64,000 nucleotides of DNA from Solitalea lacus (GTDB taxonomy: Bacteria; Bacteroidota; Bacteroidia; Sphingobacteriales; Sphingobacteriaceae). Of this stretch, positions 1 through 64,000 are shown piece after piece. The position numbers were made by a program, and so were the translations under genes. Below the pieces are notes generated by a model that saw only the letters and a list, made by a program, of their open reading frames with translations, was not told the DNA's origin and searched no databases. The DNA lies in assembly GCF_022014595.1 (NCBI RefSeq), contig NZ_CP091740.1, forward strand, positions 62,001 through 126,000. Reading direction: 5' to 3'. Every line of letters begins with the position of its first letter. Position 1 is the first letter of the stretch.

Positions 1-47
1 TCTAAATCCCCTATTTTTGTAGCTGAACAAATAGCATAAGACCACTA

Positions 48-539
48 ATGAAACTTATTTTCAAAATTGCCTCAACAACTGATATTCCTGAAATAATTTC
101 TATTGCAGACCGTACCTGGAAGCAAACGTACAGAGGCATTATATCTGATGCTCAAATCGAGTTCATGTATAGCAATAATTATACTGCCGAGGCTATTGCC
201 AATCAAATAAATGACGGACATATATATGCTTTAGCCTTTGAAGGAGATATTGCATTAGGCTTTGCCTCATACTCGCAACCAGCGCAGGATATTGTTAGAA
301 TTCATAAATTATATGTATTGCCCGATACTCAAGGAAAAGGTGTAGGTAGATTTCTGATTGACTCAGTTAGTGAACAAGCCAAAACATTAGGAGCATCAAT
401 TTTAGAATTAAACGTAAACCGATATAATAAGGCTAAAGTATTTTATGAAAAAATCGGCTTTGAAATAAGCCAGGAAGTTGATATTCCGTATGGAGATTTT
501 GTACTAAACGATTATGTAATGCGCAGACCAATCGTTTAA
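48..539 (+). CDS. GNAT family N-acetyltransferase
   Basis: A 163-residue single-domain GNAT enzyme expected to transfer an acetyl group from acetyl-CoA to an unknown amine. The acetyl-CoA pyrophosphate loop is visible as LPDTQGKGVGRFLID near residues 92-106, followed by the typical LNVNRYNKAKVFYEKIGFE strand-helix near residues 120-140. The start is the first ATG after an AT-rich stretch. It is convergent with the following gene and the two stop codons share the four bases TTAA at 536-539. Family assignment is firm; the substrate cannot be told. Confidence 0.88.
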   Translation: MKLIFKIASTTDIPEIISIADRTWKQTYRGIISDAQIEFMYSNNYTAEAIANQINDGHIYALAFEGDIALGFASYSQPAQDIVRIHKLYVLPDTQGKGVGRFLIDSVSEQAKTLGASILELNVNRYNKAKVFYEKIGFEISQEVDIPYGDFVLNDYVMRRPIV

Positions 540-1729
540 TTGCCTTTTGTGGTCTTCTTATTTTTGTTCAAATCAAAATTAAATTTTACAGCTACCCCTA
601 CCGATTGCAGCTTAACTTGAGAATACCCTACACCATCTAATGGAACCTTTACAAAAGGTTGAATTCCAATTGAGGTAGTTGGACTAATTTTACGATCGTA
701 TTGCAATTGAAAATTTGCCACACTAAACCAGTGTTTGTTTTGGTTATTTACCTCATAATACTTAGGATCTGAGGGTGATGAATAAGCGTAATTAAATTTA
801 TATTCTTCTCTCAACATAATGTACGATGACAAACCTGCTCCCAGGGTTATCCTATTCTTGTTCTTATCCAACACTTTATAATGAAGGTTTAACGGAATAT
901 CCAATACACGACAATCAGCATCGATAGATTGAGGTGAGTAATTAAATGATAATGGATTAGAGGGCTTGTAATTTTCGAACCCTGTTGAATACACCATTTT
1001 AGCATAAACAGCTCCTGTACTCACACTCCATCGCTTACTTAAACTCATGGAAACCCCAATTCCAAAATCTCCACCGAAACTTGCGTCTTTAAATGAATTG
1101 ACTCCATTTAATGCAGGGGCTGCTCCAACCGAGAATGTAAAACGTCCAAAATCACTGGTTTTCTTAGCATCTTTAAAACTGCTCTGAGCAATCGAAGAAA
1201 TACTATTACTTTGCATTTCGTTACCCAAACTCATTTCTGGCTTTTTACTTTTTCCAGTATCTACCAATGCGGTTTTATTGCTTATCGAAGTTATGTTTGT
1301 AAGCTCGTTTATTTTCGAGCTATCAGTTTTCAATAAGAAAAGTTCATTTGTGCCAAGCTTAACTTGTTGCGAATTGGATACATTAAGCTCCTTATCCTCT
1401 TTCGTTGTATTTGATGCAGTGCCTCTACTAATCTGTCCTTTTCCAGGTATATTCGAACTGGCACTTTTCCCATCACCTACCTTTTGTTGTTTTACAATAC
1501 GTGGTTCCTGAAAATTATCAGGGGTAAAAAGTTTAAACAAGCCAAGTATCAAAAGCAATGAAGCAGCAATCCCCCCTGCAACGCCAAGCCAAAGCATTGT
1601 TCTTTTATTACGATCATGCTTATCCAACCGTTTCTCAAGCAGGTACCATTGCTGTTCATTGAAAACAGCAGGAGTATCTGGCTCAAGCCCTTGCTTCAAT
1701 AATTCGTCTACAGACTTTTTTTCTTTCAT
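536..1729 (-). CDS. Anti-sigma-like membrane protein with C-terminal outer-membrane beta-barrel domain
   Basis: A 397-residue protein encoded 34 bp downstream of an ECF sigma factor gene, the usual place for an anti-sigma factor. The N-terminal ~45 residues are charged and would lie in the cytoplasm. One hydrophobic helix (LWLGVAGGIAASLLLILGLF, about 47-66) follows, then a long Ser/Lys/Asn-rich linker (about 70-190), and a C-terminal beta-strand-rich domain from about 195 that resembles PorT-type outer-membrane barrels. The layout suggests one chain spanning inner membrane, periplasm and outer membrane. The family role (sigma control) is inferred from position; the barrel call rests on alternating strand patterns and the aromatic-rich C-terminus. 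Confidence 0.68.
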   Translation of the reverse strand: MKEKKSVDELLKQGLEPDTPAVFNEQQWYLLEKRLDKHDRNKRTMLWLGVAGGIAASLLLILGLFKLFTPDNFQEPRIVKQQKVGDGKSASSNIPGKGQISRGTASNTTKEDKELNVSNSQQVKLGTNELFLLKTDSSKINELTNITSISNKTALVDTGKSKKPEMSLGNEMQSNSISSIAQSSFKDAKKTSDFGRFTFSVGAAPALNGVNSFKDASFGGDFGIGVSMSLSKRWSVSTGAVYAKMVYSTGFENYKPSNPLSFNYSPQSIDADCRVLDIPLNLHYKVLDKNKNRITLGAGLSSYIMLREEYKFNYAYSSPSDPKYYEVNNQNKHWFSVANFQLQYDRKISPTTSIGIQPFVKVPLDGVGYSQVKLQSVGVAVKFNFDLNKNKKTTKGN

Positions 1730-1763
1730 CTGGTTATCTTATCTCATCTTATTTATGATCTAT

Positions 1764-2351
1764 TCAATGATCCATATTTTGTGAATAATCTGCATTTACT
1801 GTAGTTCCATTTACATCCTCATTATATTGCAATATCATTTTTTGCAATTTCATCCGAGCCTTAAACAAATTAGACTTTGAGGTCCCCGCCGAAATATGTA
1901 ATAATGCCGCAATTTCTTCATGAGAATACCCATCAATTACAAAGAGGTTAAATGCTGCACGATAAGCTGCTGGCAATTGCTGAATCAGCATCAACAATTC
2001 CTCATAAGCCAGTTTCCCTTCTATCATCGGCGCTTCCTCTGCCATTGCAGCTTGTTCGTAATCATCCTCCAGGACTCGTTTAATATTTACCCTGATATAA
2101 TCAATTGAAGAATGCTGCATAATAGTTCTTAACCATGCCTTAAATGGTCGAGACTGATCATATTTTTTTATATTGATAAATACCTTGTAAAAACCTTCAT
2201 TAATTATTTCGTCTGCCTCGTATTTATTGCCCGCATAACGCAAACATATGCTCATAGCAAAGCCATAGAATGTTTCATAAAGCATCCGTTGACTCTGCCG
2301 GTTGTTATTCACACAGCCATTAATTAAAACCTTCAACTGCTGATCAGTCAT
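1764..2351 (-). CDS. ECF-type RNA polymerase sigma-70 factor
   Basis: A 195-residue extracytoplasmic-function sigma factor. Region 2 (about 25-90) contains AGNKYEADEIINEGFYKVF and the -10-binding helix RPFKAWLRTIMQHSSIDYIR. Region 4 (about 125-175) has the helix-turn-helix YSHEEIAALLHISAGTSKSN. Length is normal for the family. It directly precedes the anti-sigma-like barrel protein and follows a run of co-oriented envelope genes that it may regulate. The regulon is an inference from position. Confidence 0.93.
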   Translation of the reverse strand: MTDQQLKVLINGCVNNNRQSQRMLYETFYGFAMSICLRYAGNKYEADEIINEGFYKVFINIKKYDQSRPFKAWLRTIMQHSSIDYIRVNIKRVLEDDYEQAAMAEEAPMIEGKLAYEELLMLIQQLPAAYRAAFNLFVIDGYSHEEIAALLHISAGTSKSNLFKARMKLQKMILQYNEDVNGTTVNADYSQNMDH

Positions 2352-2410
2352 GCAATACTATTTGCCTCTTTAAGCTTTATCAATACCTGCCTTCATTTAT
2401 CATTAGTATA

Positions 2411-3388
2411 TTATTTATCCCTTTTAAGGGTGAAGGTTCTTGAAATATTAAATCCCCAACGGAATTGTCCACTGGTCCATGAAGAACTGGTACTTGGCAC
2501 AAATTGCGACTCCAGAATTGCCGTCGAGTTGGTAAAACTTAGATTGAATACATGTCCCCCGGTTTCAATTTCAAGTCCAACTCCCAATGCATTATAAAAG
2601 GTAAAATCATTTTCATTCTTATAGTAGTCTTTACTTTCTGAACTCCTGAAGGAATGAGTATAATCTGCTACAATAGCCATTCGCTTTGTAAACTTAAACC
2701 TACCTGCAACTCCTAAAGCAAACATATTATTCATATCCATGAACGAGACATAATTTCTGCGGATATATGTTGGTAGTAGTGCCAGAGAAAAATTTGAGTT
2801 AAACTTTCGGGAAATTATTGCTTGTGTCGTAAAGCTTAGTCGATCTCCAAATTTTTGAAAATCAGCATCAGAAGTTGCCAGATCAAGCGGCTCCATACCA
2901 CAAATTATCGTATTGCCGTATAACGTCACTGAAACTGGCATGCGATTATCAGTTGTTTGTTGCAGCAAACGATATTTTAAGCTCAGATTATACAGTTCTT
3001 TCTGAAATGTGTTTACACCATTAGGAGCACCTTTTGCCCGTCCTGCACCAATTGTAAACCGGTCAGTAATACCATATTTAAACGAAATGTAGATGTCTGT
3101 TGAATTATCCAAGCCATAGAAATTATGCACCCCTCCATTGGCCCCGGCAATATCACCGAATCGGTGAGCAATGTCGACTAAAAGATCGTGTTTATGGAGC
3201 GTTTCATTTGACTGACAGTTAATAATCAGCCCCGATTTAAAAGTGGCTATAACGGGGAAATTTTTGCCTGAAATTGAATCACTGGCAAAAGCAGTATCAG
3301 CCTTCTGAGCCATCGCACCTAAACTTTTTAAACACATCAATACTAGTATTAAAGTTACGGCTTTCGGTTTATTTGTTATGATTTGCAT
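2411..3388 (-). CDS. DUF5777-type beta-barrel protein
   Basis: A 325-residue exported protein with a signal peptide (cleavage near AMAQ, residue 27) and a mature chain of repeated amphipathic strands. Segments such as HRFGDIAGANGGVHNFYGLDN and the final RWGFNISRTF agree with the DUF5777 family of Bacteroidota outer-membrane proteins. It lies 15 bp downstream of a YceI gene and near a cytochrome-like lipoprotein gene, so it is probably in the same transcript. Molecular function is unknown. Confidence 0.75.
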   Translation of the reverse strand: MQIITNKPKAVTLILVLMCLKSLGAMAQKADTAFASDSISGKNFPVIATFKSGLIINCQSNETLHKHDLLVDIAHRFGDIAGANGGVHNFYGLDNSTDIYISFKYGITDRFTIGAGRAKGAPNGVNTFQKELYNLSLKYRLLQQTTDNRMPVSVTLYGNTIICGMEPLDLATSDADFQKFGDRLSFTTQAIISRKFNSNFSLALLPTYIRRNYVSFMDMNNMFALGVAGRFKFTKRMAIVADYTHSFRSSESKDYYKNENDFTFYNALGVGLEIETGGHVFNLSFTNSTAILESQFVPSTSSSWTSGQFRWGFNISRTFTLKRDK

Positions 3389-3390
3389 TA

Positions 3391-3408
3391 TCTATATCTA
3401 TATCTATA
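3391..3408. repeat. (TCTATA)3 short tandem repeat
   Basis: Three perfect copies of the hexamer TCTATA fill the 15-bp gap between the YceI gene and the DUF5777 gene and include the YceI stop codon (TAG read on the minus strand). Copy-number change would alter gene spacing but not reading frame. Confidence 0.85.
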
Positions 3409-3964
3409 TTTTCTTCGGATTAGGATTTTCGTACATCACTTTTATGGTAACATCTACAACTTCTGCAATATTTTTTAGGACCAGCGTTGGTATTTTTATT
3501 TTATGATCTTTCAGTTTAACCGGGAACGTCGATGATCCTGAAACAACTCCATCCTTCACTGAGATTACCCCATTAACCAGATAATTTTGTTTTACTCCAT
3601 GAATCAACAAATCACCTTGCACCTTTACATTGTACTCTCCGTCTGTTAAAAAATTAACCCGATCAATAATTTTACCCTTAAATTCAGCGTATGGATATTT
3701 CTCGCTCTCCATATAGTTCTCATTAAAGTGTTCCTGCATCATTCCCTTTCTGAATTTAAAAGTTCTGATTTCGATCTTAAAATATAAAGTATTTTGGGCT
3801 GTATCCAATATTGAATATCCAGACTTACTTTCAGCTTTAATATCTTCCAATGGAGCCGATGAGAAAAAGCTCATGACGACATTCCGGCTTATGAGTTGCT
3901 TTTGTGCTTTTGTGGAACCGGCAAAAAAAAGCAATAAAAGCAATATCAATTTAACTTTCTTCAT
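3404..3964 (-). CDS. YceI family periplasmic protein
   Basis: A 186-residue YceI/lipocalin-like protein with a clear signal peptide (MKKVKLILLLLLFFAGSTKA). The mature part has the expected pattern: SAPLEDIKAESKSG near residue 35, EHFNENYMESEKYPYAEFKG near 78, GDLLIHGVKQ near 118, and VSGSSTFPVKLKDHKIKIP near 145. YceI proteins form a beta-barrel that binds long isoprenoid or lipid ligands in the periplasm. Here the gene sits between a cytochrome-like lipoprotein and a DUF5777 barrel, which suggests an envelope electron-transfer or lipid-related role. That role is inferred. Confidence 0.9.
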   Translation of the reverse strand: MKKVKLILLLLLFFAGSTKAQKQLISRNVVMSFFSSAPLEDIKAESKSGYSILDTAQNTLYFKIEIRTFKFRKGMMQEHFNENYMESEKYPYAEFKGKIIDRVNFLTDGEYNVKVQGDLLIHGVKQNYLVNGVISVKDGVVSGSSTFPVKLKDHKIKIPTLVLKNIAEVVDVTIKVMYENPNPKKI

Positions 3965-3971
3965 CTTGTTT

Positions 3972-4346
3972 TTAGTTTTCAGGAGCGCAGTTTTTTAACC
4001 ATACATTAAGCGAATCTCTTATTGACTTTGGCAAAGGAGCTTTCCCTTGTGGCATATCTGCATTATTCTGAATAACCCTGAAATAGAACCTATCGGTTGC
4101 AAAGTGTTTAAGTCCTGCGTAGGTAGTAAAATTACCTGTTCCCAATGAATTCCCACCTTTGTGGCAAGTCCTTGTACAATGCAGGGCAACGATATTTTTA
4201 ACATAATTCTGATACGTAACCTTTTGATCGGGAAACTGAGGAACACAATCAGTATTGTCCGTGGGAGGTTCTACTTCAGGAGCCATTCTAGTGCATGCTT
4301 CCAGCAGAAATAATATACCCAACACCCAAGAAATAGTATTTTGCAT
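3972..4346 (-). CDS. Small cytochrome c-like lipoprotein with CX3CH motif
   Basis: A 124-residue lipoprotein. The N-terminus MQNTISWVLGILFLLEAC ends in a lipobox (LEAC). The region NIVALHCTRTCHKGGNSLG (about 51-69) resembles the heme site of a small c-type cytochrome, and MPQGKAPLPKSIRDSLNVWLKNCAPEN at the C-terminus supplies the usual Met-Pro axial ligand region. The heme motif reads C-TRT-C-H, one residue longer than CXXCH. It is 7 bp upstream of yceI and 22 bp downstream of the CHRD gene. Either it is an atypical cytochrome or it has lost heme. Confidence 0.7.
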   Translation of the reverse strand: MQNTISWVLGILFLLEACTRMAPEVEPPTDNTDCVPQFPDQKVTYQNYVKNIVALHCTRTCHKGGNSLGTGNFTTYAGLKHFATDRFYFRVIQNNADMPQGKAPLPKSIRDSLNVWLKNCAPEN

Positions 4347-4368
4347 CTGACAGCTTTACTAATTATTA

Positions 4369-4869
4369 TTAATAACCTGGATTTGGGTTTGGTGATGGGC
4401 CACTACTTGATTTGGTTAGTGTAGCAAACACTTCTCCTCCGGGGAAATTCACACTGTGAATTTGAACATAAATACGACCTGCGATCAAATCTACGACCTG
4501 TTGAGATGTAAATGTTGCTTTTCCAGAATAACTACCGGTTACTCCGGTACTAAACCCTGTAATCGGAATAATGATCGGACCGTTATCATGGAAGTGCATA
4601 TCAACCACATTGCTGGTTAAATTGCTCCAGCTTACTGTGTAGGTCAACTCATTATTTGTCGGATTAAATGACCCAGACACATTACCGGTTGCAGTAGTAA
4701 CCACTGAGCCATTTGACTTAGCGAATGTTCCCGCGTACTGAACGTTCCCGTTCCCGGGTTCAGGATTATCACTGCTACTACATGCATTCAGAATTAAGAC
4801 AGCACTCGTAAAAAGTATAAAAGCAAATACCCCTGACCTGCTTTTAAAATTGTATGCTAGCTTTTTCAT
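4369..4869 (-). CDS. CHRD domain lipoprotein
   Basis: A 166-residue lipoprotein with lipobox LNAC near residue 30 and a Ser/Asp/Pro-rich tether. Residues 42-155 match a CHRD domain: GNVSGSFNPTNNELTYTVSW, then VVDMHFHDNG with the conserved histidines, and a final VNFPGGEVFATL. CHRD domains occur in chordin and in many bacterial surface proteins; no catalytic activity is established. It is the first gene of the minus-strand group that runs through the cytochrome-like, YceI and DUF5777 genes to the ECF sigma factor. Confidence 0.88.
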   Translation of the reverse strand: MKKLAYNFKSRSGVFAFILFTSAVLILNACSSSDNPEPGNGNVQYAGTFAKSNGSVVTTATGNVSGSFNPTNNELTYTVSWSNLTSNVVDMHFHDNGPIIIPITGFSTGVTGSYSGKATFTSQQVVDLIAGRIYVQIHSVNFPGGEVFATLTKSSSGPSPNPNPGY

Positions 4870-4964
4870 GAAAATTAGTTTTTAAGATGATAAACTTAAT
4901 TGACATTATAGTTACGAATGCTATTTCATTTGGGTTGCCTGAGTTGTAATGTTTTTATTCCATA

Positions 4965-5012
4965 ATAATAAAGCAGGGCCGAACGATATCTCGTCCGGCC
5001 CTGCTTTATTAT
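4965..5012 (-). terminator. Strong intrinsic terminator downstream of the M28 peptidase gene
   Basis: A perfect 17-bp inverted repeat (4965-4981 with 4996-5012, GC-rich core GCAGGGCCG) with a 14-base loop lies 11 bp past the stop codon of the peptidase gene. It separates that gene from the CHRD gene. Confidence 0.85.
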
Positions 5013-5022
5013 CGGTTGCTTT

Positions 5023-6411
5023 TTACCTGTTTACTTGTGCCCTTCTTAAATTCTTTGGACTGCTCGGATCATCTTTATAATTAGAAATTCGCACAGGTGT
5101 GAATTTCCCTTTTACAAGATCATCAGTAGTATATGCAATGGCCTTAATTGTTTCAACCATATTTTCCAACTCAATTGTATTCATATCATCTCGAACTGAA
5201 TTGAAATAACGATCAATATCAATTTGAATAGTTGAAAATGTATGAGCAGGCACCCCCATCATACCTAATGCTGTGTTGCCTGCTTGATAAAACAATGTTT
5301 TATCCTTGTATGGATCAGCTTTAAACTTGAACTTAATATGGTTGGCAGCTTCGGTCAAATGACTCCCTAAATCACTTTTATCATAGCCGGTAATAAATGC
5401 TGAGCGAGGTCCAAATTTCGACATCTTCCCAATCGCATCCACATTAATAACGGCGACAACCTGATTTGCGTCAATATTCTTAGCAAAGAATTTTGAACTT
5501 GCAGCATTATTAGTTTCAGCTCCGTAATTAACAAATAACAAGGTCCGCTCATTATCTCCTTTCTCCTTAAAGTACTTAGCCAATGCCAACACCGCAGTAA
5601 CACCAGAGGCATTTTCATCAGCACCGTTGGCTATAGAATCGCCTTTGTTAGGTGCAATTGTTCCAACGTTATCATAATGTGCAGAGAAAATTACGTATTC
5701 GTCTTTTTTGCTCGTACCTGGTATCATCCCAATAATATTACTCAACGGAACATGATTAACATTGGACTTAATAGAGATATCATATTTCGGCAATTCCTTT
5801 TGGTTTGTTAGAATAAACACATACGATGCCTTTGCCAACGCAGCGGTGTCACTTTCAAATCGGTCTCCTCTAAACCTTGCCTTGTAATTATTAAAGAAGA
5901 ACCCGAGCTGTTCGTCTACCAAAATAATGGCATCTTTTTTTGAGCTTTCTATTTCCTTTAAACGTTTTAAAATATCATCCTTGGCCCCCAAGTATTCAAT
6001 CTTAGTTTTTTCTGGATCTGTATTTTGCCAATGTACATCTGCTTTGTCTGAAACGTAGATAACTTTTTTATTATCAATTATGGAGTCGCCTACTTTCACA
6101 GTACCTTTTAATGATTGCACCCTAACAGAAGAAAAACCTTGCCGGAAGCCCTTTATACTGGGCAGTTTTAAAGGTTCAAGACCGATTTGTTTATATTCTT
6201 TTTCAATAAAATTTGCAGCTATTTCAGCTCCTCGATTGAACAACCCACGCCCAAGCATGGAGTCAGCTGCAAGGGTAGAAATAATTTGGTGTACCTCCCC
6301 TTCCTTAATATTTATTGAGTTGGTAATTTTTTTATAGGCAGTGTCAACTTTTTGAGCAAATGCAATATTGGCTGTTAAAAGTGCTAAGAGTATGAAAATG
6401 TTTCGCTTCAT
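5023..6411 (-). CDS. M28 family zinc aminopeptidase
   Basis: A 462-residue exported peptidase with signal peptide MKRNIFILLALLTANIAFAQ. The catalytic half carries the two-zinc ligands of family M28: SAHYDNVG (His, Asp), NGADENASG (Asp, catalytic Glu region), YGAETN, VINVDAIGKM and a late VPAHTFSTIQID His. An inserted protease-associated-like segment lies between residues 90 and 210. These enzymes release N-terminal amino acids from peptides in the periplasm or outside the cell. It has its own terminator and is 7 bp downstream of the DUF4407 gene, so the two may be cotranscribed. Confidence 0.92.
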   Translation of the reverse strand: MKRNIFILLALLTANIAFAQKVDTAYKKITNSINIKEGEVHQIISTLAADSMLGRGLFNRGAEIAANFIEKEYKQIGLEPLKLPSIKGFRQGFSSVRVQSLKGTVKVGDSIIDNKKVIYVSDKADVHWQNTDPEKTKIEYLGAKDDILKRLKEIESSKKDAIILVDEQLGFFFNNYKARFRGDRFESDTAALAKASYVFILTNQKELPKYDISIKSNVNHVPLSNIIGMIPGTSKKDEYVIFSAHYDNVGTIAPNKGDSIANGADENASGVTAVLALAKYFKEKGDNERTLLFVNYGAETNNAASSKFFAKNIDANQVVAVINVDAIGKMSKFGPRSAFITGYDKSDLGSHLTEAANHIKFKFKADPYKDKTLFYQAGNTALGMMGVPAHTFSTIQIDIDRYFNSVRDDMNTIELENMVETIKAIAYTTDDLVKGKFTPVRISNYKDDPSSPKNLRRAQVNR

Positions 6412-6418
6412 TTATTTT

Positions 6419-7597
6419 TTAAGTCTGGTCTGTATAAAATTCTTTATTGTTAGCTATTTTTTTCTCTTTCCAACTTTCGATTTCAACCAATCCGGTAGCA
6501 GTTTCAGCATTCGATCGTTCTTCTGCAAGTCTGGCCTGCTTTGTTATCTCCTGTTCAATTAAATTGTCTTGTAGCTGATTACGAGCCTGTATAGATTTCT
6601 CTGCATCTTTCAACAACTCATTCATCTTAACAGCTTCAACAGCATAGATATCTTCGTCATAGGGTCCTTTTGCTGTCAGCAATTTAACTATTACAGGCAA
6701 ACATTCAAACGCTACAAACAGCAAACTGATAAATAAGACGGCTGTAGCTGTTGATCCGTCGTCTTTACCATTTCTCAGCACCGAAATCTGTGCCAAAGCC
6801 CTGTTACGATCTGCAAAACCTGCAAGGTTTGCCAAACTGTCTAAGGCTTTTTCGTCCAAAATCACCTGTCTGTTAAGCCCATCTGCCTCTTTTCGGGCTG
6901 AAATCAGGCTATCAAGGTTTAGCCCTTCAGCTCTTAAAAATGATAAACGTTTTTCCTTTTCAATAATTACACTTTCCTTCATTTTTGCATAAGGTCCATA
7001 TCCCATTTTTCCCGAAGTTTGGTTGGTGCGATCTCCAAAAATCTCTTGGTTGAGAACAAAACGCAATTGCTTTATTTCCTTATCCAAACTGTCAGCTTCC
7101 TTTTGTAAGGCTGACCGTTTGTTAAGCTCAATGGTATATTTTTTTGCAAAACTTAGGTTGATGGTATCAATTTTAGACTTTTGATCAGAAAGATAATTCT
7201 CTTTCAGTTTTGAGCGAATTTCTTTATCAAAAATTTTCAACTCAAGGGGTCGTGCAATAACCACAGCCACCAAAATGGCAAGGATTAATCGTGGTAAAGC
7301 CTGAAATAATTGTTTAAAGGCCGAACCATGTTTACTGATGCTGGAAACAATATACCTGTCGAGGTTGAAAATTGCCAATCCCCATAATAACCCGAAAACA
7401 ATAGCAAAAACAACAGCCATCGAATTGCCGGAAAACACAAACCATAATGCATAACCGCCTGAAAGAGCCGCAAAGACCGCCGTAAAAAAAACCGTAGCTC
7501 CAATGCTAAAGTATTTGTTGTATTCTGTAGCATGTTTCTTCAGAACGGATTGATTTGCTCCTGAGCAGAACCAGAAAAAGCTTTGTATTTTTTTCAT
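6419..7597 (-). CDS. DUF4407 membrane protein
   Basis: A 392-residue protein of the DUF4407 family, recognised from the opening FFWFCSGANQSVLKKHATEY and the two following membrane helices (about 32-55 and 58-76), a third at about 98-115, a long coiled-coil-like charged segment (about 120-270), and a last membrane helix (about 280-305). The C-terminal ~80 residues are Glu/Lys-rich and probably cytoplasmic. No biochemical role is known for the family. The M28 peptidase gene follows 7 bp downstream. Confidence 0.88.
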   Translation of the reverse strand: MKKIQSFFWFCSGANQSVLKKHATEYNKYFSIGATVFFTAVFAALSGGYALWFVFSGNSMAVVFAIVFGLLWGLAIFNLDRYIVSSISKHGSAFKQLFQALPRLILAILVAVVIARPLELKIFDKEIRSKLKENYLSDQKSKIDTINLSFAKKYTIELNKRSALQKEADSLDKEIKQLRFVLNQEIFGDRTNQTSGKMGYGPYAKMKESVIIEKEKRLSFLRAEGLNLDSLISARKEADGLNRQVILDEKALDSLANLAGFADRNRALAQISVLRNGKDDGSTATAVLFISLLFVAFECLPVIVKLLTAKGPYDEDIYAVEAVKMNELLKDAEKSIQARNQLQDNLIEQEITKQARLAEERSNAETATGLVEIESWKEKKIANNKEFYTDQT

Positions 7598-7675
7598 TTG
7601 TTATACATGGTTGTGGGTAATACAAAGCTCATTGTTTTTCAGGAGATTTTCTGAAATATTTTTGTTGCAGAAAGA

Positions 7676-7707
7676 GAAAACGACTGAGCGAAGAGCCAGT
7701 CGTTTTC
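7676..7707 (-). terminator. Intrinsic terminator downstream of the small membrane protein gene
   Basis: A perfect 11-bp inverted repeat (7676-7686 with 7697-7707, GAAAACGACTG) with a 10-base loop, about 80 bp past the stop of the gene at 7790. The minus strand continues TCTTTCTG after the stem. Confidence 0.65.
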
Positions 7708-7789
7708 ATCATCTGATAAGAAATCATAGTCAATCAGGGTCATTAACTCTACACAAAAATGACTTCTAAATTAACTACGCAATTGACTT

Positions 7790-8074
7790 CTAATTAAGGA
7801 AACTCGTCCAAGCAAAGATCACATATAAGGTACCTCCAACAAACCATAATGCTGTAATCGCAAAGGCAAATCCATTATGTCCGTAATTATACCACTCGCG
7901 AATAATCAAGCCTGGAAGCATAACCAAATAGGCAATAAATACATTCCATTTGTATTGCGGGAACAATCCTAACGCAAGGAACATAATGGCTAATGCTGCA
8001 CAAATAATTAAGATAATCCATGCAGCGCGGTTGAACTGACGGTCGTTGTGAGTATCAAAGAAAAAGGTTTTCAT
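7790..8074 (-). CDS. Small three-helix membrane protein, function unknown
   Basis: A 94-residue protein with three predicted membrane helices (about 18-38, 44-58 and 71-90) after a short polar start MKTFFFDTHNDRQFNR. No family is recognised with certainty. Composition and a following terminator support a real gene. It is transcribed away from the arginine operon, so the 566-bp gap beside it is a divergent promoter region. Confidence 0.72.
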   Translation of the reverse strand: MKTFFFDTHNDRQFNRAAWIILIICAALAIMFLALGLFPQYKWNVFIAYLVMLPGLIIREWYNYGHNGFAFAITALWFVGGTLYVIFAWTSFLN

Positions 8075-8230
8075 AGAAAATAAATTTAATTAATATCCTT
8101 ATTTTCAATTATTTATAAATTTACCAAAACCAAACGGAAAGGCCAAGAGAGGAAACCAAACGTCATAGCATTAACATTTTAGTAATTTTTATTTTTTTTA
8201 CTTGCGATTTTCAGAATTAAATGTGAATAT

Positions 8231-8260
8231 TTGCAAAAATTTATAACTAATTTAGTTTAC
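8231..8260 (+). promoter_or_regulatory. Candidate promoter for the arginine operon leader
   Basis: TTG at 8231-8233 (-33-like) is followed after 19 bases by TAGTTTAC at 8253-8260, a partial match to the Bacteroidota -7 box TAnnTTTG. It lies about 100 bp before the short leader ORF. The match is weak. Confidence 0.3.
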
Positions 8261-8363
8261 TGTTTATTAAATAGATAAACAGAAAGTCCGAACCAAGAAC
8301 TTTATCATAAAAGATTTAGCCTTAACAACGATTTTCTGTTAGCTAAAAAACTGATTCAAACAA

Positions 8364-8489
8364 ATGAAAAAACACTTTTTATCATACGTAACCGATATGA
8401 TAAACGCTTCGAAAGAAGTGGTTTTTTCTACGCTTATGAGCGTAGTTTTTGTTCACCCAACCCCGGTTGCATACTTCCCGCGACGCTGA
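8364..8489 (+). CDS. Candidate 41-codon leader peptide upstream of the arginine operon
   Basis: ATG at 8364 opens an ORF of 41 codons that starts MKKHFLSYVTDM and ends in two consecutive Arg codons (CGA CGC) directly before TGA. It lies 152 bp upstream of the first structural gene of the arginine operon and overlaps several RNA hairpins. Arg codons at the end of a short ORF before arginine biosynthesis genes would fit a ribosome-stalling sensor, but two Arg codons are few for a classical attenuator. No family is recognised. It could also be a chance ORF. Confidence 0.4.
   Translation: MKKHFLSYVTDMINASKEVVFSTLMSVVFVHPTPVAYFPRR
8428..8450 (+). terminator. Terminator-like hairpin inside the arginine leader
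   Basis: CTACGCT (8428-8434) and AGCGTAG (8439-8445) form a perfect 7-bp stem with a 4-base loop, followed by five T residues (8446-8450). A second small stem with a GAAA tetraloop (8405-8410 with 8415-8420) lies just upstream. The hairpin is inside the short leader ORF, so translating ribosomes would melt it. Confidence 0.55.
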
Positions 8490-8526
8490 TGCGTCCATTT
8501 TAATCTAGAACATCTACGCGATGTTC
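8482..8526 (+). promoter_or_regulatory. Paired downstream hairpins of the arginine leader
   Basis: GACGC (8482-8486) pairs with GCGTC (8491-8495) around the leader stop codon. GAACATC (8508-8514) pairs with GATGTTC (8520-8526), and its loop region holds CTACGC (8514-8519), complementary to GCGTAG (8440-8445) of the terminator-like stem. The rest of the gap 8075-8640 is AT-rich, with no other gene seen. Confidence 0.4.
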
Positions 8527-8640
8527 ATAACTCACCCAAATTTTTCTGAGCATTTAACATTAACTAAATACTAAAAGCTGATTATTGTATTCGCTTCATT
8601 TGATTTAGTTGTTTTTTGTAATCATTTCATTTTAGAAGAA

Positions 8641-9318
8641 GTGGAACTTTCTGATTTCGATATTATTGTTGCCTCAGCGCAACACGTTTCATATGCCGAG
8701 CAAATTGTTGAGGAGATGGCCGAATCGGCTAAAGCCAGAGGAACTGGTATTGCCAAGCGTTCTCCAAATTACGTTGCCGATAAGATGTGCGAAGGCAAAT
8801 CTGTAATTGCCTTACACAAAGATGGAACTTGGGCCGGTTTCTGCTACATTGAAACTTGGAGCCATGGCCAGTTTGTGGCTAACTCGGGTTTGATCGTAAA
8901 CCCTATTTTTAGAAAAGTGGGCCTGGCAAAGGCTATTAAGTACAAAATATTTGAACTTTCTCGCCAAAAATACCCGGATGCTAAAATTTTCGGATTAACA
9001 ACAGGATTGGCCGTTATGAAAATTAATTCGGAACTAGGGTATGAACCGGTAACTTATTCCGAGCTCACCACCGACGAAGAGTTTTGGAAGGGTTGTCAAA
9101 GCTGTATAAATCATGATATTTTAATGAGCAAAGGCCGTAAAAACTGCCTATGCACGGCTATGTTGTATGATCCGACAGAGAAAACTAAAGAAGAGAAACC
9201 CGAAGAACCTACAGAGCATCTTGAAAAAGTAACGCATAAAGCCAAACTTTTTGAGCGCATTGAGCGCAAATTAGGCTCATTCAAGCTTTTTCAAGCCTTC
9301 TTTTTAAATCGATTTTAA
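8641..9318 (+). CDS. GNAT acyltransferase, candidate glutamate N-acyltransferase of the arginine pathway
   Basis: A 225-residue GNAT protein with a GTG start. Visible features are RGTGIAKRSPNYVADKMCEGK near residue 36, the core WAGFCYIETWSHGQFVANSGLIV, the acyl-CoA loop region FRKVGLAKAIKYKIF near residue 97, GLTTGLAVMKINSELGY, and a Cys-rich C-terminal part GCQSCINHD...CLCTAMLYDP. Close homologues stand directly before argG in Bacteroides-type arginine clusters, so it is the best candidate for the first step (acylation of glutamate), where this operon has no classical ArgA or ArgJ. The substrate is inferred from context. The C-terminal Lys/Glu-rich tail after residue 180 is additional. Confidence 0.78.
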   Translation: MELSDFDIIVASAQHVSYAEQIVEEMAESAKARGTGIAKRSPNYVADKMCEGKSVIALHKDGTWAGFCYIETWSHGQFVANSGLIVNPIFRKVGLAKAIKYKIFELSRQKYPDAKIFGLTTGLAVMKINSELGYEPVTYSELTTDEEFWKGCQSCINHDILMSKGRKNCLCTAMLYDPTEKTKEEKPEEPTEHLEKVTHKAKLFERIERKLGSFKLFQAFFLNRF

Positions 9319-9435
9319 TACACTCAGTTGCTGAGCAATTATAATGAACACTATTAGTAACATACAAAGGGTAAAAGGTCACGGAAAATGTCTTCCTGAT
9401 CACTAACACCTGTAATTTTATATTCTAAAGCAAAA

Positions 9436-10623
9436 ATGAAAAAAGTAGTTTTGGCATTCAGCGGCGGCTTAGATACCTCATATTGCGCCGTGTACCTTTC
9501 AAAGGTAAAAAACATGGAAGTGCATGCCGTTACGGTTGATACCGGCGGTTTCAGTAAAGAAGAATTAGTTCAAATCGAGCAACGAGCCCTCGCCCTGGGC
9601 GCCAAAAGTTACCGATGCATTAACGAAATAGACAACTATTACGAAAGTTGCATCAAATACCTCATCTTCGGCAATATTCTTAAAAACAATACTTACCCAT
9701 TATCTGTCAGCGCTGAGCGTATTGCCCAGGCTATGGCCATAGCCAGCTATGCAAAAGAAATTGGAGCTGATGCAATTGCACATGGTTCTACCGGCGCAGG
9801 TAATGACCAGGTACGTTTTGACATGGTATTTCAAATCATGACTCCGGAGGTGGAAATTATTACCCCTATCCGTGACATGAAACTCTCACGAGAGGCAGAA
9901 ATCGAATTCCTTGCTGGACACGGAATTGTGTACAGCGCTGAAAAGGCAAAATACTCTATCAATAAAGGTATTTGGGGAACTTCTGTAGGTGGTGCCGAAA
10001 CATTGACCTCACATGGCTTCTTACCTGAAAGTGCATGGCCAACTCAAGTAACCAAGTCAGAACCTGAAAATATTACACTTCATTTCGAACAGGGTGAATT
10101 AAAAGGCATTAATGAAGATAAATTTGAGAAACCTTCTGATGCTATTTTAGCATTAACTGCCATTGCTGCTCCGTTTGGAATTGGTCGCGATATTCACGTA
10201 GGTGATACCATTATTGGCATCAAAGGCCGTGTGGGATTTGAAGCCCCGGCTCCCCTGATCATCATAAAAGCCCACCATACACTCGAAAAACATGTGCTTA
10301 CAAAATGGCAACTATACTGGAAAGACCAATTGGCGATGTTCTATGGCAACTGGCTACACGAAGGACAATTGCTTGATCCAACTATGCGTGACATAGAAGC
10401 CTTTTTACAAAGCACTCAAAAATTTGTCAGCGGAAAGGTGTTTGTTTCATTAAAACCTTACCAGTTCATGGTTACCGGAATTGAATCTGACCATGATTTG
10501 ATGAGCGCCAAATTTGGCAGCTATGGTGAAATGAACAACGCCTGGACTGGTGAAGACGTAAAAGGCTTTACCAAAATATTTGGCAACCAGGTAAGTATTT
10601 ATCATAAAGTGAATAACTTATAA
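9436..10623 (+). CDS. argG: Argininosuccinate synthase
   Basis: A 395-residue cytoplasmic ligase that joins citrulline and aspartate using ATP to give argininosuccinate. The N-terminal PP-loop FSGGLDTSYC (8-17) binds ATP, and AHGSTGAGNDQVRFD near residue 115 is the citrulline/aspartate site. YSINKGIWGTSVGGAETLT near 175 matches the shorter Bacteroidota form of the family. Length is normal. It follows the acyltransferase gene by 117 bp and precedes argC by 87 bp. Confidence 0.97.
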   Translation: MKKVVLAFSGGLDTSYCAVYLSKVKNMEVHAVTVDTGGFSKEELVQIEQRALALGAKSYRCINEIDNYYESCIKYLIFGNILKNNTYPLSVSAERIAQAMAIASYAKEIGADAIAHGSTGAGNDQVRFDMVFQIMTPEVEIITPIRDMKLSREAEIEFLAGHGIVYSAEKAKYSINKGIWGTSVGGAETLTSHGFLPESAWPTQVTKSEPENITLHFEQGELKGINEDKFEKPSDAILALTAIAAPFGIGRDIHVGDTIIGIKGRVGFEAPAPLIIIKAHHTLEKHVLTKWQLYWKDQLAMFYGNWLHEGQLLDPTMRDIEAFLQSTQKFVSGKVFVSLKPYQFMVTGIESDHDLMSAKFGSYGEMNNAWTGEDVKGFTKIFGNQVSIYHKVNNL

Positions 10624-10633
10624 GATATATGGC

Positions 10634-10686
10634 TTGAGATTTGAAAAATTCAGTCAGCTTAGGTTTATCGGCTTTTCAAATCTCAA
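10634..10686 (+). repeat. Intergenic inverted repeat between argG and argC
   Basis: TTGAGATTTGAAAA (10634-10647) and its perfect reverse complement (10673-10686) are separated by 25 bases in the 87-bp argG-argC gap. The same core (AGATTTGAA / TTCAAATCT) recurs before argH and in part before argF'. It may act as an RNA stem that stabilises or attenuates the message, or be a dispersed genomic repeat. Confidence 0.75.
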
Positions 10687-10710
10687 CCTTCATCTAAAAT
10701 CTAATTTTCA

Positions 10711-11718
10711 ATGTCTCAAATTTCAATTAAGGCAGGCATTATCGGCGGTGCGGGTTATACCGGAGGCGAGTTATTGCGCATCCTTATCAATCACCCCAAC
10801 GTTGATATTGTCTTTGTACATAGCAACAGTAACGCCGGCAACCTTATTTCAGATGTTCACACTGATTTATTAGGCGATACTGATTTAAAATTTGCATCTG
10901 AAACATCTCAGAATATTGATGTTTTATTTTTATGTGTTGGACATGGTGATGCTAAAAAATTCCTTGCAACTAACCTGTTCAATCCAAAAATTAAAATCAT
11001 TGATCTTAGTCAAGACTTCAGGTTACAGAAAGATAACGGGCACGTTTTAAGCGCAGAAGAAGGGCCCAGAACCTTTATTTATGGGTTACCAGAACTTCAA
11101 AGGGAAGAAATTAAACAAGCTCAAAACATTGCTAATCCAGGCTGTTTTGCCACCTGTATTCAACTGGCATTATTACCATTGGCAAAAAAAGGAATATTGA
11201 ACAGCGATGTTCATATTTCGGCAACAACGGGCTCTACCGGTGCTGGGCAATCATTAAGCCAAACGTCTCATTTTTCGTGGAGAAACAATAATCTTTCGGT
11301 TTATAAAGCCTTTGGTCATCAACATTTAAAAGAAATTACTCAAAGTGTAAAGCAGCTGCATAATGGCTTCAAAAAGGATATCAATTTCATTCCTTACCGA
11401 GGTGACTTTGCCAGAGGCATTATGGTTTCGGCATACACAGAGTTTGATGGTACTCAGGAAGAAGCTGAAAAACTGTACAAAGATTTCTACTCTTCTCATC
11501 CGTTTACACATGTTTCAGATAAAAATATCGATTTGAAACAAGTGGTTAACACGAACAAGTGTCTTGTTCATGTAGAAAAACACGGCAATAAGTTAATGGT
11601 ACTCAGCATCATTGATAACTTGCTAAAAGGGGCTTCAGGCCAGGCTGTTCAGAACATGAACTTAATGTTTGGTCTTGATGAAAAAGCGGGACTAAATTTG
11701 AAACCAGTTGGATTTTAA
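10711..11718 (+). CDS. argC: N-acylglutamyl-phosphate reductase
   Basis: A 335-residue NADPH-dependent reductase that converts N-acylglutamyl phosphate to N-acylglutamate semialdehyde. The nucleotide-binding loop GGAGYTGGELLRIL is at residues 12-25, and the catalytic Cys lies in NPGCFAT near residue 146. SATTGSTGAGQSLS near 170 and the His of GHQHLKEI near 207 are also conserved. It overlaps nothing if argD starts at 11759. Whether the acyl group is acetyl or succinyl is set by the pathway; see argF'. Confidence 0.96.
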   Translation: MSQISIKAGIIGGAGYTGGELLRILINHPNVDIVFVHSNSNAGNLISDVHTDLLGDTDLKFASETSQNIDVLFLCVGHGDAKKFLATNLFNPKIKIIDLSQDFRLQKDNGHVLSAEEGPRTFIYGLPELQREEIKQAQNIANPGCFATCIQLALLPLAKKGILNSDVHISATTGSTGAGQSLSQTSHFSWRNNNLSVYKAFGHQHLKEITQSVKQLHNGFKKDINFIPYRGDFARGIMVSAYTEFDGTQEEAEKLYKDFYSSHPFTHVSDKNIDLKQVVNTNKCLVHVEKHGNKLMVLSIIDNLLKGASGQAVQNMNLMFGLDEKAGLNLKPVGF

Positions 11719-11758
11719 CCTCGATGAGCGTTTGCCTCATCCCAAAAAATCTTTTAAA

Positions 11759-12901
11759 ATGAAATTATTTGATGTATATCCATTATTCCCTTTCGAATTG
11801 GTAAAAGCAGAAGGTGCTTACGTTTGGGATGAAAATGACAATAAATATTTAGATCTATATGGCGGTCATGCGGTAATTTCTATCGGTCACTCGCATCCGC
11901 ATTATGTACAACTGATTACTGAGCAGTTAAATAAAATCGGTTTTTATTCTAACTCAGTGCAAATTCCCATTCAGAAAGAGCTTGCTCAAAAATTAGGGGC
12001 GCTTACCGGTGGTTATGATGATTACAGCCTGTTTTTATGTAATTCGGGTGCCGAGGCCAATGAGAACGCACTAAAACTGGCTTCTTTCCATACTGGAAGA
12101 AAAAAGATTGTGGCATTCAGTAAATCATTCCATGGCCGTACTTCGGCTGTTGTTGCTGCAACAGATGACAAATCAATTATCGCTCCTGTAAATGAGACAA
12201 GCAATATCATCTTCGTTCCATTTAATGATGAGGATGCATTAGAAGCAGTAATGAACAATGAAATTGCCGGTGTAATTGTTGAAGGCTTGCAAGGAGTTGG
12301 AGGAGTACAAGTTCCAACTGATTCATTCTTGAAAAAAATCCGTTCACTTTGCGACAAATTTGGCGCGTTAATGATTTTAGATGAGATTCAGTCGGGGTAC
12401 GGACGTTCTGGCAAATTCTTTGCCCATCAGCATTCTGGGGTAAAAGCCGATATTATTTCCATGGCAAAGGGTATGGGAAATGGATTTCCTATTGGCGGGA
12501 TTATCATCGCTCCACATATTGAGGCTAAGCACGGTATGCTGGGTACTACTTTTGGAGGCAACCATTTAGCTTGTGCAGCAGCCATTGCAGTTTGCGATAT
12601 CATCAAACAAGAAAACCTGCAACAAAATGCTGCCGAAATTGGTGCATACTTAATAGAGGCTCTAAACAAATTTGAAGGAGTGAAAGATGTGCGTGGTTAC
12701 GGTTTAATGATTGGCTTGGAGTTGGACAATTACGCCGACGTTCGTAAGAAACTAATGACTGACCATAAAATTTTAACAGGCGTTTCTGGTAAACAAAACA
12801 CTATCCGTTTGCTACCTCCATTGAATATTACCAAAGCTCAAGCGGATGACTTCCTGAAAGCTTTTACTCAGGTAATGAATTCTTTGGCAGTTGCTCAATA
12901 G
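11759..12901 (+). CDS. argD: N-acylornithine aminotransferase
   Basis: A class-III PLP aminotransferase of 380 residues that converts N-acylglutamate semialdehyde to N-acylornithine. The PLP lysine lies in ISMAKGMGNGFPIGG, and LDEIQSGYGRSG supplies the Asp that contacts the pyridine nitrogen. GGHAVISIGHSHPHYV and NSGAEANENALKLA are also family signatures. An upstream in-frame ATG at 11708 would add 17 residues and overlap argC; the ATG at 11759 (MKLFDVYPLFPFE) matches the family start better. Confidence 0.95.
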   Translation: MKLFDVYPLFPFELVKAEGAYVWDENDNKYLDLYGGHAVISIGHSHPHYVQLITEQLNKIGFYSNSVQIPIQKELAQKLGALTGGYDDYSLFLCNSGAEANENALKLASFHTGRKKIVAFSKSFHGRTSAVVAATDDKSIIAPVNETSNIIFVPFNDEDALEAVMNNEIAGVIVEGLQGVGGVQVPTDSFLKKIRSLCDKFGALMILDEIQSGYGRSGKFFAHQHSGVKADIISMAKGMGNGFPIGGIIIAPHIEAKHGMLGTTFGGNHLACAAAIAVCDIIKQENLQQNAAEIGAYLIEALNKFEGVKDVRGYGLMIGLELDNYADVRKKLMTDHKILTGVSGKQNTIRLLPPLNITKAQADDFLKAFTQVMNSLAVAQ

Positions 12902-12979
12902 TTTTAACAAGGCAAAAGAAATAATTAATATTTTGAAAAAGCGCAAAAAGCACTAAATAAACGGACTTAGAGGCGCATA

Positions 12980-12994
12980 TCTCAAATCTCAAAA
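12980..12994 (+). repeat. Partial copy of the intergenic repeat before argF'
   Basis: TCTCAAATCTCAAAA ends directly before the argF' ATG and resembles one arm of the argG-argC inverted repeat. No second arm is seen here. Confidence 0.45.
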
Positions 12995-13960
12995 ATGAAA
13001 CACTTCACATCAATCCACGATGTTCCTAATTTGGACGCTTTGGTTAACGAAGCGCTGAAAATCAAAAAGGACCCCTTAGGCTTTGTTGATATTGGTGGTC
13101 AGAAAACACTAGGACTTGTTTTCTTGAATCCTAGTTTACGTACCCGTATGAGTACCCAAAAAGCAGCCATGAACCTGGGAATGAACACCATGGTAATTAA
13201 CATGGATAAGGAAGGTTGGCGTCTTGAAATGAATGATGATGTCATTATGGACGGGCAAACCGTTGAACATATAAAAGAAGCAGCTGCCGTTCTAGGCCAA
13301 TATTGTGACATTTTAGGGTTACGTTGTTTCCCTAACCTGAAAGATAAACATGAGGATTATAGTGAAGAGGTCTTGAATAAGTTTATCAAATACAGTGGAG
13401 TGCCTGTTGTTTCGTTAGAAAGTGCTACTCGTCATCCTTTGCAAAGTTTTGCCGACATTATTACTATTAAAGAGCATGCGACCAAGCCTAAACCTAAAGT
13501 GGTTTTAACCTGGGCTCCGCATATAAAACCATTGCCTCAAGCAGTTTCCAATTCATTTTCAGAGTGGATGGTTAAAGCTCAGGAAATGGATATGGTTGAT
13601 TTCGTAATTACACATCCTGAAGATTATGAATTAGCCGAAGAGTTCACCCTGGGCGCAACAATAACTACAAACCAAAACGAAGCATTAAGTGGGGCTGATT
13701 TCGTTTATGTAAAAAACTGGTCTAGCTATAATCAATATGGCGAAATACTAACCGATGGGAATGGATGGATGATGGATAACGCAAAACTTAAGTTAACTGA
13801 TAACGCTAAAGTGATGCATTGCTTACCGGTTCGCCGAGGTTTAGAATTAGGTAATGATATTTTGGACGGACAAAACTCACTGGTCGTCCATGAAGCGGCA
13901 AACCGGGTTTATTCTGCTCAAACCGTATTAAAAAAATTGATCGAAGGTAATAAACTATAA
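12995..13960 (+). CDS. argF': N-acylornithine carbamoyltransferase, predicted N-succinylornithine type
   Basis: A 321-residue transcarbamylase that carbamoylates an N-acylornithine instead of free ornithine. The carbamoyl-phosphate loop is NPSLRTRMST (45-54), and MHCLPVRRG near residue 272 is the C-terminal signature. The residue that separates acetylornithine enzymes (Glu92 in Xanthomonas) from succinylornithine enzymes (Pro90 in Bacteroides fragilis) is Val90 here, in DGQTVEHI. Published swaps of that Glu to Val, Ser, Ala or Pro produced succinylornithine activity, so the succinyl route is predicted. The gene sits between argD and argB. Confidence 0.93.
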   Translation: MKHFTSIHDVPNLDALVNEALKIKKDPLGFVDIGGQKTLGLVFLNPSLRTRMSTQKAAMNLGMNTMVINMDKEGWRLEMNDDVIMDGQTVEHIKEAAAVLGQYCDILGLRCFPNLKDKHEDYSEEVLNKFIKYSGVPVVSLESATRHPLQSFADIITIKEHATKPKPKVVLTWAPHIKPLPQAVSNSFSEWMVKAQEMDMVDFVITHPEDYELAEEFTLGATITTNQNEALSGADFVYVKNWSSYNQYGEILTDGNGWMMDNAKLKLTDNAKVMHCLPVRRGLELGNDILDGQNSLVVHEAANRVYSAQTVLKKLIEGNKL

Positions 13961-14031
13961 AAAAGAGTAGTAATAAGTGAAGAATGAGCAAATATAAATC
14001 CGCATTTTACACTTTTATGAACTAATCACAT

Positions 14032-14817
14032 ATGCAGCAAACTGTTAACATCATAAAAGTAGGCGGAAACATCATTGATAACGAAACGAAATTAACTTCT
14101 TTTCTAAATGACTTTGCACACCTTAAAGGTTTAAAAGTATTGATCCACGGTGGTGGAAAGGTTGCTACAGAAATAAGTAAGGGCTTAGGCGTTGAGGCTA
14201 AAATGGTTGACGGCCGCAGAATTACCGATAGTGAAACGCTGAAAATCGTAACCATGGTATATGCAGGTTTGATTAATAAGAACCTAGTTGCCAAGCTTCA
14301 GTCAAAGGGTTGCAATGCCATAGGTTTAACAGGAGCTGATGCTAATATTATTCCTGCTCATAAGCGTCCGGTTAAGGAAATTGATTATGGGTTTGTGGGA
14401 GATGTTGAAGAAGACAAAATGGACGGCCAAGTACTTTCAATATTGTTAGAAAGTGGCCTTGCCCCTATTTTGGCTCCTTTAACCCACGATCAGCAAGGTA
14501 ATATATTAAATACCAATGCCGATACTATTGCCTCAACTGTAGCAGTTTCACTGGCCAAAAACTTTAATGTAAACCTTATTTATTGTTTTGAGAAAGAGGG
14601 GGTGTTAGATGCTGAGGAAAAAGTAATTCCTCAGATATCAAAGCCTTATTTTGAAGAACTGAAAGAAAAAGGAGTTGTTGTTGCCGGGATGATTCCAAAA
14701 TTAGATAACGCCTTTGCTGCAATTAATAAAGGTGTAAAATCTGTATACATTATGCACGCCGATGGCCTGCCAAAACTCATTAACGAGTCAGAAAATACGG
14801 GGACTCAAATATCATAA
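14032..14817 (+). CDS. argB: N-acylglutamate kinase
   Basis: A 261-residue amino-acid kinase that phosphorylates N-acylglutamate. IIKVGGNIID (7-16) is the phosphate-binding Lys-Gly-Gly loop and LIHGGGKVATE (38-48) the second glycine loop. GLTGADANII near 98 and NTNADTIAST near 162 complete the substrate and ATP sites. It lacks the N-terminal helix of arginine-inhibited hexameric kinases, so feedback inhibition is less likely (inference). The IS605 remnant lies directly downstream. Confidence 0.95.
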   Translation: MQQTVNIIKVGGNIIDNETKLTSFLNDFAHLKGLKVLIHGGGKVATEISKGLGVEAKMVDGRRITDSETLKIVTMVYAGLINKNLVAKLQSKGCNAIGLTGADANIIPAHKRPVKEIDYGFVGDVEEDKMDGQVLSILLESGLAPILAPLTHDQQGNILNTNADTIASTVAVSLAKNFNVNLIYCFEKEGVLDAEEKVIPQISKPYFEELKEKGVVVAGMIPKLDNAFAAINKGVKSVYIMHADGLPKLINESENTGTQIS

Positions 14818-14878
14818 TAAACTTGGCGCCACCAACGCTAAACCATTATGAAGAAATATTTATAAAAGGAGCGTAAAA

Positions 14879-15282
14879 CCCATCAGTCTTTAGCCGATGG
14901 GAGGGATGTAAGGGACAAACGCTAACCTTGTGAAAGGATGTACTGACGAACTGTTTCAGGAGAAGCCTTTAGAATATAAAGCAAGCTGGAATGATAAACG
15001 AATAGTTAAAATCAATCGCTTCTATCCATCGTCAAAGACTTGCAACGAATGTGGATATATCCATCAGGACTTAACTCTTTCTGAAAGAATATGGACTTGT
15101 CCAAATGGGCATACTTTAGACAGGGACATAAATGCAAGTAAAAATATCCTTGAAGAAGGATTAAGAATAATCGGGGCGGAACTCTCCGATAACACGGGCA
15201 GAGCCTTAAATAAGACTTCTGAAAAGAAGCACAAGGCGTTGAAGTCCGAAGCCCATTTGTCTTTAGCAAATGGGTAGTTCAC
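14879..15282 (+). mobile_element. Internally deleted IS200/IS605-family remnant
   Basis: About 404 bp between argB and proC are bounded by two 23-base imperfect palindromes of the same design, CCCAT-N2-GTCTTTAGC-N2-ATGGG, at 14879-14901 and 15252-15274. The right one is followed by TAGTTCAC, typical of the right end of IS605/IS1341-type elements. Between them lies only the 3' third of a tnpB gene. No tnpA is present. The exact outer edges are uncertain; the left edge could lie up to ~50 bp further out. Confidence 0.8.
14930..15277 (+). pseudogene. tnpB: Truncated TnpB (IS605 OrfB) C-terminal fragment
   Basis: A 115-codon fragment (GTG start by default) matching the C-terminus of TnpB nucleases. 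Seen are LEYKASWNDKRIVKINRFYP, the zinc-ribbon cysteines SSKTCNECG and the degenerate second half WTCPNGH, and the RuvC-III block LDRDINASKNILEEGL with its Asp. The RuvC-I and RuvC-II parts (about two thirds of the usual ~370-400 residues) are missing, so it cannot be an active nuclease. The 3' end overlaps the right-end hairpin region where omega RNA is encoded in this family. Confidence 0.88.
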
Positions 15283-15303
15283 AGCTTCATACACTTTATC
15301 ATT

Positions 15304-16122
15304 ATGTCAACTAAAAACCTCAACATTGCCATTTTAGGCGGTGGAAACATTGGATTGGCCTTAGCCAAAGGACTGATAAAATCAGGCACTTATCAACCTG
15401 AGCAAATTACCATTACCCGCCGTAATTTAGGTGCATTACAACCTTTTTCCATTCAGGGTTTCAAAATCACCAATAACAATAACGAAGCGATAAAAAACGC
15501 CGATATAGTTGTATTAGGAGTTCTGCCCCAGCAACTAAATGGATTACTGGCCGAAGTCAAGGGATCTGTAAATGAATCACAGCTGATTATTTCGTTAGTA
15601 ACCGGTGTTTCCATTCAGGACATTAAAGATAATTTAGGGAAAGCGCCGGCAGTAGTTCGTGCAATGCCCAATACGGCAATATCGGTTGGCGAATCAATGA
15701 CCTGTATTGCATTTGATGGTGTTAGCATTGAACGTAAGGACCTAGTGAACAATATTTTCAACACAGTTGGTATCACCCAAGAAATCAAAGAAGAGTTAAT
15801 GACCTCTGCTACAGCTTTATGCGCATGCGGCATAGCTTTCTTTTTACGTTCTATTCGTGCTGCTATGCAAGGCGGGGTTGAAATAGGTTTTCATTCAGAA
15901 GAAGCTTTAAACATGGCGGTGCAAACGGCTAAAGGAGCTGCTGCATTGCTAGCTCGTGAAGGCGCTCACCCTGAACATGAAATTGATAAAGTAACCTCTC
16001 CACGTGGTTGTACCATCGCCGGATTAAATGAAATGGAGCATCAAGGCTTTAGTTCAGCATTAATAAAAGGTATTTGTACTTCTGCTATAAAAGCCGGTGG
16101 ATTGTATTCGAAGGATTCTTAG
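15304..16122 (+). CDS. proC: Pyrroline-5-carboxylate reductase
   Basis: A 272-residue NAD(P)H-dependent reductase making proline from pyrroline-5-carboxylate. The Rossmann loop is ILGGGNIGLALAKGL (10-24), and VVRAMPNTAISVGES near 117 and the C-terminal VTSPRGCTIAGLNEMEHQGF are family signatures. ProC is often part of the arginine cluster in this phylum, which links proline and arginine synthesis. It lies just after the IS605 remnant, so its expression may depend on transcription through that insertion. Confidence 0.94.
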   Translation: MSTKNLNIAILGGGNIGLALAKGLIKSGTYQPEQITITRRNLGALQPFSIQGFKITNNNNEAIKNADIVVLGVLPQQLNGLLAEVKGSVNESQLIISLVTGVSIQDIKDNLGKAPAVVRAMPNTAISVGESMTCIAFDGVSIERKDLVNNIFNTVGITQEIKEELMTSATALCACGIAFFLRSIRAAMQGGVEIGFHSEEALNMAVQTAKGAAALLAREGAHPEHEIDKVTSPRGCTIAGLNEMEHQGFSSALIKGICTSAIKAGGLYSKDS

Positions 16123-16219
16123 TTTTGCAATCGCCTTTGCGGGCAACAATTAACCGTTTAAAGAATCTATTCGAAGCTTAGCATTCTTCGACATGAAGAA
16201 AGCTGTAAAGAATTAAAGA

Positions 16220-17281
16220 ATGACTTATCAACTTAAACACGATGCAATAGAGTTGCTGAAAAAGCTGATTTCTATTCAATCGTTTAGTAAGGAAGAAGAT
16301 CAAACAGGAGATGTAATTGAAGCATTTTTGAAAGAACGCAGCGTTTTTACATTCCGTAAGATCCATAATATCTGGGCTTTTAATAAACATTATGATCCTA
16401 AAAAGCCAACCGTGCTGTTAAACTCGCACCACGATACTGTAAAGCCTAATAAAGGATATACAAAGGATCCATTTAGCCCAATTGTTGAAGATGGTAAATT
16501 ATACGGTTTAGGCAGTAATGATGCCGGCGGATGTTTAGTATCATTAATGGCTACCTTCCTTTATTTCCATGAAAAGGAAGATTTAAAGTATAACATTGCT
16601 TTTGCAGCATCGGCAGAAGAAGAAATATCAGGCTATAATGGCATTGAATTAATCGTTCCTGAACTAGGTCCGGTTGAATTTGCTATTGTTGGTGAACCCA
16701 CACAAATGCATTTAGCCATTGCCGAAAAGGGTTTAATGGTATGCGACTGTGTGGCCTACGGAAGATCAGGACATGCTGCACGTGAGGAGGGTGACAATGC
16801 TATTTACAAAGCCATTAAAGACATTCAATGGCTCAGCACGTACCAGTTCCCAAAGGTATCTCCGTTTATGGGGCCTATAAAAATGTCCGTTACCATAATT
16901 AATGCAGGCTCTCAGCATAATGTTGTTCCGGATCGCTGTGAATTTACTGTTGATATACGGGTAACAGAGCAATATACTCATGAAGAACTATTGGAAACTG
17001 TTAGGGCTAACGTAAGCAGTGAAGTAACGCCTCGTTCAATGCGAATGCGCTCATCATCAATTGCAGAAACTCACCCCATCGTACAAGCTGGATTAACCTT
17101 AGGAAGAACCACCTATGGCTCTCCTACTACTTCTGACCAGGCATTGATTCCTGTGCCGTCGTTAAAGCTTGGTCCCGGTGATTCTGCTCGTTCGCACACC
17201 GCTGACGAATACATTTATTTGAACGAAATAGAAGAAGGGATTGACCTGTATATAAAAATATTAGAGCAAGTAGTATGTTAG
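16220..17281 (+). CDS. argE: M20 family deacylase of the arginine pathway (ArgE-type)
   Basis: A 353-residue zinc hydrolase expected to remove the acyl group from N-acylcitrulline, the product of ArgF'. Metal ligands of the M20 family are visible: LLNSHHDTV (His, Asp), GLGSNDAGGC (bridging Asp), AASAEEEISG (catalytic Glu pair), GEPTQM and the late LGPGDSARSHTADE His. A dimerisation domain lies around 170-280 (GRSGHAAREEGDNA). In the acylated-citrulline route this step gives citrulline for ArgG. Substrate is inferred from context. Confidence 0.9.
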   Translation: MTYQLKHDAIELLKKLISIQSFSKEEDQTGDVIEAFLKERSVFTFRKIHNIWAFNKHYDPKKPTVLLNSHHDTVKPNKGYTKDPFSPIVEDGKLYGLGSNDAGGCLVSLMATFLYFHEKEDLKYNIAFAASAEEEISGYNGIELIVPELGPVEFAIVGEPTQMHLAIAEKGLMVCDCVAYGRSGHAAREEGDNAIYKAIKDIQWLSTYQFPKVSPFMGPIKMSVTIINAGSQHNVVPDRCEFTVDIRVTEQYTHEELLETVRANVSSEVTPRSMRMRSSSIAETHPIVQAGLTLGRTTYGSPTTSDQALIPVPSLKLGPGDSARSHTADEYIYLNEIEEGIDLYIKILEQVVC

Positions 17282-17391
17282 ATTAGAGAGTACGAATTAC
17301 AAGTTTAATAACGCTGATTCCTGTATATTAATTAAATTAGAATTATAGCTAGCTCGTTATTTTAAACCCGTATCCCCATCATTAATTCAAC

Positions 17392-18210
17392 ATGCTAAAA
17401 GAAAAATACTTGCACGGTTTCTCAAAAACGGAACAAGAGCGATTAATGCGTCAGGCTCGTTTTTTGGAAAACTATATCTATCACGATATTGATTTATCGT
17501 CTGTAGAAAACCTGTTGGAAGTGGGTAGCGGAGTCGGTGCTCAAAGTGAAATTTTACTAAGAAGGTTTCCTAGAGCACAACTAACATGTATCGATTTTTC
17601 GGAAACACAAATTGCTACCGCTCAACAATATTTAGGGCATAATGCAGTTGCAAAGGGCCGGTATGAAATAAAACAAATGGATGCAACCGATATGGATTTT
17701 GCATCAAATGAAAAATTTGACGGAGCATTTTTGTGCTGGGTATTGGAACATATTCCTAACCCGGTAAAAGTACTTTCAGAGATAAGAAGGGTTCTTAAGC
17801 CAGGTAGTGTGGTGTACTTGACGGAAGTATTGAACTCGAGTTTTTTTCTCGACCCTTACTCACCTAGTACTTGGCAATATTGGATGCGTTATAACGATTT
17901 GCAGTACGACATGGGTGGAGATCCGTTTATTGGGGCCAAGCTTGGCAATATGCTGCAAAGTGTGGGTTATACGAATATTCAAACAATGGTTAAAACCATT
18001 CACCTGGATAATCGTCAGCCAGGCAAAAGGGCTGAAATGATTAATTTCTGGGCTGATTTATTAATGAGTGGCATGCCAAATTTAATTGAGTCAGGCTATG
18101 TAGAACCTGAAATTGCTGAAAAAGTAAAAGAGGAAATGAAAACTGTTGCCAAAAACCCTAACGCAGTATTTTTTTATTCGTTTGTGCAGGCAAAAGCACA
18201 TACTTCGTGA
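17392..18210 (+). CDS. Class I SAM-dependent methyltransferase
   Basis: A 272-residue methyltransferase with motif I LLEVGSGVGAQSE (about 41-53), the acidic SAM ribose ligand in LTCIDFSETQI, motif II-like GAFLCWVLEHIPNP and motif III VLKPGSVVYLTEV. The C-terminal half is unusual and may define the substrate. It sits inside the arginine operon, 110 bp after argE and 83 bp before argH. No arginine-pathway methylation is known, so its job is open; small-molecule methylation is the likeliest class. Confidence 0.88.
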   Translation: MLKEKYLHGFSKTEQERLMRQARFLENYIYHDIDLSSVENLLEVGSGVGAQSEILLRRFPRAQLTCIDFSETQIATAQQYLGHNAVAKGRYEIKQMDATDMDFASNEKFDGAFLCWVLEHIPNPVKVLSEIRRVLKPGSVVYLTEVLNSSFFLDPYSPSTWQYWMRYNDLQYDMGGDPFIGAKLGNMLQSVGYTNIQTMVKTIHLDNRQPGKRAEMINFWADLLMSGMPNLIESGYVEPEIAEKVKEEMKTVAKNPNAVFFYSFVQAKAHTS

Positions 18211-18230
18211 ATTTGAGATTGAAACCATGG

Positions 18231-18278
18231 AGATTTGAAAATTATCCATTGCTCAATGGGTATAATCAATTCAAATCT
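18231..18278 (+). repeat. Intergenic inverted repeat before argH
   Basis: AGATTTGAA (18231-18239) and TTCAAATCT (18270-18278) form a 9-bp inverted repeat with a 30-base spacer, sharing its core with the argG-argC repeat. Confidence 0.6.
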
Positions 18279-18293
18279 TTCTAATACTAAAAG

Positions 18294-19625
18294 ATGAAAC
18301 TCTGGGCTAAAAACACCAACGTACAAAAAGAAGTAGAACAGTTTACAGTAGGTAACGATCGGGAGTTAGATATGTATCTGGCGCCATTTGATGTTTTGGG
18401 CTCTATTGCACATATCACCATGCTAGAAAGCATAGGTTTATTGAGCAAAGAGGACCTTTCAACCTTAAAAAAAGAACTGGTAAAAATATATAGTGAAATT
18501 GAACATGGAGAGTTTAAAATAGAAGAAGGAATTGAAGACGTTCACTCACAGGTTGAATATTTGTTAACTCAACGCATTGGAGATGCCGGCAAAAAGATTC
18601 ATAGTGGACGGTCGCGTAACGATCAGGTTCTGGTAGACATCAAACAATACTTGCGTTATGAATTAATGCAGGTTGTTTCCCATGTCAAGCAGTTGTTTGA
18701 AACTTTGCAGCGATTAAGCGAAGAACACAAAGAGAAGCTAATGCCAGGCTATACGCATCTGCAAATAGCTATGCCTTCATCTTTTGGGCTCTGGTTTGGA
18801 GCTTATGCCGAGTCATTGGTTGATGACATGGAGCTGCTCCTCGCAGCTTACAAAGTCGCCAATAAAAATCCATTAGGCTCTGCTGCCGGTTACGGTTCAT
18901 CTTTCCCGCTTAACCGTACCATGACCACTGAGCTTTTGGGTTTTGGTGCACTGAATCATAACGTCGTATATGCACAGATGACAAGAGGCAAATCGGAAAA
19001 AATTGTTTCAATGGCATTGGCCTCTGTTGCTACAACCCTGTCGAAATTTGCTTACGATGTTTGTTTATACATCAGCCAGAACTTTGGATTTATTAGTTTT
19101 CCGGATCATTTAACAACCGGTTCAAGCATTATGCCGCACAAAAAGAATCCGGATGTATTTGAGTTGATCAGGGCAAAATGCAATAAGCTGCAAGGGCTTC
19201 CCAATGACTTAACTTTACTCACCAATAACCTGCCATCCGGATACTTCCGTGATATGCAAATTACCAAAGCCCTTATAATCCCGGCTTTTGAAGAACTAAC
19301 CGACTGCCTGCAAATTTGCAACTACATGTTGCAGCATATCACTTGCAATGATAATATCACTCGTGATGAAAAGTATAAGTATATTTTCAGTGTTGAAGTG
19401 GTAAATAACCTGGTATTGCAAGGAGTGCCTTTCCGCGAAGCCTATAAAAACGTAGGTTTGGCTATTGAGGACGGTAATTTTGAGGTGCCGGAAAGTATCA
19501 ATCATACCCACGAAGGCAGTATCGGCAATTTGTGCACTGCTCAAATTAAGGCTGCTATGGAAAAGGTGATCTCAGGATTTGAGTTCGAAAAGGTAGAAAT
19601 GGCTGTTGAGAAGCTTTTAGCATAA
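18294..19625 (+). CDS. argH: Argininosuccinate lyase
   Basis: A 443-residue lyase that splits argininosuccinate to arginine and fumarate, the last step of the pathway. The superfamily signature GSSIMPHKKNPDVFE is near residue 277, HSGRSRNDQVLVD near 103, and the His of PGYTHLQIAMPS near 153 is the catalytic acid-base region. Length is near the usual 450-460. It closes the operon and is followed by a strong bidirectional terminator. Confidence 0.96.
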   Translation: MKLWAKNTNVQKEVEQFTVGNDRELDMYLAPFDVLGSIAHITMLESIGLLSKEDLSTLKKELVKIYSEIEHGEFKIEEGIEDVHSQVEYLLTQRIGDAGKKIHSGRSRNDQVLVDIKQYLRYELMQVVSHVKQLFETLQRLSEEHKEKLMPGYTHLQIAMPSSFGLWFGAYAESLVDDMELLLAAYKVANKNPLGSAAGYGSSFPLNRTMTTELLGFGALNHNVVYAQMTRGKSEKIVSMALASVATTLSKFAYDVCLYISQNFGFISFPDHLTTGSSIMPHKKNPDVFELIRAKCNKLQGLPNDLTLLTNNLPSGYFRDMQITKALIIPAFEELTDCLQICNYMLQHITCNDNITRDEKYKYIFSVEVVNNLVLQGVPFREAYKNVGLAIEDGNFEVPESINHTHEGSIGNLCTAQIKAAMEKVISGFEFEKVEMAVEKLLA

Positions 19626-19636
19626 GCATAACTCTT

Positions 19637-19684
19637 AAACTAAAAAGGGTCTTGCATAATTCATTTGCAAGACCCTTTTAGTTT
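19637..19684. terminator. Bidirectional terminator between argH and the M61 peptidase gene
   Basis: AAACTAAAAAGGGTCTTGCA and its near-perfect complement (one bulged A) form a ~19-bp stem, with A and T tracts giving a U-run in both directions. It lies between convergent genes and overlaps the stop of the peptidase gene by two bases. Confidence 0.88.
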
Positions 19685-21533
19685 AGTAACCGAGCTTCAT
19701 TTTTGACTCAAGCCATTCCTTCCTTAAATTCTTCATCTCTTCAGAAACATCCAAGCCGGCATTTTCATAAGTTATCACCTCCCAACGAGGGTTTTCCTGA
19801 AGTACCACTTCTGAATTCTTCTTCATCCCACGGTGAACAAATTCCACCGATAGTTTATCGCCTGGTTTTTGACTTACCAATATACTCTGTAAATCATTAG
19901 GGCCTTTAATTTGTTTACCATCCAAGCTTACAATCACATCGTTTATATCAATTCCTGCATTATATATAGGTGATCCATGTTGTGTGACAGATGTGATCAA
20001 TAAACTTCCATTTTCAATCGGCTGAGATCCAAAATTCCCTATCCAGGCTCTGCCTGGAGCAGACTTACGCAATAATAATCCTGCTTTACCTAATAATTTC
20101 TCATAGTTATTCTTTTCTGCCTTATAGATATACCGATTAAAAAAATCATCAGTAAAGGTTTTATTATTCGTGTATTGGGCTAAAAGACTTTGCAAATCAT
20201 CGCAAGTATAAGGCAGCTCGTTTTTACCATGCTTTTGCCAAACCAATTTCATATAATCATCTAAATTCAAGTTTTTAAATTCGGTTCTTAATCTTAAATC
20301 AAGTGCTAACGCTGTAGCCTCTCCGTACGGATAGTAAGAAACGAACATATTGGGGTAATTGGTTTCATCTATTGCAACACCGGCATCCACAAACACCGCT
20401 TGATTACTCATTGTTACAGGCGAATATTTTTGAGCCCCGGGCATTACCAACACACTATTAATGCAGTTGTTTAAACGCATGCAATATTCATCAATTAAAT
20501 AAAAACCAGCTCGCTTAAGTAGCAAAGTACCGTAATAACTAGTAAAACCCTCAGCAAACCATAACTCATCACTCATGTTTGCATGTTCAAAATTGAACGG
20601 CTCTAATGACTTCGGCCTAATACGCTCCACATTCCATTGATGAAAAAATTCATGAGAAAGGGTTCCTAATAAGTTTTTCTCATTTCCAGAGAATGTATTT
20701 GGGACTGTAATAATTGTTGAATTCCGATGCTCCATTCCATCTCCGTCTACAAACTGATTAACATTTTGTATAAAGGTATAATGACCGAAATCATAGTTAG
20801 GAAACTCACCAAAAACCAGCTGTTGCTCTAACACCAAACGTTTCACCATTTTAGTGTAATTATCAACTTCAGAGTCATTAGCGGAGGTGTTCAAAGCCAA
20901 ACTAATAGTTTGTTCTTTTCCATCTGGATTTTTCACCTTCCAACTACGTTGAAAATGATTGCTCAATTCAGTTGGACTATCCATAAAATACTGAAGATTT
21001 GGGGCCTGATACAGCCCATTAGATAGCGGTTTCAGCTGAGATGCCACCTTCCAATTTAGCCCTTCGGGAATATTAAACTTCACTTCAATTGGATTCCCTT
21101 CTCTGCCTTTTGTCCACATAAACGCAGCTGGAATATTCAAATGGGCTTGTGTTTCATCAATATCAGCATAAGTACCATCAGCACGAACGCCAAATAAAGT
21201 ATAGTTTAACCTGACAGCTCCATTGTGTCCAATAATTTCATATACATCACCTTGTAAGCGCTTTACCCTTAATTCTCTCCCCGCAGGGTCATATGCTCTC
21301 ACATTATAAATATTTTTACCAAACTCATGTGTTGCATAGCGTCCCGGAGAAGAGCGGCTAGCCCTAAACTGAACAGCCCCAGGCTTCAACTCCTTTACCA
21401 ACAAACTAATTTCAGCTTCATGATGTTTATAGTTCGGAAAAGAGACTTCGTATTGAGTAATTTGAGCCCATACTGGAGTTGTAATAAAAAAAGACAGCAG
21501 TGTAATAAAGGCAGTTAAGTATTTAATTTTCAT
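19683..21533 (-). CDS. M61 family metallopeptidase with PDZ domain
   Basis: A 616-residue exported peptidase of the glycyl-aminopeptidase type. The start at 21533 (MKIKYLTAFITLLSFFITTP) gives a clean signal peptide; an upstream ATG at 21566 adds 11 residues ahead of it. The zinc site is HEFFHQWNVERIRP with the third ligand Glu in LWFAEGFTSYYG. The N-terminal ~250 residues form the family beta-domain, and a PDZ domain lies near residues 500-580 (ITSVTQHGSPIYNAGIDINDVI). Members cleave N-terminal Gly or Ala from peptides. Confidence 0.92.
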   Translation of the reverse strand: MKIKYLTAFITLLSFFITTPVWAQITQYEVSFPNYKHHEAEISLLVKELKPGAVQFRASRSSPGRYATHEFGKNIYNVRAYDPAGRELRVKRLQGDVYEIIGHNGAVRLNYTLFGVRADGTYADIDETQAHLNIPAAFMWTKGREGNPIEVKFNIPEGLNWKVASQLKPLSNGLYQAPNLQYFMDSPTELSNHFQRSWKVKNPDGKEQTISLALNTSANDSEVDNYTKMVKRLVLEQQLVFGEFPNYDFGHYTFIQNVNQFVDGDGMEHRNSTIITVPNTFSGNEKNLLGTLSHEFFHQWNVERIRPKSLEPFNFEHANMSDELWFAEGFTSYYGTLLLKRAGFYLIDEYCMRLNNCINSVLVMPGAQKYSPVTMSNQAVFVDAGVAIDETNYPNMFVSYYPYGEATALALDLRLRTEFKNLNLDDYMKLVWQKHGKNELPYTCDDLQSLLAQYTNNKTFTDDFFNRYIYKAEKNNYEKLLGKAGLLLRKSAPGRAWIGNFGSQPIENGSLLITSVTQHGSPIYNAGIDINDVIVSLDGKQIKGPNDLQSILVSQKPGDKLSVEFVHRGMKKNSEVVLQENPRWEVITYENAGLDVSEEMKNLRKEWLESKMKLGY

Positions 21534-21590
21534 ATGTATGTGGTTGTTGTACCAATTACTTTGCAAAACGAATGTTGTTTTTTAAACTTG

Positions 21591-21598
21591 TATCTTTG
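21591..21598 (+). promoter_or_regulatory. Candidate -7 box for the rhodanese gene
   Basis: TATCTTTG is a perfect match to the Bacteroidota -7 consensus TAnnTTTG and lies about 94 bp upstream of the ATG at 21692, in a divergent intergenic region. No clear -33 box is seen at the expected distance. Confidence 0.45.
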
Positions 21599-21691
21599 TA
21601 AATCCTAAACTAAAACAAAACAATCTAAAATGAAATTAGTCGTCTGTACTAATTTTATAACTAGATTTAACTTAATTAATACTAAAAAAAG

Positions 21692-22009
21692 ATGAAAGAA
21701 ATCACAGTACAAGAGTTAAAGCAAAAAATAGATAACCAAGAAGATTTTCAGCTAATTGATGTTCGTGAAGAATTTGAATATCAGGATGCAAATATTGGAG
21801 GTACCTTAATTCCATTAGGTAATATTTTGTTAGAATCAGACAAAATCTCAAAAGATAAAGATGTGGTGGTTCACTGCCGTAGTGGCAAACGTAGTGCTGC
21901 TGCCATCATGCAGTTAGAACAACAATTTGGCTTTACTAATCTCGCTAACTTACAAGGTGGTATTTTGGCTTGGGCTGCCGAAATTGACCCGAGTTTAAAA
22001 GTAAGCTAA
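21692..22009 (+). CDS. Single-domain rhodanese-like protein
   Basis: A 105-residue rhodanese-fold protein. The active loop is VVHCRSGKRSAAA, with Cys near residue 69 able to carry persulfide sulfur, and the N-terminal QLIDVREEFEYQDANIGGTLIPLG is the CH2A signature. It probably moves sulfane sulfur in the cytoplasm. It precedes a small membrane protein gene by 5 bp and shares its terminator. Confidence 0.93.
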   Translation: MKEITVQELKQKIDNQEDFQLIDVREEFEYQDANIGGTLIPLGNILLESDKISKDKDVVVHCRSGKRSAAAIMQLEQQFGFTNLANLQGGILAWAAEIDPSLKVS

Positions 22010-22014
22010 AAGCT

Positions 22015-22203
22015 ATGGGCAAGAAAGTTCTTTTAAATACCTGCATTACCATTATGTTGTTCATTTCCTTCATTATGCTATTATATACATTTGAAGCGCG
22101 CAACTGGATTCATGTAAGTATTTCTGCAATTGCTTTTTTAGCTTTCCTGGCCATCAAAGTTATGTATGTGCGTAACGTGCATCAGGAACTTAAAAGAAAG
22201 TAA
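22015..22203 (+). CDS. Small two-helix membrane protein
   Basis: A 62-residue protein with two membrane helices (about 5-25 and 33-50) and a basic C-terminus VHQELKRK. It is 5 bp downstream of the rhodanese gene and ahead of a strong terminator, so the two form a bicistronic unit. The function is not recognised. Confidence 0.72.
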   Translation: MGKKVLLNTCITIMLFISFIMLLYTFEARNWIHVSISAIAFLAFLAIKVMYVRNVHQELKRK

Positions 22204-22220
22204 GCGTTAAATAAATAGTT

Positions 22221-22259
22221 AAAAAAGGTAAGCTGGTTTAAAATCTGCTTACCTTTTTT
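22221..22259 (+). terminator. Intrinsic terminator after the rhodanese operon
   Basis: AAAAAAGGTAAGC (22221-22233) and GCTTACCTTTTTT (22247-22259) form a perfect 13-bp stem with a 13-base loop and a terminal T-run. Confidence 0.88.
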
Positions 22260-22379
22260 GTTTTATTCACAATTAACCGTTAAATATTAGCTTAAAAGCC
22301 ATCTTTTTTCTTTAGATTTAAGAGAAGAGTTAAGAGGATCATCTCTTCTATCCTTTAATATCTAAATTTAAGATCTGTT

Positions 22380-22835
22380 ATGAAAAACAATCTATTTAAC
22401 TACCTATCAGCATTGCTATTTGTTACCATCACGTCTTGCGGCAGCACTAAAGATGCATCAATTAACAATACCCGTTGGGAACTCAATGAAGTAGAAGGAG
22501 TGGTGATTGATTACATTGTTAACCCTAAAGCCCAAATATTTCTAACCTTCGACGAATCTCAGAATAAATTTAGTGGATCAACAGGCTGCAACACCATTGG
22601 CGGCAAGCTTACTACTGAAGGCTCCAAAATGCACCTAGCAGATATCTTCTCAACCCAAATGGCTTGTCCTAAAATGCAGGCTGAACGGGAATACCTCCGA
22701 TTGCTTGAAACAGTTGACAATTACAAATTAAACGGCAAAAAACTCATTCTTTATCAGGGCACAAAGCAAATTGCATCATACACCCGCAGTAAAAATCCAG
22801 TACCGCCTATACCTCCTGCAACTAAACCTAATTAA
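22380..22835 (+). CDS. META domain (HslJ-like) lipoprotein
   Basis: A 151-residue lipoprotein with signal and lipobox ITSC near residue 20. The META domain is seen as NNTRWELNEVEGV (about 29-41), SGSTGCNTIGGKL and FSTQMACPKMQAEREYL, the pattern of HslJ-like proteins linked to outer-membrane stress and novobiocin resistance in E. coli. The C-terminus is Pro-rich. Its stop overlaps the stop of the convergent PAP2 gene by four bases. Confidence 0.86.
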   Translation: MKNNLFNYLSALLFVTITSCGSTKDASINNTRWELNEVEGVVIDYIVNPKAQIFLTFDESQNKFSGSTGCNTIGGKLTTEGSKMHLADIFSTQMACPKMQAEREYLRLLETVDNYKLNGKKLILYQGTKQIASYTRSKNPVPPIPPATKPN

Positions 22836-23455
22836 ATACTTAGCCTCATTTTGTTAAATTGGTGTTCATTTACAGCATAAATGCTTAATATGGTAACCGT
22901 AATCCCAATGTATGAACCAGTACTAACATCACTCAAAAAGTGCTGGGCTAAGTACACTCTGGAATAACCTACCAGAGCTGCCAGAAACAGGATTAATAAT
23001 CCCCATCGCTTATCGTTAACCATGTTTACAAGCAAGAAAGCCATACTAAATGCCGATGCAGTATGACCAGAGGGAAATGAGTTAGTATGATGCACATTAA
23101 CCCAATCACATAAATGCAGATGAGCAACATCCTGAAAATGATCTAAGGGGCGCGGTTCTACCATCAATCGTTTAAGCAATTGAACCACAAAAGTTGTAGC
23201 AACAAAACTGCATAAAGAAATATAAAACCATTTACGGTCAATAAAATAACAAACAGCAATCAGCAGCAAATAGCAAATACCATCTCCTAAATAGGTTATC
23301 AACCAAAAGAAATAATCAAACACCTTAGTATGGTTGCTATTTATCGACATAAAGGTTCCATCCTTACCATAAACATTCAAAAAAAACAATGTTAAAACCA
23401 GCAGGAAGGTATAGCCACAAAGGAACAGGCGATTTCTATACAATAAGCTTTCCAT
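22832..23455 (-). CDS. PAP2 family membrane phosphatase
   Basis: A 207-residue integral-membrane phosphatase. All three family motifs are present: KRLMVEPRP, PSGHTASAF and SRVYLAQHFLSD, the last with the catalytic His and Asp. About five to six membrane helices surround them. Relatives remove phosphate from undecaprenyl diphosphate, phosphatidate or lipid A. It is 4 bp downstream of a GT39 gene, which favours a role in lipid A or carrier-lipid processing. The exact substrate is inferred only. Confidence 0.92.
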   Translation of the reverse strand: MESLLYRNRLFLCGYTFLLVLTLFFLNVYGKDGTFMSINSNHTKVFDYFFWLITYLGDGICYLLLIAVCYFIDRKWFYISLCSFVATTFVVQLLKRLMVEPRPLDHFQDVAHLHLCDWVNVHHTNSFPSGHTASAFSMAFLLVNMVNDKRWGLLILFLAALVGYSRVYLAQHFLSDVSTGSYIGITVTILSIYAVNEHQFNKMRLSI

Positions 23456-23459
23456 GATA

Positions 23460-25040
23460 TTATTTAGCTAAAATTACAGACACAGGCGATTCAAACAGAT
23501 CCTTTCCTTCAAATAACACTTTAAGTTTAAGTGCGCTTAAATCTTTTTCAAACTCCTTGCGGGTGATCACCCTGGCATTTGGATTTCCTTGAAGAAACCT
23601 ACTTAACGAATCTTTATCTTCAAACAATTGCACAGTCTCTGCTAAGTAAAAATTAAATGCCGGATTATAGCGTTTATAAGCACATATGGGAGAATTCGAA
23701 TCCAATAAATGTTTTGATCTGCTAACCGGATTTTCAGAATACACATTAGGATATATCCACCCCATAAACAACAGATTCATGCAGATAAAAGCCGTTGCCA
23801 TTGCATAGATTCCCTTATCCCACTCGCTTTTATTAAAGTACCATAACGAAAAAATTGCCCCAGCTGTAAGAATAGTAAACCACCAGGCCAACTCCGAATG
23901 ATTTCGAATAGGAGCTTCAGAGCGGATGATAAAATAAAGAGCAAAGGGCAAGGCAAAGAATAGAATCACGTTGAAGAAGGACGATAGCTTGACTGACTTG
24001 GGGTTGTATTGGGCAATAGCACTTAAAAAGTTTCCTATTAGCACCGCACAAAACGGATAGGCCGGCATTGTATAGTTTGGCAGTTTAGTTTCTGATATTG
24101 TAAAAAAAACTACATAGACTAAAGCTGAAATACTGCAAAACTGAATAAAAGGATGGCCAAATGTTCGATACGATTGTTTAACTGTTTGTACAATGAAAGT
24201 TGAGAAAGGCAACAAACCGATAAAAACAAAAATTGCAGTTAATCCAAAGAAACCTCCATGGCCTTCTTTAATTTCGGAAAACCGGTTTAAGTTATGTTCC
24301 AGAAAAAATCCCTTTGTCCAAGCACTATCTGTAGCAATATGAACCGCAATGTACCAAGGGGCTGCAATCAACAGAATGATGAACAAGCCTACAAAAGGTT
24401 GTAGCTCCCCAAAAATTGTTTTTAAAGTAAACCGATGCTGAAAGAGCAGAAAGATGAATACAATTAATACGGGTAAAAAAAGGGCAACCGGACCTTTGGT
24501 TAATGTTCCACATCCTAGCAGTGCATAAAATAGGTACAACCACCCTTTAGATTTTGTTTCCAGAAATGTATAAACTGAAAACATCGCAGTAGATACAAAG
24601 AAAATCAGATAAGGATCAGGTACTGCCAGGTGGAATTCCAGATTCAGGTTAATTGACACTAACCACACTAATGCAGCAAAAAACGCTGTTTTTTCGCCTA
24701 AAAACCGACGTGTAAACCAAAACAGAATCAACACTGTAAATACCCCGAATACCGCTGAGAAGAAACGTGCCGAGAACTCATTTACTCCAAACAATTTATA
24801 GGCACAAATCATAAAGAAATAATGCAAAGGAGGTTTATCGGTTCGTAATTCATTGTTGAAGGTAGGTGTAATCCAATCACTCCGCAACATCATCTCCCGG
24901 GCGCATTGAGCATTTTTTGCCTCATCTAAAATATAAACAGGTGTTTTACCCAAATGAAAAAAATAACTTACAACAGCCAACACTATGACCAGTATTAACA
25001 AATTATTATTAGTGTTATTTCTTAATAAGGATTTACTCAT
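23460..25040 (-). CDS. GT39/ArnT-like membrane glycosyltransferase
   Basis: A 526-residue polytopic membrane protein of the PMT/ArnT superfamily. The catalytic first periplasmic loop has DEAKNAQCAREMM (Asp-Glu near residue 39) and RTDKPPLHYFF, as in lipid A aminoarabinose and galacturonic-acid transferases. About 11-12 membrane helices follow, then a C-terminal periplasmic domain of ~120 residues. Such enzymes move a sugar from a polyprenyl-phosphate donor to an envelope acceptor. Neighbouring PAP2, epimerase and GT2 genes fit this. Confidence 0.88.
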   Translation of the reverse strand: MSKSLLRNNTNNNLLILVIVLAVVSYFFHLGKTPVYILDEAKNAQCAREMMLRSDWITPTFNNELRTDKPPLHYFFMICAYKLFGVNEFSARFFSAVFGVFTVLILFWFTRRFLGEKTAFFAALVWLVSINLNLEFHLAVPDPYLIFFVSTAMFSVYTFLETKSKGWLYLFYALLGCGTLTKGPVALFLPVLIVFIFLLFQHRFTLKTIFGELQPFVGLFIILLIAAPWYIAVHIATDSAWTKGFFLEHNLNRFSEIKEGHGGFFGLTAIFVFIGLLPFSTFIVQTVKQSYRTFGHPFIQFCSISALVYVVFFTISETKLPNYTMPAYPFCAVLIGNFLSAIAQYNPKSVKLSSFFNVILFFALPFALYFIIRSEAPIRNHSELAWWFTILTAGAIFSLWYFNKSEWDKGIYAMATAFICMNLLFMGWIYPNVYSENPVSRSKHLLDSNSPICAYKRYNPAFNFYLAETVQLFEDKDSLSRFLQGNPNARVITRKEFEKDLSALKLKVLFEGKDLFESPVSVILAK

Positions 25041-25046
25041 TCAAGT

Positions 25047-25054
25047 TATATTTG
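25047..25054 (+). promoter_or_regulatory. Candidate -7 box for the epimerase gene
   Basis: TATATTTG fits TAnnTTTG and lies 29 bp before the ATG at 25084 in the 43-bp divergent gap. No convincing -33 box was found. Confidence 0.35.
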
Positions 25055-25083
25055 ATAGTAGCAATTATAGCGCAAAACATTAG

Positions 25084-26043
25084 ATGAAAAACCTTTTAAT
25101 AACTGGCGGCGCCGGATTTATCGGGAGCAATCTTATCAAACAATTGTTAACTGAAGAGCAATTTAAAATTACTTGTGTTGATAATTTCGATCCTTTTTAT
25201 TCACGGAAAGTTAAGGAATTGAACCTTGCATCTCTTTCACATCACCCTAATTTTGAATTATTGGAATTCGATCTTGCCGACGAACAATCAATAAAAGAAC
25301 AATTGCGAGGAACTTTCGATATAATTATTCACTTAGCAGGCAAGGCCGGCGTAAGGCCCAGCATTGAGCAGCCTTTAGCTTACCAAAGAGCCAATGTTAG
25401 CGCCACACAAAATCTGCTTGAATTTGCAAAAAACAAGGGAATTAAACAGTTTATTTTTGCTTCATCAAGTAGCGTGTATGGTGTTAACCCTAACACCCCA
25501 TGGAAAGAAAACGAACCCTTAATGCCTATCAGTCCGTATGCCAGTACCAAACTCTCATGCGAACAACTTGGCCATGTTTATAGCCATCTGTATGGCATCC
25601 GATTTCTGGCTTTACGTTTTTTCACCGTTTACGGACCTGGTCAGCGCCCTGATTTAGCTATTCATAAATTTTTTAAGGCGATAATGCAGGATGCTCCCAT
25701 TCCGGTTTTTGGAGATGGCAGTACCAGTAGAGATTATACGTATATAAATGATATTGTTTCAGGCATTAAGGCTTGTATTGATTACGATGAAACTTTGTAT
25801 GAGATTATCAACCTTGGCAACCACCAAACAGTAACCTTAAACAGCTTAATAAAGGCCATTGAAAAAGTTTGCGACAAAAAAGCAATTATTAACCCCCTAC
25901 CGCTCCAACCTGGCGATGTTCCTCAAACCTATGCTGATGTTTCAAAGGCTTATCGATTATTAGGATATCAACCTAGAACAAAACTGGAAGAGGGTCTGCA
26001 AAAGTTCTATGAATGGTATTGCGTAAACAAATCAATCTTATAG
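25084..26043 (+). CDS. NAD-dependent nucleotide-sugar epimerase (UDP-glucuronate 4-epimerase-like)
   Basis: A 319-residue extended SDR enzyme. The NAD loop is TGGAGFIGSNLIKQL (7-21), followed by VDNFDPFYSRKVKELNL and HLAGKAGVRPSIEQP, which are typical of UDP-glucuronate 4-epimerases. The catalytic Ser-Tyr-Lys is in FASSSSVYG and SPYASTKLSCEQ. FGDGSTSRDYTYINDIV binds the nucleotide. It would supply UDP-galacturonic acid. It is divergent from the GT39 gene and convergent with the AglD-like gene (6-bp overlap of stops). Confidence 0.86.
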   Translation: MKNLLITGGAGFIGSNLIKQLLTEEQFKITCVDNFDPFYSRKVKELNLASLSHHPNFELLEFDLADEQSIKEQLRGTFDIIIHLAGKAGVRPSIEQPLAYQRANVSATQNLLEFAKNKGIKQFIFASSSSVYGVNPNTPWKENEPLMPISPYASTKLSCEQLGHVYSHLYGIRFLALRFFTVYGPGQRPDLAIHKFFKAIMQDAPIPVFGDGSTSRDYTYINDIVSGIKACIDYDETLYEIINLGNHQTVTLNSLIKAIEKVCDKKAIINPLPLQPGDVPQTYADVSKAYRLLGYQPRTKLEEGLQKFYEWYCVNKSIL

Positions 26044-26952
26044 CCCTTTATGTTGTTCGCTCACCGTTAATCTCTCTTGGTTAAAAACATAATAAACACC
26101 TATAAATGATACCGCTGCTGTAATTAAATAGAACCACAGACTGATGGTAACAGCGAAATGCATATCAAGCAGTAAATAGGAAGATCCGAATAGAAAGACC
26201 AATTCACGGGCTCCCAAACCTCCTATTGTAAATGGCAAAACAGCTATTGCTGACGAAATAAGAAAGATTAGTTCATACTCAAGAAGATGACCTTTTATCC
26301 CCAAAGCCCTCAAAATGAAAAAAACGCTTACCATTTGCGCCAGCTGCACAAACAGTGCCTGTAACCCTGTTTTAAAAAAGGAGGATAAGAACTCCTTGAA
26401 CCATAAATAATAAAACAGGTAAAATGCAATACAAGCTACAAATGCTCCGATAATTATAATTTGGCGTAAAGAAATTCCAGCTAAACCTGTATTTAATTTA
26501 TCGGGTAGCGGAACAACTAATAATAAAGCTAAAATCAATAATGCCAGTGCAACTAAGCCACTTACACGATCAAGAAAAACTGCCCAAAACAGCTTTTTTG
26601 CCGAAGTTTGGTATTGTTTGTTGAGCCACCAGATTTTATATCCATCACCTCCGATTCCTCCTGGAAGAAATAGATTGTAAAACATCCCAAGCCAATAAAG
26701 CCGCAAGTTGATTAGCTGAGAAAAATACAGGCCAATTGCATGAAAGAAAACATTAAGCCTAATTGATGAAATTATTTTTGAAAGGATAAAAAAGAGTGCC
26801 GCAAGCAGCACGTACCAAAGGTTTGTGGTTTTAAAAGCCATCATAACCTCATTTACATCCACCTTACGAGATACCCACCATAAAGAAAATACAGTTACTG
26901 CTAGTTTAAGCAATAACTTAATAATGCTCCACCACTTCTTGTCGCTGTCCAT
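26038..26952 (-). CDS. AglD/LPG-synthase transmembrane family protein
   Basis: A 304-residue membrane protein of the lysylphosphatidylglycerol-synthase transmembrane (UPF0104/AglD-like) family, with about eight helices and the signature LPGGIGGDGYKIWWLNK near residue 95 and LPFTIGGLGARELVFLFG near 238. The soluble aminoacyl-transferase domain of MprF is absent, so the role is likely lipid-linked transport or assembly. Its start overlaps the end of the GT2 gene by 35 bp, which suggests translational coupling. Confidence 0.86.
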   Translation of the reverse strand: MDSDKKWWSIIKLLLKLAVTVFSLWWVSRKVDVNEVMMAFKTTNLWYVLLAALFFILSKIISSIRLNVFFHAIGLYFSQLINLRLYWLGMFYNLFLPGGIGGDGYKIWWLNKQYQTSAKKLFWAVFLDRVSGLVALALLILALLLVVPLPDKLNTGLAGISLRQIIIIGAFVACIAFYLFYYLWFKEFLSSFFKTGLQALFVQLAQMVSVFFILRALGIKGHLLEYELIFLISSAIAVLPFTIGGLGARELVFLFGSSYLLLDMHFAVTISLWFYLITAAVSFIGVYYVFNQERLTVSEQHKGL

Positions 26953-27880
26953 TCACAACAATTCTTCTTATTTGATATGTTTTCTTGTTTTGAGATTCAA
27001 AGTAAGTACGGATGCTAATTTCTGATAAAATTCCTATTGTAATAAACTGAATCCCTCCTATCAACAAAATAATTCCTGCAATTAACATTGGTTTACCCCA
27101 AATATCCTGGCCCCTTAATTTCAGTACAAGTAGGTAAACATTAATTAGCACTCCTAAAAACGTGGAAACAAATCCCAAGGTACCAAATAAATGCATGGGC
27201 TTTTGAAGATATTTCCTGAAAAACACCATCAACATCACATCACTTATCACTTTAAACGTTCTGTTAATTCCGTATTTTGATTTTCCAAATCTCCTGTGAT
27301 GATGTTTTACCGGAACTTGTGTAATTGTTGCTCCCTGTAGCTTTGCTAAAACAGGAATAAACCTATGCAATTCACCGTAAATGCCCAAATCTTCGGCTAT
27401 TTCACGTTTAAATACTTTTAGAGTACAACCATAATCACGAATATGTACCCCTGTCATACTGCGAATCATTGCATTGGCCATCTGACTCGGTATTTTACGT
27501 AACAATACCCCATCTTTACGATTCACCCGTTCCCCCGCAACAACATCCCAATCTTCGGTTTTAAGTTTTATGAGCATCGACGGTATATCTGCTGGATCAT
27601 TTTGCAAATCACCATCGATCATGGCTATATACCGACCACCCGAGTTATCAATTCCAGCAGTCATGGCGGTGCTTTGCCCATAGTTTTTGCGCAATTCAAC
27701 CAGTTTCACACGATGATCAGAATGCTGGATTATTTTTTTCCGGGTAGTATCTGTTGAGCCGTCATCTACAAAAACAATTTCATAATCAATGCCGTCAAGT
27801 GCTTGACGCAGAGCATCAATAAGGGGCGAAATATTATCCTCCTCATTCATTACGGTAACCACTACAGAAAGTTCTCTCAT
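26918..27880 (-). CDS. Polyprenyl-phosphate glycosyltransferase (GT2, DPM1/ArnC/GtrB-like)
   Basis: A 320-residue GT2 enzyme. The N-terminal domain shows VVTVMNEEDNISPLIDAL, VFVDDGSTDTT and the donor-site IDGDLQNDPADIP, and the acceptor region QRR-like motif is present as HHHRRFGKSKYG near residue 208. Two C-terminal membrane helices follow (about 235-260 and 268-292). It would attach a nucleotide sugar to undecaprenyl phosphate on the inner face, making the donor for a GT39 transferase such as the one at 23460. Confidence 0.92.
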   Translation of the reverse strand: MRELSVVVTVMNEEDNISPLIDALRQALDGIDYEIVFVDDGSTDTTRKKIIQHSDHRVKLVELRKNYGQSTAMTAGIDNSGGRYIAMIDGDLQNDPADIPSMLIKLKTEDWDVVAGERVNRKDGVLLRKIPSQMANAMIRSMTGVHIRDYGCTLKVFKREIAEDLGIYGELHRFIPVLAKLQGATITQVPVKHHHRRFGKSKYGINRTFKVISDVMLMVFFRKYLQKPMHLFGTLGFVSTFLGVLINVYLLVLKLRGQDIWGKPMLIAGIILLIGGIQFITIGILSEISIRTYFESQNKKTYQIRRIVVNGQRQEVVEHY

Positions 27881-28035
27881 GCAGTTAGATCAGTTAAGCT
27901 GTCAGCAGTCAAAACTATTTATCCCATGTTACCCTGTTGTTAAGTTTAAGTTGTTTATACAAATAGGTAACACCTAAGTAATTTAAGATTTATATGGGTC
28001 AGTTACAAGAAACTCCAGAGGTCGAGCATGCTTAT

Positions 28036-29073
28036 CTACCCAATATTTATCTCCATTTTATAGCTATGTCGAATTCCCAAGCCAGCAATTTGTGGTAGTA
28101 CTATTTTACCAGCGTTTAACACCGGATCTTCAAAAGGCTTATTTACAGTAAGCCAGGGCCCGTCCAAATCGGCATAGTCACATAATGGAGCTAAGGCTGC
28201 TGCAGCCATAATTGCGCAGGAGGTTTCGCTCATACAGCCGATCATTACCTGTAAATCCAACTCACGTGCTCGGGATATCATTTTTGATGCCTCTAGCATG
28301 CCTGTGCATTTCATCAACTTTATATTTATACCTGAAAAAACGCCTTTTGCCTTTTCAACATCTGCAAATCGCTGAACGGATTCATCTCCAAAAGTCGGGA
28401 TGGGACAGTTTTCTGTCAGCCATGCATTTTCATCAATCATTGTTTTGGGCATTGCTTGTTCCACAAACATGGCTCCATGCTGGGCAAGCCAATTTATTTT
28501 GTCTAAGGCCTCATATTTATCCCTCCACCCCTGATTTGCATCAATATACAATGGTTTATCGGTAATTGAACGGATGGTTTCAATCATTTCCCTATCATTT
28601 GCCCCTCCCAACTTAACTTTCAGCACCCTAAACTCCCCGGCATCAAGCACTTTCTTTTTCACTATTTCAGGATTATCAATTCCTATAGTGCAACTTGTAA
28701 CAGGCATTTGATTGGGCTGGCTATTAAACAAAGTGTAACAAGGCTTATCGTTTAGCTTCCCCATCAAATCGTGTAAGGCTATATCAATTGAAGCTTTAGC
28801 AGCAGGATTTCCAGGTGCAACAGCATCAACATAGTTGAGTATTTCTTCAATGTTTGGGTTTGATGAAAACTGTTTTAAATTAAGTTTCGACAAAAAGTCA
28901 ACAGCTGTTTGATGCGATTCTCCCAGATAAGGAGGCATAGAGGCTTCGCCAAAGCCAACTATACCTTCATGCTCAATTTGAGTAAGCATTAGTGGAGTTG
29001 AAGTGCGAGAAAAATTAGCAATGGTAAAGGGATACTTCAACTGTAAATCAAACGCGCTGAAACTTAATTTCAT
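28036..29073 (-). CDS. Dipeptide epimerase (enolase superfamily)
   Basis: A 345-residue enzyme of the muconate-lactonizing subgroup. The base pair of lysines is in FRVLKVKLGG (KxK, near residue 153) and INIKLMKCTG (near 255). Metal ligands are the Asp of YIDANQGW, the Glu of MFVEQAMP and the Asp of FGDESV. The pattern fits L-Ala-D/L-Glu epimerases used in murein peptide recycling, though other dipeptides are possible. It is a single gene on the minus strand. Confidence 0.9.
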   Translation of the reverse strand: MKLSFSAFDLQLKYPFTIANFSRTSTPLMLTQIEHEGIVGFGEASMPPYLGESHQTAVDFLSKLNLKQFSSNPNIEEILNYVDAVAPGNPAAKASIDIALHDLMGKLNDKPCYTLFNSQPNQMPVTSCTIGIDNPEIVKKKVLDAGEFRVLKVKLGGANDREMIETIRSITDKPLYIDANQGWRDKYEALDKINWLAQHGAMFVEQAMPKTMIDENAWLTENCPIPTFGDESVQRFADVEKAKGVFSGINIKLMKCTGMLEASKMISRARELDLQVMIGCMSETSCAIMAAAALAPLCDYADLDGPWLTVNKPFEDPVLNAGKIVLPQIAGLGIRHSYKMEINIG

Positions 29074-29325
29074 GTTTGGATTATTTAATTCGAGAAAGGT
29101 ATTTCTACATCAAAAACATTTCTGCCAAGTTAAAATTAATATGAGATTATTTGTTTTCAATTTTTATAATCGCTTTTCTGGTTAATCAAAAGAACACTTT
29201 ACGATGATTTACTTATCAGATTAATAATTTCTATAGAAATTACTAAAAGTGCCTTATTTTTAGCCAGGTTTTCATTTCGGTTAACTACCGTAATGAGATA
29301 ATTAAATATTAAACCAACAAAACGA

Positions 29326-30456
29326 ATGAAGAAACGTTTACGGGCACTATTGTTAGGAGCGTTTATCGCTGCGGCTTGTGCTTCTCCCAAAAACTCATTT
29401 GATAAAGGTGAGTACACCAAAGCTTTTTCAAAATCGGTAAGCAGGTTACAAAAAGACCCAACCGATCGAAAAGCACTTGCTGTTTTAAAAGATGCATTTG
29501 ACTTTGCCGTAAACGATCACTTACGGATTATTAACGAAGCCAAGCTTTCAAACGATGTATACCGCTGGGAAAAAGTCGCCCGTGAATATCAGGCAATCAA
29601 TGCTCTTATAAACCAGTTGAATTATTGTCCGGCTTGCTTGAAAATTATTGGTCCGGTTCAAAGCTCTAAATCAGCAGAAAGTGAAGCGTTTCTAAAAGCT
29701 GCCGATGTTCGCTACGATTTGGCTGAAAAGGAGATCATAATTGGCTATCGCGAAAATGCCCGCTCGGCTTATGAACATTACATGGCCGCAGAAGAATTAT
29801 ACCCTGGTTATAAAGACGCACGCCAAAAAGCACAAGATGCCTATTGGGAAGCTACCGTAAAGGTTTTAGTGGAAGATATTCCTGTTAAAAGTCGTGCTTT
29901 CAGCTTAAGCAATGAGTTTTTTAGGGAACAGGTTTGGAAATACCTTAATAATCTTTCAAACCGTAACAACTCTTTTGTTGCCTTTTATACGGCTAAAGAT
30001 TTTAATCAAAGCGGCTTAAAACAACCTGATCAAGTACTGCAATTATCTTTTGACGAGTACATTGTTGGCAACACCTATGTCAAAGAAAACAATTTCGAAA
30101 TGAAGAAAGACTCTGTTGTTGTTGGAAAGATTGACGGAAGAAATGCATATGGCACAGTAAAAGCTAAGGTGAAAATTTTTAGAAAAGAAGTATCTACTTC
30201 AGGAGCACTAAACTTACGTCTTACTGATGCAAGAACCAACAATGTTGTGTTTCAGGACCGCCTTCCGGGAACCTTTGTTTGGGCCCACGAGTGGGGAAGT
30301 TTTAACGGTGATGAGCGAGCTTTGACAAAAGACCAGCTTTCAATCTGTAATCGTAAAGAAATCTTACCTCCTCCTCCTCAGGATTTATTTGTGGAGTTTA
30401 CTCGCCCTATTTATGATCAGTTGACAAATAAGTTGAAAAGATATTATGCCAATTAA
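29326..30456 (+). CDS. Lipoprotein of unknown function with helical repeats
   Basis: A 376-residue lipoprotein with lipobox AAAC near residue 19 (MKKRLRALLLGAFIAAACAS). The N-terminal half is helical and TPR-like (KGEYTKAFSKSVSRLQKDP, about 27-45; AEEELYPGYKDARQKAQDAYWEA near 150). The C-terminal half is strand-rich with VQFTAKDF-like, VFQDRLPGTFVWAHEWGSFNGDERAL and a closing EFTRPIYDQLTNKLKRYY. I do not recognise a named family. It has its own terminator. Confidence 0.78.
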   Translation: MKKRLRALLLGAFIAAACASPKNSFDKGEYTKAFSKSVSRLQKDPTDRKALAVLKDAFDFAVNDHLRIINEAKLSNDVYRWEKVAREYQAINALINQLNYCPACLKIIGPVQSSKSAESEAFLKAADVRYDLAEKEIIIGYRENARSAYEHYMAAEELYPGYKDARQKAQDAYWEATVKVLVEDIPVKSRAFSLSNEFFREQVWKYLNNLSNRNNSFVAFYTAKDFNQSGLKQPDQVLQLSFDEYIVGNTYVKENNFEMKKDSVVVGKIDGRNAYGTVKAKVKIFRKEVSTSGALNLRLTDARTNNVVFQDRLPGTFVWAHEWGSFNGDERALTKDQLSICNRKEILPPPPQDLFVEFTRPIYDQLTNKLKRYYAN

Positions 30457-30473
30457 TTAGCTATAACCTTTTT

Positions 30474-30511
30474 AATAGCCGGTTCAAATCTCTTTTGACC
30501 GGCTATTTTTT
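30474..30511 (+). terminator. Intrinsic terminator after the 376-residue lipoprotein gene
   Basis: AATAGCCGGTTCAAA (30474-30488) and TTTGACCGGCTATT (30494-30507) form a ~14-bp stem with one bulged T, followed by a T-run to 30511. Confidence 0.88.
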
Positions 30512-30518
30512 TAATCCT

Positions 30519-30526
30519 TATTTTTG
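30519..30526 (+). promoter_or_regulatory. Candidate -7 box for the gene at 30591
   Basis: TATTTTTG is a perfect TAnnTTTG match. A TTTG at 30494-30497 lies 21 bases upstream, slightly longer than the usual 19. The 5' untranslated region would be about 60 bases. Confidence 0.45.
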
Positions 30527-30590
30527 CCTCGCTGTAAACATTCAAGAAACTTTAGGGTTTAGATTGAATGTTAATTAAATTTTGCATTGC

Positions 30591-31574
30591 ATGAACCTTC
30601 ATACTCCTTTTGATAATTTCAACTTTGGAAATAAAACCTGCTACCTGAGCGGTGAAACACTTGACTCAACTGAACAAAAAACAGAAGTTTTTCCGCTTTG
30701 GCTGCAGAACCGATTTGACCTTAATGATAAGCCTTTCCGTCATTTGAATGAGAAATACGCTACTTATGGCAAATTGAAAGTACCTGTAAGTAATGCATTG
30801 TTAAATAACGTTTTGAATCCGTTTGAAGCTAAAATTGAGCACGCTTTTACAAGTGGATATGATGTTGTTAAAGATTTAAGTGAGCAGGAAATCTTTCTGT
30901 GGTTTGGCAAAATTATGTACGGCATCATTTTTAATGAAATACAGATTGCATTACTGGAAAAACCTGCCGGAGAACCCCTTTCGTTTTCCGCTACATTGAT
31001 CAATAAATTTTCTAACCATCTGCGTTTCCTTCAGACCTTGTTCATCCCAACAGAGTATGAAGATTTTAAACCATGGTCGGTAAGTGTATTTAAGGTTAAG
31101 CAAAGTGAAGACCGCTTTGACTACCGCAACGAAATGAACACCCTTGTTGCTTCATTACAAATGAACGGCTTTGGCATTGTGGTATGCATGCAGGATAACG
31201 GAGAAAATAAACGCCTGCATCGCCCGGCATTGGAACTGATTAACGGAAAAGAACTACATCCAATTCAGTTTCAAGAAATGAATGCGCGTTTTTATTATTC
31301 GGCTTATCTTTTTAATCGCATTCCGCAGTATGTAAGCCTGCCTCCTTCTGAAAAAATGAATAAATATACCATTAGTGCCATGCCACTTCATGGAGGAGAA
31401 GGCAAAGCCTTGTTTGACAGCTGGAACAACAAAACCTATTGTCAGGTTTTAGAAGCCTTTTGGAAACCTTGGGGAATCGTTTTATTTGAAATCTACAAAA
31501 ATCCGGATAACCCGATGACTTTTTTAGTGAATGAGCAAGGTGGCTTTAATGAGAAGGTTGATCTGCCTTATTAA
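30591..31574 (+). CDS. Protein of unknown function
   Basis: A 327-residue soluble protein without a signal peptide. The ATG at 30591 (MNLHTPFDNFNFGNKTCYLSG) is preferred over a TTG nine bases upstream. Notable segments are CYLSGETLDS near residue 17, FPLWLQNRFDL, a helical middle part, and a C-terminal half with VVCMQDNGENKRLHRPALELINGK. I do not recognise a family. Even codon use, promoter box and clean flanks support a real gene. Confidence 0.72.
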   Translation: MNLHTPFDNFNFGNKTCYLSGETLDSTEQKTEVFPLWLQNRFDLNDKPFRHLNEKYATYGKLKVPVSNALLNNVLNPFEAKIEHAFTSGYDVVKDLSEQEIFLWFGKIMYGIIFNEIQIALLEKPAGEPLSFSATLINKFSNHLRFLQTLFIPTEYEDFKPWSVSVFKVKQSEDRFDYRNEMNTLVASLQMNGFGIVVCMQDNGENKRLHRPALELINGKELHPIQFQEMNARFYYSAYLFNRIPQYVSLPPSEKMNKYTISAMPLHGGEGKALFDSWNNKTYCQVLEAFWKPWGIVLFEIYKNPDNPMTFLVNEQGGFNEKVDLPY

Positions 31575-31664
31575 CCAAAAGCTATCTTCACAATAGATGA
31601 CAACTTTGCCTTTACACCGGCGGCAATCAATTTTTGTGAATTGCGCCGGGAAGTTGAAATCAAT

Positions 31665-33002
31665 TTATTTAACAATCAATCCATTCACTACTTCACTGAA
31701 GTACCTGCCATTATTGGGGCCATACCAGTTCATTTCGCGCACTTCAGCTCTCTTTACACTATCATAGTATTGATCAGGCGTGATGTATCCCACATAGCCC
31801 CCGTTGAATGATGTAATTAACAATTTGTTATTTTTTGAAGCAGCGAGCTGCTCGTTTTTATTTACCAACTCCCCGGAATAGTCGCAAGGAGTGCCAATTA
31901 ACAAGATATTTCCCAGCTGTAGCAGGTTTATGCCGATTTCCTGCTTACCCAACAAAGCATTAAACAACCAAGGACGCAAACGCAGATAATCGTTCAAACG
32001 CAATTGTGGCTCGTGCATCAGCATAGGCAAATAGGCTGATTCTATATAAGAGGATGTATCGGTCTTCAACTCTGATGAGTGGGCTTTTATTCTTTGCTGA
32101 AGTTTTTCAGCAAGCACCTCTGCCCTCTTAAAGCCTTTCAGGCTATCAACAGTAGGGCGCATACTGCCAACGGCACCTGCAAAGAAAGTCGCAAAATTGC
32201 AATCACCTTCCTTCTCCATTTTTGCAGCCAGCATTCCCGGATAATCACAACTAACCTGATTATCCTTTTTTTCAATACAGGTAGCGTGCGCTGAATAAGT
32301 AATCAGCATAGCTGTTTCCTTGTTTTCCTTTTCAACTTTAACCACCCTTAACCAAGGATCTTCAGGATAGCTATCACCCAATAAACGGTTAGCAACCAAG
32401 TCACCTGCTTCAATTTTTTGAAAACCAATACTACAGATTGATTGCCTTCGTACAGCTTCCTTTACCGAACTAACAATTGCATAGGCAACTTTATCAATCA
32501 TTTTTTGCTCAAATGGCCCTGCTAATGACCAGCCGCCAATACCTTTTGCCCAGCCGCCAGCGCTGCTGTGTGTATGGGTAGCCCCTAAATAAACTTGCCC
32601 ACGTGAAAAACCTTGTTGCTTCAGTTGTGGCATAACTTTTTCAACAACCAGAGGCGGAACAATCATTAAATCCAGTGAAACCAGCGCAACCTTTTGCAAG
32701 CCATTATCAAACACCATAGTACGCACAAAAATACTGTCGTGTACAGAGTCATAATCCTTTTTGCGAACGCCATACCCTGCAATATGTACCTTAAAATCTG
32801 GTGTGATATTCTTTTTGGACCATCCGCACTTTAGTTGCGAACCATAACCCTTTTGAGGCTGTAGCGCGGCTAAAATCTTCATGGTTTGGTAATAATAATC
32901 TGTTTGCTCCAAAGGAGTATCATCATTAGACTTAAACATCAGGAAAGCCAAAAAGATTAATATCACGATAGTACCATTAAGAATTCTGAAAAACTTTTTC
33001 AC
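31665..33002 (-). CDS. Neutral/alkaline ceramidase N-terminal domain protein
   Basis: A 445-residue membrane-anchored or exported protein with an N-terminal hydrophobic helix (about 7-23). The neutral-ceramidase fold is recognised from CGWSKKNITPDFKVHIAGYG, VALVSLDLMIVP and the metal site GATHTHSSAGG. YSAHATC supplies another conserved His and NFATFFAGAVGSMRP the late motif. It is shorter than full ceramidases (~650-700), lacking the C-terminal Ig-like domain, so it may hydrolyse another amide. Sphingolipids occur in this group, so ceramide remains possible. Confidence 0.84.
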   Translation of the reverse strand: MKKFFRILNGTIVILIFLAFLMFKSNDDTPLEQTDYYYQTMKILAALQPQKGYGSQLKCGWSKKNITPDFKVHIAGYGVRKKDYDSVHDSIFVRTMVFDNGLQKVALVSLDLMIVPPLVVEKVMPQLKQQGFSRGQVYLGATHTHSSAGGWAKGIGGWSLAGPFEQKMIDKVAYAIVSSVKEAVRRQSICSIGFQKIEAGDLVANRLLGDSYPEDPWLRVVKVEKENKETAMLITYSAHATCIEKKDNQVSCDYPGMLAAKMEKEGDCNFATFFAGAVGSMRPTVDSLKGFKRAEVLAEKLQQRIKAHSSELKTDTSSYIESAYLPMLMHEPQLRLNDYLRLRPWLFNALLGKQEIGINLLQLGNILLIGTPCDYSGELVNKNEQLAASKNNKLLITSFNGGYVGYITPDQYYDSVKRAEVREMNWYGPNNGRYFSEVVNGLIVK

Positions 33003-33126
33003 CTTAGGATTATTTTGAAATGTTACCCAACAAAAATCGGTGAAAATATATCAGTATTCAAAAATCATGCTATGAAAGAGAATTTTCTGCGTGGGTATGG
33101 ATCTAGAACCTCTCTCAGAAATAAAT

Positions 33127-33157
33127 TTTGCAACTTAGAATATTAATCGTAATATTG
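33127..33157 (+). promoter_or_regulatory. Promoter of the arsenic operon
   Basis: TTTG at 33127-33130 (-33) is followed after 19 bases by TAATATTG at 33150-33157, one mismatch from TAnnTTTG. The -7 box lies inside the first 16-bp palindrome, as expected for a repressed promoter. Confidence 0.65.
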
Positions 33158-33161
33158 CGAT
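33146..33161 (+). promoter_or_regulatory. Putative ArsR operator 1
   Basis: ATCGTAATATTGCGAT is a 16-bp near-perfect palindrome overlapping the -7 box, 15 bp before the arsR start. A near-identical copy lies before arsM. Binding by ArsR is inferred. Confidence 0.75.
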
Positions 33162-33175
33162 ATATAGATTAAAAA

Positions 33176-33508
33176 ATGGGCGTTACCAAAACTGAAATAT
33201 TTAATCAGGAACAAAACGAATTGGCACAAATGATGAAAGCATTGGGGCATCCTGCCCGTATCGCTATTATTCAACATTTGTTGAAGCAACAAAGTTGTAT
33301 CTGTGGGGATTTGGTTGATGAAATAGGACTTGCACAAGCAACCATTTCACAGCACCTCCGTGAGTTAAAAGCAGTGGGAATTATAAAAGGCTCAATAGAG
33401 GGCACAAGTGTTTGCTATTGTATAAATGAAATCATGTGGAATCACTATGCCGATACATTTAAAAACCTCTTTATTGACCTTAAACAATTCAATAATAGCT
33501 GCTGCTAA
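33176..33508 (+). CDS. arsR: ArsR family arsenite-responsive repressor
   Basis: A 110-residue winged-helix repressor. The recognition region is GLAQATISQHLRELKAVGIIKG (about 51-72). A Cys pair CIC at residues 41 and 43 corresponds to the arsenite-binding helix of classical ArsR (ELCVCDLC), although the third Cys is absent there. More cysteines occur in VCYC and the terminal CC (109-110). It should leave its operators on As(III) binding and so release the operon. Confidence 0.93.
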   Translation: MGVTKTEIFNQEQNELAQMMKALGHPARIAIIQHLLKQQSCICGDLVDEIGLAQATISQHLRELKAVGIIKGSIEGTSVCYCINEIMWNHYADTFKNLFIDLKQFNNSCC

Positions 33509-33527
33509 AAAAATTTTAACCTTATTT

Positions 33528-33543
33528 ATCGCAATATTGCAAT
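33528..33543 (+). promoter_or_regulatory. Putative ArsR operator 2
   Basis: ATCGCAATATTGCAAT differs from operator 1 at two positions and lies 22 bp before the arsM ATG, in the 57-bp arsR-arsM gap. It implies a second ArsR-controlled start or an internal roadblock. Confidence 0.72.
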
Positions 33544-33565
33544 TAACCACTAATTAAATTCGAAT

Positions 33566-34399
33566 ATGAAAACAGATGCGGAATTAAAACAATTGGTAAA
33601 AGAAAAATATACTGAAATTGCTTTGCAAGACAAGGAAACCAATATGAGTTCTTGTTGTGGTTCTGGCTGCTGCTCCACAGAAGTGTATAATATTATGAGC
33701 GAGGATTACACTCAACTGGAAGGTTATAATGCCGATTCAGACTTAGGATTAGGCTGTGGTTTGCCTACTGAATTTGCAAAAATTAAAAAGGGAGATGTGG
33801 TTATTGACCTTGGCTCAGGAGCAGGAAATGACTGCTTTGTTGCCCGCAGCTTTACGGGCGAAACCGGAAAAATAATCGGCATTGATTTTACCGAGGCCAT
33901 GATTAACAAAGCTCGTGAAAATGCTGAAAAGCTAGGTTTCAATAATGTGGAGTTTCGTTACGGCGATATCGAAAAAATGCCTGTTTCTTCAGCTACAGCT
34001 GATGTAATTGTAAGCAACTGTGTATTGAATTTAGTGCCAAACAAAGAAAACGTAATTAAAGAGATTTATCGTGTCTTAAAGCCCGGGGGACATTTCAGCA
34101 TTGCAGATATTGTTTTAGTTGGTGAGTTACCTGAAAGGATAAAACAAACGGCCGAAATGTATGCCGGTTGCGTGTCAGGAGCTATTCAAAAAAATGAATA
34201 CATAGGCTTAATTGATAAAGCTGGCTTTGAGAAAATTACTCTGCAAAAAGAAAAAGCAATTGTCATTCCTGATGATATACTTTCCAGCTATCTTTCACCT
34301 GAAGAAATTAAAACGTTCAAAGAAAGTAATACCGGAATTTACAGCGTAACTGTTTATGCTGAAAAACCTGACTATTGCTGCCAACCAGGATGTTGTTAG
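33566..34399 (+). CDS. arsM: Arsenite S-adenosylmethionine methyltransferase
   Basis: A 277-residue ArsM that methylates trivalent arsenic. SAM motif I is VIDLGSGAGNDCFVA (79-93). The three As-binding cysteines of the family are Cys64 (GLGCGLP), Cys152 (SNCVLNL) and Cys202 (AGCVSGA). Extra clusters CCGSGCC (30-36) and CCQPGCC (271-277) flank the enzyme at both ends. It follows arsR and its own operator copy. Methylated arsenicals may leave as volatile species or by the aquaglyceroporin. Confidence 0.96.
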   Translation: MKTDAELKQLVKEKYTEIALQDKETNMSSCCGSGCCSTEVYNIMSEDYTQLEGYNADSDLGLGCGLPTEFAKIKKGDVVIDLGSGAGNDCFVARSFTGETGKIIGIDFTEAMINKARENAEKLGFNNVEFRYGDIEKMPVSSATADVIVSNCVLNLVPNKENVIKEIYRVLKPGGHFSIADIVLVGELPERIKQTAEMYAGCVSGAIQKNEYIGLIDKAGFEKITLQKEKAIVIPDDILSSYLSPEEIKTFKESNTGIYSVTVYAEKPDYCCQPGCC

Positions 34400-34427
34400 A
34401 ACCTCATAACCAGTTAATTTTCATAAT

Positions 34428-34919
34428 ATGACCATTATTCCTATGCAGCCCGAACATTGGGAGGCTGTAAAAGCAATATACGAAGAGGGCATTGCTACCG
34501 ACAACGCCACCTTTCAGCTGTCGGCGCCAGACTGGGCCGAATGGGACCAGTCACATCTTAAGCATTGCAGACTAGTGATTATAGAAGATAATATTGTGAT
34601 GGGCTGGGCAGCCTTAACGCAAGTTTCCGACCGTTGCGTTTATGCAGGCGTTGCCGAAGTGAGCGTGTATGTTGCTGAAAAATACCGCGGCAACGGCATT
34701 GGAGCGCTTTTGTTAAATGAACTGGTGGCAGAGAGTGAAAAAAATGGCATCTGGACACTACAAGCAGGGATTTTCCCTGAAAACAAGGGCAGTTTAGCCT
34801 TACACCAAAAATTTGATTTCAGACTTGTTGGCAAACGAGAACGAATTGGCAAAATGAATGGTAAATGGCGTGATACATTGCTGTTAGAACGAAGAAGTAC
34901 CAAAGTAGGGATTGAATAA
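34428..34919 (+). CDS. GNAT acetyltransferase, ArsN1/phosphinothricin-type
   Basis: A 163-residue GNAT of the phosphinothricin-acetyltransferase-like family: YEEGIATDNATFQ (about 18-30), VAEVSVYVAEKYRGNGIGALLLNELV with the acetyl-CoA loop, and the tail KMNGKWRDTLLLERRS. In arsenic operons this family is called ArsN1 and acetylates the antibiotic arsinothricin. Location between arsM and the aquaporin, 3 bp before the latter, supports that. Acetylation of phosphinothricin or another amine is the alternative. Confidence 0.85.
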   Translation: MTIIPMQPEHWEAVKAIYEEGIATDNATFQLSAPDWAEWDQSHLKHCRLVIIEDNIVMGWAALTQVSDRCVYAGVAEVSVYVAEKYRGNGIGALLLNELVAESEKNGIWTLQAGIFPENKGSLALHQKFDFRLVGKRERIGKMNGKWRDTLLLERRSTKVGIE

Positions 34920-34922
34920 AAA

Positions 34923-35582
34923 ATGAGAAGATACCTTGCCGAATTAATTGGCACTTTTTGTCTGGTTTTTTGTGGAACCGGCGCAATTATTATTAATGAA
35001 TTAACCCAAGGAGCAGTTACACATGCAGGCATTGCCATCACTTTTGGACTGATTGTGGCCGCAATGATTTATGCTTTGGGCGAAATCTCACATGCACACA
35101 TCAACCCGGCAGTTACTTTGTCGATGGCTGTTAGCGGTCATTTACAGCGGAAAGATGTACTCCCCTATATCAGCTCACAAATTGTAGGTGCATTATTTGC
35201 AAGTATTACTCTTAAGGCATTATTTGCAAAAAGTGTATTACTAGGAACCACTTTGCCATCAGGGGGAGTTATGCAATCATTCATCCTAGAATTAATTTTG
35301 ACCTTTATTCTGATGCTAGTTATCCTGTTGGTGGCAAACTCTAAAAACAAGCAGTTCACAGGTTTGATAGTTGGAGGCGTTGTGCTGCTGGAGGCAATGT
35401 TTGCAGGCCCTATAAGTGGCGCCTCCATGAACCCTGCCCGATCAATTGCACCGGCAATTATTTCCAGTCATATTGAGCATTTATGGCTCTATATTGCGGC
35501 CCCTATCATTGGGGCTTTGCTCGCCACCGGAGCCTATAAGCTTATAACCATACAACCGGATATTAAAACAATTCAACTTTAA
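34923..35582 (+). CDS. MIP family channel (aquaglyceroporin), AqpS-like by context
   Basis: A 219-residue six-helix channel with both pore motifs, HINPAVT (Asn61) and SMNPARS (Asn170). It lies between arsN1-like and arsC with gaps of 3 and 13 bp. In Sinorhizobium meliloti the channel AqpS in a similar operon lets arsenite made by ArsC leave down its gradient. The same role is inferred here because no Acr3 or ArsB pump is encoded. Length is on the short side of the family. Confidence 0.9.
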   Translation: MRRYLAELIGTFCLVFCGTGAIIINELTQGAVTHAGIAITFGLIVAAMIYALGEISHAHINPAVTLSMAVSGHLQRKDVLPYISSQIVGALFASITLKALFAKSVLLGTTLPSGGVMQSFILELILTFILMLVILLVANSKNKQFTGLIVGGVVLLEAMFAGPISGASMNPARSIAPAIISSHIEHLWLYIAAPIIGALLATGAYKLITIQPDIKTIQL

Positions 35583-35595
35583 ACTTTTAAGCCAA

Positions 35596-36012
35596 ATGAA
35601 AAAAATATTGGTGCTTTGTACCGGCAATTCATGCCGCAGCCAAATGGCGCATGGCTATCTAGAACATTTTGCAGGCAATAAAGCCGAGGTATTTAGTGCC
35701 GGAGTGGAAACACATGGTATTAACACTAAAGCGGTGGCTGCGATGGCCGAAGATGGCATCGATATTTCTAATCATACATCAAACAATGTAGATGAGTATG
35801 CAGGCATTGATTTCGACTATGTGATTACCGTTTGTGATAATGCAAAAGAACGCTGCCCGGTGTTTCCTTCAAACGCTAAAAAGTTCCATTACAATTTTCC
35901 TGATCCGGCCAAACTTCCCGGTGATTACGAGCAAAACCGCGAAGCATTTCTCCATACCCGCAATCTGATTAAAGATTATGTTTTAAAATTTATTGATCAG
36001 GAATTGAACTAA
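35596..36012 (+). CDS. arsC: Arsenate reductase, low-molecular-weight phosphatase type
   Basis: A 138-residue thioredoxin-coupled arsenate reductase. The P-loop VLCTGNSCRS contains nucleophile Cys8 in a CX5R motif, and Cys80 and Cys87 (VCDNAKERCPVF) form the relay disulfide, matching Cys10/82/89 of Staphylococcus ArsC. It reduces As(V) to As(III), the form handled by ArsM, ArsR and the channel. It closes the operon before a bidirectional terminator. Confidence 0.95.
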   Translation: MKKILVLCTGNSCRSQMAHGYLEHFAGNKAEVFSAGVETHGINTKAVAAMAEDGIDISNHTSNNVDEYAGIDFDYVITVCDNAKERCPVFPSNAKKFHYNFPDPAKLPGDYEQNREAFLHTRNLIKDYVLKFIDQELN

Positions 36013-36017
36013 ATGAA

Positions 36018-36051
36018 AAACAAGCTCATGCTAATCAACATGAGCTTGTTT
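36018..36051. terminator. Bidirectional terminator after arsC
   Basis: AAACAAGCTCATG (36018-36030) and CATGAGCTTGTTT (36039-36051) form a perfect 13-bp stem with an 8-base loop, between convergent genes. Confidence 0.88.
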
Positions 36052-36065
36052 TATATTTAATTAGC

Positions 36066-36815
36066 CTATTTGGGTAAACTATAAGTAATGTTTCCCTGCG
36101 GGTCCAAAAAATTCAGCTTTGCCGTCCCATTTGAATCAACGAGCAGCTGAAGCCGTGGTTTACCCATGCGGTCGGCAAGCGTTACCATGGCTGTTTTACT
36201 ATCGTCTTTGCCTACAAAAATTCGCTGAGCGTAGGCCTTCTCCCCTTTCCTTGGCTCCATTAGCTTCTTTAACAGCTCTTCTTTTGCCGGACCATCAGGA
36301 AGCTTTTGTGCTTTTTTATATTCGGCACGCCAATCCCAAAACGCTGGTGCAGTTTGCCAATCATCAACATGCAAACCGGTGTGCTGATCGCCATTCTCAT
36401 CAGAATAGGTAAGGTAGAGCACCTGGTTCTGGTTATACTGATCAAAAGAAAGATGACCAGTGGCGTGATATTTACCACTACTGTCCCTGCCACCCATGAA
36501 TACCAACCCGCCATTTTCTGTGCCTTCGTCATTATAAAAGACCAGACCGGGTCTGTTACCACCTGGAATAGGAGGTGTAATGGGCTTACCATAGGCAAAA
36601 TTTTCCGGCGACCTACTTTTGTTGGAAATAACCATTCGCAATTGGCCATTATCTTCTACAACATTAATACGTTCCACAGAAATTTCTTTAAAACGAGTGA
36701 TACCTGAACCGGTAAACGCAAACAGGGCGACAGAAACAAAAAACAGAGTTGAGATACCTGCATACCATTTAAGCCGAACCATTTCTTTTTGCATTTTGGC
36801 TAATCTTTCTTCCAT
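36066..36815 (-). CDS. Membrane-anchored protein of unknown function
   Basis: A 249-residue protein with a short cytoplasmic start, one membrane helix (about 18-36) and a strand-rich extracytoplasmic domain. Repeated motifs VVEDNGQLRMVISN, PGLVFYNDEGTENGGLVFMG and KPRLQLLVDSNGTAKLNFLD look like successive beta-hairpins of a similar repeat. I recognise no named family. It is convergent with arsC, beyond the terminator, and is not obviously arsenic-related. Confidence 0.74.
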   Translation of the reverse strand: MEERLAKMQKEMVRLKWYAGISTLFFVSVALFAFTGSGITRFKEISVERINVVEDNGQLRMVISNKSRSPENFAYGKPITPPIPGGNRPGLVFYNDEGTENGGLVFMGGRDSSGKYHATGHLSFDQYNQNQVLYLTYSDENGDQHTGLHVDDWQTAPAFWDWRAEYKKAQKLPDGPAKEELLKKLMEPRKGEKAYAQRIFVGKDDSKTAMVTLADRMGKPRLQLLVDSNGTAKLNFLDPQGNITYSLPK

Positions 36816-36926
36816 AATAGTTTATTAAGATGTTAATTTTTGATGAGGGCCAAAGATAGCTGCAAATACCTAATTGAAAATAGTGTAAGCGAAGTGACAA
36901 TTGAAAATGCTGAAGATGAGAACGCC

Positions 36927-37211
36927 TTACTTTACGATGTATTTTGTTTTGTTAAGATTTCCAATGCTCTCAAACATATTCAATTCGATTCCTTTTTTTA
37001 AATCTCTGCTTGCGGTTGCAGAAGATAAATCTTTAAAAACATTCATGTAATCCTTTCTTGTAAATTCTTTTAAACCAAGTTTTAGAAAATATTCCAGCCT
37101 ATCAACATCTTTTAAAATTCTATTATTGTAGTTAAGTAAACTTTCTAACGATTTCTCAATTACGCCAAGCATATACTCAATAAAGCAAGTTGACTGAGCT
37201 AATTTGTTCAT
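36927..37211 (-). CDS. Orphan winged-helix fragment resembling the Fic C-terminal domain
   Basis: A 94-residue protein. The C-terminal half (YMNVFKDLSSATASRDLKK, then TKYIVK) resembles the winged-helix domain that ends many Fic/DOC proteins, where ATA(S/T)RDL is the recognition helix. The Fic catalytic HPFxxGNGR motif is absent, and no Fic domain is seen upstream. It may be a stand-alone regulator or the remainder of a decayed Fic gene. Confidence 0.5.
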   Translation of the reverse strand: MNKLAQSTCFIEYMLGVIEKSLESLLNYNNRILKDVDRLEYFLKLGLKEFTRKDYMNVFKDLSSATASRDLKKGIELNMFESIGNLNKTKYIVK

Positions 37212-37317
37212 TAGATGATTTTTTACACCGCGAAACTATCGGCTGTATATAATCAGGGTTTTAGCGTGATTTTAAATTACTGTTAAGGCAAAATTTGGAA
37301 TGATTATAAACAAACAG

Positions 37318-37342
37318 GGCCATTCTCGATTAAAGAACGGCC
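37318..37342 (-). terminator. Terminator-like hairpin after the START-like protein gene
   Basis: GGCCATTC (37318-37325) and GAACGGCC (37335-37342) pair with one mismatch. The minus strand continues TGTTTGTTTAT. It is about 45 bp past the stop of the gene at 37388. Confidence 0.5.
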
Positions 37343-37387
37343 ACTGCCTATTAATTTAAACCTTACAACTACTAAAAACTATTTTTC

Positions 37388-37933
37388 CTAATTCATCTTC
37401 ATTGCCGGAATTGCATTATTGAACAGATTGGCCATTCCAGACAGGTAAACTTCAGCTTCTTTGGTTAATTGCTCCACCAAACTCATTTTTGCATCCTTAT
37501 TACCTTCAATTCTTGCCAACCATTTTACTTCGGTATTGCCGTTATTATCTTTTGTAAATACTGCTATTGACACTTTTTCAATCCCTTTCGGCAGTGATTC
37601 ATCTTTAAACCTATAGGCCATAAATTTATACCGCTGATCTATCTGATCAATTTGTTCCTTACGTTTCGCACCGTCTGAAAAGGTAAGCACACGATCATAA
37701 GGAAGTGATGTTCCTATAATTTCTACTGACTTAACCGTCCCCTTTCCGTATACAGTTATTTCTTTTAAGTTTGACAATAAGTCCCAAACTGCATCTTGCT
37801 CAGCTTTTACTGTTGCAATTTTTGACACATCCCAACTTACTTGTTGTGCGGCCGCCATTTGAGCTTGTGCAGGTTTAGGACTGGCAATTACGATTAACCC
37901 CAAGAGAACGATTAAACTGATTATTTTCTTCAT
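37388..37933 (-). CDS. Exported SRPBCC (START-like) family protein
   Basis: A 181-residue protein with signal peptide MKKIISLIVLLGLIVIASP; the ATG at 37933 is preferred over 37984 because it places the signal first. The mature part follows the SRPBCC pattern: VSWDVSKIATVKAEQDAVWDLLSNL at the start, a central strand set with GTSLPYDRVLTFSDG, and a long C-terminal helix. Such proteins bind hydrophobic ligands. It is 79 bp downstream of the TlpA-like gene and may share its transcript. Confidence 0.8.
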   Translation of the reverse strand: MKKIISLIVLLGLIVIASPKPAQAQMAAAQQVSWDVSKIATVKAEQDAVWDLLSNLKEITVYGKGTVKSVEIIGTSLPYDRVLTFSDGAKRKEQIDQIDQRYKFMAYRFKDESLPKGIEKVSIAVFTKDNNGNTEVKWLARIEGNKDAKMSLVEQLTKEAEVYLSGMANLFNNAIPAMKMN

Positions 37934-38012
37934 TTTCTGAATTGATTGGATTAAAAGAAGGGGCCGTTTTGCCGACCCCAACATTGATTTAGGTTATATG
38001 AAAAAGAAGCTC

Positions 38013-39176
38013 TTAGATTCCGAATATCTCTTTAAGTTTTTTGTCAAGGCTTTCTCCTCTTAAGTTTTTCTCAATGATTCTGCCTTCTTTATCTAATAGT
38101 ACCAGATAAGGAATACCACTAAACAGATACGAGCTCATAACAGGTTTTGAATCTTGGGCATTAATTTGTGGCCAGGCCATTTTCTCCTCATCCATCGCTT
38201 TTTTCCATTTTTCAGGCTGGGCGTCTACTGATACGGCCAAAATCTCTAATCCTTTATCTTTATATTTTTTATATACTTCTTTTAAGTGTGGGATTTCTTG
38301 GCGACAAGGACCACACCATGATGCCCAAAAATCAACAATAACATATTTTCCTTTAAAGTCTTTTGGTCCCCATTTTTTACCATTAAGATCAGGATAAGCA
38401 AAATCAGGAGCCGCTTTACCATTAGCAATCTTTTCCGTTTGGGCCTTAGCCGCAGCCATTTCTTTTTTAGTAGCTTTGGCTTGTTGCAGATTTGGATACT
38501 TCTCTATCAAATTATCCAAAACACTCATTACAAATGGTTCATCAGCTTTTCCTCTGAGACCATTCAATGCATAAAGTACAGTAGGCTTGTCTTTGTATAT
38601 TTCAACAATATTGCGAATTCTTGCCTTAACGTCACTGTTTAAACTATCGATAGTACGTTTTACACTCGCCACCCATAGTGAATCTTTAGCCTGTTCTGCT
38701 TTATACAGCTGATTATATAGAAGAATTGTTGACTGATAATTGCGATAATTAACGAAGTTAGTGTGATTGACTACATCATTATCTGCTGATCCTTCAATAC
38801 GAATGTAAGGAGGGTTCTTTACTATTCTTTTTGCCGTATCGATACCACGGAAATTGATCTTCAGATCATCTTTGTCGGCCCAAAAATCAATCCGATCCAT
38901 ATAATAAACCCTTACCTGATAAAAATCGGGCTTATTGGTATTGATGGTGAACTTAAAGGTATTGTTGGCATCAAGCGCAGTGCTATCCATAGCCTTAAAA
39001 GCCTTAGCAAATCCATCGCCAACATACTGCCCCAGATAAATCTTATACTTACCTGTAGGATCAGGGAACTTCACTTTGCCTGTTACTGTAATCTGCTTAT
39101 TGCTTTGAGCATATAACGCTCCGGCACTCATTAGTGCAAGTGTAAGAGCTAGTACTTTTTTAATTGACTGTTTCAC
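38013..39176 (-). CDS. TlpA-like thioredoxin-fold protein with N-terminal DUF4369-like domain
   Basis: A 387-residue exported thiol-disulfide protein with signal peptide ending near residue 23. The N-terminal half (about 28-230) is a strand-plus-helix region of the DUF4369 type. The C-terminal thioredoxin domain holds VIVDFWASWCGPCRQE with the CGPC redox centre near residue 287-290 and the cis-Pro at SGIPYLVLLD. It acts in the periplasm, probably reducing disulfides. It follows a second thioredoxin gene and the SusC/SusD genes. Confidence 0.9.
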   Translation of the reverse strand: MKQSIKKVLALTLALMSAGALYAQSNKQITVTGKVKFPDPTGKYKIYLGQYVGDGFAKAFKAMDSTALDANNTFKFTINTNKPDFYQVRVYYMDRIDFWADKDDLKINFRGIDTAKRIVKNPPYIRIEGSADNDVVNHTNFVNYRNYQSTILLYNQLYKAEQAKDSLWVASVKRTIDSLNSDVKARIRNIVEIYKDKPTVLYALNGLRGKADEPFVMSVLDNLIEKYPNLQQAKATKKEMAAAKAQTEKIANGKAAPDFAYPDLNGKKWGPKDFKGKYVIVDFWASWCGPCRQEIPHLKEVYKKYKDKGLEILAVSVDAQPEKWKKAMDEEKMAWPQINAQDSKPVMSSYLFSGIPYLVLLDKEGRIIEKNLRGESLDKKLKEIFGI

Positions 39177-39217
39177 TTCTATAAAATCTATATTGTTATT
39201 ATTTAGTTTACTATTCT

Positions 39218-40426
39218 CTATTCTTTCATCAGTGGGGGAGTCATAGTGCCTTTAGCCGCAGCTTCCTTTCTTAAACTTTCTGAACTTAAGGCAAACGCCT
39301 GTGCCTCTTTATCTTTCCCTAGTTTTCTATTGGCCATTTTTCGTAAATCGGAAACCAGTATTTGGGTAAACAGGTCATTCGTATTCTTACTATAGTAATC
39401 GGCCCATTTTAGTGCGTTATTACAATATGCTACAGGGGCGTTTTTGACCATTTCCATAGCGGGCCATAAAATTGACTGCGAATTAATTTTGAGTTGATCT
39501 GATTGATTAATTGTCTTATCCATTAAGGTACAAAACTGATCCCACTGACCTTTACTTGAAAACTGTACTAAATGCAATGAAAACAATGTATTTTGATATG
39601 CTGGATTATTGGCCAAAAGGCTTTCCATATCCTTTGCTTTAATTTCTGCCTCTTCAATACCATTTTTTGTTGAATATGCCTTCTTTAATGCACCTGTTGT
39701 AGTTCCAAATACCTTATAAAAGTAGGAGTCCACCTTTCCTTTACCGTACAGAGCATATAAATCGTTTGAACGATTGAACAGGTATTTAAATGCAGTAGAG
39801 CTATTGTCAAGTAGATAACGAGTTATTAACTCCCAGTTCTTACTTTCCATTAACGACTCCTGTGGCTGTGCATCGAAATACACTTTGGCTACTTCACCCA
39901 ATTTGACATGCTCATAAGCAGTTTCTAATGCCTTCATATAAGCCATTGCTGTTTCCTTTGAATGATCTCCTTTATTGAATTTCATTGCAAGGCCAGTAAC
40001 CGTTGTATTCGGATTCAATGCCTTACGCGACTCTGCCATAAACTCACCAACCGGCGCAGAGCCAACAATTTTATGCACCACATTCCCTCCTCCATCAATA
40101 AACATTAAGGTTGGATATGCACTTACACCAAACTTATCTTTCAACTGAGGGCCTTCCCCTTTCTCCATATCAACTTTTAAATTAACAAAGGTTTGATTGA
40201 AGAAATCTGCAACACTATCTGTTTTGAAAACCGTATTAGACATAACCTTACACGGTCCGCACCAAGAAGTATATGCATCAAAAAAGATTAATTTATTCTG
40301 CTTTTTAGCTTCAGCCAATACCTCCTTAAAAGGAACATCGTGTTTAAAATTAATCTCCCGATTTTGGGCATTTGCAGCCGTTAGCATTGCAGTGCTAATT
40401 AGGGCTGTGATTAAAAATTTATTCAT
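39218..40426 (-). CDS. Exported thioredoxin-family protein
   Basis: A 402-residue protein with signal peptide MNKFLITALISTAMLTAANA. The thioredoxin domain comes first (about 25-130) with FFDAYTSWCGPCKVMSN and cis-Pro VSAYPTLMFID. A helical C-terminal region of ~260 residues follows that I cannot name. The opposite domain order to its downstream partner, and shared orientation, suggest two different periplasmic reductases working in the same locus. Confidence 0.88.
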   Translation of the reverse strand: MNKFLITALISTAMLTAANAQNREINFKHDVPFKEVLAEAKKQNKLIFFDAYTSWCGPCKVMSNTVFKTDSVADFFNQTFVNLKVDMEKGEGPQLKDKFGVSAYPTLMFIDGGGNVVHKIVGSAPVGEFMAESRKALNPNTTVTGLAMKFNKGDHSKETAMAYMKALETAYEHVKLGEVAKVYFDAQPQESLMESKNWELITRYLLDNSSTAFKYLFNRSNDLYALYGKGKVDSYFYKVFGTTTGALKKAYSTKNGIEEAEIKAKDMESLLANNPAYQNTLFSLHLVQFSSKGQWDQFCTLMDKTINQSDQLKINSQSILWPAMEMVKNAPVAYCNNALKWADYYSKNTNDLFTQILVSDLRKMANRKLGKDKEAQAFALSSESLRKEAAAKGTMTPPLMKE

Positions 40427-40508
40427 TCTACAAGTGGTTTTTAATAACCCTACCCGGGTTTTGGATTAAGTATAAACTTGCGATAGGCCTAATTTTTAAA
40501 CAATAGAA

Positions 40509-40537
40509 GCGGGGTCGGAATCATAAAGTGACCCCGC
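40509..40537 (-). terminator. Stem-loop between the SusD gene and the thioredoxin genes
   Basis: GCGGGGTC (40509-40516) and GACCCCGC (40530-40537) form a perfect 8-bp GC-rich stem, 27 bp past the susD stop. The minus strand then reads TTCTATTGTTT. It may end or trim the susCD message. Confidence 0.6.
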
Positions 40538-40563
40538 ATTCGTTTATTGATTGGTTTAGATTT

Positions 40564-41991
40564 TTATTGTACGTATCCCGGATTTTGTTTAATCAATCCC
40601 ATTGAGATATCAATCTCTTTTTGAGGAATTGGGAACACATTTTTATTTGCAGGTATTTCTGCATTAATTGGCATGTTGTTTCTTAGTCGGTCAAAACGAT
40701 CATGACCTTCAAAAGCCAGCTCCCATTTACGCTCTTGCAAAATGGCTTTTACCAAATCAGCCCCGTCGGTAAAGCTTGTAGTTGTAAAAGGTACAGGTTT
40801 GTTTCCAGCAGGAAATGCCCGTTGATGTATCAGATTAAGCATATCAACGGCAGACTGTACATTACCATCGCGCTTGGCTAATGCTTCAGCTTTATTTAAA
40901 ATTACTTCAGCCAAACGAATGACCATTAAGTTATCATAAAGCGATGGATGTGTATATTTGGAAGTAATGAATCTGTTTATACCGCTAACTGCTTTAATAG
41001 TTATCATCGCCGATTTTCTGATATCAGTTGCAGCAAAAGAGGCTACAAATTGAGGATCAATAAATGTAGTTCCCGTTCCTGTAAAAGTCTTATGAGTCGT
41101 ACTACTATTTAAATAAGCATTCCAACTAACCGGATAACCATAGACTACCTCTTTATCAAACTTGATATTAAGTGGTGCATTATTAGTTTGAACCACTGAG
41201 CTGTTATTAGGAAAAATAGTAGCTGGACTAGCTGCTAACACAAACGTCGGATCAGCTAACACATCATCAGCCACTTGAATTGCTTTATTATACTGACCCA
41301 GATAAAGATATACACGTGACAGAAATGCTTTTCCTACTGATTTAGTAGCACGGGCATGTAAATCGATGTTTGCAGTTGTAGTTGGAAGGTCAGGAAGTGC
41401 TTCTTCCAGATCTTTTACTACCCTATCCAACACCTCTTTATTGGCAGAACGAGGCAATAATTGACTTTCATCATATCGTTCAAAAGCATCCAATCGCAGC
41501 GGAACACCTAACTTATTAGCTCCATTTATACCAAATGCATCATCCCCATAAAGCGTAATCAATCTAAAATAACTAAATGCGCGTAAAAACTTAGCCTCAG
41601 CAATAAACTGTTTTTTGGCACTCTCATCATATTTCCCAATTGAAGGCAAGCGATTTATCACTACATCAGCAATATTTATAATTTTATAGTGCGCACTCCA
41701 TATATTAAAGGCTTCATCATTTTTAGAGTCAATACTGCCTGTATAATAGTTATTAAGGGTACCAGTTGCAATACCGGTGCTCATATCTGCCAGGTTTATC
41801 ACACTGCGTTCAACTAAGAACTGCTCGTAATAACCTCCTATTAATAGCCGTTCAGTTGTAACCTTATTTTCAAGCAAAGCAGCTTCAGTAAGATTATTCT
41901 CTGGTCGCAGATCCAATTTTTTATCACAAGCACTTGTTGCTAACAGGGCCACCAGAGATAAGCAAACGGTATTTTTATATAAAGATTTCAT
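40564..41991 (-). CDS. SusD/RagB family outer-membrane lipoprotein
   Basis: A 475-residue substrate-binding lipoprotein with lipobox TSAC near residue 22. TPR-like helices of the SusD fold are seen at AKFLRAFSYFRLITLYGDD and GKAFLSRVYLYLGQYNKAIQVAD, and the C-terminal block RKWELAFEGHDRFDRLRN is the family signature. It forms the lid of the SusC transporter on the cell surface. It lies 39 bp downstream of the SusC gene. Confidence 0.95.
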   Translation of the reverse strand: MKSLYKNTVCLSLVALLATSACDKKLDLRPENNLTEAALLENKVTTERLLIGGYYEQFLVERSVINLADMSTGIATGTLNNYYTGSIDSKNDEAFNIWSAHYKIINIADVVINRLPSIGKYDESAKKQFIAEAKFLRAFSYFRLITLYGDDAFGINGANKLGVPLRLDAFERYDESQLLPRSANKEVLDRVVKDLEEALPDLPTTTANIDLHARATKSVGKAFLSRVYLYLGQYNKAIQVADDVLADPTFVLAASPATIFPNNSSVVQTNNAPLNIKFDKEVVYGYPVSWNAYLNSSTTHKTFTGTGTTFIDPQFVASFAATDIRKSAMITIKAVSGINRFITSKYTHPSLYDNLMVIRLAEVILNKAEALAKRDGNVQSAVDMLNLIHQRAFPAGNKPVPFTTTSFTDGADLVKAILQERKWELAFEGHDRFDRLRNNMPINAEIPANKNVFPIPQKEIDISMGLIKQNPGYVQ

Positions 41992-42030
41992 AATTCTCCT
42001 TGATTAAATTAGTATTCAACAACTACTTAA

Positions 42031-45000
42031 TTAAAAACCCATTTTAACTCCCATACTGTACATGCGTGATGAAGGCAATGTAAACTCGTCCCGTCCCATT
42101 TGAAGTGCTGACGAACCGAATGCAGTTACCTCAGGATCAATACCTGAATATTTTGTAATGGTAAACACATTTTGCACCTCTGCATATAGTTTAAGATTAG
42201 ATAAGCGGAGTCGATTAGCAATTCCTTTATTGAAATTATAGGCCACCGTTATGTTACGCAATTTGATGTAAGAAGCATCTTCTAAAAAGCGAGAAGTATT
42301 TCTACTAAGTGCATAGTCAGAACCAGAATAACTTTTTACACCAGTAGTTGTATTGGTAAAGGAATTATATGCATTCAATAATGCAGGAATATTGGTTTGT
42401 TGGCCTGGAGTATTCCAATAATTAAGCATATCAGGCGATAGATTATAGGCATCATTGGTTGCATAGGTATACATATAAGCCTTTGCTCCATTAATCATTT
42501 TATTGCCGTATGCATATGAGATGAATGCATTTAACTCAAGCCCTTTAAAACTAATTATGTTATCAAACCCACCAAAAAACTTAGGCGCCGCATCTCCCAT
42601 ATATTTTCTATGGACTTCCCCTCCTGTAGTTTTTTCAAGAACAACCTCAGTATTATTGCCGTCTTTATCAATAAGTATTGGATTTCCATTTGCAGGATTG
42701 ATACCAGCCCATTCAAATAAGTAAAATGCTGTTACAGAGTTTCCTTCCAATAAGAAACGACCCGTACCGGATTCTAAGCTTTTGGCTAGCTGATAAGGAT
42801 TTGTAATGCCATCTCTGGCGTATAGTTTCTCTATTTTATTAATATTTCTGGCAATATTAAAGCTTGATTTCCATGAGAAATCCTTCTTGGTAATGTTTGA
42901 AGTATTCACAGTAAGCTCAACGCCTTTATTCGAGATTTCGCCAATGTTTTGTTGTTGAGAAGTAAAGCCTAAATAACCTGGTATTGGGAACGAAAGTATA
43001 GCATTTTTGGTTAGCTCATCGTAATAATCAAAACTGACATTTACGTTAGATTTTAACAGTGAAACATCCAATCCTAAGTCGTACTTAGTCCTCGTTTCCC
43101 ATTTAAGATTAGGATTATTTGGCGAAAAAGGGGTCACTGCTACTTCATTACCCCAAGTTGCATTTCCGCTAGCATTAGCATAAACTCCCTGATTGCCATA
43201 ATAACCTGTTCCTCCGTCAGAACCTGAAAGTCCAACGCTTCCACGCAATTTAAGCTGATCAATGAAGGTTAGCTTACTCATAAAGGATTCCTGTTTAATA
43301 TCCCATCCGGCCGAAACCGAAGGGAATCCCACATAACGTTTGTTTTTACTAAACTTCGAAGATCCGTCAATACGATAGGTTGCGCCCAGCATATACCTGT
43401 TGTTGAACATATAATTCAAACGTCCGAAATAAGACATAAGGGCCCATTCCTGCTTTAAGGAATTTGAAAGCGTACGTGTACCGGCAGTTGAAATGCTTAA
43501 CACTTCATCATTAGGGAAATTTGAACCGGTGGCTGCGTTTAAATACTCAGTAGATGATTCAAAGCTTTGTCCTAACGTAGCATTTATTGAGTGACGAGCA
43601 ATAGCCTTATTAAGAACAGCCGTATTATTAATTACCCATTTTTTATTCTGACGATCAGTTTCAGAGGCTATACCTCCAACAGTTTGTGGCTTATTAGTAA
43701 AGCGGCTATACGCTCTTGAGGTGTTCCAGTCAGCACCAACTTCTGACCTAAGTTTAAGCCATGAGTTCAATGACAACTCCCCAAAAACATTACCAATGGT
43801 TCTGTTTTCAGCTATCTCATTCTTTGTGGTATTAGCAAAACCTACCGGATTAAGATCCCGTCCGGTTGAAAGCAAAGTCGGATTTTTCCATGCGTTCCAA
43901 ACATACTCTCCTAGCTCATTCACAACTGGCTTATTAGGAGCAGTCATGGCTGCATCGCCATAAATTTGTTGTGTACTGATGGCATTATTTTGTGTATTTG
44001 ACAATGAAATATTAGCCCCAACCTTAAACAACTTCCCTAGTTTCTGGTCAATATTGATGCGTCCCTGAAAGCGATCAAAGTTATTTTTGATTATATATGG
44101 CTGCTCTTTAGCATATGATGCGCTAATGTAATAACCACCATTTTCATTACCATTTGAAATATTGAATGATGCGTTATACCCCTGACCAGTGTTAATTATT
44201 TCATCAAACCAATTGGTATTGCTTCCTTTAGGGAATGATGTAGTTTTATTCATCGCCTTTAAAAAGGAGGTATAAAAATCAGCATATTGGTCTCCGTTCA
44301 TAAAACTGTGTTTCTTAAAAGGAGTATTTAAGGTCGTTGAAAGCTGGACGTCCATCTTTGGACCATTGGTTTTTGAACCCTTCTTGGTATTGATAAGGAT
44401 TACACCCGAAGCGCCTCTCGAACCATAGATGGCCGTAGCATAGGCGTCTTTTAATATTTCAATTGACTCAATATCATCCGGATTAATTGACGCTAACGGA
44501 TCTGTTTCAAATCGTTCTCTATTATTCTGAGTTAAGGCAGTAGGAATATTACCAACAAATCCGGCACCGTAAGTTCTGCCTGAATAATTAGTGGTATTAT
44601 TATCCTGATCAATACCGTACATAGGAACTCCATCAATAACAAGCAATGGAGAGTTCCCTTTACCATTAATACTGGTGATTCCCCTAACTGTAATTGCTGA
44701 AGCGGCACCGGGTACACCTGAGGAAGGTAATACTTGCACGCCGGCAATGCGACCTACTAATCCCGAACTAATTGACAATGGAGTTTTGCCTAATGTATTA
44801 GGCTTTAAGGTTCCAACGGCACCGGTTAGACTTCGCTTCTCTTGTACACCATAACCAACCACCACAGCCTCTTGCAGGTAAGCAATTAACGGTTTCAAAC
44901 TAATATTGATATCTCGAGTTTTACCATCTTCTACCACTACGTTATCTATCGTACGGGTATCAAAACCGATAAAGCTAAATATCAAGCGATACTTACCTGG

Positions 45001-45513
45001 GGCCAGGTTGATTTTGTAATTACCTTCGGCATCAGTAGAAGTAGCTGTGGTAGTTCCATCTACCCGAATTGTTACTCCAGGAAGAGGAGTTGCCTCTGAT
45101 GAATTTTCTACCACACGCCCTTTTACTATTCCTGAGGCCTTTTTACTCTCCACTTTAGGAGTTTTTACAATAAGAATGGTGTTATTCTTTTCGCTATACT
45201 CAAGTCCATTAGACAATAGAAGTGCATTCAAAATCTGTTCTAATGACTGATTTAAAAAGCGATGCTCTGCAACTTTTATGTCTTTAATAAGATCAAAATC
45301 ATAGGCAAATCCCAAGCCTCCGGCGGCCTCAATACGCCTTAGCGCGGCCTCCAGAGAGCCTTTCTCAATACCAAGACTTACTTTCTGATCCTTCAGTTTC
45401 TGGCCCCAGCCTTTTTCTGCTTTGAGCACTCCGAAAGTCATCATAATGATGCCTGTTACAATTACACTTAGCCTCATAGTTTCCCAGATTAGCTTTGTAA
45501 ACGTTTTCTTCAT
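42031..45513 (-). CDS. SusC/RagA TonB-dependent outer-membrane transporter with STN domain
   Basis: A 1160-residue transporter. The start at 45513 (MKKTFTKLIWETMRLS) gives a signal sequence; an upstream ATG at 45582 is less likely. An STN domain (about 60-110, LEAALRRIEAAGGLGFAYDF) allows signalling to FecR. A carboxypeptidase-regulatory-like domain follows (GIVKGRVVENSSEATPLPGVTIRVDG), then TonB box-like VVVGYGVQEKRSLTGAV, the plug with SIEILKDAYATAIYGSRGASGVILI, and the beta-barrel to the terminal aromatic residue. It imports a nutrient with SusD. Confidence 0.96.
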   Translation of the reverse strand: MKKTFTKLIWETMRLSVIVTGIIMMTFGVLKAEKGWGQKLKDQKVSLGIEKGSLEAALRRIEAAGGLGFAYDFDLIKDIKVAEHRFLNQSLEQILNALLLSNGLEYSEKNNTILIVKTPKVESKKASGIVKGRVVENSSEATPLPGVTIRVDGTTTATSTDAEGNYKINLAPGKYRLIFSFIGFDTRTIDNVVVEDGKTRDINISLKPLIAYLQEAVVVGYGVQEKRSLTGAVGTLKPNTLGKTPLSISSGLVGRIAGVQVLPSSGVPGAASAITVRGITSINGKGNSPLLVIDGVPMYGIDQDNNTTNYSGRTYGAGFVGNIPTALTQNNRERFETDPLASINPDDIESIEILKDAYATAIYGSRGASGVILINTKKGSKTNGPKMDVQLSTTLNTPFKKHSFMNGDQYADFYTSFLKAMNKTTSFPKGSNTNWFDEIINTGQGYNASFNISNGNENGGYYISASYAKEQPYIIKNNFDRFQGRINIDQKLGKLFKVGANISLSNTQNNAISTQQIYGDAAMTAPNKPVVNELGEYVWNAWKNPTLLSTGRDLNPVGFANTTKNEIAENRTIGNVFGELSLNSWLKLRSEVGADWNTSRAYSRFTNKPQTVGGIASETDRQNKKWVINNTAVLNKAIARHSINATLGQSFESSTEYLNAATGSNFPNDEVLSISTAGTRTLSNSLKQEWALMSYFGRLNYMFNNRYMLGATYRIDGSSKFSKNKRYVGFPSVSAGWDIKQESFMSKLTFIDQLKLRGSVGLSGSDGGTGYYGNQGVYANASGNATWGNEVAVTPFSPNNPNLKWETRTKYDLGLDVSLLKSNVNVSFDYYDELTKNAILSFPIPGYLGFTSQQQNIGEISNKGVELTVNTSNITKKDFSWKSSFNIARNINKIEKLYARDGITNPYQLAKSLESGTGRFLLEGNSVTAFYLFEWAGINPANGNPILIDKDGNNTEVVLEKTTGGEVHRKYMGDAAPKFFGGFDNIISFKGLELNAFISYAYGNKMINGAKAYMYTYATNDAYNLSPDMLNYWNTPGQQTNIPALLNAYNSFTNTTTGVKSYSGSDYALSRNTSRFLEDASYIKLRNITVAYNFNKGIANRLRLSNLKLYAEVQNVFTITKYSGIDPEVTAFGSSALQMGRDEFTLPSSRMYSMGVKMGF

Positions 45514-45652
45514 ATATTTGAATTGTTTTGGGTTGAACACTAAAACACAAAGCCATGCCTTTATAGTTGCGTAAGCAACCATTCATGGCTTTAAAACACA
45601 CGACAATTTTTGTTCGTTCAGCGCTTGTTGCAGCAGGCGCTGATTTCTTTTT

Positions 45653-46657
45653 CTACTTGTTGCAGCCTTTTGTCTCTATTGTTATTTCTTTACCATTCCT
45701 ATTGAATTTAATTGGGTGAATACCATTTACTATTTCCAACACCTGTTCAACTTTTAAACTCGTTTTAAAGCGTAAGTTAAACTTGCAGTCTTTAAGCCGG
45801 TCAGCATCATATTTGAACTTAACCCCATAAATATTCTGCAATGTTGTAAACAACTCTTCAAAGCCGGCACGCTGCAAAACGATATCTCCCCTTACAAAAC
45901 GAGCCGATTCGGCTGTATTTAACTCTTCAATATCAACCTTTGCAGAGGCTCGATGAAAAGTTAAGCGTTTATTTGGAGTAAGTTCTCCCAGTGTTTCCTT
46001 GTTATGACTCACTCGAACACGGCCGGTAAGCAAATCTACCTGCACATCATCCAACTGTTTGTATGACTTTATCACGAATGAGGTTCCCAACACCCTCGTG
46101 TCTAGCTGTGGAGTATGCACAATAAAAGGCTTCTCCTTGTTATGAGTTACTTTGAAATATGCCAAGCCTTCATCCAGGTACACTTCCCTTGTGGTGTCGC
46201 TAAATTGTTTAGGGTATTTCAAAGTACTACCTGCCTGTAACCAAATCGTAGTACTATCAGGCAACATCACTTGCATAACCCTTCCGTTATTGGCCGACAC
46301 TGCAACATATTCCACCGGTTTAGGCTTGTTCCAGTAGTTATAGCCTATCAATCCCAAGGTTGAAACAATAGCTACCGAAGCTGCCACTTTTAACCAATTC
46401 CAATTTAAAGTTCGAATCGGAGCTGCGGAATTTTTCTGCTCCCTATCACCGATCCGATCAAAGACGCCTTCAATAACACGCTGTTTTAATGCAGCTTTCT
46501 CGGCATCATTTTCAAAAGGAGTAACTGACCCATTATCTTTTAATGAATCAAACCAGGCATCCAGCTGTTTTTGCTCTTCAGCATTAGCTGGAAAGAATGA
46601 ATCTGGCTGTGGTCTATATGAATCCTTTTGTTCCAATTTATTTCGGTTTTCAGTCAT
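45653..46657 (-). CDS. FecR-type anti-sigma regulator
   Basis: A 334-residue inner-membrane regulator. The cytoplasmic N-terminus binds the sigma factor, one membrane helix lies near residues 88-106 (WLKVAASVAIVSTLGLIGYN), and the periplasmic FecR domain shows VMLPDSTTIWLQAGSTLKYPKQF, REVYLDEGLAYFKVTHNKEKPFIVHT and VLGTSFVIKSY. A C-terminal STN-like region (FEELFTTLQNIYGVKFKYD) follows. It receives the SusC signal and controls the adjacent sigma factor. It lies 91 bp after the sigma gene. Confidence 0.95.
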   Translation of the reverse strand: MTENRNKLEQKDSYRPQPDSFFPANAEEQKQLDAWFDSLKDNGSVTPFENDAEKAALKQRVIEGVFDRIGDREQKNSAAPIRTLNWNWLKVAASVAIVSTLGLIGYNYWNKPKPVEYVAVSANNGRVMQVMLPDSTTIWLQAGSTLKYPKQFSDTTREVYLDEGLAYFKVTHNKEKPFIVHTPQLDTRVLGTSFVIKSYKQLDDVQVDLLTGRVRVSHNKETLGELTPNKRLTFHRASAKVDIEELNTAESARFVRGDIVLQRAGFEELFTTLQNIYGVKFKYDADRLKDCKFNLRFKTSLKVEQVLEIVNGIHPIKFNRNGKEITIETKGCNK

Positions 46658-46748
46658 AAGGACAATTTGAAAAATAGATAGTACTAGATGGATGTAAAAT
46701 TTTTTTAAGATTTTTTACAGAAAAACAGAATTAAGCACAACTGAATAA

Positions 46749-47366
46749 CTATTCAGCAGAATAATTACTTCCCAAATGTGCTTTTAATCGCTTAATAGCA
46801 TTACTCACCTGGTTTTTTACAGTTTGCTCAGATATGGAGAGGCGATTGGAAATTTCGTTAATTGATAAGCCTTCTACGCGACTTAAAAGAAAAATCTCCC
46901 GCATTTTTTCGGGCATCCGATTTATTTCAAATTCTAAAGAACGATTAAGTTCATTAAAATTAAGCTGGTTTAAAGTAGATTGATCAGAATCGTTTTGAGT
47001 GGCCTTAACATGATCGGTGTGCTTTTGAACAACCTGGGTGTGTTTATAAAAATTAAACACCCTGTGTTTTAGCATAACATTCAAATATGATGCAACAGAA
47101 TCGGTAATAAGAATCACCTCCCGTTTTTCCCAAAATAGAAAAAACAGGTCCTGAAGCAGGTCAATAGCGTCATCCTTTGAGGAAAGTTTATTACAAGCAA
47201 GAACGAATAATCGTTCCCAATGCCTGTTGTATAGTTCCTCAAAAGCTCGTTTATTACCTTGTTTTACGAGATTAAACAATTCAATATCAGAATACCTCTT
47301 CACGCGGAAAGCCTTAAGACTGCGGTGAATATAGAAAAGAAATTTAAAATAACAATTTCTTAACAC
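46749..47366 (-). CDS. ECF sigma-70 factor of the FecI-like SusCD type
   Basis: A 205-residue ECF sigma factor. Region 2 is seen in KRAFEELYNRHWERLFVLACNKLSSKDDAIDLLQDLFFLFWEKR and region 4 in EGLSINEISNRLSISEQTVKNQ. The first ~20 residues are unusually basic and aromatic, and a later start (about residue 22, VKRYSDIELF) is possible. With FecR and SusC it forms a complete cell-surface signalling set. Confidence 0.93.
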   Translation of the reverse strand: MLRNCYFKFLFYIHRSLKAFRVKRYSDIELFNLVKQGNKRAFEELYNRHWERLFVLACNKLSSKDDAIDLLQDLFFLFWEKREVILITDSVASYLNVMLKHRVFNFYKHTQVVQKHTDHVKATQNDSDQSTLNQLNFNELNRSLEFEINRMPEKMREIFLLSRVEGLSINEISNRLSISEQTVKNQVSNAIKRLKAHLGSNYSAE

Positions 47367-47440
47367 TTCACTTTTACGACCGCAACCATGCCTTATGCAT
47401 GCATCAGAGGCGTTTTAGGAGAGTTTTAGCATATATTAAC

Positions 47441-47469
47441 AGGGTCTGCTTGTGACACAAGAAGACCCT
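47441..47469 (-). terminator. Terminator-like hairpin after the rhomboid gene
   Basis: AGGGTCT (47441-47447) pairs with AGACCCT (47463-47469), and CTTGT/ACAAG pair inside. It lies 27 bp past the rhomboid stop. The T-run is weak on the minus strand. Confidence 0.5.
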
Positions 47470-47495
47470 AGAATTAGCATAAATTATTTAAAAAA

Positions 47496-48134
47496 TTAAC
47501 TACCTAACAGTGTATTTAGAAAGAGTGAAATTACTCCTGGAAACGCAATAACAGTAAACAATAAGCCAGTTACAGCACCGTAGAAATGAGCATCATGGTT
47601 AATATGATCTTGTTGGTTTTTAGATGCATAAACACAATAAATCAGATACAAAGGCCCGAAAATATATGCAGGAACTCCTATTGGAATCAGAAATATCCCA
47701 ATTTTGGTATCAGGAGAAAATAATATAAAACTAAATAATACAGCTGAAATTGCCCCTGACGCTCCCAAACTGTAATAATTAATATTGTTCTTGTGCTTTA
47801 TTATTGTACTAATATCACTCAGAATCAATCCTAAAACATACATCCCTGCAAATAACCAATGCCCCATTGAGCCATAACTGTAAACGAAAATTTTCTCTAA
47901 CGGGAAAGCAAAGAAGTAAAAGGTCATCATATTAAATGCCAGATGCATTAAATCAGCATGAATTAGCCCACTGGTTAATATAGTGTAGTATCTACTGCCA
48001 CGATTAATACTATATGGATGCAAGCTGAATGTGTAATTGACACCATGATTAAAGAACAAGCCATAAACGCTAGTTAGCATGGTAAAAGCAAATATGATGG
48101 CCGCAACGGGAGTGTTTTGAATAATTTCTTGCAT
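47496..48134 (-). CDS. Rhomboid family intramembrane serine protease
   Basis: A 212-residue membrane protein with about six helices. The catalytic Ser is in YSLGASGAISAVLFS and the catalytic His in HDAHFYGAVTGLLF. The upstream HADLMHLAFNMMTFYFF matches the conserved His/Asn helix. It cleaves membrane proteins within the bilayer; substrates are unknown. Confidence 0.92.
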   Translation of the reverse strand: MQEIIQNTPVAAIIFAFTMLTSVYGLFFNHGVNYTFSLHPYSINRGSRYYTILTSGLIHADLMHLAFNMMTFYFFAFPLEKIFVYSYGSMGHWLFAGMYVLGLILSDISTIIKHKNNINYYSLGASGAISAVLFSFILFSPDTKIGIFLIPIGVPAYIFGPLYLIYCVYASKNQQDHINHDAHFYGAVTGLLFTVIAFPGVISLFLNTLLGS

Positions 48135-48199
48135 ACTATCTTGTTTGATTTAAATAAAGAATGAAAGTGTCAGCGCAAAGAAAAACAATCTCACTGATA

Positions 48200-49228
48200 C
48201 TAAAAATTTATTGAAGGTTGAAAGATTGGATTTTCTATTGGCGGAAACTCATCTTGTGTTACATTATTCTGTACCCTCGCAGAAAGAACAGGATATACAA
48301 AATAAATTGTTGGACGCAGACTGGCTCGGATCGACCTTACTTTATTATCAAGGATTTCACAGGTTCCTGTAGGGACTCCCCTTATCATTACAGCCCTTTC
48401 ACTAGGGTTTCGAAATTCGTTATTATAAATTTTAATGTCTCTTCCCCCTAGAACATTCCCATTAATGTTCATTCCATGCATATCAAATGAATGGCCATTG
48501 CCGTGGCCCAGAATAATATTATTGTACGCCTCGTAACTATCGTTTGGATTTCCCGTAGCGGCAATGGCATGCCTGTTATAATCAAAAACGTTATGATCTA
48601 TTATTACTGATGCAGAAACAATCACGATTCCGTAACCTAAACCATTTTTCTGATTGTGATGAATTAAGCAATTATTGACCCTTCCGTTATTAGAATGGCT
48701 AAATTCTATTGCTGCATATGGCCAGCCTGCTAATTCGCAATATCTCACTTCCACATAATTGTGGTTCACCGAAATACCAGTTGCATTTCTGCTTTTTTCA
48801 GTTGTTGGATTAGGCCCTTTGATTCTTAAACCTAAAAAAAGAATATTTTCACCCCCCGAAATAAAAATTGGACCATTTTCATAACCCGATTTAACTAGTA
48901 ATCCCCCCATTGAACCTTTTTGTCCTCGTCCACTTACTAATTTTACTCCTGCCTTTATGGTGATTGGTTTGTAATTTGTTAAATCGATTACCGAACTATC
49001 GTGAATGTAAATAGTATCATCAATTTTTGCCACACGATTAGCCGAGATTAATTCATCCACAGTTCGAATAACTACTTTTTTATCATTGCCGATCTCTGTT
49101 ATTACGGGCGGAGGATTATGAGTTATACCTTGAGATGGTGAAGTCGCATCCTCTTTTTTACAGAAAGTAAGGGATTGCAAGAGTTCACTTACGACAAAAA
49201 TGAGCATAAGATCCCGCTTAAACTTCAT
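48200..49228 (-). CDS. Parallel beta-helix surface lipoprotein
   Basis: A 342-residue protein with a signal and a lipobox-like LTFC near residue 23. The body reads as successive right-handed beta-helix turns: ENILFLGLRIKGP, NYVEVRYCELAGWPYAAIEFSHSNNGRVNNCLIHHNQKNG, SVIIDHNVFDYNRHAIA and so on. Such folds occur in polysaccharide lyases and adhesins, but no lyase active-site set is recognised. It is a single gene. Confidence 0.82.
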   Translation of the reverse strand: MKFKRDLMLIFVVSELLQSLTFCKKEDATSPSQGITHNPPPVITEIGNDKKVVIRTVDELISANRVAKIDDTIYIHDSSVIDLTNYKPITIKAGVKLVSGRGQKGSMGGLLVKSGYENGPIFISGGENILFLGLRIKGPNPTTEKSRNATGISVNHNYVEVRYCELAGWPYAAIEFSHSNNGRVNNCLIHHNQKNGLGYGIVIVSASVIIDHNVFDYNRHAIAATGNPNDSYEAYNNIILGHGNGHSFDMHGMNINGNVLGGRDIKIYNNEFRNPSERAVMIRGVPTGTCEILDNKVRSIRASLRPTIYFVYPVLSARVQNNVTQDEFPPIENPIFQPSINF

Positions 49229-49314
49229 ATCCTTTTTCTCTATGTCAATTGGATTAGAATGTTTTTCAAAAATTATATAACAGGATTTTGAGCAAATAGT
49301 TTTTATAACTCATT

Positions 49315-50253
49315 TTAATTTATGGGAACGACTTTTCCTTCCGCTCTGTCTTTCATTTTAGCAGGTATGGAGTTTAAAACTTCTTCCTTTAGTGCATCAA
49401 TAAGCCGTTTTTTTACATAACTCCTGTGAGTAACAATGCTCACCTCGCGAACAGGCACGGGATCTTTAAAATTTCGAACCTGCATTTTTTTATCATCAGG
49501 CAAATCATCAATTGCCAGCTCAGGTAAAATGGTGACACCATTATTAAGTTCCACCATTTTTTTTAAGGTTTCTATGCTGCCGGCTTCGTATTCAAAATTA
49601 TTATCCGCCTTAAGCTGATTATGCAAATGACACAAATTCATAATCTGCGAACGCATGCAATGACTTTCCTGTAAGAGCCAAAGCTTTTGTATATCTATTT
49701 CATCCGCCAATACATATTGCTTGTTAATCAATTCATTTTGGGCCGATACGTACACAACTAACTCTTCATAAAACAGCGGATATTCAAAAATAGAATTATC
49801 ATTCAGCGGAGTAGCCAGAATTCCGGCATCAAGTCGATTGTGCTTTAAGTGATCAATAATGCTCTCGGTGGTTTCTTCCCAAACACTGATTTTCACCTTC
49901 GGGTATTTTTCAAGAAACGAGTTTAAAAACAATGGCAGCAAATAAGGCGCAAGCGTTGGGATGATGCCCAAACGAAGATGACCTTCAATTTCACCAACCT
50001 TATTCTTTACAATTTCTTTTAAACGAGCAGCTTCCTGCAGCAGCAACCTGGCTTGATCAATAATATCAACACCTATTTCAGTAGGCAAAACCGGTTGTTT
50101 ACTTCTATCAAAAACCTTTACACCCAATTCTTCTTCCAGCTTTTGTATTTGCATACTTAAGGTTGGCTGGGTAACAAAGCAATTATCTGCGGCGGTAGCA
50201 AAATGTCTAAAGGTATCAACCGCAACTATATATTCTAACTGTGTTAAAGTCAT
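49315..50253 (-). CDS. oxyR: LysR-type peroxide sensor OxyR
   Basis: A 312-residue LysR regulator starting at 50253 (MTLTQLEYIVAVDTFRHFAT); an upstream ATG at 50271 adds six residues. The N-terminal helix-turn-helix contains NCFVTQPTLSMQIQKLEEELG. The redox cysteines fall exactly at residues 199 and 208 in SHCMRSQIMNLC, the same numbers as in E. coli OxyR. Oxidation to a disulfide should switch on peroxide-defence genes. No catalase or peroxiredoxin gene adjoins it. Confidence 0.93.
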   Translation of the reverse strand: MTLTQLEYIVAVDTFRHFATAADNCFVTQPTLSMQIQKLEEELGVKVFDRSKQPVLPTEIGVDIIDQARLLLQEAARLKEIVKNKVGEIEGHLRLGIIPTLAPYLLPLFLNSFLEKYPKVKISVWEETTESIIDHLKHNRLDAGILATPLNDNSIFEYPLFYEELVVYVSAQNELINKQYVLADEIDIQKLWLLQESHCMRSQIMNLCHLHNQLKADNNFEYEAGSIETLKKMVELNNGVTILPELAIDDLPDDKKMQVRNFKDPVPVREVSIVTHRSYVKKRLIDALKEEVLNSIPAKMKDRAEGKVVPIN

Positions 50254-50438
50254 AATCAGTTTTAAGGGCAATACTTACAAATATCAATAAAATCTATACA
50301 ACCCTAAAAATAATCATTTATATTGATAACTACATGAGCCTAAAAGCATTGTGTATAAGGTTTTACCAATAATCCAAAAACTAAAAGAAACCATTCTCTA
50401 CAGACGGTCTCTTTTAATTTTATGAAGAAAAATTATCA

Positions 50439-50819
50439 TTATAGCTGAATCTTTAAAGTTATGCACGGTTGCGTTTTAACTATAAGTGAGTTTTTTTTGA
50501 AGATCGAAGCAGACTGATTATTTATCTCCAATGCAGCAGTCTTACGTGCGTTTCTTCTTGCACTGATAAAAAATGGAATGCTTACCAAATCAGCCACAAG
50601 TCCTCCAAGTATTAAAAAACCTTCTGTGTTGGATGAAGACCATGCATCACTGCTACTTAACGAAATAGCTCCAGCTGTAATCATAGTAGTTCCTCCTATT
50701 AGAAGAACCCATGCTGTTGTTTTTTGATTTTTGCTCTTTCGTTGATAATCAAGTCTTGTTTGTGAAAAAGATGTTAACGAAATGAATAACATTAACAGAA
50801 TAAAAATTATTGTTTTCAT
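50439..50819 (-). CDS. Small exported membrane protein of unknown function
   Basis: A 126-residue protein starting at 50819 (MKTIIFILLMLFISLTSFSQ), which gives a signal peptide; an upstream ATG at 50882 would add 21 residues. Two membrane helices follow (about 37-54 and 64-84) and a basic tail. I recognise no family with confidence. It lies between oxyR and the M14 gene on the same strand. Confidence 0.68.
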   Translation of the reverse strand: MKTIIFILLMLFISLTSFSQTRLDYQRKSKNQKTTAWVLLIGGTTMITAGAISLSSSDAWSSSNTEGFLILGGLVADLVSIPFFISARRNARKTAALEINNQSASIFKKNSLIVKTQPCITLKIQL

Positions 50820-50898
50820 AAAGCAAATTGAGAAACTACTTAAAAAATAAGCAATAATTATATGAAAATCAACAACATACAACTTTAACTTAATCCAT

Positions 50899-52638
50899 CT
50901 AATTCCCTAAGTACACCGGTTGAAGCAAACGCACTACCGGGTACCGATTATGTGTTTTTTCGTAATAAGGTGAGTTTTTATAAACAAAGTCGAGTTGGGC
51001 ATAAGCACTTTGTGCGAATTTGGCATCCGCACTTTTCTTTGCTTCCAATTTAGCTCTTAAATCAGGATTATTCTTTAGCAACTCAGCCGCCAAATCTTCA
51101 AACAGATAATCTGAAAAACCCTCTTTTTGGCCTAAAATACTGTCAAAAAAATTCCAATTAAAGTATGAGTCTATTGCCTGCGGCTCCAATGTTTCAACAA
51201 TGTAGCGGTTCACTGGTTGATCAACCTGAATTATTACATCTCCTTTATAAAACTGAACGCTTAAAGTATCTATGCTCAATTTGACATTTGAATGATTGTA
51301 ATGGCCTTCATATGGCCGTGCCCCGGTTTTGTAATCTTCAATAAAGTAAACTTCACCCTTCATTACCATATCTTTACTGAGTGTTTTCATTTTAACACCA
51401 TTTAATTTTAACAGTTCAATCACCTTACCCCATGCTTGAGGGACAACATATGCCCATGGCTTATTAACCGTACTTGTTGGCTTAAAATAATTGTAATAGT
51501 TGATGTGCTTTTCATACGGATCATTTCTATCATAATACAATCGATCCAAGCCACTAACTTCACTCGTCTTTATCTTACCTGCAAAACCCTTAAAGGCTAA
51601 AGTTTCAACTTTTGAGGTATCCACTTTCCAATCCATAGGAAATGTAATTTGCTTCCTTACTTCCTCATCCGCTTTGCGCTTAGCTTCTACGATTTCTTTT
51701 GCATCTTTTTCAGTAATACTGATTAACTCTTGCATAAAGGCATAGGTTGCCCAAACACGCTGATCAAAAGGTTTCCACATATGAGTTTCAACTACAAAGC
51801 CAATGGTATTGAACAGCGTACTGTAACCGGTTGTATAACGAGGCGAATCATTAAATCCTTCATAGCCTTTATCCGGCGTTTCACCCCAAACGTTTACGTA
51901 AGGTATCATCTCAAACTTCCGACTTTTCATCTTCTCAAGCAGCAAGGGGATCATTTTACCATTTATATAACTTGACACCTGGGGATGAAGCTTATCTTTC
52001 TGGGTAGCAATGTAAGTCATCACATATTGGTAATCGGCGCCGTTACTAGTATGGTTATCTACAAAAACTTCCGGTTTCCATTGCTGAAAAAGCTGCTGAA
52101 ATGCCAAAGAATTACGGGAATCTGTTTTGATACAATCACGGTTAAGGTCGAGGTTGCGGTAGTTTCCGCGAAAGCCATATTCTTTAGGTCCATTTTGGTT
52201 TACACGTGAAAAGGAGCCGCGATTATGCATACCATCCACATTATAAACCGGCACAAAACATAGCACCGCATTATCCGGCAACTGTTTTTTTTCCAACACA
52301 TCACGTATAAGCATCATACTGGCATCAATTCCTTCGGGTTCACCAGGATGAATCCCATTATTGATCAACACAACTGCTTTGCCTTTTGCATGAACAGAAG
52401 CCGGGTCAAAATCCTTTGCTTTGGAAAGAACTAACAAGTGCAATGGCTTGCCAATATCAGTTGTTCCATACTCCATTAGTTTAGCTTCAGGATATTTTTG
52501 AGCTATCTGCTTACAGAAGTCTATAAGTTCGGCATAAGTAGCCGTTTCTTTTCCATCACTTTTTTCAAATGGAGTTTGTTGGGACAATGCATTAAACGAG
52601 AGCAAACACAAAATAAATGCGGACAGGGCTTTCTTCAT
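50899..52638 (-). CDS. M14 family zinc carboxypeptidase
   Basis: A 579-residue exported peptidase with signal peptide MKKALSAFILCLLSFNALSQ. The zinc ligands are His and Glu in INNGIHPGEPEGIDA (near residue 96) and the later His of VDNHTSNGADY (near 195). GNYRNLDLNRDCIK is the Arg/Asn substrate block, and VVETHMW supplies the catalytic Glu. The ~250-residue C-terminal extension is family-specific. It trims C-terminal residues from peptides. Confidence 0.91.
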   Translation of the reverse strand: MKKALSAFILCLLSFNALSQQTPFEKSDGKETATYAELIDFCKQIAQKYPEAKLMEYGTTDIGKPLHLLVLSKAKDFDPASVHAKGKAVVLINNGIHPGEPEGIDASMMLIRDVLEKKQLPDNAVLCFVPVYNVDGMHNRGSFSRVNQNGPKEYGFRGNYRNLDLNRDCIKTDSRNSLAFQQLFQQWKPEVFVDNHTSNGADYQYVMTYIATQKDKLHPQVSSYINGKMIPLLLEKMKSRKFEMIPYVNVWGETPDKGYEGFNDSPRYTTGYSTLFNTIGFVVETHMWKPFDQRVWATYAFMQELISITEKDAKEIVEAKRKADEEVRKQITFPMDWKVDTSKVETLAFKGFAGKIKTSEVSGLDRLYYDRNDPYEKHINYYNYFKPTSTVNKPWAYVVPQAWGKVIELLKLNGVKMKTLSKDMVMKGEVYFIEDYKTGARPYEGHYNHSNVKLSIDTLSVQFYKGDVIIQVDQPVNRYIVETLEPQAIDSYFNWNFFDSILGQKEGFSDYLFEDLAAELLKNNPDLRAKLEAKKSADAKFAQSAYAQLDFVYKNSPYYEKTHNRYPVVRLLQPVYLGN

Positions 52639-52732
52639 ATAGTTATAAATGGAGCCCTAAAGTAAAAATCAGCCCCGAATAATCTATATTGATATAATAG
52701 CCAATCAAGAATATTACGTACCTGGCAAATTG

Positions 52733-52966
52733 TTAATGAAGCAGCTGATCGATCTTAAATGCAAGTTCGCGATCTTTCTCTGTGACGACATTTCCAGCAT
52801 CGTGTGTGCAGAGATTAATTTCTACACGATTGTAGACATTGGACCAATCAGGGTGATGGTTCATCCGCTCAGCAAGCAAGGCAACTTTTGTCATAAAGCC
52901 CCAGGCTTCAACAAAACTTGCGAACTGGAAGGTTCGTGTTAATTTATTATCAACTTCGGCCCACAT
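52733..52966 (-). CDS. 4a-hydroxytetrahydrobiopterin dehydratase (PCD/DCoH-like)
   Basis: A 77-residue protein with the pterin-dehydratase signature [27 protein letters not shown], containing the catalytic His-His and a later His. The N-terminal strand-helix [25 protein letters not shown] is normal for the short form in this phylum. It dehydrates 4a-hydroxy-tetrahydropterin during aromatic amino-acid hydroxylation, but no hydroxylase gene is adjacent. Confidence 0.93.
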
Positions 52967-53011
52967 TTTAATAGTCTTTTAAGTGAGTTTATAGTAGTAA
53001 GTGACTTAAAT

Positions 53012-53368
53012 TTAGTCAATTTGAACTAATTCTTCGCGCAATTTCTTAGGAAGCCCCCCGACCACCAGATCATAAGAATCTGTTACCCATTTCAAAATAT
53101 CAGTATCACTTAATGCCCCGTCGAATCTTACTGTATTCCAATGCTTTTTGTTCATGTGATAGGCCCCGGTTACTTCAGAAAATTGCTCACGCAATTGAAG
53201 AGCATACTCTGGATCACACTTTAAATTACAGGAAGTTGGATCATCTAAACCTATCAAACAAAACATTTTGCCCATTACCTTGAACACTAGCGTATCGGGA
53301 CCAAACGGAAGTTCTTCGGTTACCCCTTTTTTGGCAATACAAAATTCACGAAGCAGTTCGATATTCAT
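53012..53368 (-). CDS. MmcQ/YjbR family protein
   Basis: A 118-residue protein of the MmcQ/YjbR family, with KGVTEELPFGPDTLVFKVMGKMFCLIGL near the start and EVTGAYHMNKKHWNTVRFDGALSD in the middle. Members have a double-wing fold and are called DNA-binding by structure only. It is a single gene 45 bp from the pterin dehydratase gene. Confidence 0.91.
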   Translation of the reverse strand: MNIELLREFCIAKKGVTEELPFGPDTLVFKVMGKMFCLIGLDDPTSCNLKCDPEYALQLREQFSEVTGAYHMNKKHWNTVRFDGALSDTDILKWVTDSYDLVVGGLPKKLREELVQID

Positions 53369-53424
53369 AATTCAGATTCAGTAGAAACCTTCCTAAAGTA
53401 ACCATTCTATCCTTAAAGATTGAA

Positions 53425-54390
53425 TTAATTCCTTCTATAAAAATTCAACATCGGCTTTTCCCTCTCACGTTTTTCTCTTTCGCTAATCGTAAAATAACCC
53501 TTCCCATTATTTGTCCAGCCAATGGATTCGCCCTGTATTTCCTTCCTGTATGAAACCAAAGTTGGTGGCCCAATTAGGGTTTCCTCAATCGGTGTTGCCT
53601 CATTTCGCTTCCAGTAATAAACTTGTTTATAGTCTTTAATTAAAATTTGTGAACCATCAGCAGAAATGCTACCCCCTGTTGCCTGTTCAATAGGAATTGA
53701 TCCCACGTATTGTAGACGCATTGTACCTCCTTTTAGCTTAGAGTAAGGCGCCTTATAGATTCTTGCTGTCGTTCCTTTGGTTATAATGTATAAATCTTTT
53801 GTTAGCGGGTCTAAAAGAATGGTTTCAGCGTTGTAACGTTTATCAGGATATTGAAACCTTAATCGATCGATCTTTCTGATTACGGTATCAATCGGCATTT
53901 TAACTTTTGTAAGATCAGGCTCTTTAAACCGATAAATAATAACAGCATTCATTACTCGGTAATTATCGCCTATATCAGCAACGTAAATATAGGATTTGCC
54001 TAACTCCGGACCCGGACCAATAGCTATGTCTTCCCAGTCGTAGTTTTTATAATTCTTTAGTTTGAGATCTCCCAAGTATTGTCCCTGGGAACCAAGGATA
54101 TAAACCCGGTTAGCATTAAAGCTATCTTCAATAGCATAAATAAAATTCGGATTGGTACTCCCAGCCGCTACTCCTGAAATCTCTTTTAGATTCATGTTTT
54201 GAAGTTCCTTCTGCTCAACAAATTCAAATTCATCATTTGCTTTTAGTTCAGGCCAAGAGATAACTTTTTCCCAATCTACACGCTGACTTCGACATGAAAC
54301 CAAAGCCAACACGAGTAAAAGGCATGGTAAATAAATCTTTTGACTTAGTCTCTTTACCTGGGGCAACAATATATCTGTCCGGAAATCCAT
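53425..54390 (-). CDS. Beta-propeller-like lipoprotein
   Basis: A 321-residue lipoprotein with lipobox LVSC near residue 33. Repeated blade-like motifs are visible: LKEISGVAAGSTNPNFIYAIEDS, YDWEDIAIGPGPELGKSYIYVADIGDN, AETILLDPLTKDLYIITKG and GGSISADGSQILIKDY. A sugar- or phytase-like propeller is possible but no active site is seen. It lies 21 bp downstream of the SNF2 helicase gene; a functional link is doubtful. Confidence 0.78.
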   Translation of the reverse strand: MDFRTDILLPQVKRLSQKIYLPCLLLVLALVSCRSQRVDWEKVISWPELKANDEFEFVEQKELQNMNLKEISGVAAGSTNPNFIYAIEDSFNANRVYILGSQGQYLGDLKLKNYKNYDWEDIAIGPGPELGKSYIYVADIGDNYRVMNAVIIYRFKEPDLTKVKMPIDTVIRKIDRLRFQYPDKRYNAETILLDPLTKDLYIITKGTTARIYKAPYSKLKGGTMRLQYVGSIPIEQATGGSISADGSQILIKDYKQVYYWKRNEATPIEETLIGPPTLVSYRKEIQGESIGWTNNGKGYFTISEREKREREKPMLNFYRRN

Positions 54391-54411
54391 TTCATTTTTA
54401 CTTCTAAAACC

Positions 54412-57348
54412 TTACGACAAGAGCTCTTTAACGGTACTGGCGTTCAACTGTTTTACAAATTGATCCTCTGCAACAATTAATGAATCAGATAATTGGGTTT
54501 TACTTTGCTGCAAATCAAGGATCTTCTCTTCAACAGTATTTTTGGTAATAAATTTATACACCATTACCTGGTTCTTTTGACCTATGCGGTGTGCTCGATC
54601 TATGGCTTGTGCTTCTGCAGCAGGATTCCACCATGGGTCTAACAAAAATACATATTCTGCCTTGGTAAGATTCAGCCCGGTCCCGCCGGCTTTCAATGAA
54701 ATCAAAAACACTTGAACATGATCATCATTCTGAAAGCGGTCTACCTGAAACTGACGGTCTTTGGTTTGTCCATCTAAATAAGAATAACCTATCTTCTGAC
54801 TTTCTAAAAACCCTTTCACCAATTTCAAGTGCTGTACAAATGAACTAAACACCAATACCTTGTTGCCTTCCTTGTTTATATTCAACAGCATCTCCTGTAC
54901 TTCTGTTAATTTCCCAGAATCACCTTCATAGGAGTCATCAGCCAATAAAGGATGATTGGCCATTTGTCGTAACTTCATCAAACCTTTTAGCAGCAAAAAT
55001 CTAGATTTATCAAAACCTAACTCATCCATACTGTCGAAAACCATTTTCCTGCAATCCGCTTTCACTCTCTCATAAGCATCTTGTTGCTCTTCACTCATTT
55101 CAACGTAATGCACATTGATTGTCTTTTCAGGAAGTTCAGTTGCCACCTGCATTTTCAACCTTCTAAGCACAAATGGACTAATCATTGTCTGCAGCTTCTT
55201 AGCTTTCTGATCGTCACCTTTCTTCTCTATGGCTTGAAGAAACGACTGCCTGAAATAGGCCTGCGAACCCAACAAACCAGGATTTATAAAGTTCATCATC
55301 GACCACAAATCCATGGTTGAGTTTTCAACCGGCGTACCACTTAATGTCAGGCGATGCTTTGCCTGTAACTCCATAACGGCTTTCGTTATGGCTGCGGTTG
55401 GATTTTTGATGGCTTGGGCCTCATCTAAAACAACATAGTTGAAATAAAAGGATTTAAAAAGTTCTATATCGCGCAGTAAAACAGGGTACGAGGTGATTAC
55501 CAAATCATATGCCGCAAAACGCTTGTTATGCTTGGCCCGCTCATTGCCCGCATGAAGTAAAATTTTCAGTTCAGGAGTAAATTTATATGCTTCCAGATGC
55601 CAGTTGTAAATCAATGATTTTGGCAACACCAGTAACGAAACATGCGCTTCACCTTGTTCTTTTATACTTTGCAATAAGGAAAGTGTTTGCACAGTTTTAC
55701 CCAAACCCATATCATCTGCCAAGCAGCCTCCAAGATTATACTCATGCAAGAAGCGCATCCAATTATATCCGGCCTTTTGGTAAGGTCTTAATTCACCCAT
55801 AAACTTTTGCGGCATCGGATAGTCTTCAATACTATTTACGTCAAGCAGCTTCTCCAAACGGTTGTTTAAATCTGCATTTAATAAATTATTCTGCTGAAGT
55901 TCTTTTACCAATGCATAATGATGTTTTTGAAGCACCAGCGCCTCATTATCATCCTCCTGCATAAAATTCATCAAGCCTGAATACTGCTCAACCCACTTCT
56001 CGGGAATAACTGCTACTTCACCATTAGGTAAGGCAAATTCCGCTTTACCTGCATTTATCAGATTATAAATCTTACGAAAAGCAATTTCGTATTCACCAAA
56101 ACGGACCAAGGCTTTTACATCAAACCAGTCGCGGCTTTCTGTAATTGAAAGATGAATTAATGCTTCACCTATGAAATACCTCTTTGCTCCTGTTTTGGTC
56201 GCTTTGGGTTGCTGCACCTGAATACCCTTAGCAATCAATTCCGAATGGTGACGATCAATCCAATCAAAAGCTTTATCTTTCGTCCAGGCAACTTTTTGAG
56301 CTCCAAGTTTTAGACCTCGTTCTGCAAGCCATTCAGTTAGTTCACGCTCAAAACCAACATCTCTTAATGCTTTATAAAAAACAGGGCGCTTTGGGTTATA
56401 ATTAAACTTTACTGTATTACCTCCCAAGCCGGCCCTGAACTGAAACTGACCGTAGGTAAAATACAGCTCAAAAACCATTTTAGATTCATTCAAACTGTTA
56501 GTTGGTTGATCAAATAAATTTTGTTGCACCTGAGCACTTTCCTCATGCAATTGCAATAAAATTTGTGGAATTGATTCAGTAGGTATTACATCAAAACCAT
56601 GAGCCTCTACCTCTCCTGCACTAACAACCTTCATTACAAACTGTTCAAAGTATTCTTTTTCTTTGTCAGGTGAAATTGTAATTGCGGCTTTGGTTAAAAA
56701 GGGTTGCAGTTTCTTACCATCAACCCCGTCTTCACAAACATAAACTACGTTCTGATGTAATAAAATCGAAGGCTCTAAACTCAGTAAATAGGTTTGTGGA
56801 TCATTTAAATTCAGTTCCTTATCATTACAGGTTACCTTAAGCGAGTAAGACAAACCGGTTTCATTACGGGTAAAGGAATATTTAACAGTTGCGGGGGCCT
56901 GAGCAAAGGAAAGTATTGGCCATAAAGGCGGTCCCTCTTTTGTGAACAAACAAATAGGTTTATTTTTAACCAGCTGCAAAAACCGATTCCGTAATCGATC
57001 AAGATATTGACGTACATGTGTACGAACAGGTTCTAACGTTTTATCCGTTTTACCTTTTTCGTAAAATTTAGCGATGAATTGCTGAAGATTTTTTGCCTCT
57101 TTATCTTTAAACTGTTTAAATACCTCCGCGGGACTCATTCGCTCCGAAAGCAACACCAACTCCTTGTCTTTTTCGTCTGCTTCAGTATAAAATTGAACTA
57201 AGACTTTTGTGGTAATGCCTCTGTGCCCATAACTAAATCCCCCTTCGGCATCTAATTGAACTAAATAAGGCTCAGGTAGAAACCCAAATTGGGGGTGACG
57301 GTTGAAAGCAAAAACAAGTTGTTGAACAGAATTGGATTGTGCCGACAT
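54412..57348 (-). CDS. SNF2-family helicase-like ATPase
   Basis: A 978-residue protein. The C-terminal ~470 residues form the SNF2 motor: Walker A region DDMGLGKTVQTLSL (near residue 540), DEAQ box VLDEAQAIKNP, LSGTPVENSTMDLWSMMNF, and in the second lobe FLISLKAGGTGLNLTKAEYVFLLDPWWNPAAEAQAIDRAHRIGQ. The N-terminal ~500 residues are bacterial-specific and without a recognised domain. It is a DNA translocase probably acting on protein-DNA complexes or RNA polymerase, as RapA does. Confidence 0.94.
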   Translation of the reverse strand: MSAQSNSVQQLVFAFNRHPQFGFLPEPYLVQLDAEGGFSYGHRGITTKVLVQFYTEADEKDKELVLLSERMSPAEVFKQFKDKEAKNLQQFIAKFYEKGKTDKTLEPVRTHVRQYLDRLRNRFLQLVKNKPICLFTKEGPPLWPILSFAQAPATVKYSFTRNETGLSYSLKVTCNDKELNLNDPQTYLLSLEPSILLHQNVVYVCEDGVDGKKLQPFLTKAAITISPDKEKEYFEQFVMKVVSAGEVEAHGFDVIPTESIPQILLQLHEESAQVQQNLFDQPTNSLNESKMVFELYFTYGQFQFRAGLGGNTVKFNYNPKRPVFYKALRDVGFERELTEWLAERGLKLGAQKVAWTKDKAFDWIDRHHSELIAKGIQVQQPKATKTGAKRYFIGEALIHLSITESRDWFDVKALVRFGEYEIAFRKIYNLINAGKAEFALPNGEVAVIPEKWVEQYSGLMNFMQEDDNEALVLQKHHYALVKELQQNNLLNADLNNRLEKLLDVNSIEDYPMPQKFMGELRPYQKAGYNWMRFLHEYNLGGCLADDMGLGKTVQTLSLLQSIKEQGEAHVSLLVLPKSLIYNWHLEAYKFTPELKILLHAGNERAKHNKRFAAYDLVITSYPVLLRDIELFKSFYFNYVVLDEAQAIKNPTAAITKAVMELQAKHRLTLSGTPVENSTMDLWSMMNFINPGLLGSQAYFRQSFLQAIEKKGDDQKAKKLQTMISPFVLRRLKMQVATELPEKTINVHYVEMSEEQQDAYERVKADCRKMVFDSMDELGFDKSRFLLLKGLMKLRQMANHPLLADDSYEGDSGKLTEVQEMLLNINKEGNKVLVFSSFVQHLKLVKGFLESQKIGYSYLDGQTKDRQFQVDRFQNDDHVQVFLISLKAGGTGLNLTKAEYVFLLDPWWNPAAEAQAIDRAHRIGQKNQVMVYKFITKNTVEEKILDLQQSKTQLSDSLIVAEDQFVKQLNASTVKELLS

Positions 57349-57492
57349 ATACTGTAATCTTCTTAAAGCTGATGGAACTTTAAGCTGACAAAACTACATA
57401 GAGTTTTTACTTGCCACAAAACACATGCATACGGAATATGATTACAATAAGATTGTCAGGCCAAAAAACTTATCAACTCTCAATGATTTGCA

Positions 57493-58188
57493 CTACTTTG
57501 GAGGAGTATAAAAAACTTTTGTACTTCCAAAATAATACTTTATTCCAAGCCAAAATGTGCTGTACATATCCTTCTTGGAATTATTGGGAGAACCTTCATA
57601 ACCATCAAGTAAATCAGTTAAGGTAAAGTTGAACTGATATTGTAAATTAATCGCAAACGGCACATCATTAGTCTTGGTTCTGTACTTAATATTTACCCCT
57701 ACCTGAAGGGGAAAATAAATATCTGTTCCTTTATAGTTATATCCTTCAGTAAAGGTGCCATTAGGAGTGGTATAATTAAAAGGCTGCACTTCCTTCACAT
57801 TACTTTTAATTGCACCAACACCTGCTCCAAAATAAAGATCATTTATTCGCCGATACCACGTATTTGCACTTGTATAAAGTAAATCGCCTAAACCAACATT
57901 GTAAATTACTGAGCCTGAAAAGTAACTGTTGCTAAACTTACGCAGATTACCTTCAATCCCTGCCTGCAGTTTACCTCCTTGCATGTCGGCCGAAAGAAAA
58001 CTATAAGGAGTTGTGTTATATTGAAAGGCTCCTCCAACAATTGGAGCAATATTTTTATTAGAGGCATCAGTAAATGAGAGACTAATACCACCAAAACCCT
58101 CAACTGAAAAAATGTTATACTTTACCTGAGCAAATCCATTAAAAGAAAACAGGCAGAAAATAAATAAATAGAGTGCGTTTTTCATCAT
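57493..58188 (-). CDS. Exported outer-membrane beta-barrel protein
   Basis: A 231-residue protein starting at 58188 (MMKNALYLFIFCLFSFNGFA signal); the ATG at 58272 would put 28 residues ahead of the signal. The mature chain is a run of amphipathic strands with aromatic girdles (FQYNTTPYSFLSADMQGG, PLQVGVNIKYRTK, ending FWLGIKYYFGS). It looks like a small barrel of unknown function. It is divergent from the WYL regulator gene. Confidence 0.76.
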   Translation of the reverse strand: MMKNALYLFIFCLFSFNGFAQVKYNIFSVEGFGGISLSFTDASNKNIAPIVGGAFQYNTTPYSFLSADMQGGKLQAGIEGNLRKFSNSYFSGSVIYNVGLGDLLYTSANTWYRRINDLYFGAGVGAIKSNVKEVQPFNYTTPNGTFTEGYNYKGTDIYFPLQVGVNIKYRTKTNDVPFAINLQYQFNFTLTDLLDGYEGSPNNSKKDMYSTFWLGIKYYFGSTKVFYTPPK

Positions 58189-58371
58189 ACTAGCTTTGAG
58201 TTGTTTAACCAATAATTTAAGAACAAAAAATGGATTTATACAATCTACTTTCAACTTATTTTGTAGCGACAATTTGTAAACTTTCCCTGTTTAATATTGA
58301 TCACAATATACTTACACTCTACCTCCTAAAACTAACGGTTAATTATTGACGTTTTTAGTAATTTTAACCGT

Positions 58372-59319
58372 ATGAATCGCATCGACCGAATTTCGGCAAT
58401 ACTTATTCATTTGCAATCAAAAAAAGTTGTTAAAGCCCAGGATATTGCTGACCGTTTTGACATTAGCCTAAGAACTGTATATCGAGACATTAAGACTTTA
58501 GAAGAGGCTGGAGTACCCTTAATCGGGGAAGCAGGCATTGGATACAGCATTGTTGACGGCTACCGTTTACCCCCGGTAATGTTTACCAAGGAAGAAGCCA
58601 CAGCATTTCTTACAGCTGAAAAATTGATTGAAAAATTTACAGACACGGCAACTGCTTCTATGTTTAAATCGGCAATGTACAAAGTGCGGGCTGTGTTAAA
58701 ATCGAGTGAGAAGGATTTGTTGGAGGCAATGGAGGGACACATCGAAGTGCTCAGAAAACACTCTCCATTTCATACTTCTTCCTTAAACAACACGTTGCAA
58801 AATCTGCTAAATAGTATTGCAGAAAAAAAGGTTGTTCAATTGGAATACAGAGCCTTTGCATCAACAGAAAAAACCATTCGCTTGATTGAACCAGTCGGCA
58901 TTTTCTATTCAAATGGGTACTGGCACACCATTGCTTATTGTCGTTTACGTGATGACTACCGTGATTTCAGAGCCGACAGGATATTAAAACTTAACATCAC
59001 CGATGAGGTGTTCAACAACACACATCCTACGCTGAAGTCTTATTTTGAACAACTAGCACGAGAAGAAAATCTCGAAAAAGTAGTTATTAACCTGGACAAG
59101 CAAACCGCAAAATACCTGACTGACGTAAAATATTATTATGGATTTGTGAGCGAAAATGAACATGATGATTTTGTTCAAATGACTTTTCTCACATCGCAGT
59201 TGGAGCTATTTACGCGTTGGTTCAGCACCTTTGCCGACAGGGCTGAAATTGTTTATCCGGAAATTTTAAAAACCCACTTGAAAGATCACTTGGAACGTGT
59301 TGCAAAAAAATTGAGCTAA
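58372..59319 (+). CDS. HTH/WYL-domain transcriptional regulator (YafY-like)
   Basis: A 315-residue regulator. The N-terminal HTH_11 domain is RISAILIHLQSKKVVKAQDIADRFDISLRTVYRDIKTLEEAG (about 6-47). The WYL domain spans about 140-220 with LIEPVGIFYSNGYWHTIAYCRLRDDYRDFRADRI, and a WCX-like C-terminus follows. WYL domains sense nucleotides or other ligands. It is convergent with the NTF2-like, SRPBCC and VOC genes, which may be its targets (inference). Confidence 0.92.
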   Translation: MNRIDRISAILIHLQSKKVVKAQDIADRFDISLRTVYRDIKTLEEAGVPLIGEAGIGYSIVDGYRLPPVMFTKEEATAFLTAEKLIEKFTDTATASMFKSAMYKVRAVLKSSEKDLLEAMEGHIEVLRKHSPFHTSSLNNTLQNLLNSIAEKKVVQLEYRAFASTEKTIRLIEPVGIFYSNGYWHTIAYCRLRDDYRDFRADRILKLNITDEVFNNTHPTLKSYFEQLAREENLEKVVINLDKQTAKYLTDVKYYYGFVSENEHDDFVQMTFLTSQLELFTRWFSTFADRAEIVYPEILKTHLKDHLERVAKKLS

Positions 59320-59347
59320 CATTTTATGTGCGGATAAGAGCCAAAAA

Positions 59348-59381
59348 AAAGGGCCAGACTATCATAAGGTCCGGTCCCTTT
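59348..59381 (-). terminator. Intrinsic terminator after the NTF2-like gene
   Basis: AAAGGGCCAGAC (59348-59359) and GTCCGGTCCCTTT (59369-59381) form an ~11-bp stem with one bulge and one mismatch, followed on the minus strand by eight T residues. It may also stop transcripts of the convergent WYL gene. Confidence 0.7.
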
Positions 59382-59430
59382 AAATTATTACCAACTGAAC
59401 AGAAGGAAATTATGCTTCAGCTCAACAGTA

Positions 59431-59790
59431 TTATTTGGCTTGCTCCACCACGTAAGAATTAAGCTCTTTTATCTTCCCTTCTTTCAACTTATAAATATCA
59501 CAAAAGTCGGCATTGAATGTACTACCATCTTTTTTCTTCATGCTCATAAAGCCTTCTGCCATAACCATATCGCCTTCTGCAATAACATTTCTCACATTAA
59601 TTATCGGTGGTTCCGAAAACTCTTCTGCAGTCATTGCCTCTCTAACAGACTCGATGCCAACCAGTGGAGTAGTTCCCATCATTCCCCATCTAACATCTTC
59701 GGAACAATACTCTAAAAATGCATTAACATTACCTAGAGCAAAAAACTCATTTAGCCTAATAATCAATTCTTTGTTTGATTGTGCTGACAT
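59431..59790 (-). CDS. SnoaL/NTF2-like protein
   Basis: A 119-residue NTF2-fold protein: LIIRLNEFFALGNVNAFLEYCSEDVRWGMMG, GIESVREAMTAEEF and a strand-rich end with DGSTFNADFCDIYKLKEGKIKELNSYV. These small cups act as ketosteroid-isomerase-like enzymes or ligand binders. It is the last gene of a three-gene minus-strand group. Confidence 0.87.
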   Translation of the reverse strand: MSAQSNKELIIRLNEFFALGNVNAFLEYCSEDVRWGMMGTTPLVGIESVREAMTAEEFSEPPIINVRNVIAEGDMVMAEGFMSMKKKDGSTFNADFCDIYKLKEGKIKELNSYVVEQAK

Positions 59791-59824
59791 AGTAAAAACA
59801 TTAGTTTGATGAACAATATATTTC

Positions 59825-60277
59825 TCAGTTCTTGAACTCTTCTGCCAATTCTTTTACTTTAAGCAAAGCTTGGTCCCATAATACAGATAGCATTTCATAC
59901 AGCTCCTCCGTCATATCACTTTCAATAAACAAGGTGGTAATACCATCCTTCTCAATTAAACGATATGTTTCCATTCCTCCCTTCACTGCCTTAGCCGCCT
60001 CACTGTCGTAATCATCCACATTGTTATTTATCACTCCTTCGTATTCTATACTTATAATTCGAGAAGGATCATTGGCAACTATTTTACCAACCATCCCCTG
60101 ACCACTTTGATCCAGGAAGCGGGCCTTACTGCCCAACGTCCAATCAGATTCTGCATATGAACCTTCTGAAAATGCTGAATACCATTGTCTGGTAAATTTA
60201 TCGAGCAGCATCACATCCCAAACCACTTCTTTAGGGGCTTTAATTTCAATCGATTTTCTGATTACTAGCTTTTCCAT
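59825..60277 (-). CDS. SRPBCC (AHSA1-like) family protein
   Basis: A 150-residue START-like protein: RKSIEIKAPKEVVWDVMLLDKFTRQWYSAFSEG at the start, FLDQSGQGMVGKIVANDPSRIISIEYEG in the middle and a C-terminal helix WDQALLKVKELAEEF. It likely binds a hydrophobic small molecule. It is 34 bp upstream of the NTF2-like gene. Confidence 0.88.
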   Translation of the reverse strand: MEKLVIRKSIEIKAPKEVVWDVMLLDKFTRQWYSAFSEGSYAESDWTLGSKARFLDQSGQGMVGKIVANDPSRIISIEYEGVINNNVDDYDSEAAKAVKGGMETYRLIEKDGITTLFIESDMTEELYEMLSVLWDQALLKVKELAEEFKN

Positions 60278-60382
60278 TTTCTATCGATTTATTATTATAA
60301 ATTCAGCACCACAAGTCTCGGAGGTAAAAAGTGATGCGTACTATTTACAGTTGTCATACTCTGGCAATAAGTTGTACTACCC

Positions 60383-60814
60383 TCAGACAGCTTGATTATA
60401 ATCGTAATTAATCATCCACTGAACACCGTACTTATCCTTAAACATTCCGAAATAAGCTCCCCAAAATGTATCTTGCAAAGGCATTTCAATTGCTCCTCCC
60501 GCTGAAAGCCCGTTAAACAGCTTGTCAGCTTCTTCCTTCGTTTCAGCACCCAATGAAAGAGAAAAGTTATTTCCCATTGTTAAACTTTGACCCATCGATT
60601 CCAATGCATCGGTACCCATTAATATATTACCATTACCAATGGGAAGTGCAATATGCATAATTTTATCCCTGTCTTCTTCCGGTAGTTTATCTGCTTCTGG
60701 TGTATCCTTAAAGCGCTGAATCATTAAGAACTCTCCACCAATTACTGCCTTGTAAAAATTAAAAGCTTCTTCAGTTTTACCCAAAAAGTTCAAATACGGA
60801 TTTAATGTTGCCAT
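60383..60814 (-). CDS. VOC family (PhnB-like) protein
   Basis: A 143-residue vicinal-oxygen-chelate protein of the PhnB type: NPYLNFLGKTEEAFNFYKAVIGGEF, IMHIALPIGNGNILMGTD and FWGAYFGMFKDKYGVQWMINYD. The class includes glyoxalase-like enzymes and demethylubiquinone-type proteins; function is unknown here. It begins the group of three small proteins next to the WYL regulator. Confidence 0.9.
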   Translation of the reverse strand: MATLNPYLNFLGKTEEAFNFYKAVIGGEFLMIQRFKDTPEADKLPEEDRDKIMHIALPIGNGNILMGTDALESMGQSLTMGNNFSLSLGAETKEEADKLFNGLSAGGAIEMPLQDTFWGAYFGMFKDKYGVQWMINYDYNQAV

Positions 60815-61144
60815 GTTAAATGTGTTTTTTTAATCGTTAAAAATATGTAGATTTTAGTGTAAAAGGCAGTTTTCAAACTGAGTAGTCATAAAGCTTTTCA
60901 CCGTTAATTTACGACAATTAAACCAGTTGATTTTATACAAGTTATAAATTTATCCATGAGCTTTTTATTGCTTTAGATGACCTTCATTCCTTGCATGCCG
61001 ATTTACATCACAAACTTAATTCACTATTTTATAATCGATAAGGTATGATTACGGCAATGTAAACGGCTAATTGCGTCAACAATCATTACCATTATATCCA
61101 GGGTCTTATTTCCTGAGTAATGTCTTTAAGATTTTACTTTCATT

Positions 61145-61206
61145 GTTTGAAAAACCTTTTGAGAAAAAGTATCTTCAAACACTTAATGAAAACTTCTGTT
61201 CATTAA
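61145..61206 (+). promoter_or_regulatory. Two dyads in the 451-bp gap upstream of the GlxA-type regulator
   Basis: GTTTGAA (61145-61151) pairs with TTCAAAC (61174-61180), and TTAATGAA (61183-61190) with TTCATTAA (61199-61206) across 8 bases. They lie 60-120 bp before the ATG at 61266 and may be operators. The rest of 60815-61265 is AT-rich and shows no gene. Confidence 0.4.
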
Positions 61207-61265
61207 CAGCAACCGAGAGAGTGTAAATACACGTAATCTTAAGGGTTGTAATTTATCTTTAAAAC

Positions 61266-62246
61266 ATGAAACACATCTCAATTTTGGTTCCCAAGGGGGC
61301 TATTTTAGGCAGTCTTGAAGGCTCCCGCCAGCTGCTAACTCAAGTAAATGAGTTTTTCAAAGCAAGAGGAGAAACCCCCATTTTTAAAGTACAACTAATT
61401 GGACTTTCTAATGCCACACCGGTAAGTGGAGGATTATTTACAGTTAACACCGAAATTCTAATCGATGATGTAAAAAAAACGGACCTCATTATTATTCCGG
61501 CCTTAGATGGGGATTTAAATCAAGCTATAGAAAACAATCAGGAGCTTATCCCGTGGCTTATCAATCAGTATAAAAAAGGGGCCGAAATTGCCAGTCTTTG
61601 CTTAGGGGCATTTTTATTGGCATCAACTGGTTTGCTAAACGGTAAAAGCTGTGCAACACATTGGATGGCCGGCAATCAATTCAAGACAATGTTTCCGGAT
61701 GTCAACTTGGTTACCGAAAAAATCATTACTGATGAACACGGTCTTTATTCCAGCGGGGGTGCATTTTCATACATGAACCTGATTTTGTACCTCATTGAAA
61801 AATATGCAGGCCGCGAAATGGCTATACTCTCAGCAAAAGTTTTCGCCATTGAAATTGATAGAACTACTCAATCCCCATTTATTATGTTCCAAGGGCAAAA
61901 GGAACATGAAGATGATGCTATAAAAAAAGCACAAGAATTTATTGAACATAATTTTCACGAAAGAATTACGGTTGATGATTTGGCAAGCATGCTGGCAATG
62001 GGCCGTAGAAGCTTAGAACGCCGGTTTAAAAAAGCTACTTGCAATACCGTTATTGAATACATTCAGCGGGTAAAAATTGAGGCGGCCAAAAAAGGGTTTG
62101 AAACTAGCCTTAAAAACATAAACGAAGTGATGTATGAGGTTGGCTATTCTGACACCAAAGCATTCAGAAGCACTTTTAAAAAATTTACAGGTTTATCCCC
62201 TATTGACTACCGAAATAAATACAATAAAGAAAAGGCAATAGCCTAG
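61266..62246 (+). CDS. GlxA family regulator (DJ-1/PfpI plus AraC HTH)
   Basis: A 326-residue regulator. The N-terminal DJ-1/PfpI-like domain (about 4-185) has the nucleophile-elbow Cys in EIASLCLGAFLLASTGLLNGK. The C-terminal AraC domain (about 225-320) has two helix-turn-helix units, ITVDDLASMLAMGRRSLERRFKKAT and INEVMYEVGYSDTKAFRSTFKKFTGLSPIDYR. It probably controls the downstream small gene and SDR gene; the ligand is unknown. Confidence 0.94.
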   Translation: MKHISILVPKGAILGSLEGSRQLLTQVNEFFKARGETPIFKVQLIGLSNATPVSGGLFTVNTEILIDDVKKTDLIIIPALDGDLNQAIENNQELIPWLINQYKKGAEIASLCLGAFLLASTGLLNGKSCATHWMAGNQFKTMFPDVNLVTEKIITDEHGLYSSGGAFSYMNLILYLIEKYAGREMAILSAKVFAIEIDRTTQSPFIMFQGQKEHEDDAIKKAQEFIEHNFHERITVDDLASMLAMGRRSLERRFKKATCNTVIEYIQRVKIEAAKKGFETSLKNINEVMYEVGYSDTKAFRSTFKKFTGLSPIDYRNKYNKEKAIA

Positions 62247-62403
62247 TCCAATAGAAGGAGTTCATTTACTGTGCTCCTTCTAATTTAAGGATCCCATTTG
62301 TCGCAATTCCTGCCCTAAAATGCCGTTTCACACCCCTCTTTACCAATTTCTCATCTTTAAATTTGTTTAAGATTAATCGAATTAAAGAATAATACAACTT
62401 ACT

Positions 62404-62667
62404 ATGGTAGAAGTCTTTAAAACGAACATTGCCAATAAGGCTCAAGCTCTACAGGTTTCAGAGCTGTTAAGTCAATCATTTGAAAACTATTATGTAAACA
62501 TCGATCTGGAAGATTGTGACAAAGTTCTTCGGGTTGAATGCAAAATCGGCAATGTTGATGCCAGTAAACTTATTGCATTTCTAAAGAAATTAGGATTTGA
62601 CGCAGTTGTGTTACCTGATGAAATTGAGGAATACAATGCGAATAAAGACAATCACATTCTAACTTAA
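62404..62667 (+). CDS. Small HMA-fold-like protein without CXXC
   Basis: An 87-residue protein. The pattern VEVFKTNIANKAQALQVSELL, YYVNIDLEDCDKVLRVEC and ASKLIAFLKKLGFDAVVLPDE fits a ferredoxin-like beta-alpha-beta fold of heavy-metal-associated proteins, but the CXXC metal site is absent. It is 11 bp upstream of the SDR gene and likely cotranscribed. Confidence 0.75.
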   Translation: MVEVFKTNIANKAQALQVSELLSQSFENYYVNIDLEDCDKVLRVECKIGNVDASKLIAFLKKLGFDAVVLPDEIEEYNANKDNHILT

Positions 62668-62678
62668 GTACAGAAATC

Positions 62679-63476
62679 ATGCTACTAAAGAATAAAAATG
62701 CTGTAATATATGGAGGAGGAGGAGCCATTGGCAGCTCCATTGCTAAGGCTTTTGCATTAGAAGGCGCCCGCGTATTTATTGCTGGTCGCAGAAAAGGACC
62801 TTTGGAAGAGGTTGTTTCCACCATCAAACAATTTCACGGCTTGGTCGAATCTGCCACAGTTGACACGCTAAACGATAACGCTGTTGAATATCATCTTGCT
62901 GATATTTATGACAAAGCCGGCTCAATTGACATAACAGTAAATGTCACTGGCATTTATCATGTGCAAGGAGCTCCATTAGCAGTAATGCGAATGAAAGATT
63001 TTACCCTGCCAGTTACCACATATATCAACTCCAACTTTATTACGGCTACAGCTGCAGCTCGATACATGGTAAAACAAAATTCTGGAGTGTTATTCACCAT
63101 TTCAACCCCGGGAGCATTACTGGCCGATGGCTATTCTGGAGGTTTTGGAGTTGCCTGCGCTGCAATTGAAGGCTTAACCCGTCAGCTGGCAGGCGAACTT
63201 GGCCCCTACAATATCCGCGTTATCTGCTTACGTCCTGATGCAATTCCTGAGGCAGCCCTGGCAGGCTCGCATAGCAGAGAAGTGTTTCTCAACAGGGCAA
63301 AACTTATGGGCATTACACTTGATGAGCTGCTTGCAGGTATGCCCAACGGAACATTACTACAACGCTCCCCTACGCTACAGGAAATAGCTAATGCGGCAGT
63401 CTTTCTCGCCTCGGATAAAGCAAGTGCCCTTACTGCCAGTGTCGCAAATCTAAGCTGCGGATCGGTTGTATGCTAA
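62679..63476 (+). CDS. SDR-family protein with degenerate catalytic motif
   Basis: A 265-residue classical short-chain dehydrogenase fold. The nucleotide loop YGGGGAIGSSIAKAF (11-25) and FIAGRRKGPLEE are normal. Where the catalytic YxxxK should stand, the sequence is F156-GVA-C160 in GGFGVACAAIEGL, although the preceding Ser142 is kept. It therefore may bind NAD(P) without the standard chemistry. It is cotranscribed with the HMA-like gene downstream of a GlxA regulator. Confidence 0.86.
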   Translation: MLLKNKNAVIYGGGGAIGSSIAKAFALEGARVFIAGRRKGPLEEVVSTIKQFHGLVESATVDTLNDNAVEYHLADIYDKAGSIDITVNVTGIYHVQGAPLAVMRMKDFTLPVTTYINSNFITATAAARYMVKQNSGVLFTISTPGALLADGYSGGFGVACAAIEGLTRQLAGELGPYNIRVICLRPDAIPEAALAGSHSREVFLNRAKLMGITLDELLAGMPNGTLLQRSPTLQEIANAAVFLASDKASALTASVANLSCGSVVC

Positions 63477-63545
63477 AATATCCACTATTTACTGGCAAAG
63501 AGAATCATCGATTCCGTATCTTTACACACTCAATACCAGTAGGTT

Positions 63546-64000
63546 ATGAACAAAAGCCTGCAAGCATTAAATGCCACTTTGTTTGACTATTTATTAGTAA
63601 TAGTCCCTTACAATGATGTATATGCTAAGGTTGTGGATATTAAAGAAGCTTTCTGGCTGAACTATAAATGCAAATTTGCTGCAAATCTTTATCCACACAT
63701 TGCACTTTCTGAATTTGTCATTTATGACTCAATGGAGAAGCGGATTGTTCAGTTGCTTGAGAAATTCTCTAAATCTGTTGTGCCATTTCGTACTATACTT
63801 AAAGGTTTCGGCACTGTTGCCAACCATACATTTTATGTAAATGTAGCCTCTAAAGAGCCCATAATAAAGGTTGTTAAGAATATGAAATTGGCATTAGGAA
63901 ATCATCTACAATCAAACAGCCTGTTTAAGCCCCATTTCTCTACAATCCCAAACTTAACCATAGCACGGAAGATGACTAAAGAACAATTCGAAAAAGCAGA
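63546..64000 (+). CDS. 2H phosphoesterase (2'-5' RNA ligase-like) family protein, partial at window end
   Basis: An ORF opening at 63546 (MNKSLQALNATLFDYLLVIV) runs without a stop to the end of the window, about 151 codons. The layout fits the LigT-like fold: YPHIALSEFVIYD near residue 55 and IPNLTIARKMTKEQFEKA near 135. The two expected HxT/S motifs read H-I-A and N-L-T, so at least one catalytic His is replaced. A TATCTTTA box at 63517-63524 may be its -7 element. The true end lies outside. Confidence 0.75.
   Translation, partial: MNKSLQALNATLFDYLLVIVPYNDVYAKVVDIKEAFWLNYKCKFAANLYPHIALSEFVIYDSMEKRIVQLLEKFSKSVVPFRTILKGFGTVANHTFYVNVASKEPIIKVVKNMKLALGNHLQSNSLFKPHFSTIPNLTIARKMTKEQFEKA

Follow-up and report, generated by a model that had tools for sequence, protein, structure and literature searches.

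A leader ORF ending in Arg-Arg-stop and its covarying hairpins ahead of the Solitalea lacus arg operon: a putative ribosome-mediated attenuator

The window, by which we mean the whole 64-kb stretch of DNA analysed here, carries the following arginine-biosynthesis genes:

8641-9318, plus strand: first gene of the operon, encoding a GNAT-fold acetyltransferase, likely N-acetylglutamate synthase; its GTG start aligns with the starts of its relatives
9436-19625, plus strand: arg operon, assigned by NCBIfam matches
Gene starts in the operon, plus strand, by NCBIfam: argG 9436, argC 10711, argD 11708, N-acetylornithine carbamoyltransferase 12995, argB 14032, proC 15304, ArgE/DapE-family deacylase 16220, argH 18294

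The product of 8641-9318 had no NCBIfam match, and its match to Pfam GNAT was sub-threshold (E 0.011). The best PDB match of its AlphaFold model was N-acetylglutamate synthase. Judged from this predicted structure, the gene is a likely candidate for the N-acetylglutamate synthase of Bacteroidota. A cysteine cluster in the same product (C152, C155, C169 and C171) is kept in all relatives. By eye, we also noted a methyltransferase-like ORF (17392-18210) within the operon, between the ArgE-family deacylase gene and argH. The ArgR DNA-binding domain (PF01316) was absent from the genome itself, while 9 of 14 control genomes gave a match.

Upstream of the first gene lies a short ORF that the initial annotation had overlooked and that encloses the hairpin at 8428-8445. 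The features of this region are:

8202-8233, plus strand: candidate promoter of the Bacteroidota type, TTG-N21-AATATTTG, nearly identical in four same-genus genomes
8364-8489, plus strand: leader ORF of 41 codons, peptide MKKHFLSYVTDMINASKEVVFSTLMSVVFVHPTPVAYFPRR*, final codons CGA CGC TGA (Arg Arg stop)
8367-8427, plus strand: P1, in which the A-tract of codons 2-4 (8367-8373) pairs with GTTTTTT (8421-8427), enclosing hairpins 8379-8403 and 8405-8420
8428-8445 with U-tract 8446-8450, plus strand: P4 hairpin CTACGCTTATGAGCGTAG, 7 bp, followed by five T; inside the ORF, with compensatory changes across families
8481-8486, plus strand: Arg codon pair CGA CGC, by sequence the only Arg codons in this leader, directly before the stop codon
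8482-8495, plus strand: stop-codon hairpin GACGC-TGAT-GCGTC, with the stop codon in its loop; invariant in four same-genus genomes
8508-8526, plus strand: downstream hairpin GAACATC-TACGC-GATGTTC, 7 bp, containing a second CTACGC
8562-8617, plus strand: candidate intrinsic terminator, AACTAAAT (8562-8569) pairing with ATTTAGTT (8603-8610), then GTTTTTT

The ATG of the leader ORF stands in an A-rich context. The 126 bases of the ORF were nearly fixed across the four available genomes of the genus: only 1-2 of 21 fourfold sites differed in the leader, compared with 34-52 of 69-79 in the next gene. The promoter is kept as well, but its distance to the ATG ranges from 77 to 162 nt in these genomes and the 5' UTR ahead of the ATG varies. 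This indicates that the conserved unit begins exactly at the ATG. Used as a query against 399 genomes of the family, the leader peptide matched nothing beyond its four copies in the genus, owing to its fast divergence.

The leader as a whole folded 3.9 sd better than shuffled sequences. Between 8150 and 9000 we observed five terminator-like sites against 0.6 expected, and three of the five lie within the ORF or at its end (8405-8420, 8428-8445 and 8482-8495). The P4 stem consists of CTACGCT/AGCGTAG (7 bp) closed by a TATG loop; its motif, CTACGC-N2..8-GCGTAG, occurs a single time in the 64 kb and never in 100 shuffles.

A covariance model was built from 14 Chitinophagaceae-type leaders, none of them from the family of the window. 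With this model, 8364-8504 was the sole significant match in the window and in the whole genome (E 8e-9), scoring 38.7 bits compared with 23.1 bits when base pairs were left out. The model aligns hairpin 8428-8445 with the P4 of other leaders (CTGTTCTGCCAGGAGCAG followed by T7 and CTATTCCAGCAGGAATAG followed by T5, next to CTACGCTTATGAGCGTAG followed by T5 in the window). At pairs 3, 4 and 5 of P4 both sides have changed between families. Such compensatory changes, found across several families, bear out the terminator-like hairpin described in the initial annotation, in which GCGTAG (8440-8445) pairs with CTACGC (8428-8433) ahead of TTTTT (8446-8450). In 21 leaders P4 ends 82-91 nt past the AUG and 38-44 nt ahead of the end of the ORF. 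The equivalent of P1, an A-tract at the first codons pairing with GGxUUUUU just 5' of P4, is kept and covaries in Chitinophagaceae-type leaders. The stop-codon hairpin is longer in Anseongella-type leaders (6 bp, AGACGC/GCGTCT). For the 8508-8526 stem, 41 of 42 cells were paired in an alignment of six leaders, with compensatory changes at several of the seven pairs and a constant loop, TACG[CT]. When the model was run against 395 genomes of the class, the strong new matches (L116-L119 and L121) were all situated immediately 5' of the same operon gene and encoded leaders of the Arg-Arg or Arg-Pro type; among the weak matches (E above 3e-4), no such leader preceded an arg gene. By these comparisons of sequence, the ORF, its position, its Arg ending and the covarying hairpins are established features of the region.

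The initial annotation had proposed a switch, in which GCGUAG at 8440-8445 pairs either with 8428-8433 to form a terminator or with CTACGC at 8514-8519 to form an antiterminator. The second CTACGC is present and complementary, and the long-range duplex with the hairpin arm in the window (-8.8 kcal/mol) is more stable than in 96% of shuffles. Across the four same-genus genomes, however, its energy falls from -8.8 to -6.1 kcal/mol, reaching chance level in G002, and no equivalent above shuffles was detected in 17 other leaders having P4. In the window the long-range pairing is ~ 3 kcal/mol worse than the best fold and has an equilibrium probability of 0.002. Positions 8514-8519 make up the last stem base and the five-base loop of hairpin 8508-8526 and so are not free RNA; the UACG(C/U) loop of this covarying hairpin persists in Anseongella-type leaders, whose fold shows no hairpin of the 8428-8445 type. 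The two alternatives had been called mutually exclusive, which is true of the long-range pairing with respect to the local hairpins, but the two local hairpins are compatible with each other. Moreover, the polymerase would already be past a terminator at 8450 before 8514-8519 could act as antiterminator. We therefore rejected the switch as described, which we consider scarcely tenable, and retained the terminator-like hairpin together with the view that the leader is regulatory in character. Since the hairpin is enclosed by an ORF that ends in Arg-Arg-stop, ribosome-mediated attenuation explains it better than the switch does.

Searches against Rfam, including the arginine riboswitch and T-box families, gave no match at the gathering threshold, and relaxing E up to 5 gave chance matches only. 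This agrees with the original remark that the leader matches no known arginine riboswitch. A direct arginine riboswitch, to which the ORF would be incidental, could account for the very strong conservation of silent sites within the genus. Besides lacking an Rfam match, such a riboswitch is hard to reconcile with a conserved unit that starts precisely at the ATG; moreover, across families structure and sequence diverge, while the length, the position and the Arg ending of the ORF persist. We regard a riboswitch as very improbable.

To compare leaders more widely, related loci were anchored on the first operon gene in Sphingobacteriaceae, Chitinophagaceae and Flavobacteriaceae. Arg-ended leader ORFs were found upstream of this gene in 96 of about 110 loci. 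Because a C-terminal Arg pattern was used to select the ORFs, the universality of this ending is partly by construction; the ending had first come to notice in a list made without filtering. Most of the ORFs have 40-46 codons, and the gap to the first operon gene is about 85-160 nt. The exceptions include L101, whose leader ends RSSRSWA, and L021, L025, L066, L074, L083, L094, L099 and L108, which gave no such ORF. Leaders of type 1 (that of the window and Chitinophagaceae) end Arg-Arg-stop, those of type 2 (most other Sphingobacteriaceae) end RRPFMPR(V/A/T)-stop, and the Flavobacteriaceae type ends SRSSRSRA-stop. Of the 320 C-terminal Arg codons of the 96 leaders, 164 are CGA, a strong preference compared with a CGA share of 14% among Arg codons of the long ORFs in the window; this is a tally rather than a test because the leaders are related to one another. 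In type 2, CGA is the only codon used for the leading Arg of the fixed RR pair.

Also in type 2, Arg at -7 is kept through CGA, CGG, AGG and AGA, and Pro at -3 through all four of its codons (54 of 58 leaders, with a variable third base). Fixed residues encoded by varying codons indicate that selection acts on the amino acid or the peptide. Such selection argues for an attenuator, as does the retention of a short leader ORF of similar kind and position in 96 of about 110 loci. The same residues could also belong to an arrest peptide, that is, a nascent chain that, through its Arg-Arg (or Pro-Arg-X) end, detects free arginine or arrests the ribosome at the stop codon, so that the stalled ribosome controls the downstream RNA. 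TnaC and SpeFL are arrest peptides of this kind. Conservation near the leader end extends to residues other than Arg (an aromatic residue at -5 and Pro or Val at -3) despite varying codons, and Arg is placed right at the stop codon, nearer to it than the control codons of trp or his leaders are. In addition, C outnumbers G downstream of 88 of the 96 leaders, a C-rich, G-poor composition resembling that of a Rho site; the resemblance is only suggestive because the 5' UTR also has an excess of C over G. The ORFs were, however, picked in part by their Arg ending, which makes their conservation partly a product of construction; the motifs differ among lineages, and RNA pairing could equally constrain these codons. 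A biosynthetic operon would also need its off-state at high arginine, the reverse of tna. On balance we find an arrest peptide rather unlikely.

Attenuation of the arg operon through a translated leader peptide that responds to arginine is, in our view, a reasonably probable function of the region. Transcription would start near 8240, and a ribosome would translate the 41-codon ORF (8364-8489). At P4 and its U-tract (8428-8450) the polymerase would pause, or stop if no ribosome follows, and the pause would bring polymerase and ribosome together into the second half of the leader. Under a shortage of charged Arg-tRNA, the ribosome would stall at CGA CGC (8481-8486), covering roughly 8463-8497 as judged from usual ribosome footprint positions. 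It would thereby block the stop-codon hairpin, and the polymerase would read through into the operon. When arginine is plentiful, the ribosome would finish and leave, the stop-codon and 8508-8526 hairpins would form, and transcription would end upstream of 8641, with the A+T-rich hairpin 8562-8617 as the most likely site. Weighing against the attenuator, a ribosome stalled at CGA and one at the stop codon differ in position by only 6 nt, so that the read-out would have to depend on how long the ribosome stays in place.

The polymerase transcribes P4 ahead of the Arg codons, and P4 therefore cannot be an arginine-controlled terminator for the same polymerase. We infer that P4 is probably a polymerase pause or translation checkpoint and that arginine-controlled transcription end is more likely to occur at hairpin 8562-8617. 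Alternatively, P4 might act mainly as a true terminator that aborts untranslated leaders, in which case the leader would report on translation in general instead of arginine. P4 with its U-tract fits the terminator pattern, its distances from the AUG and from the ORF end are fixed in the 21 leaders, and in most Chitinophagaceae leaders a CGT Arg codon stands just ahead of it. Yet no Arg codon precedes P4 in the leader of the window, and the Arg-Arg ending would be left unexplained. We judge this role of P4 to be improbable.

The termination read-out of the proposed attenuator would fall to the region after the ORF. The arms of the A+T-rich candidate at 8562-8617 are the same in three of four same-genus genomes and uncertain in the fourth. 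At the matching place, Daejeonella-type arg leaders carry clear, strong tandem terminators after the ORF. Tandem terminator-like hairpins (AAAGACT..AGTCTTTTTT and TCCG..CGGATTTTTT) were found in the interval between leader and first gene in L072, L073, L075, L077 and L084; they directly precede the first arg gene and are complete in L075, L077 and L084. Chitinophagaceae leaders showed no obvious terminator after the ORF. Inspection by eye gave no convincing alternative pairing that would exclude the terminator at 8562-8617, the candidate of the initial annotation having failed. By eye, GUAGUUUUUGUU (8443-8454) could form 9 of 11 pairs with AACAUUAACUA, which lies ahead of the terminator, but this pairing was dropped as weak, and a 23-nt complementarity of the 5' UTR with a terminator arm was dropped since, by eye, it is not kept in the same-genus genomes.

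The same genome contains two further leaders before amino acid operons:

L138, oriented 1162-1233, reverse strand: His-rich leader preceding hisG, peptide MITKKHIALHHRTHHHGHHHHCA-stop with the His-rich stretch HHRTHHHGHHHH
L141, 1260-1310: WW leader preceding trpE, peptide MNKINSNKFAWWRCNN-stop, then the strong terminator AAGCTTGTCGCACTGCGGCAAGCTTTTTTT

The trp leader also has a perfect region 2/region 3 complement (GCGACAAG/CTTGTCGC). Classic attenuation thus appears to be in use elsewhere in this genome. An arg leader working in the same way would be expected to hold ribosomes at CGA CGC whenever Arg-tRNA runs short.

A literature search, largely without subscription papers, found no description of a leader peptide for arginine biosynthesis in Bacteroidota, and we do not claim priority. 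It is possible, though doubtful, that the leaders form an undescribed arginine-sensing class of Bacteroidota, in which an ORF-internal polymerase pause or terminator checkpoint, joined to a stall precisely at the stop codon caused by the nascent peptide or the Arg codons, would take the place of ArgR in genomes that lack it. The results suggest a way in which much of one phylum may regulate arginine synthesis in the absence of ArgR, and they define an RNA and peptide family missing from both Rfam and Pfam. They also make a putative polymerase-pause hairpin, covarying and internal to an ORF, directly testable.

The arg leader shares several features with attenuators of the E. coli trp and his type: a short ORF precedes a biosynthetic operon, the last part of this ORF contains codons for the amino acid produced, there are hairpins, and a terminator candidate stands ahead of the first gene. 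Unlike these attenuators, it has Arg rather than Trp or His codons, which abut the stop codon, a stop codon in a hairpin loop and a covarying terminator-like hairpin inside the ORF, and no antiterminator was recognised. For Flavobacterium psychrophilum, of the same phylum, part of a published account infers leader-peptide attenuation upstream of amino acid operons; that part names no operon and describes no arginine leader (PMC9723704). In Salmonella orf34/speF, two consecutive leader Arg codons slow the ribosome at low arginine and alter downstream folding (PMC6386406). That leader, to which we saw no sequence relation, differs in that it controls polyamine synthesis via Rho and RNase G and has its Arg codons away from the stop codon (PMC6386406). 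The leader peptide rbfL of S. aureus likewise senses arginine limitation via Arg codons, two in number and one of them the rare AGG; it differs in blocking translation of a biofilm regulator, which it does by covering the ribosome-binding site of the next gene, without attenuator hairpins (PMC13009471).
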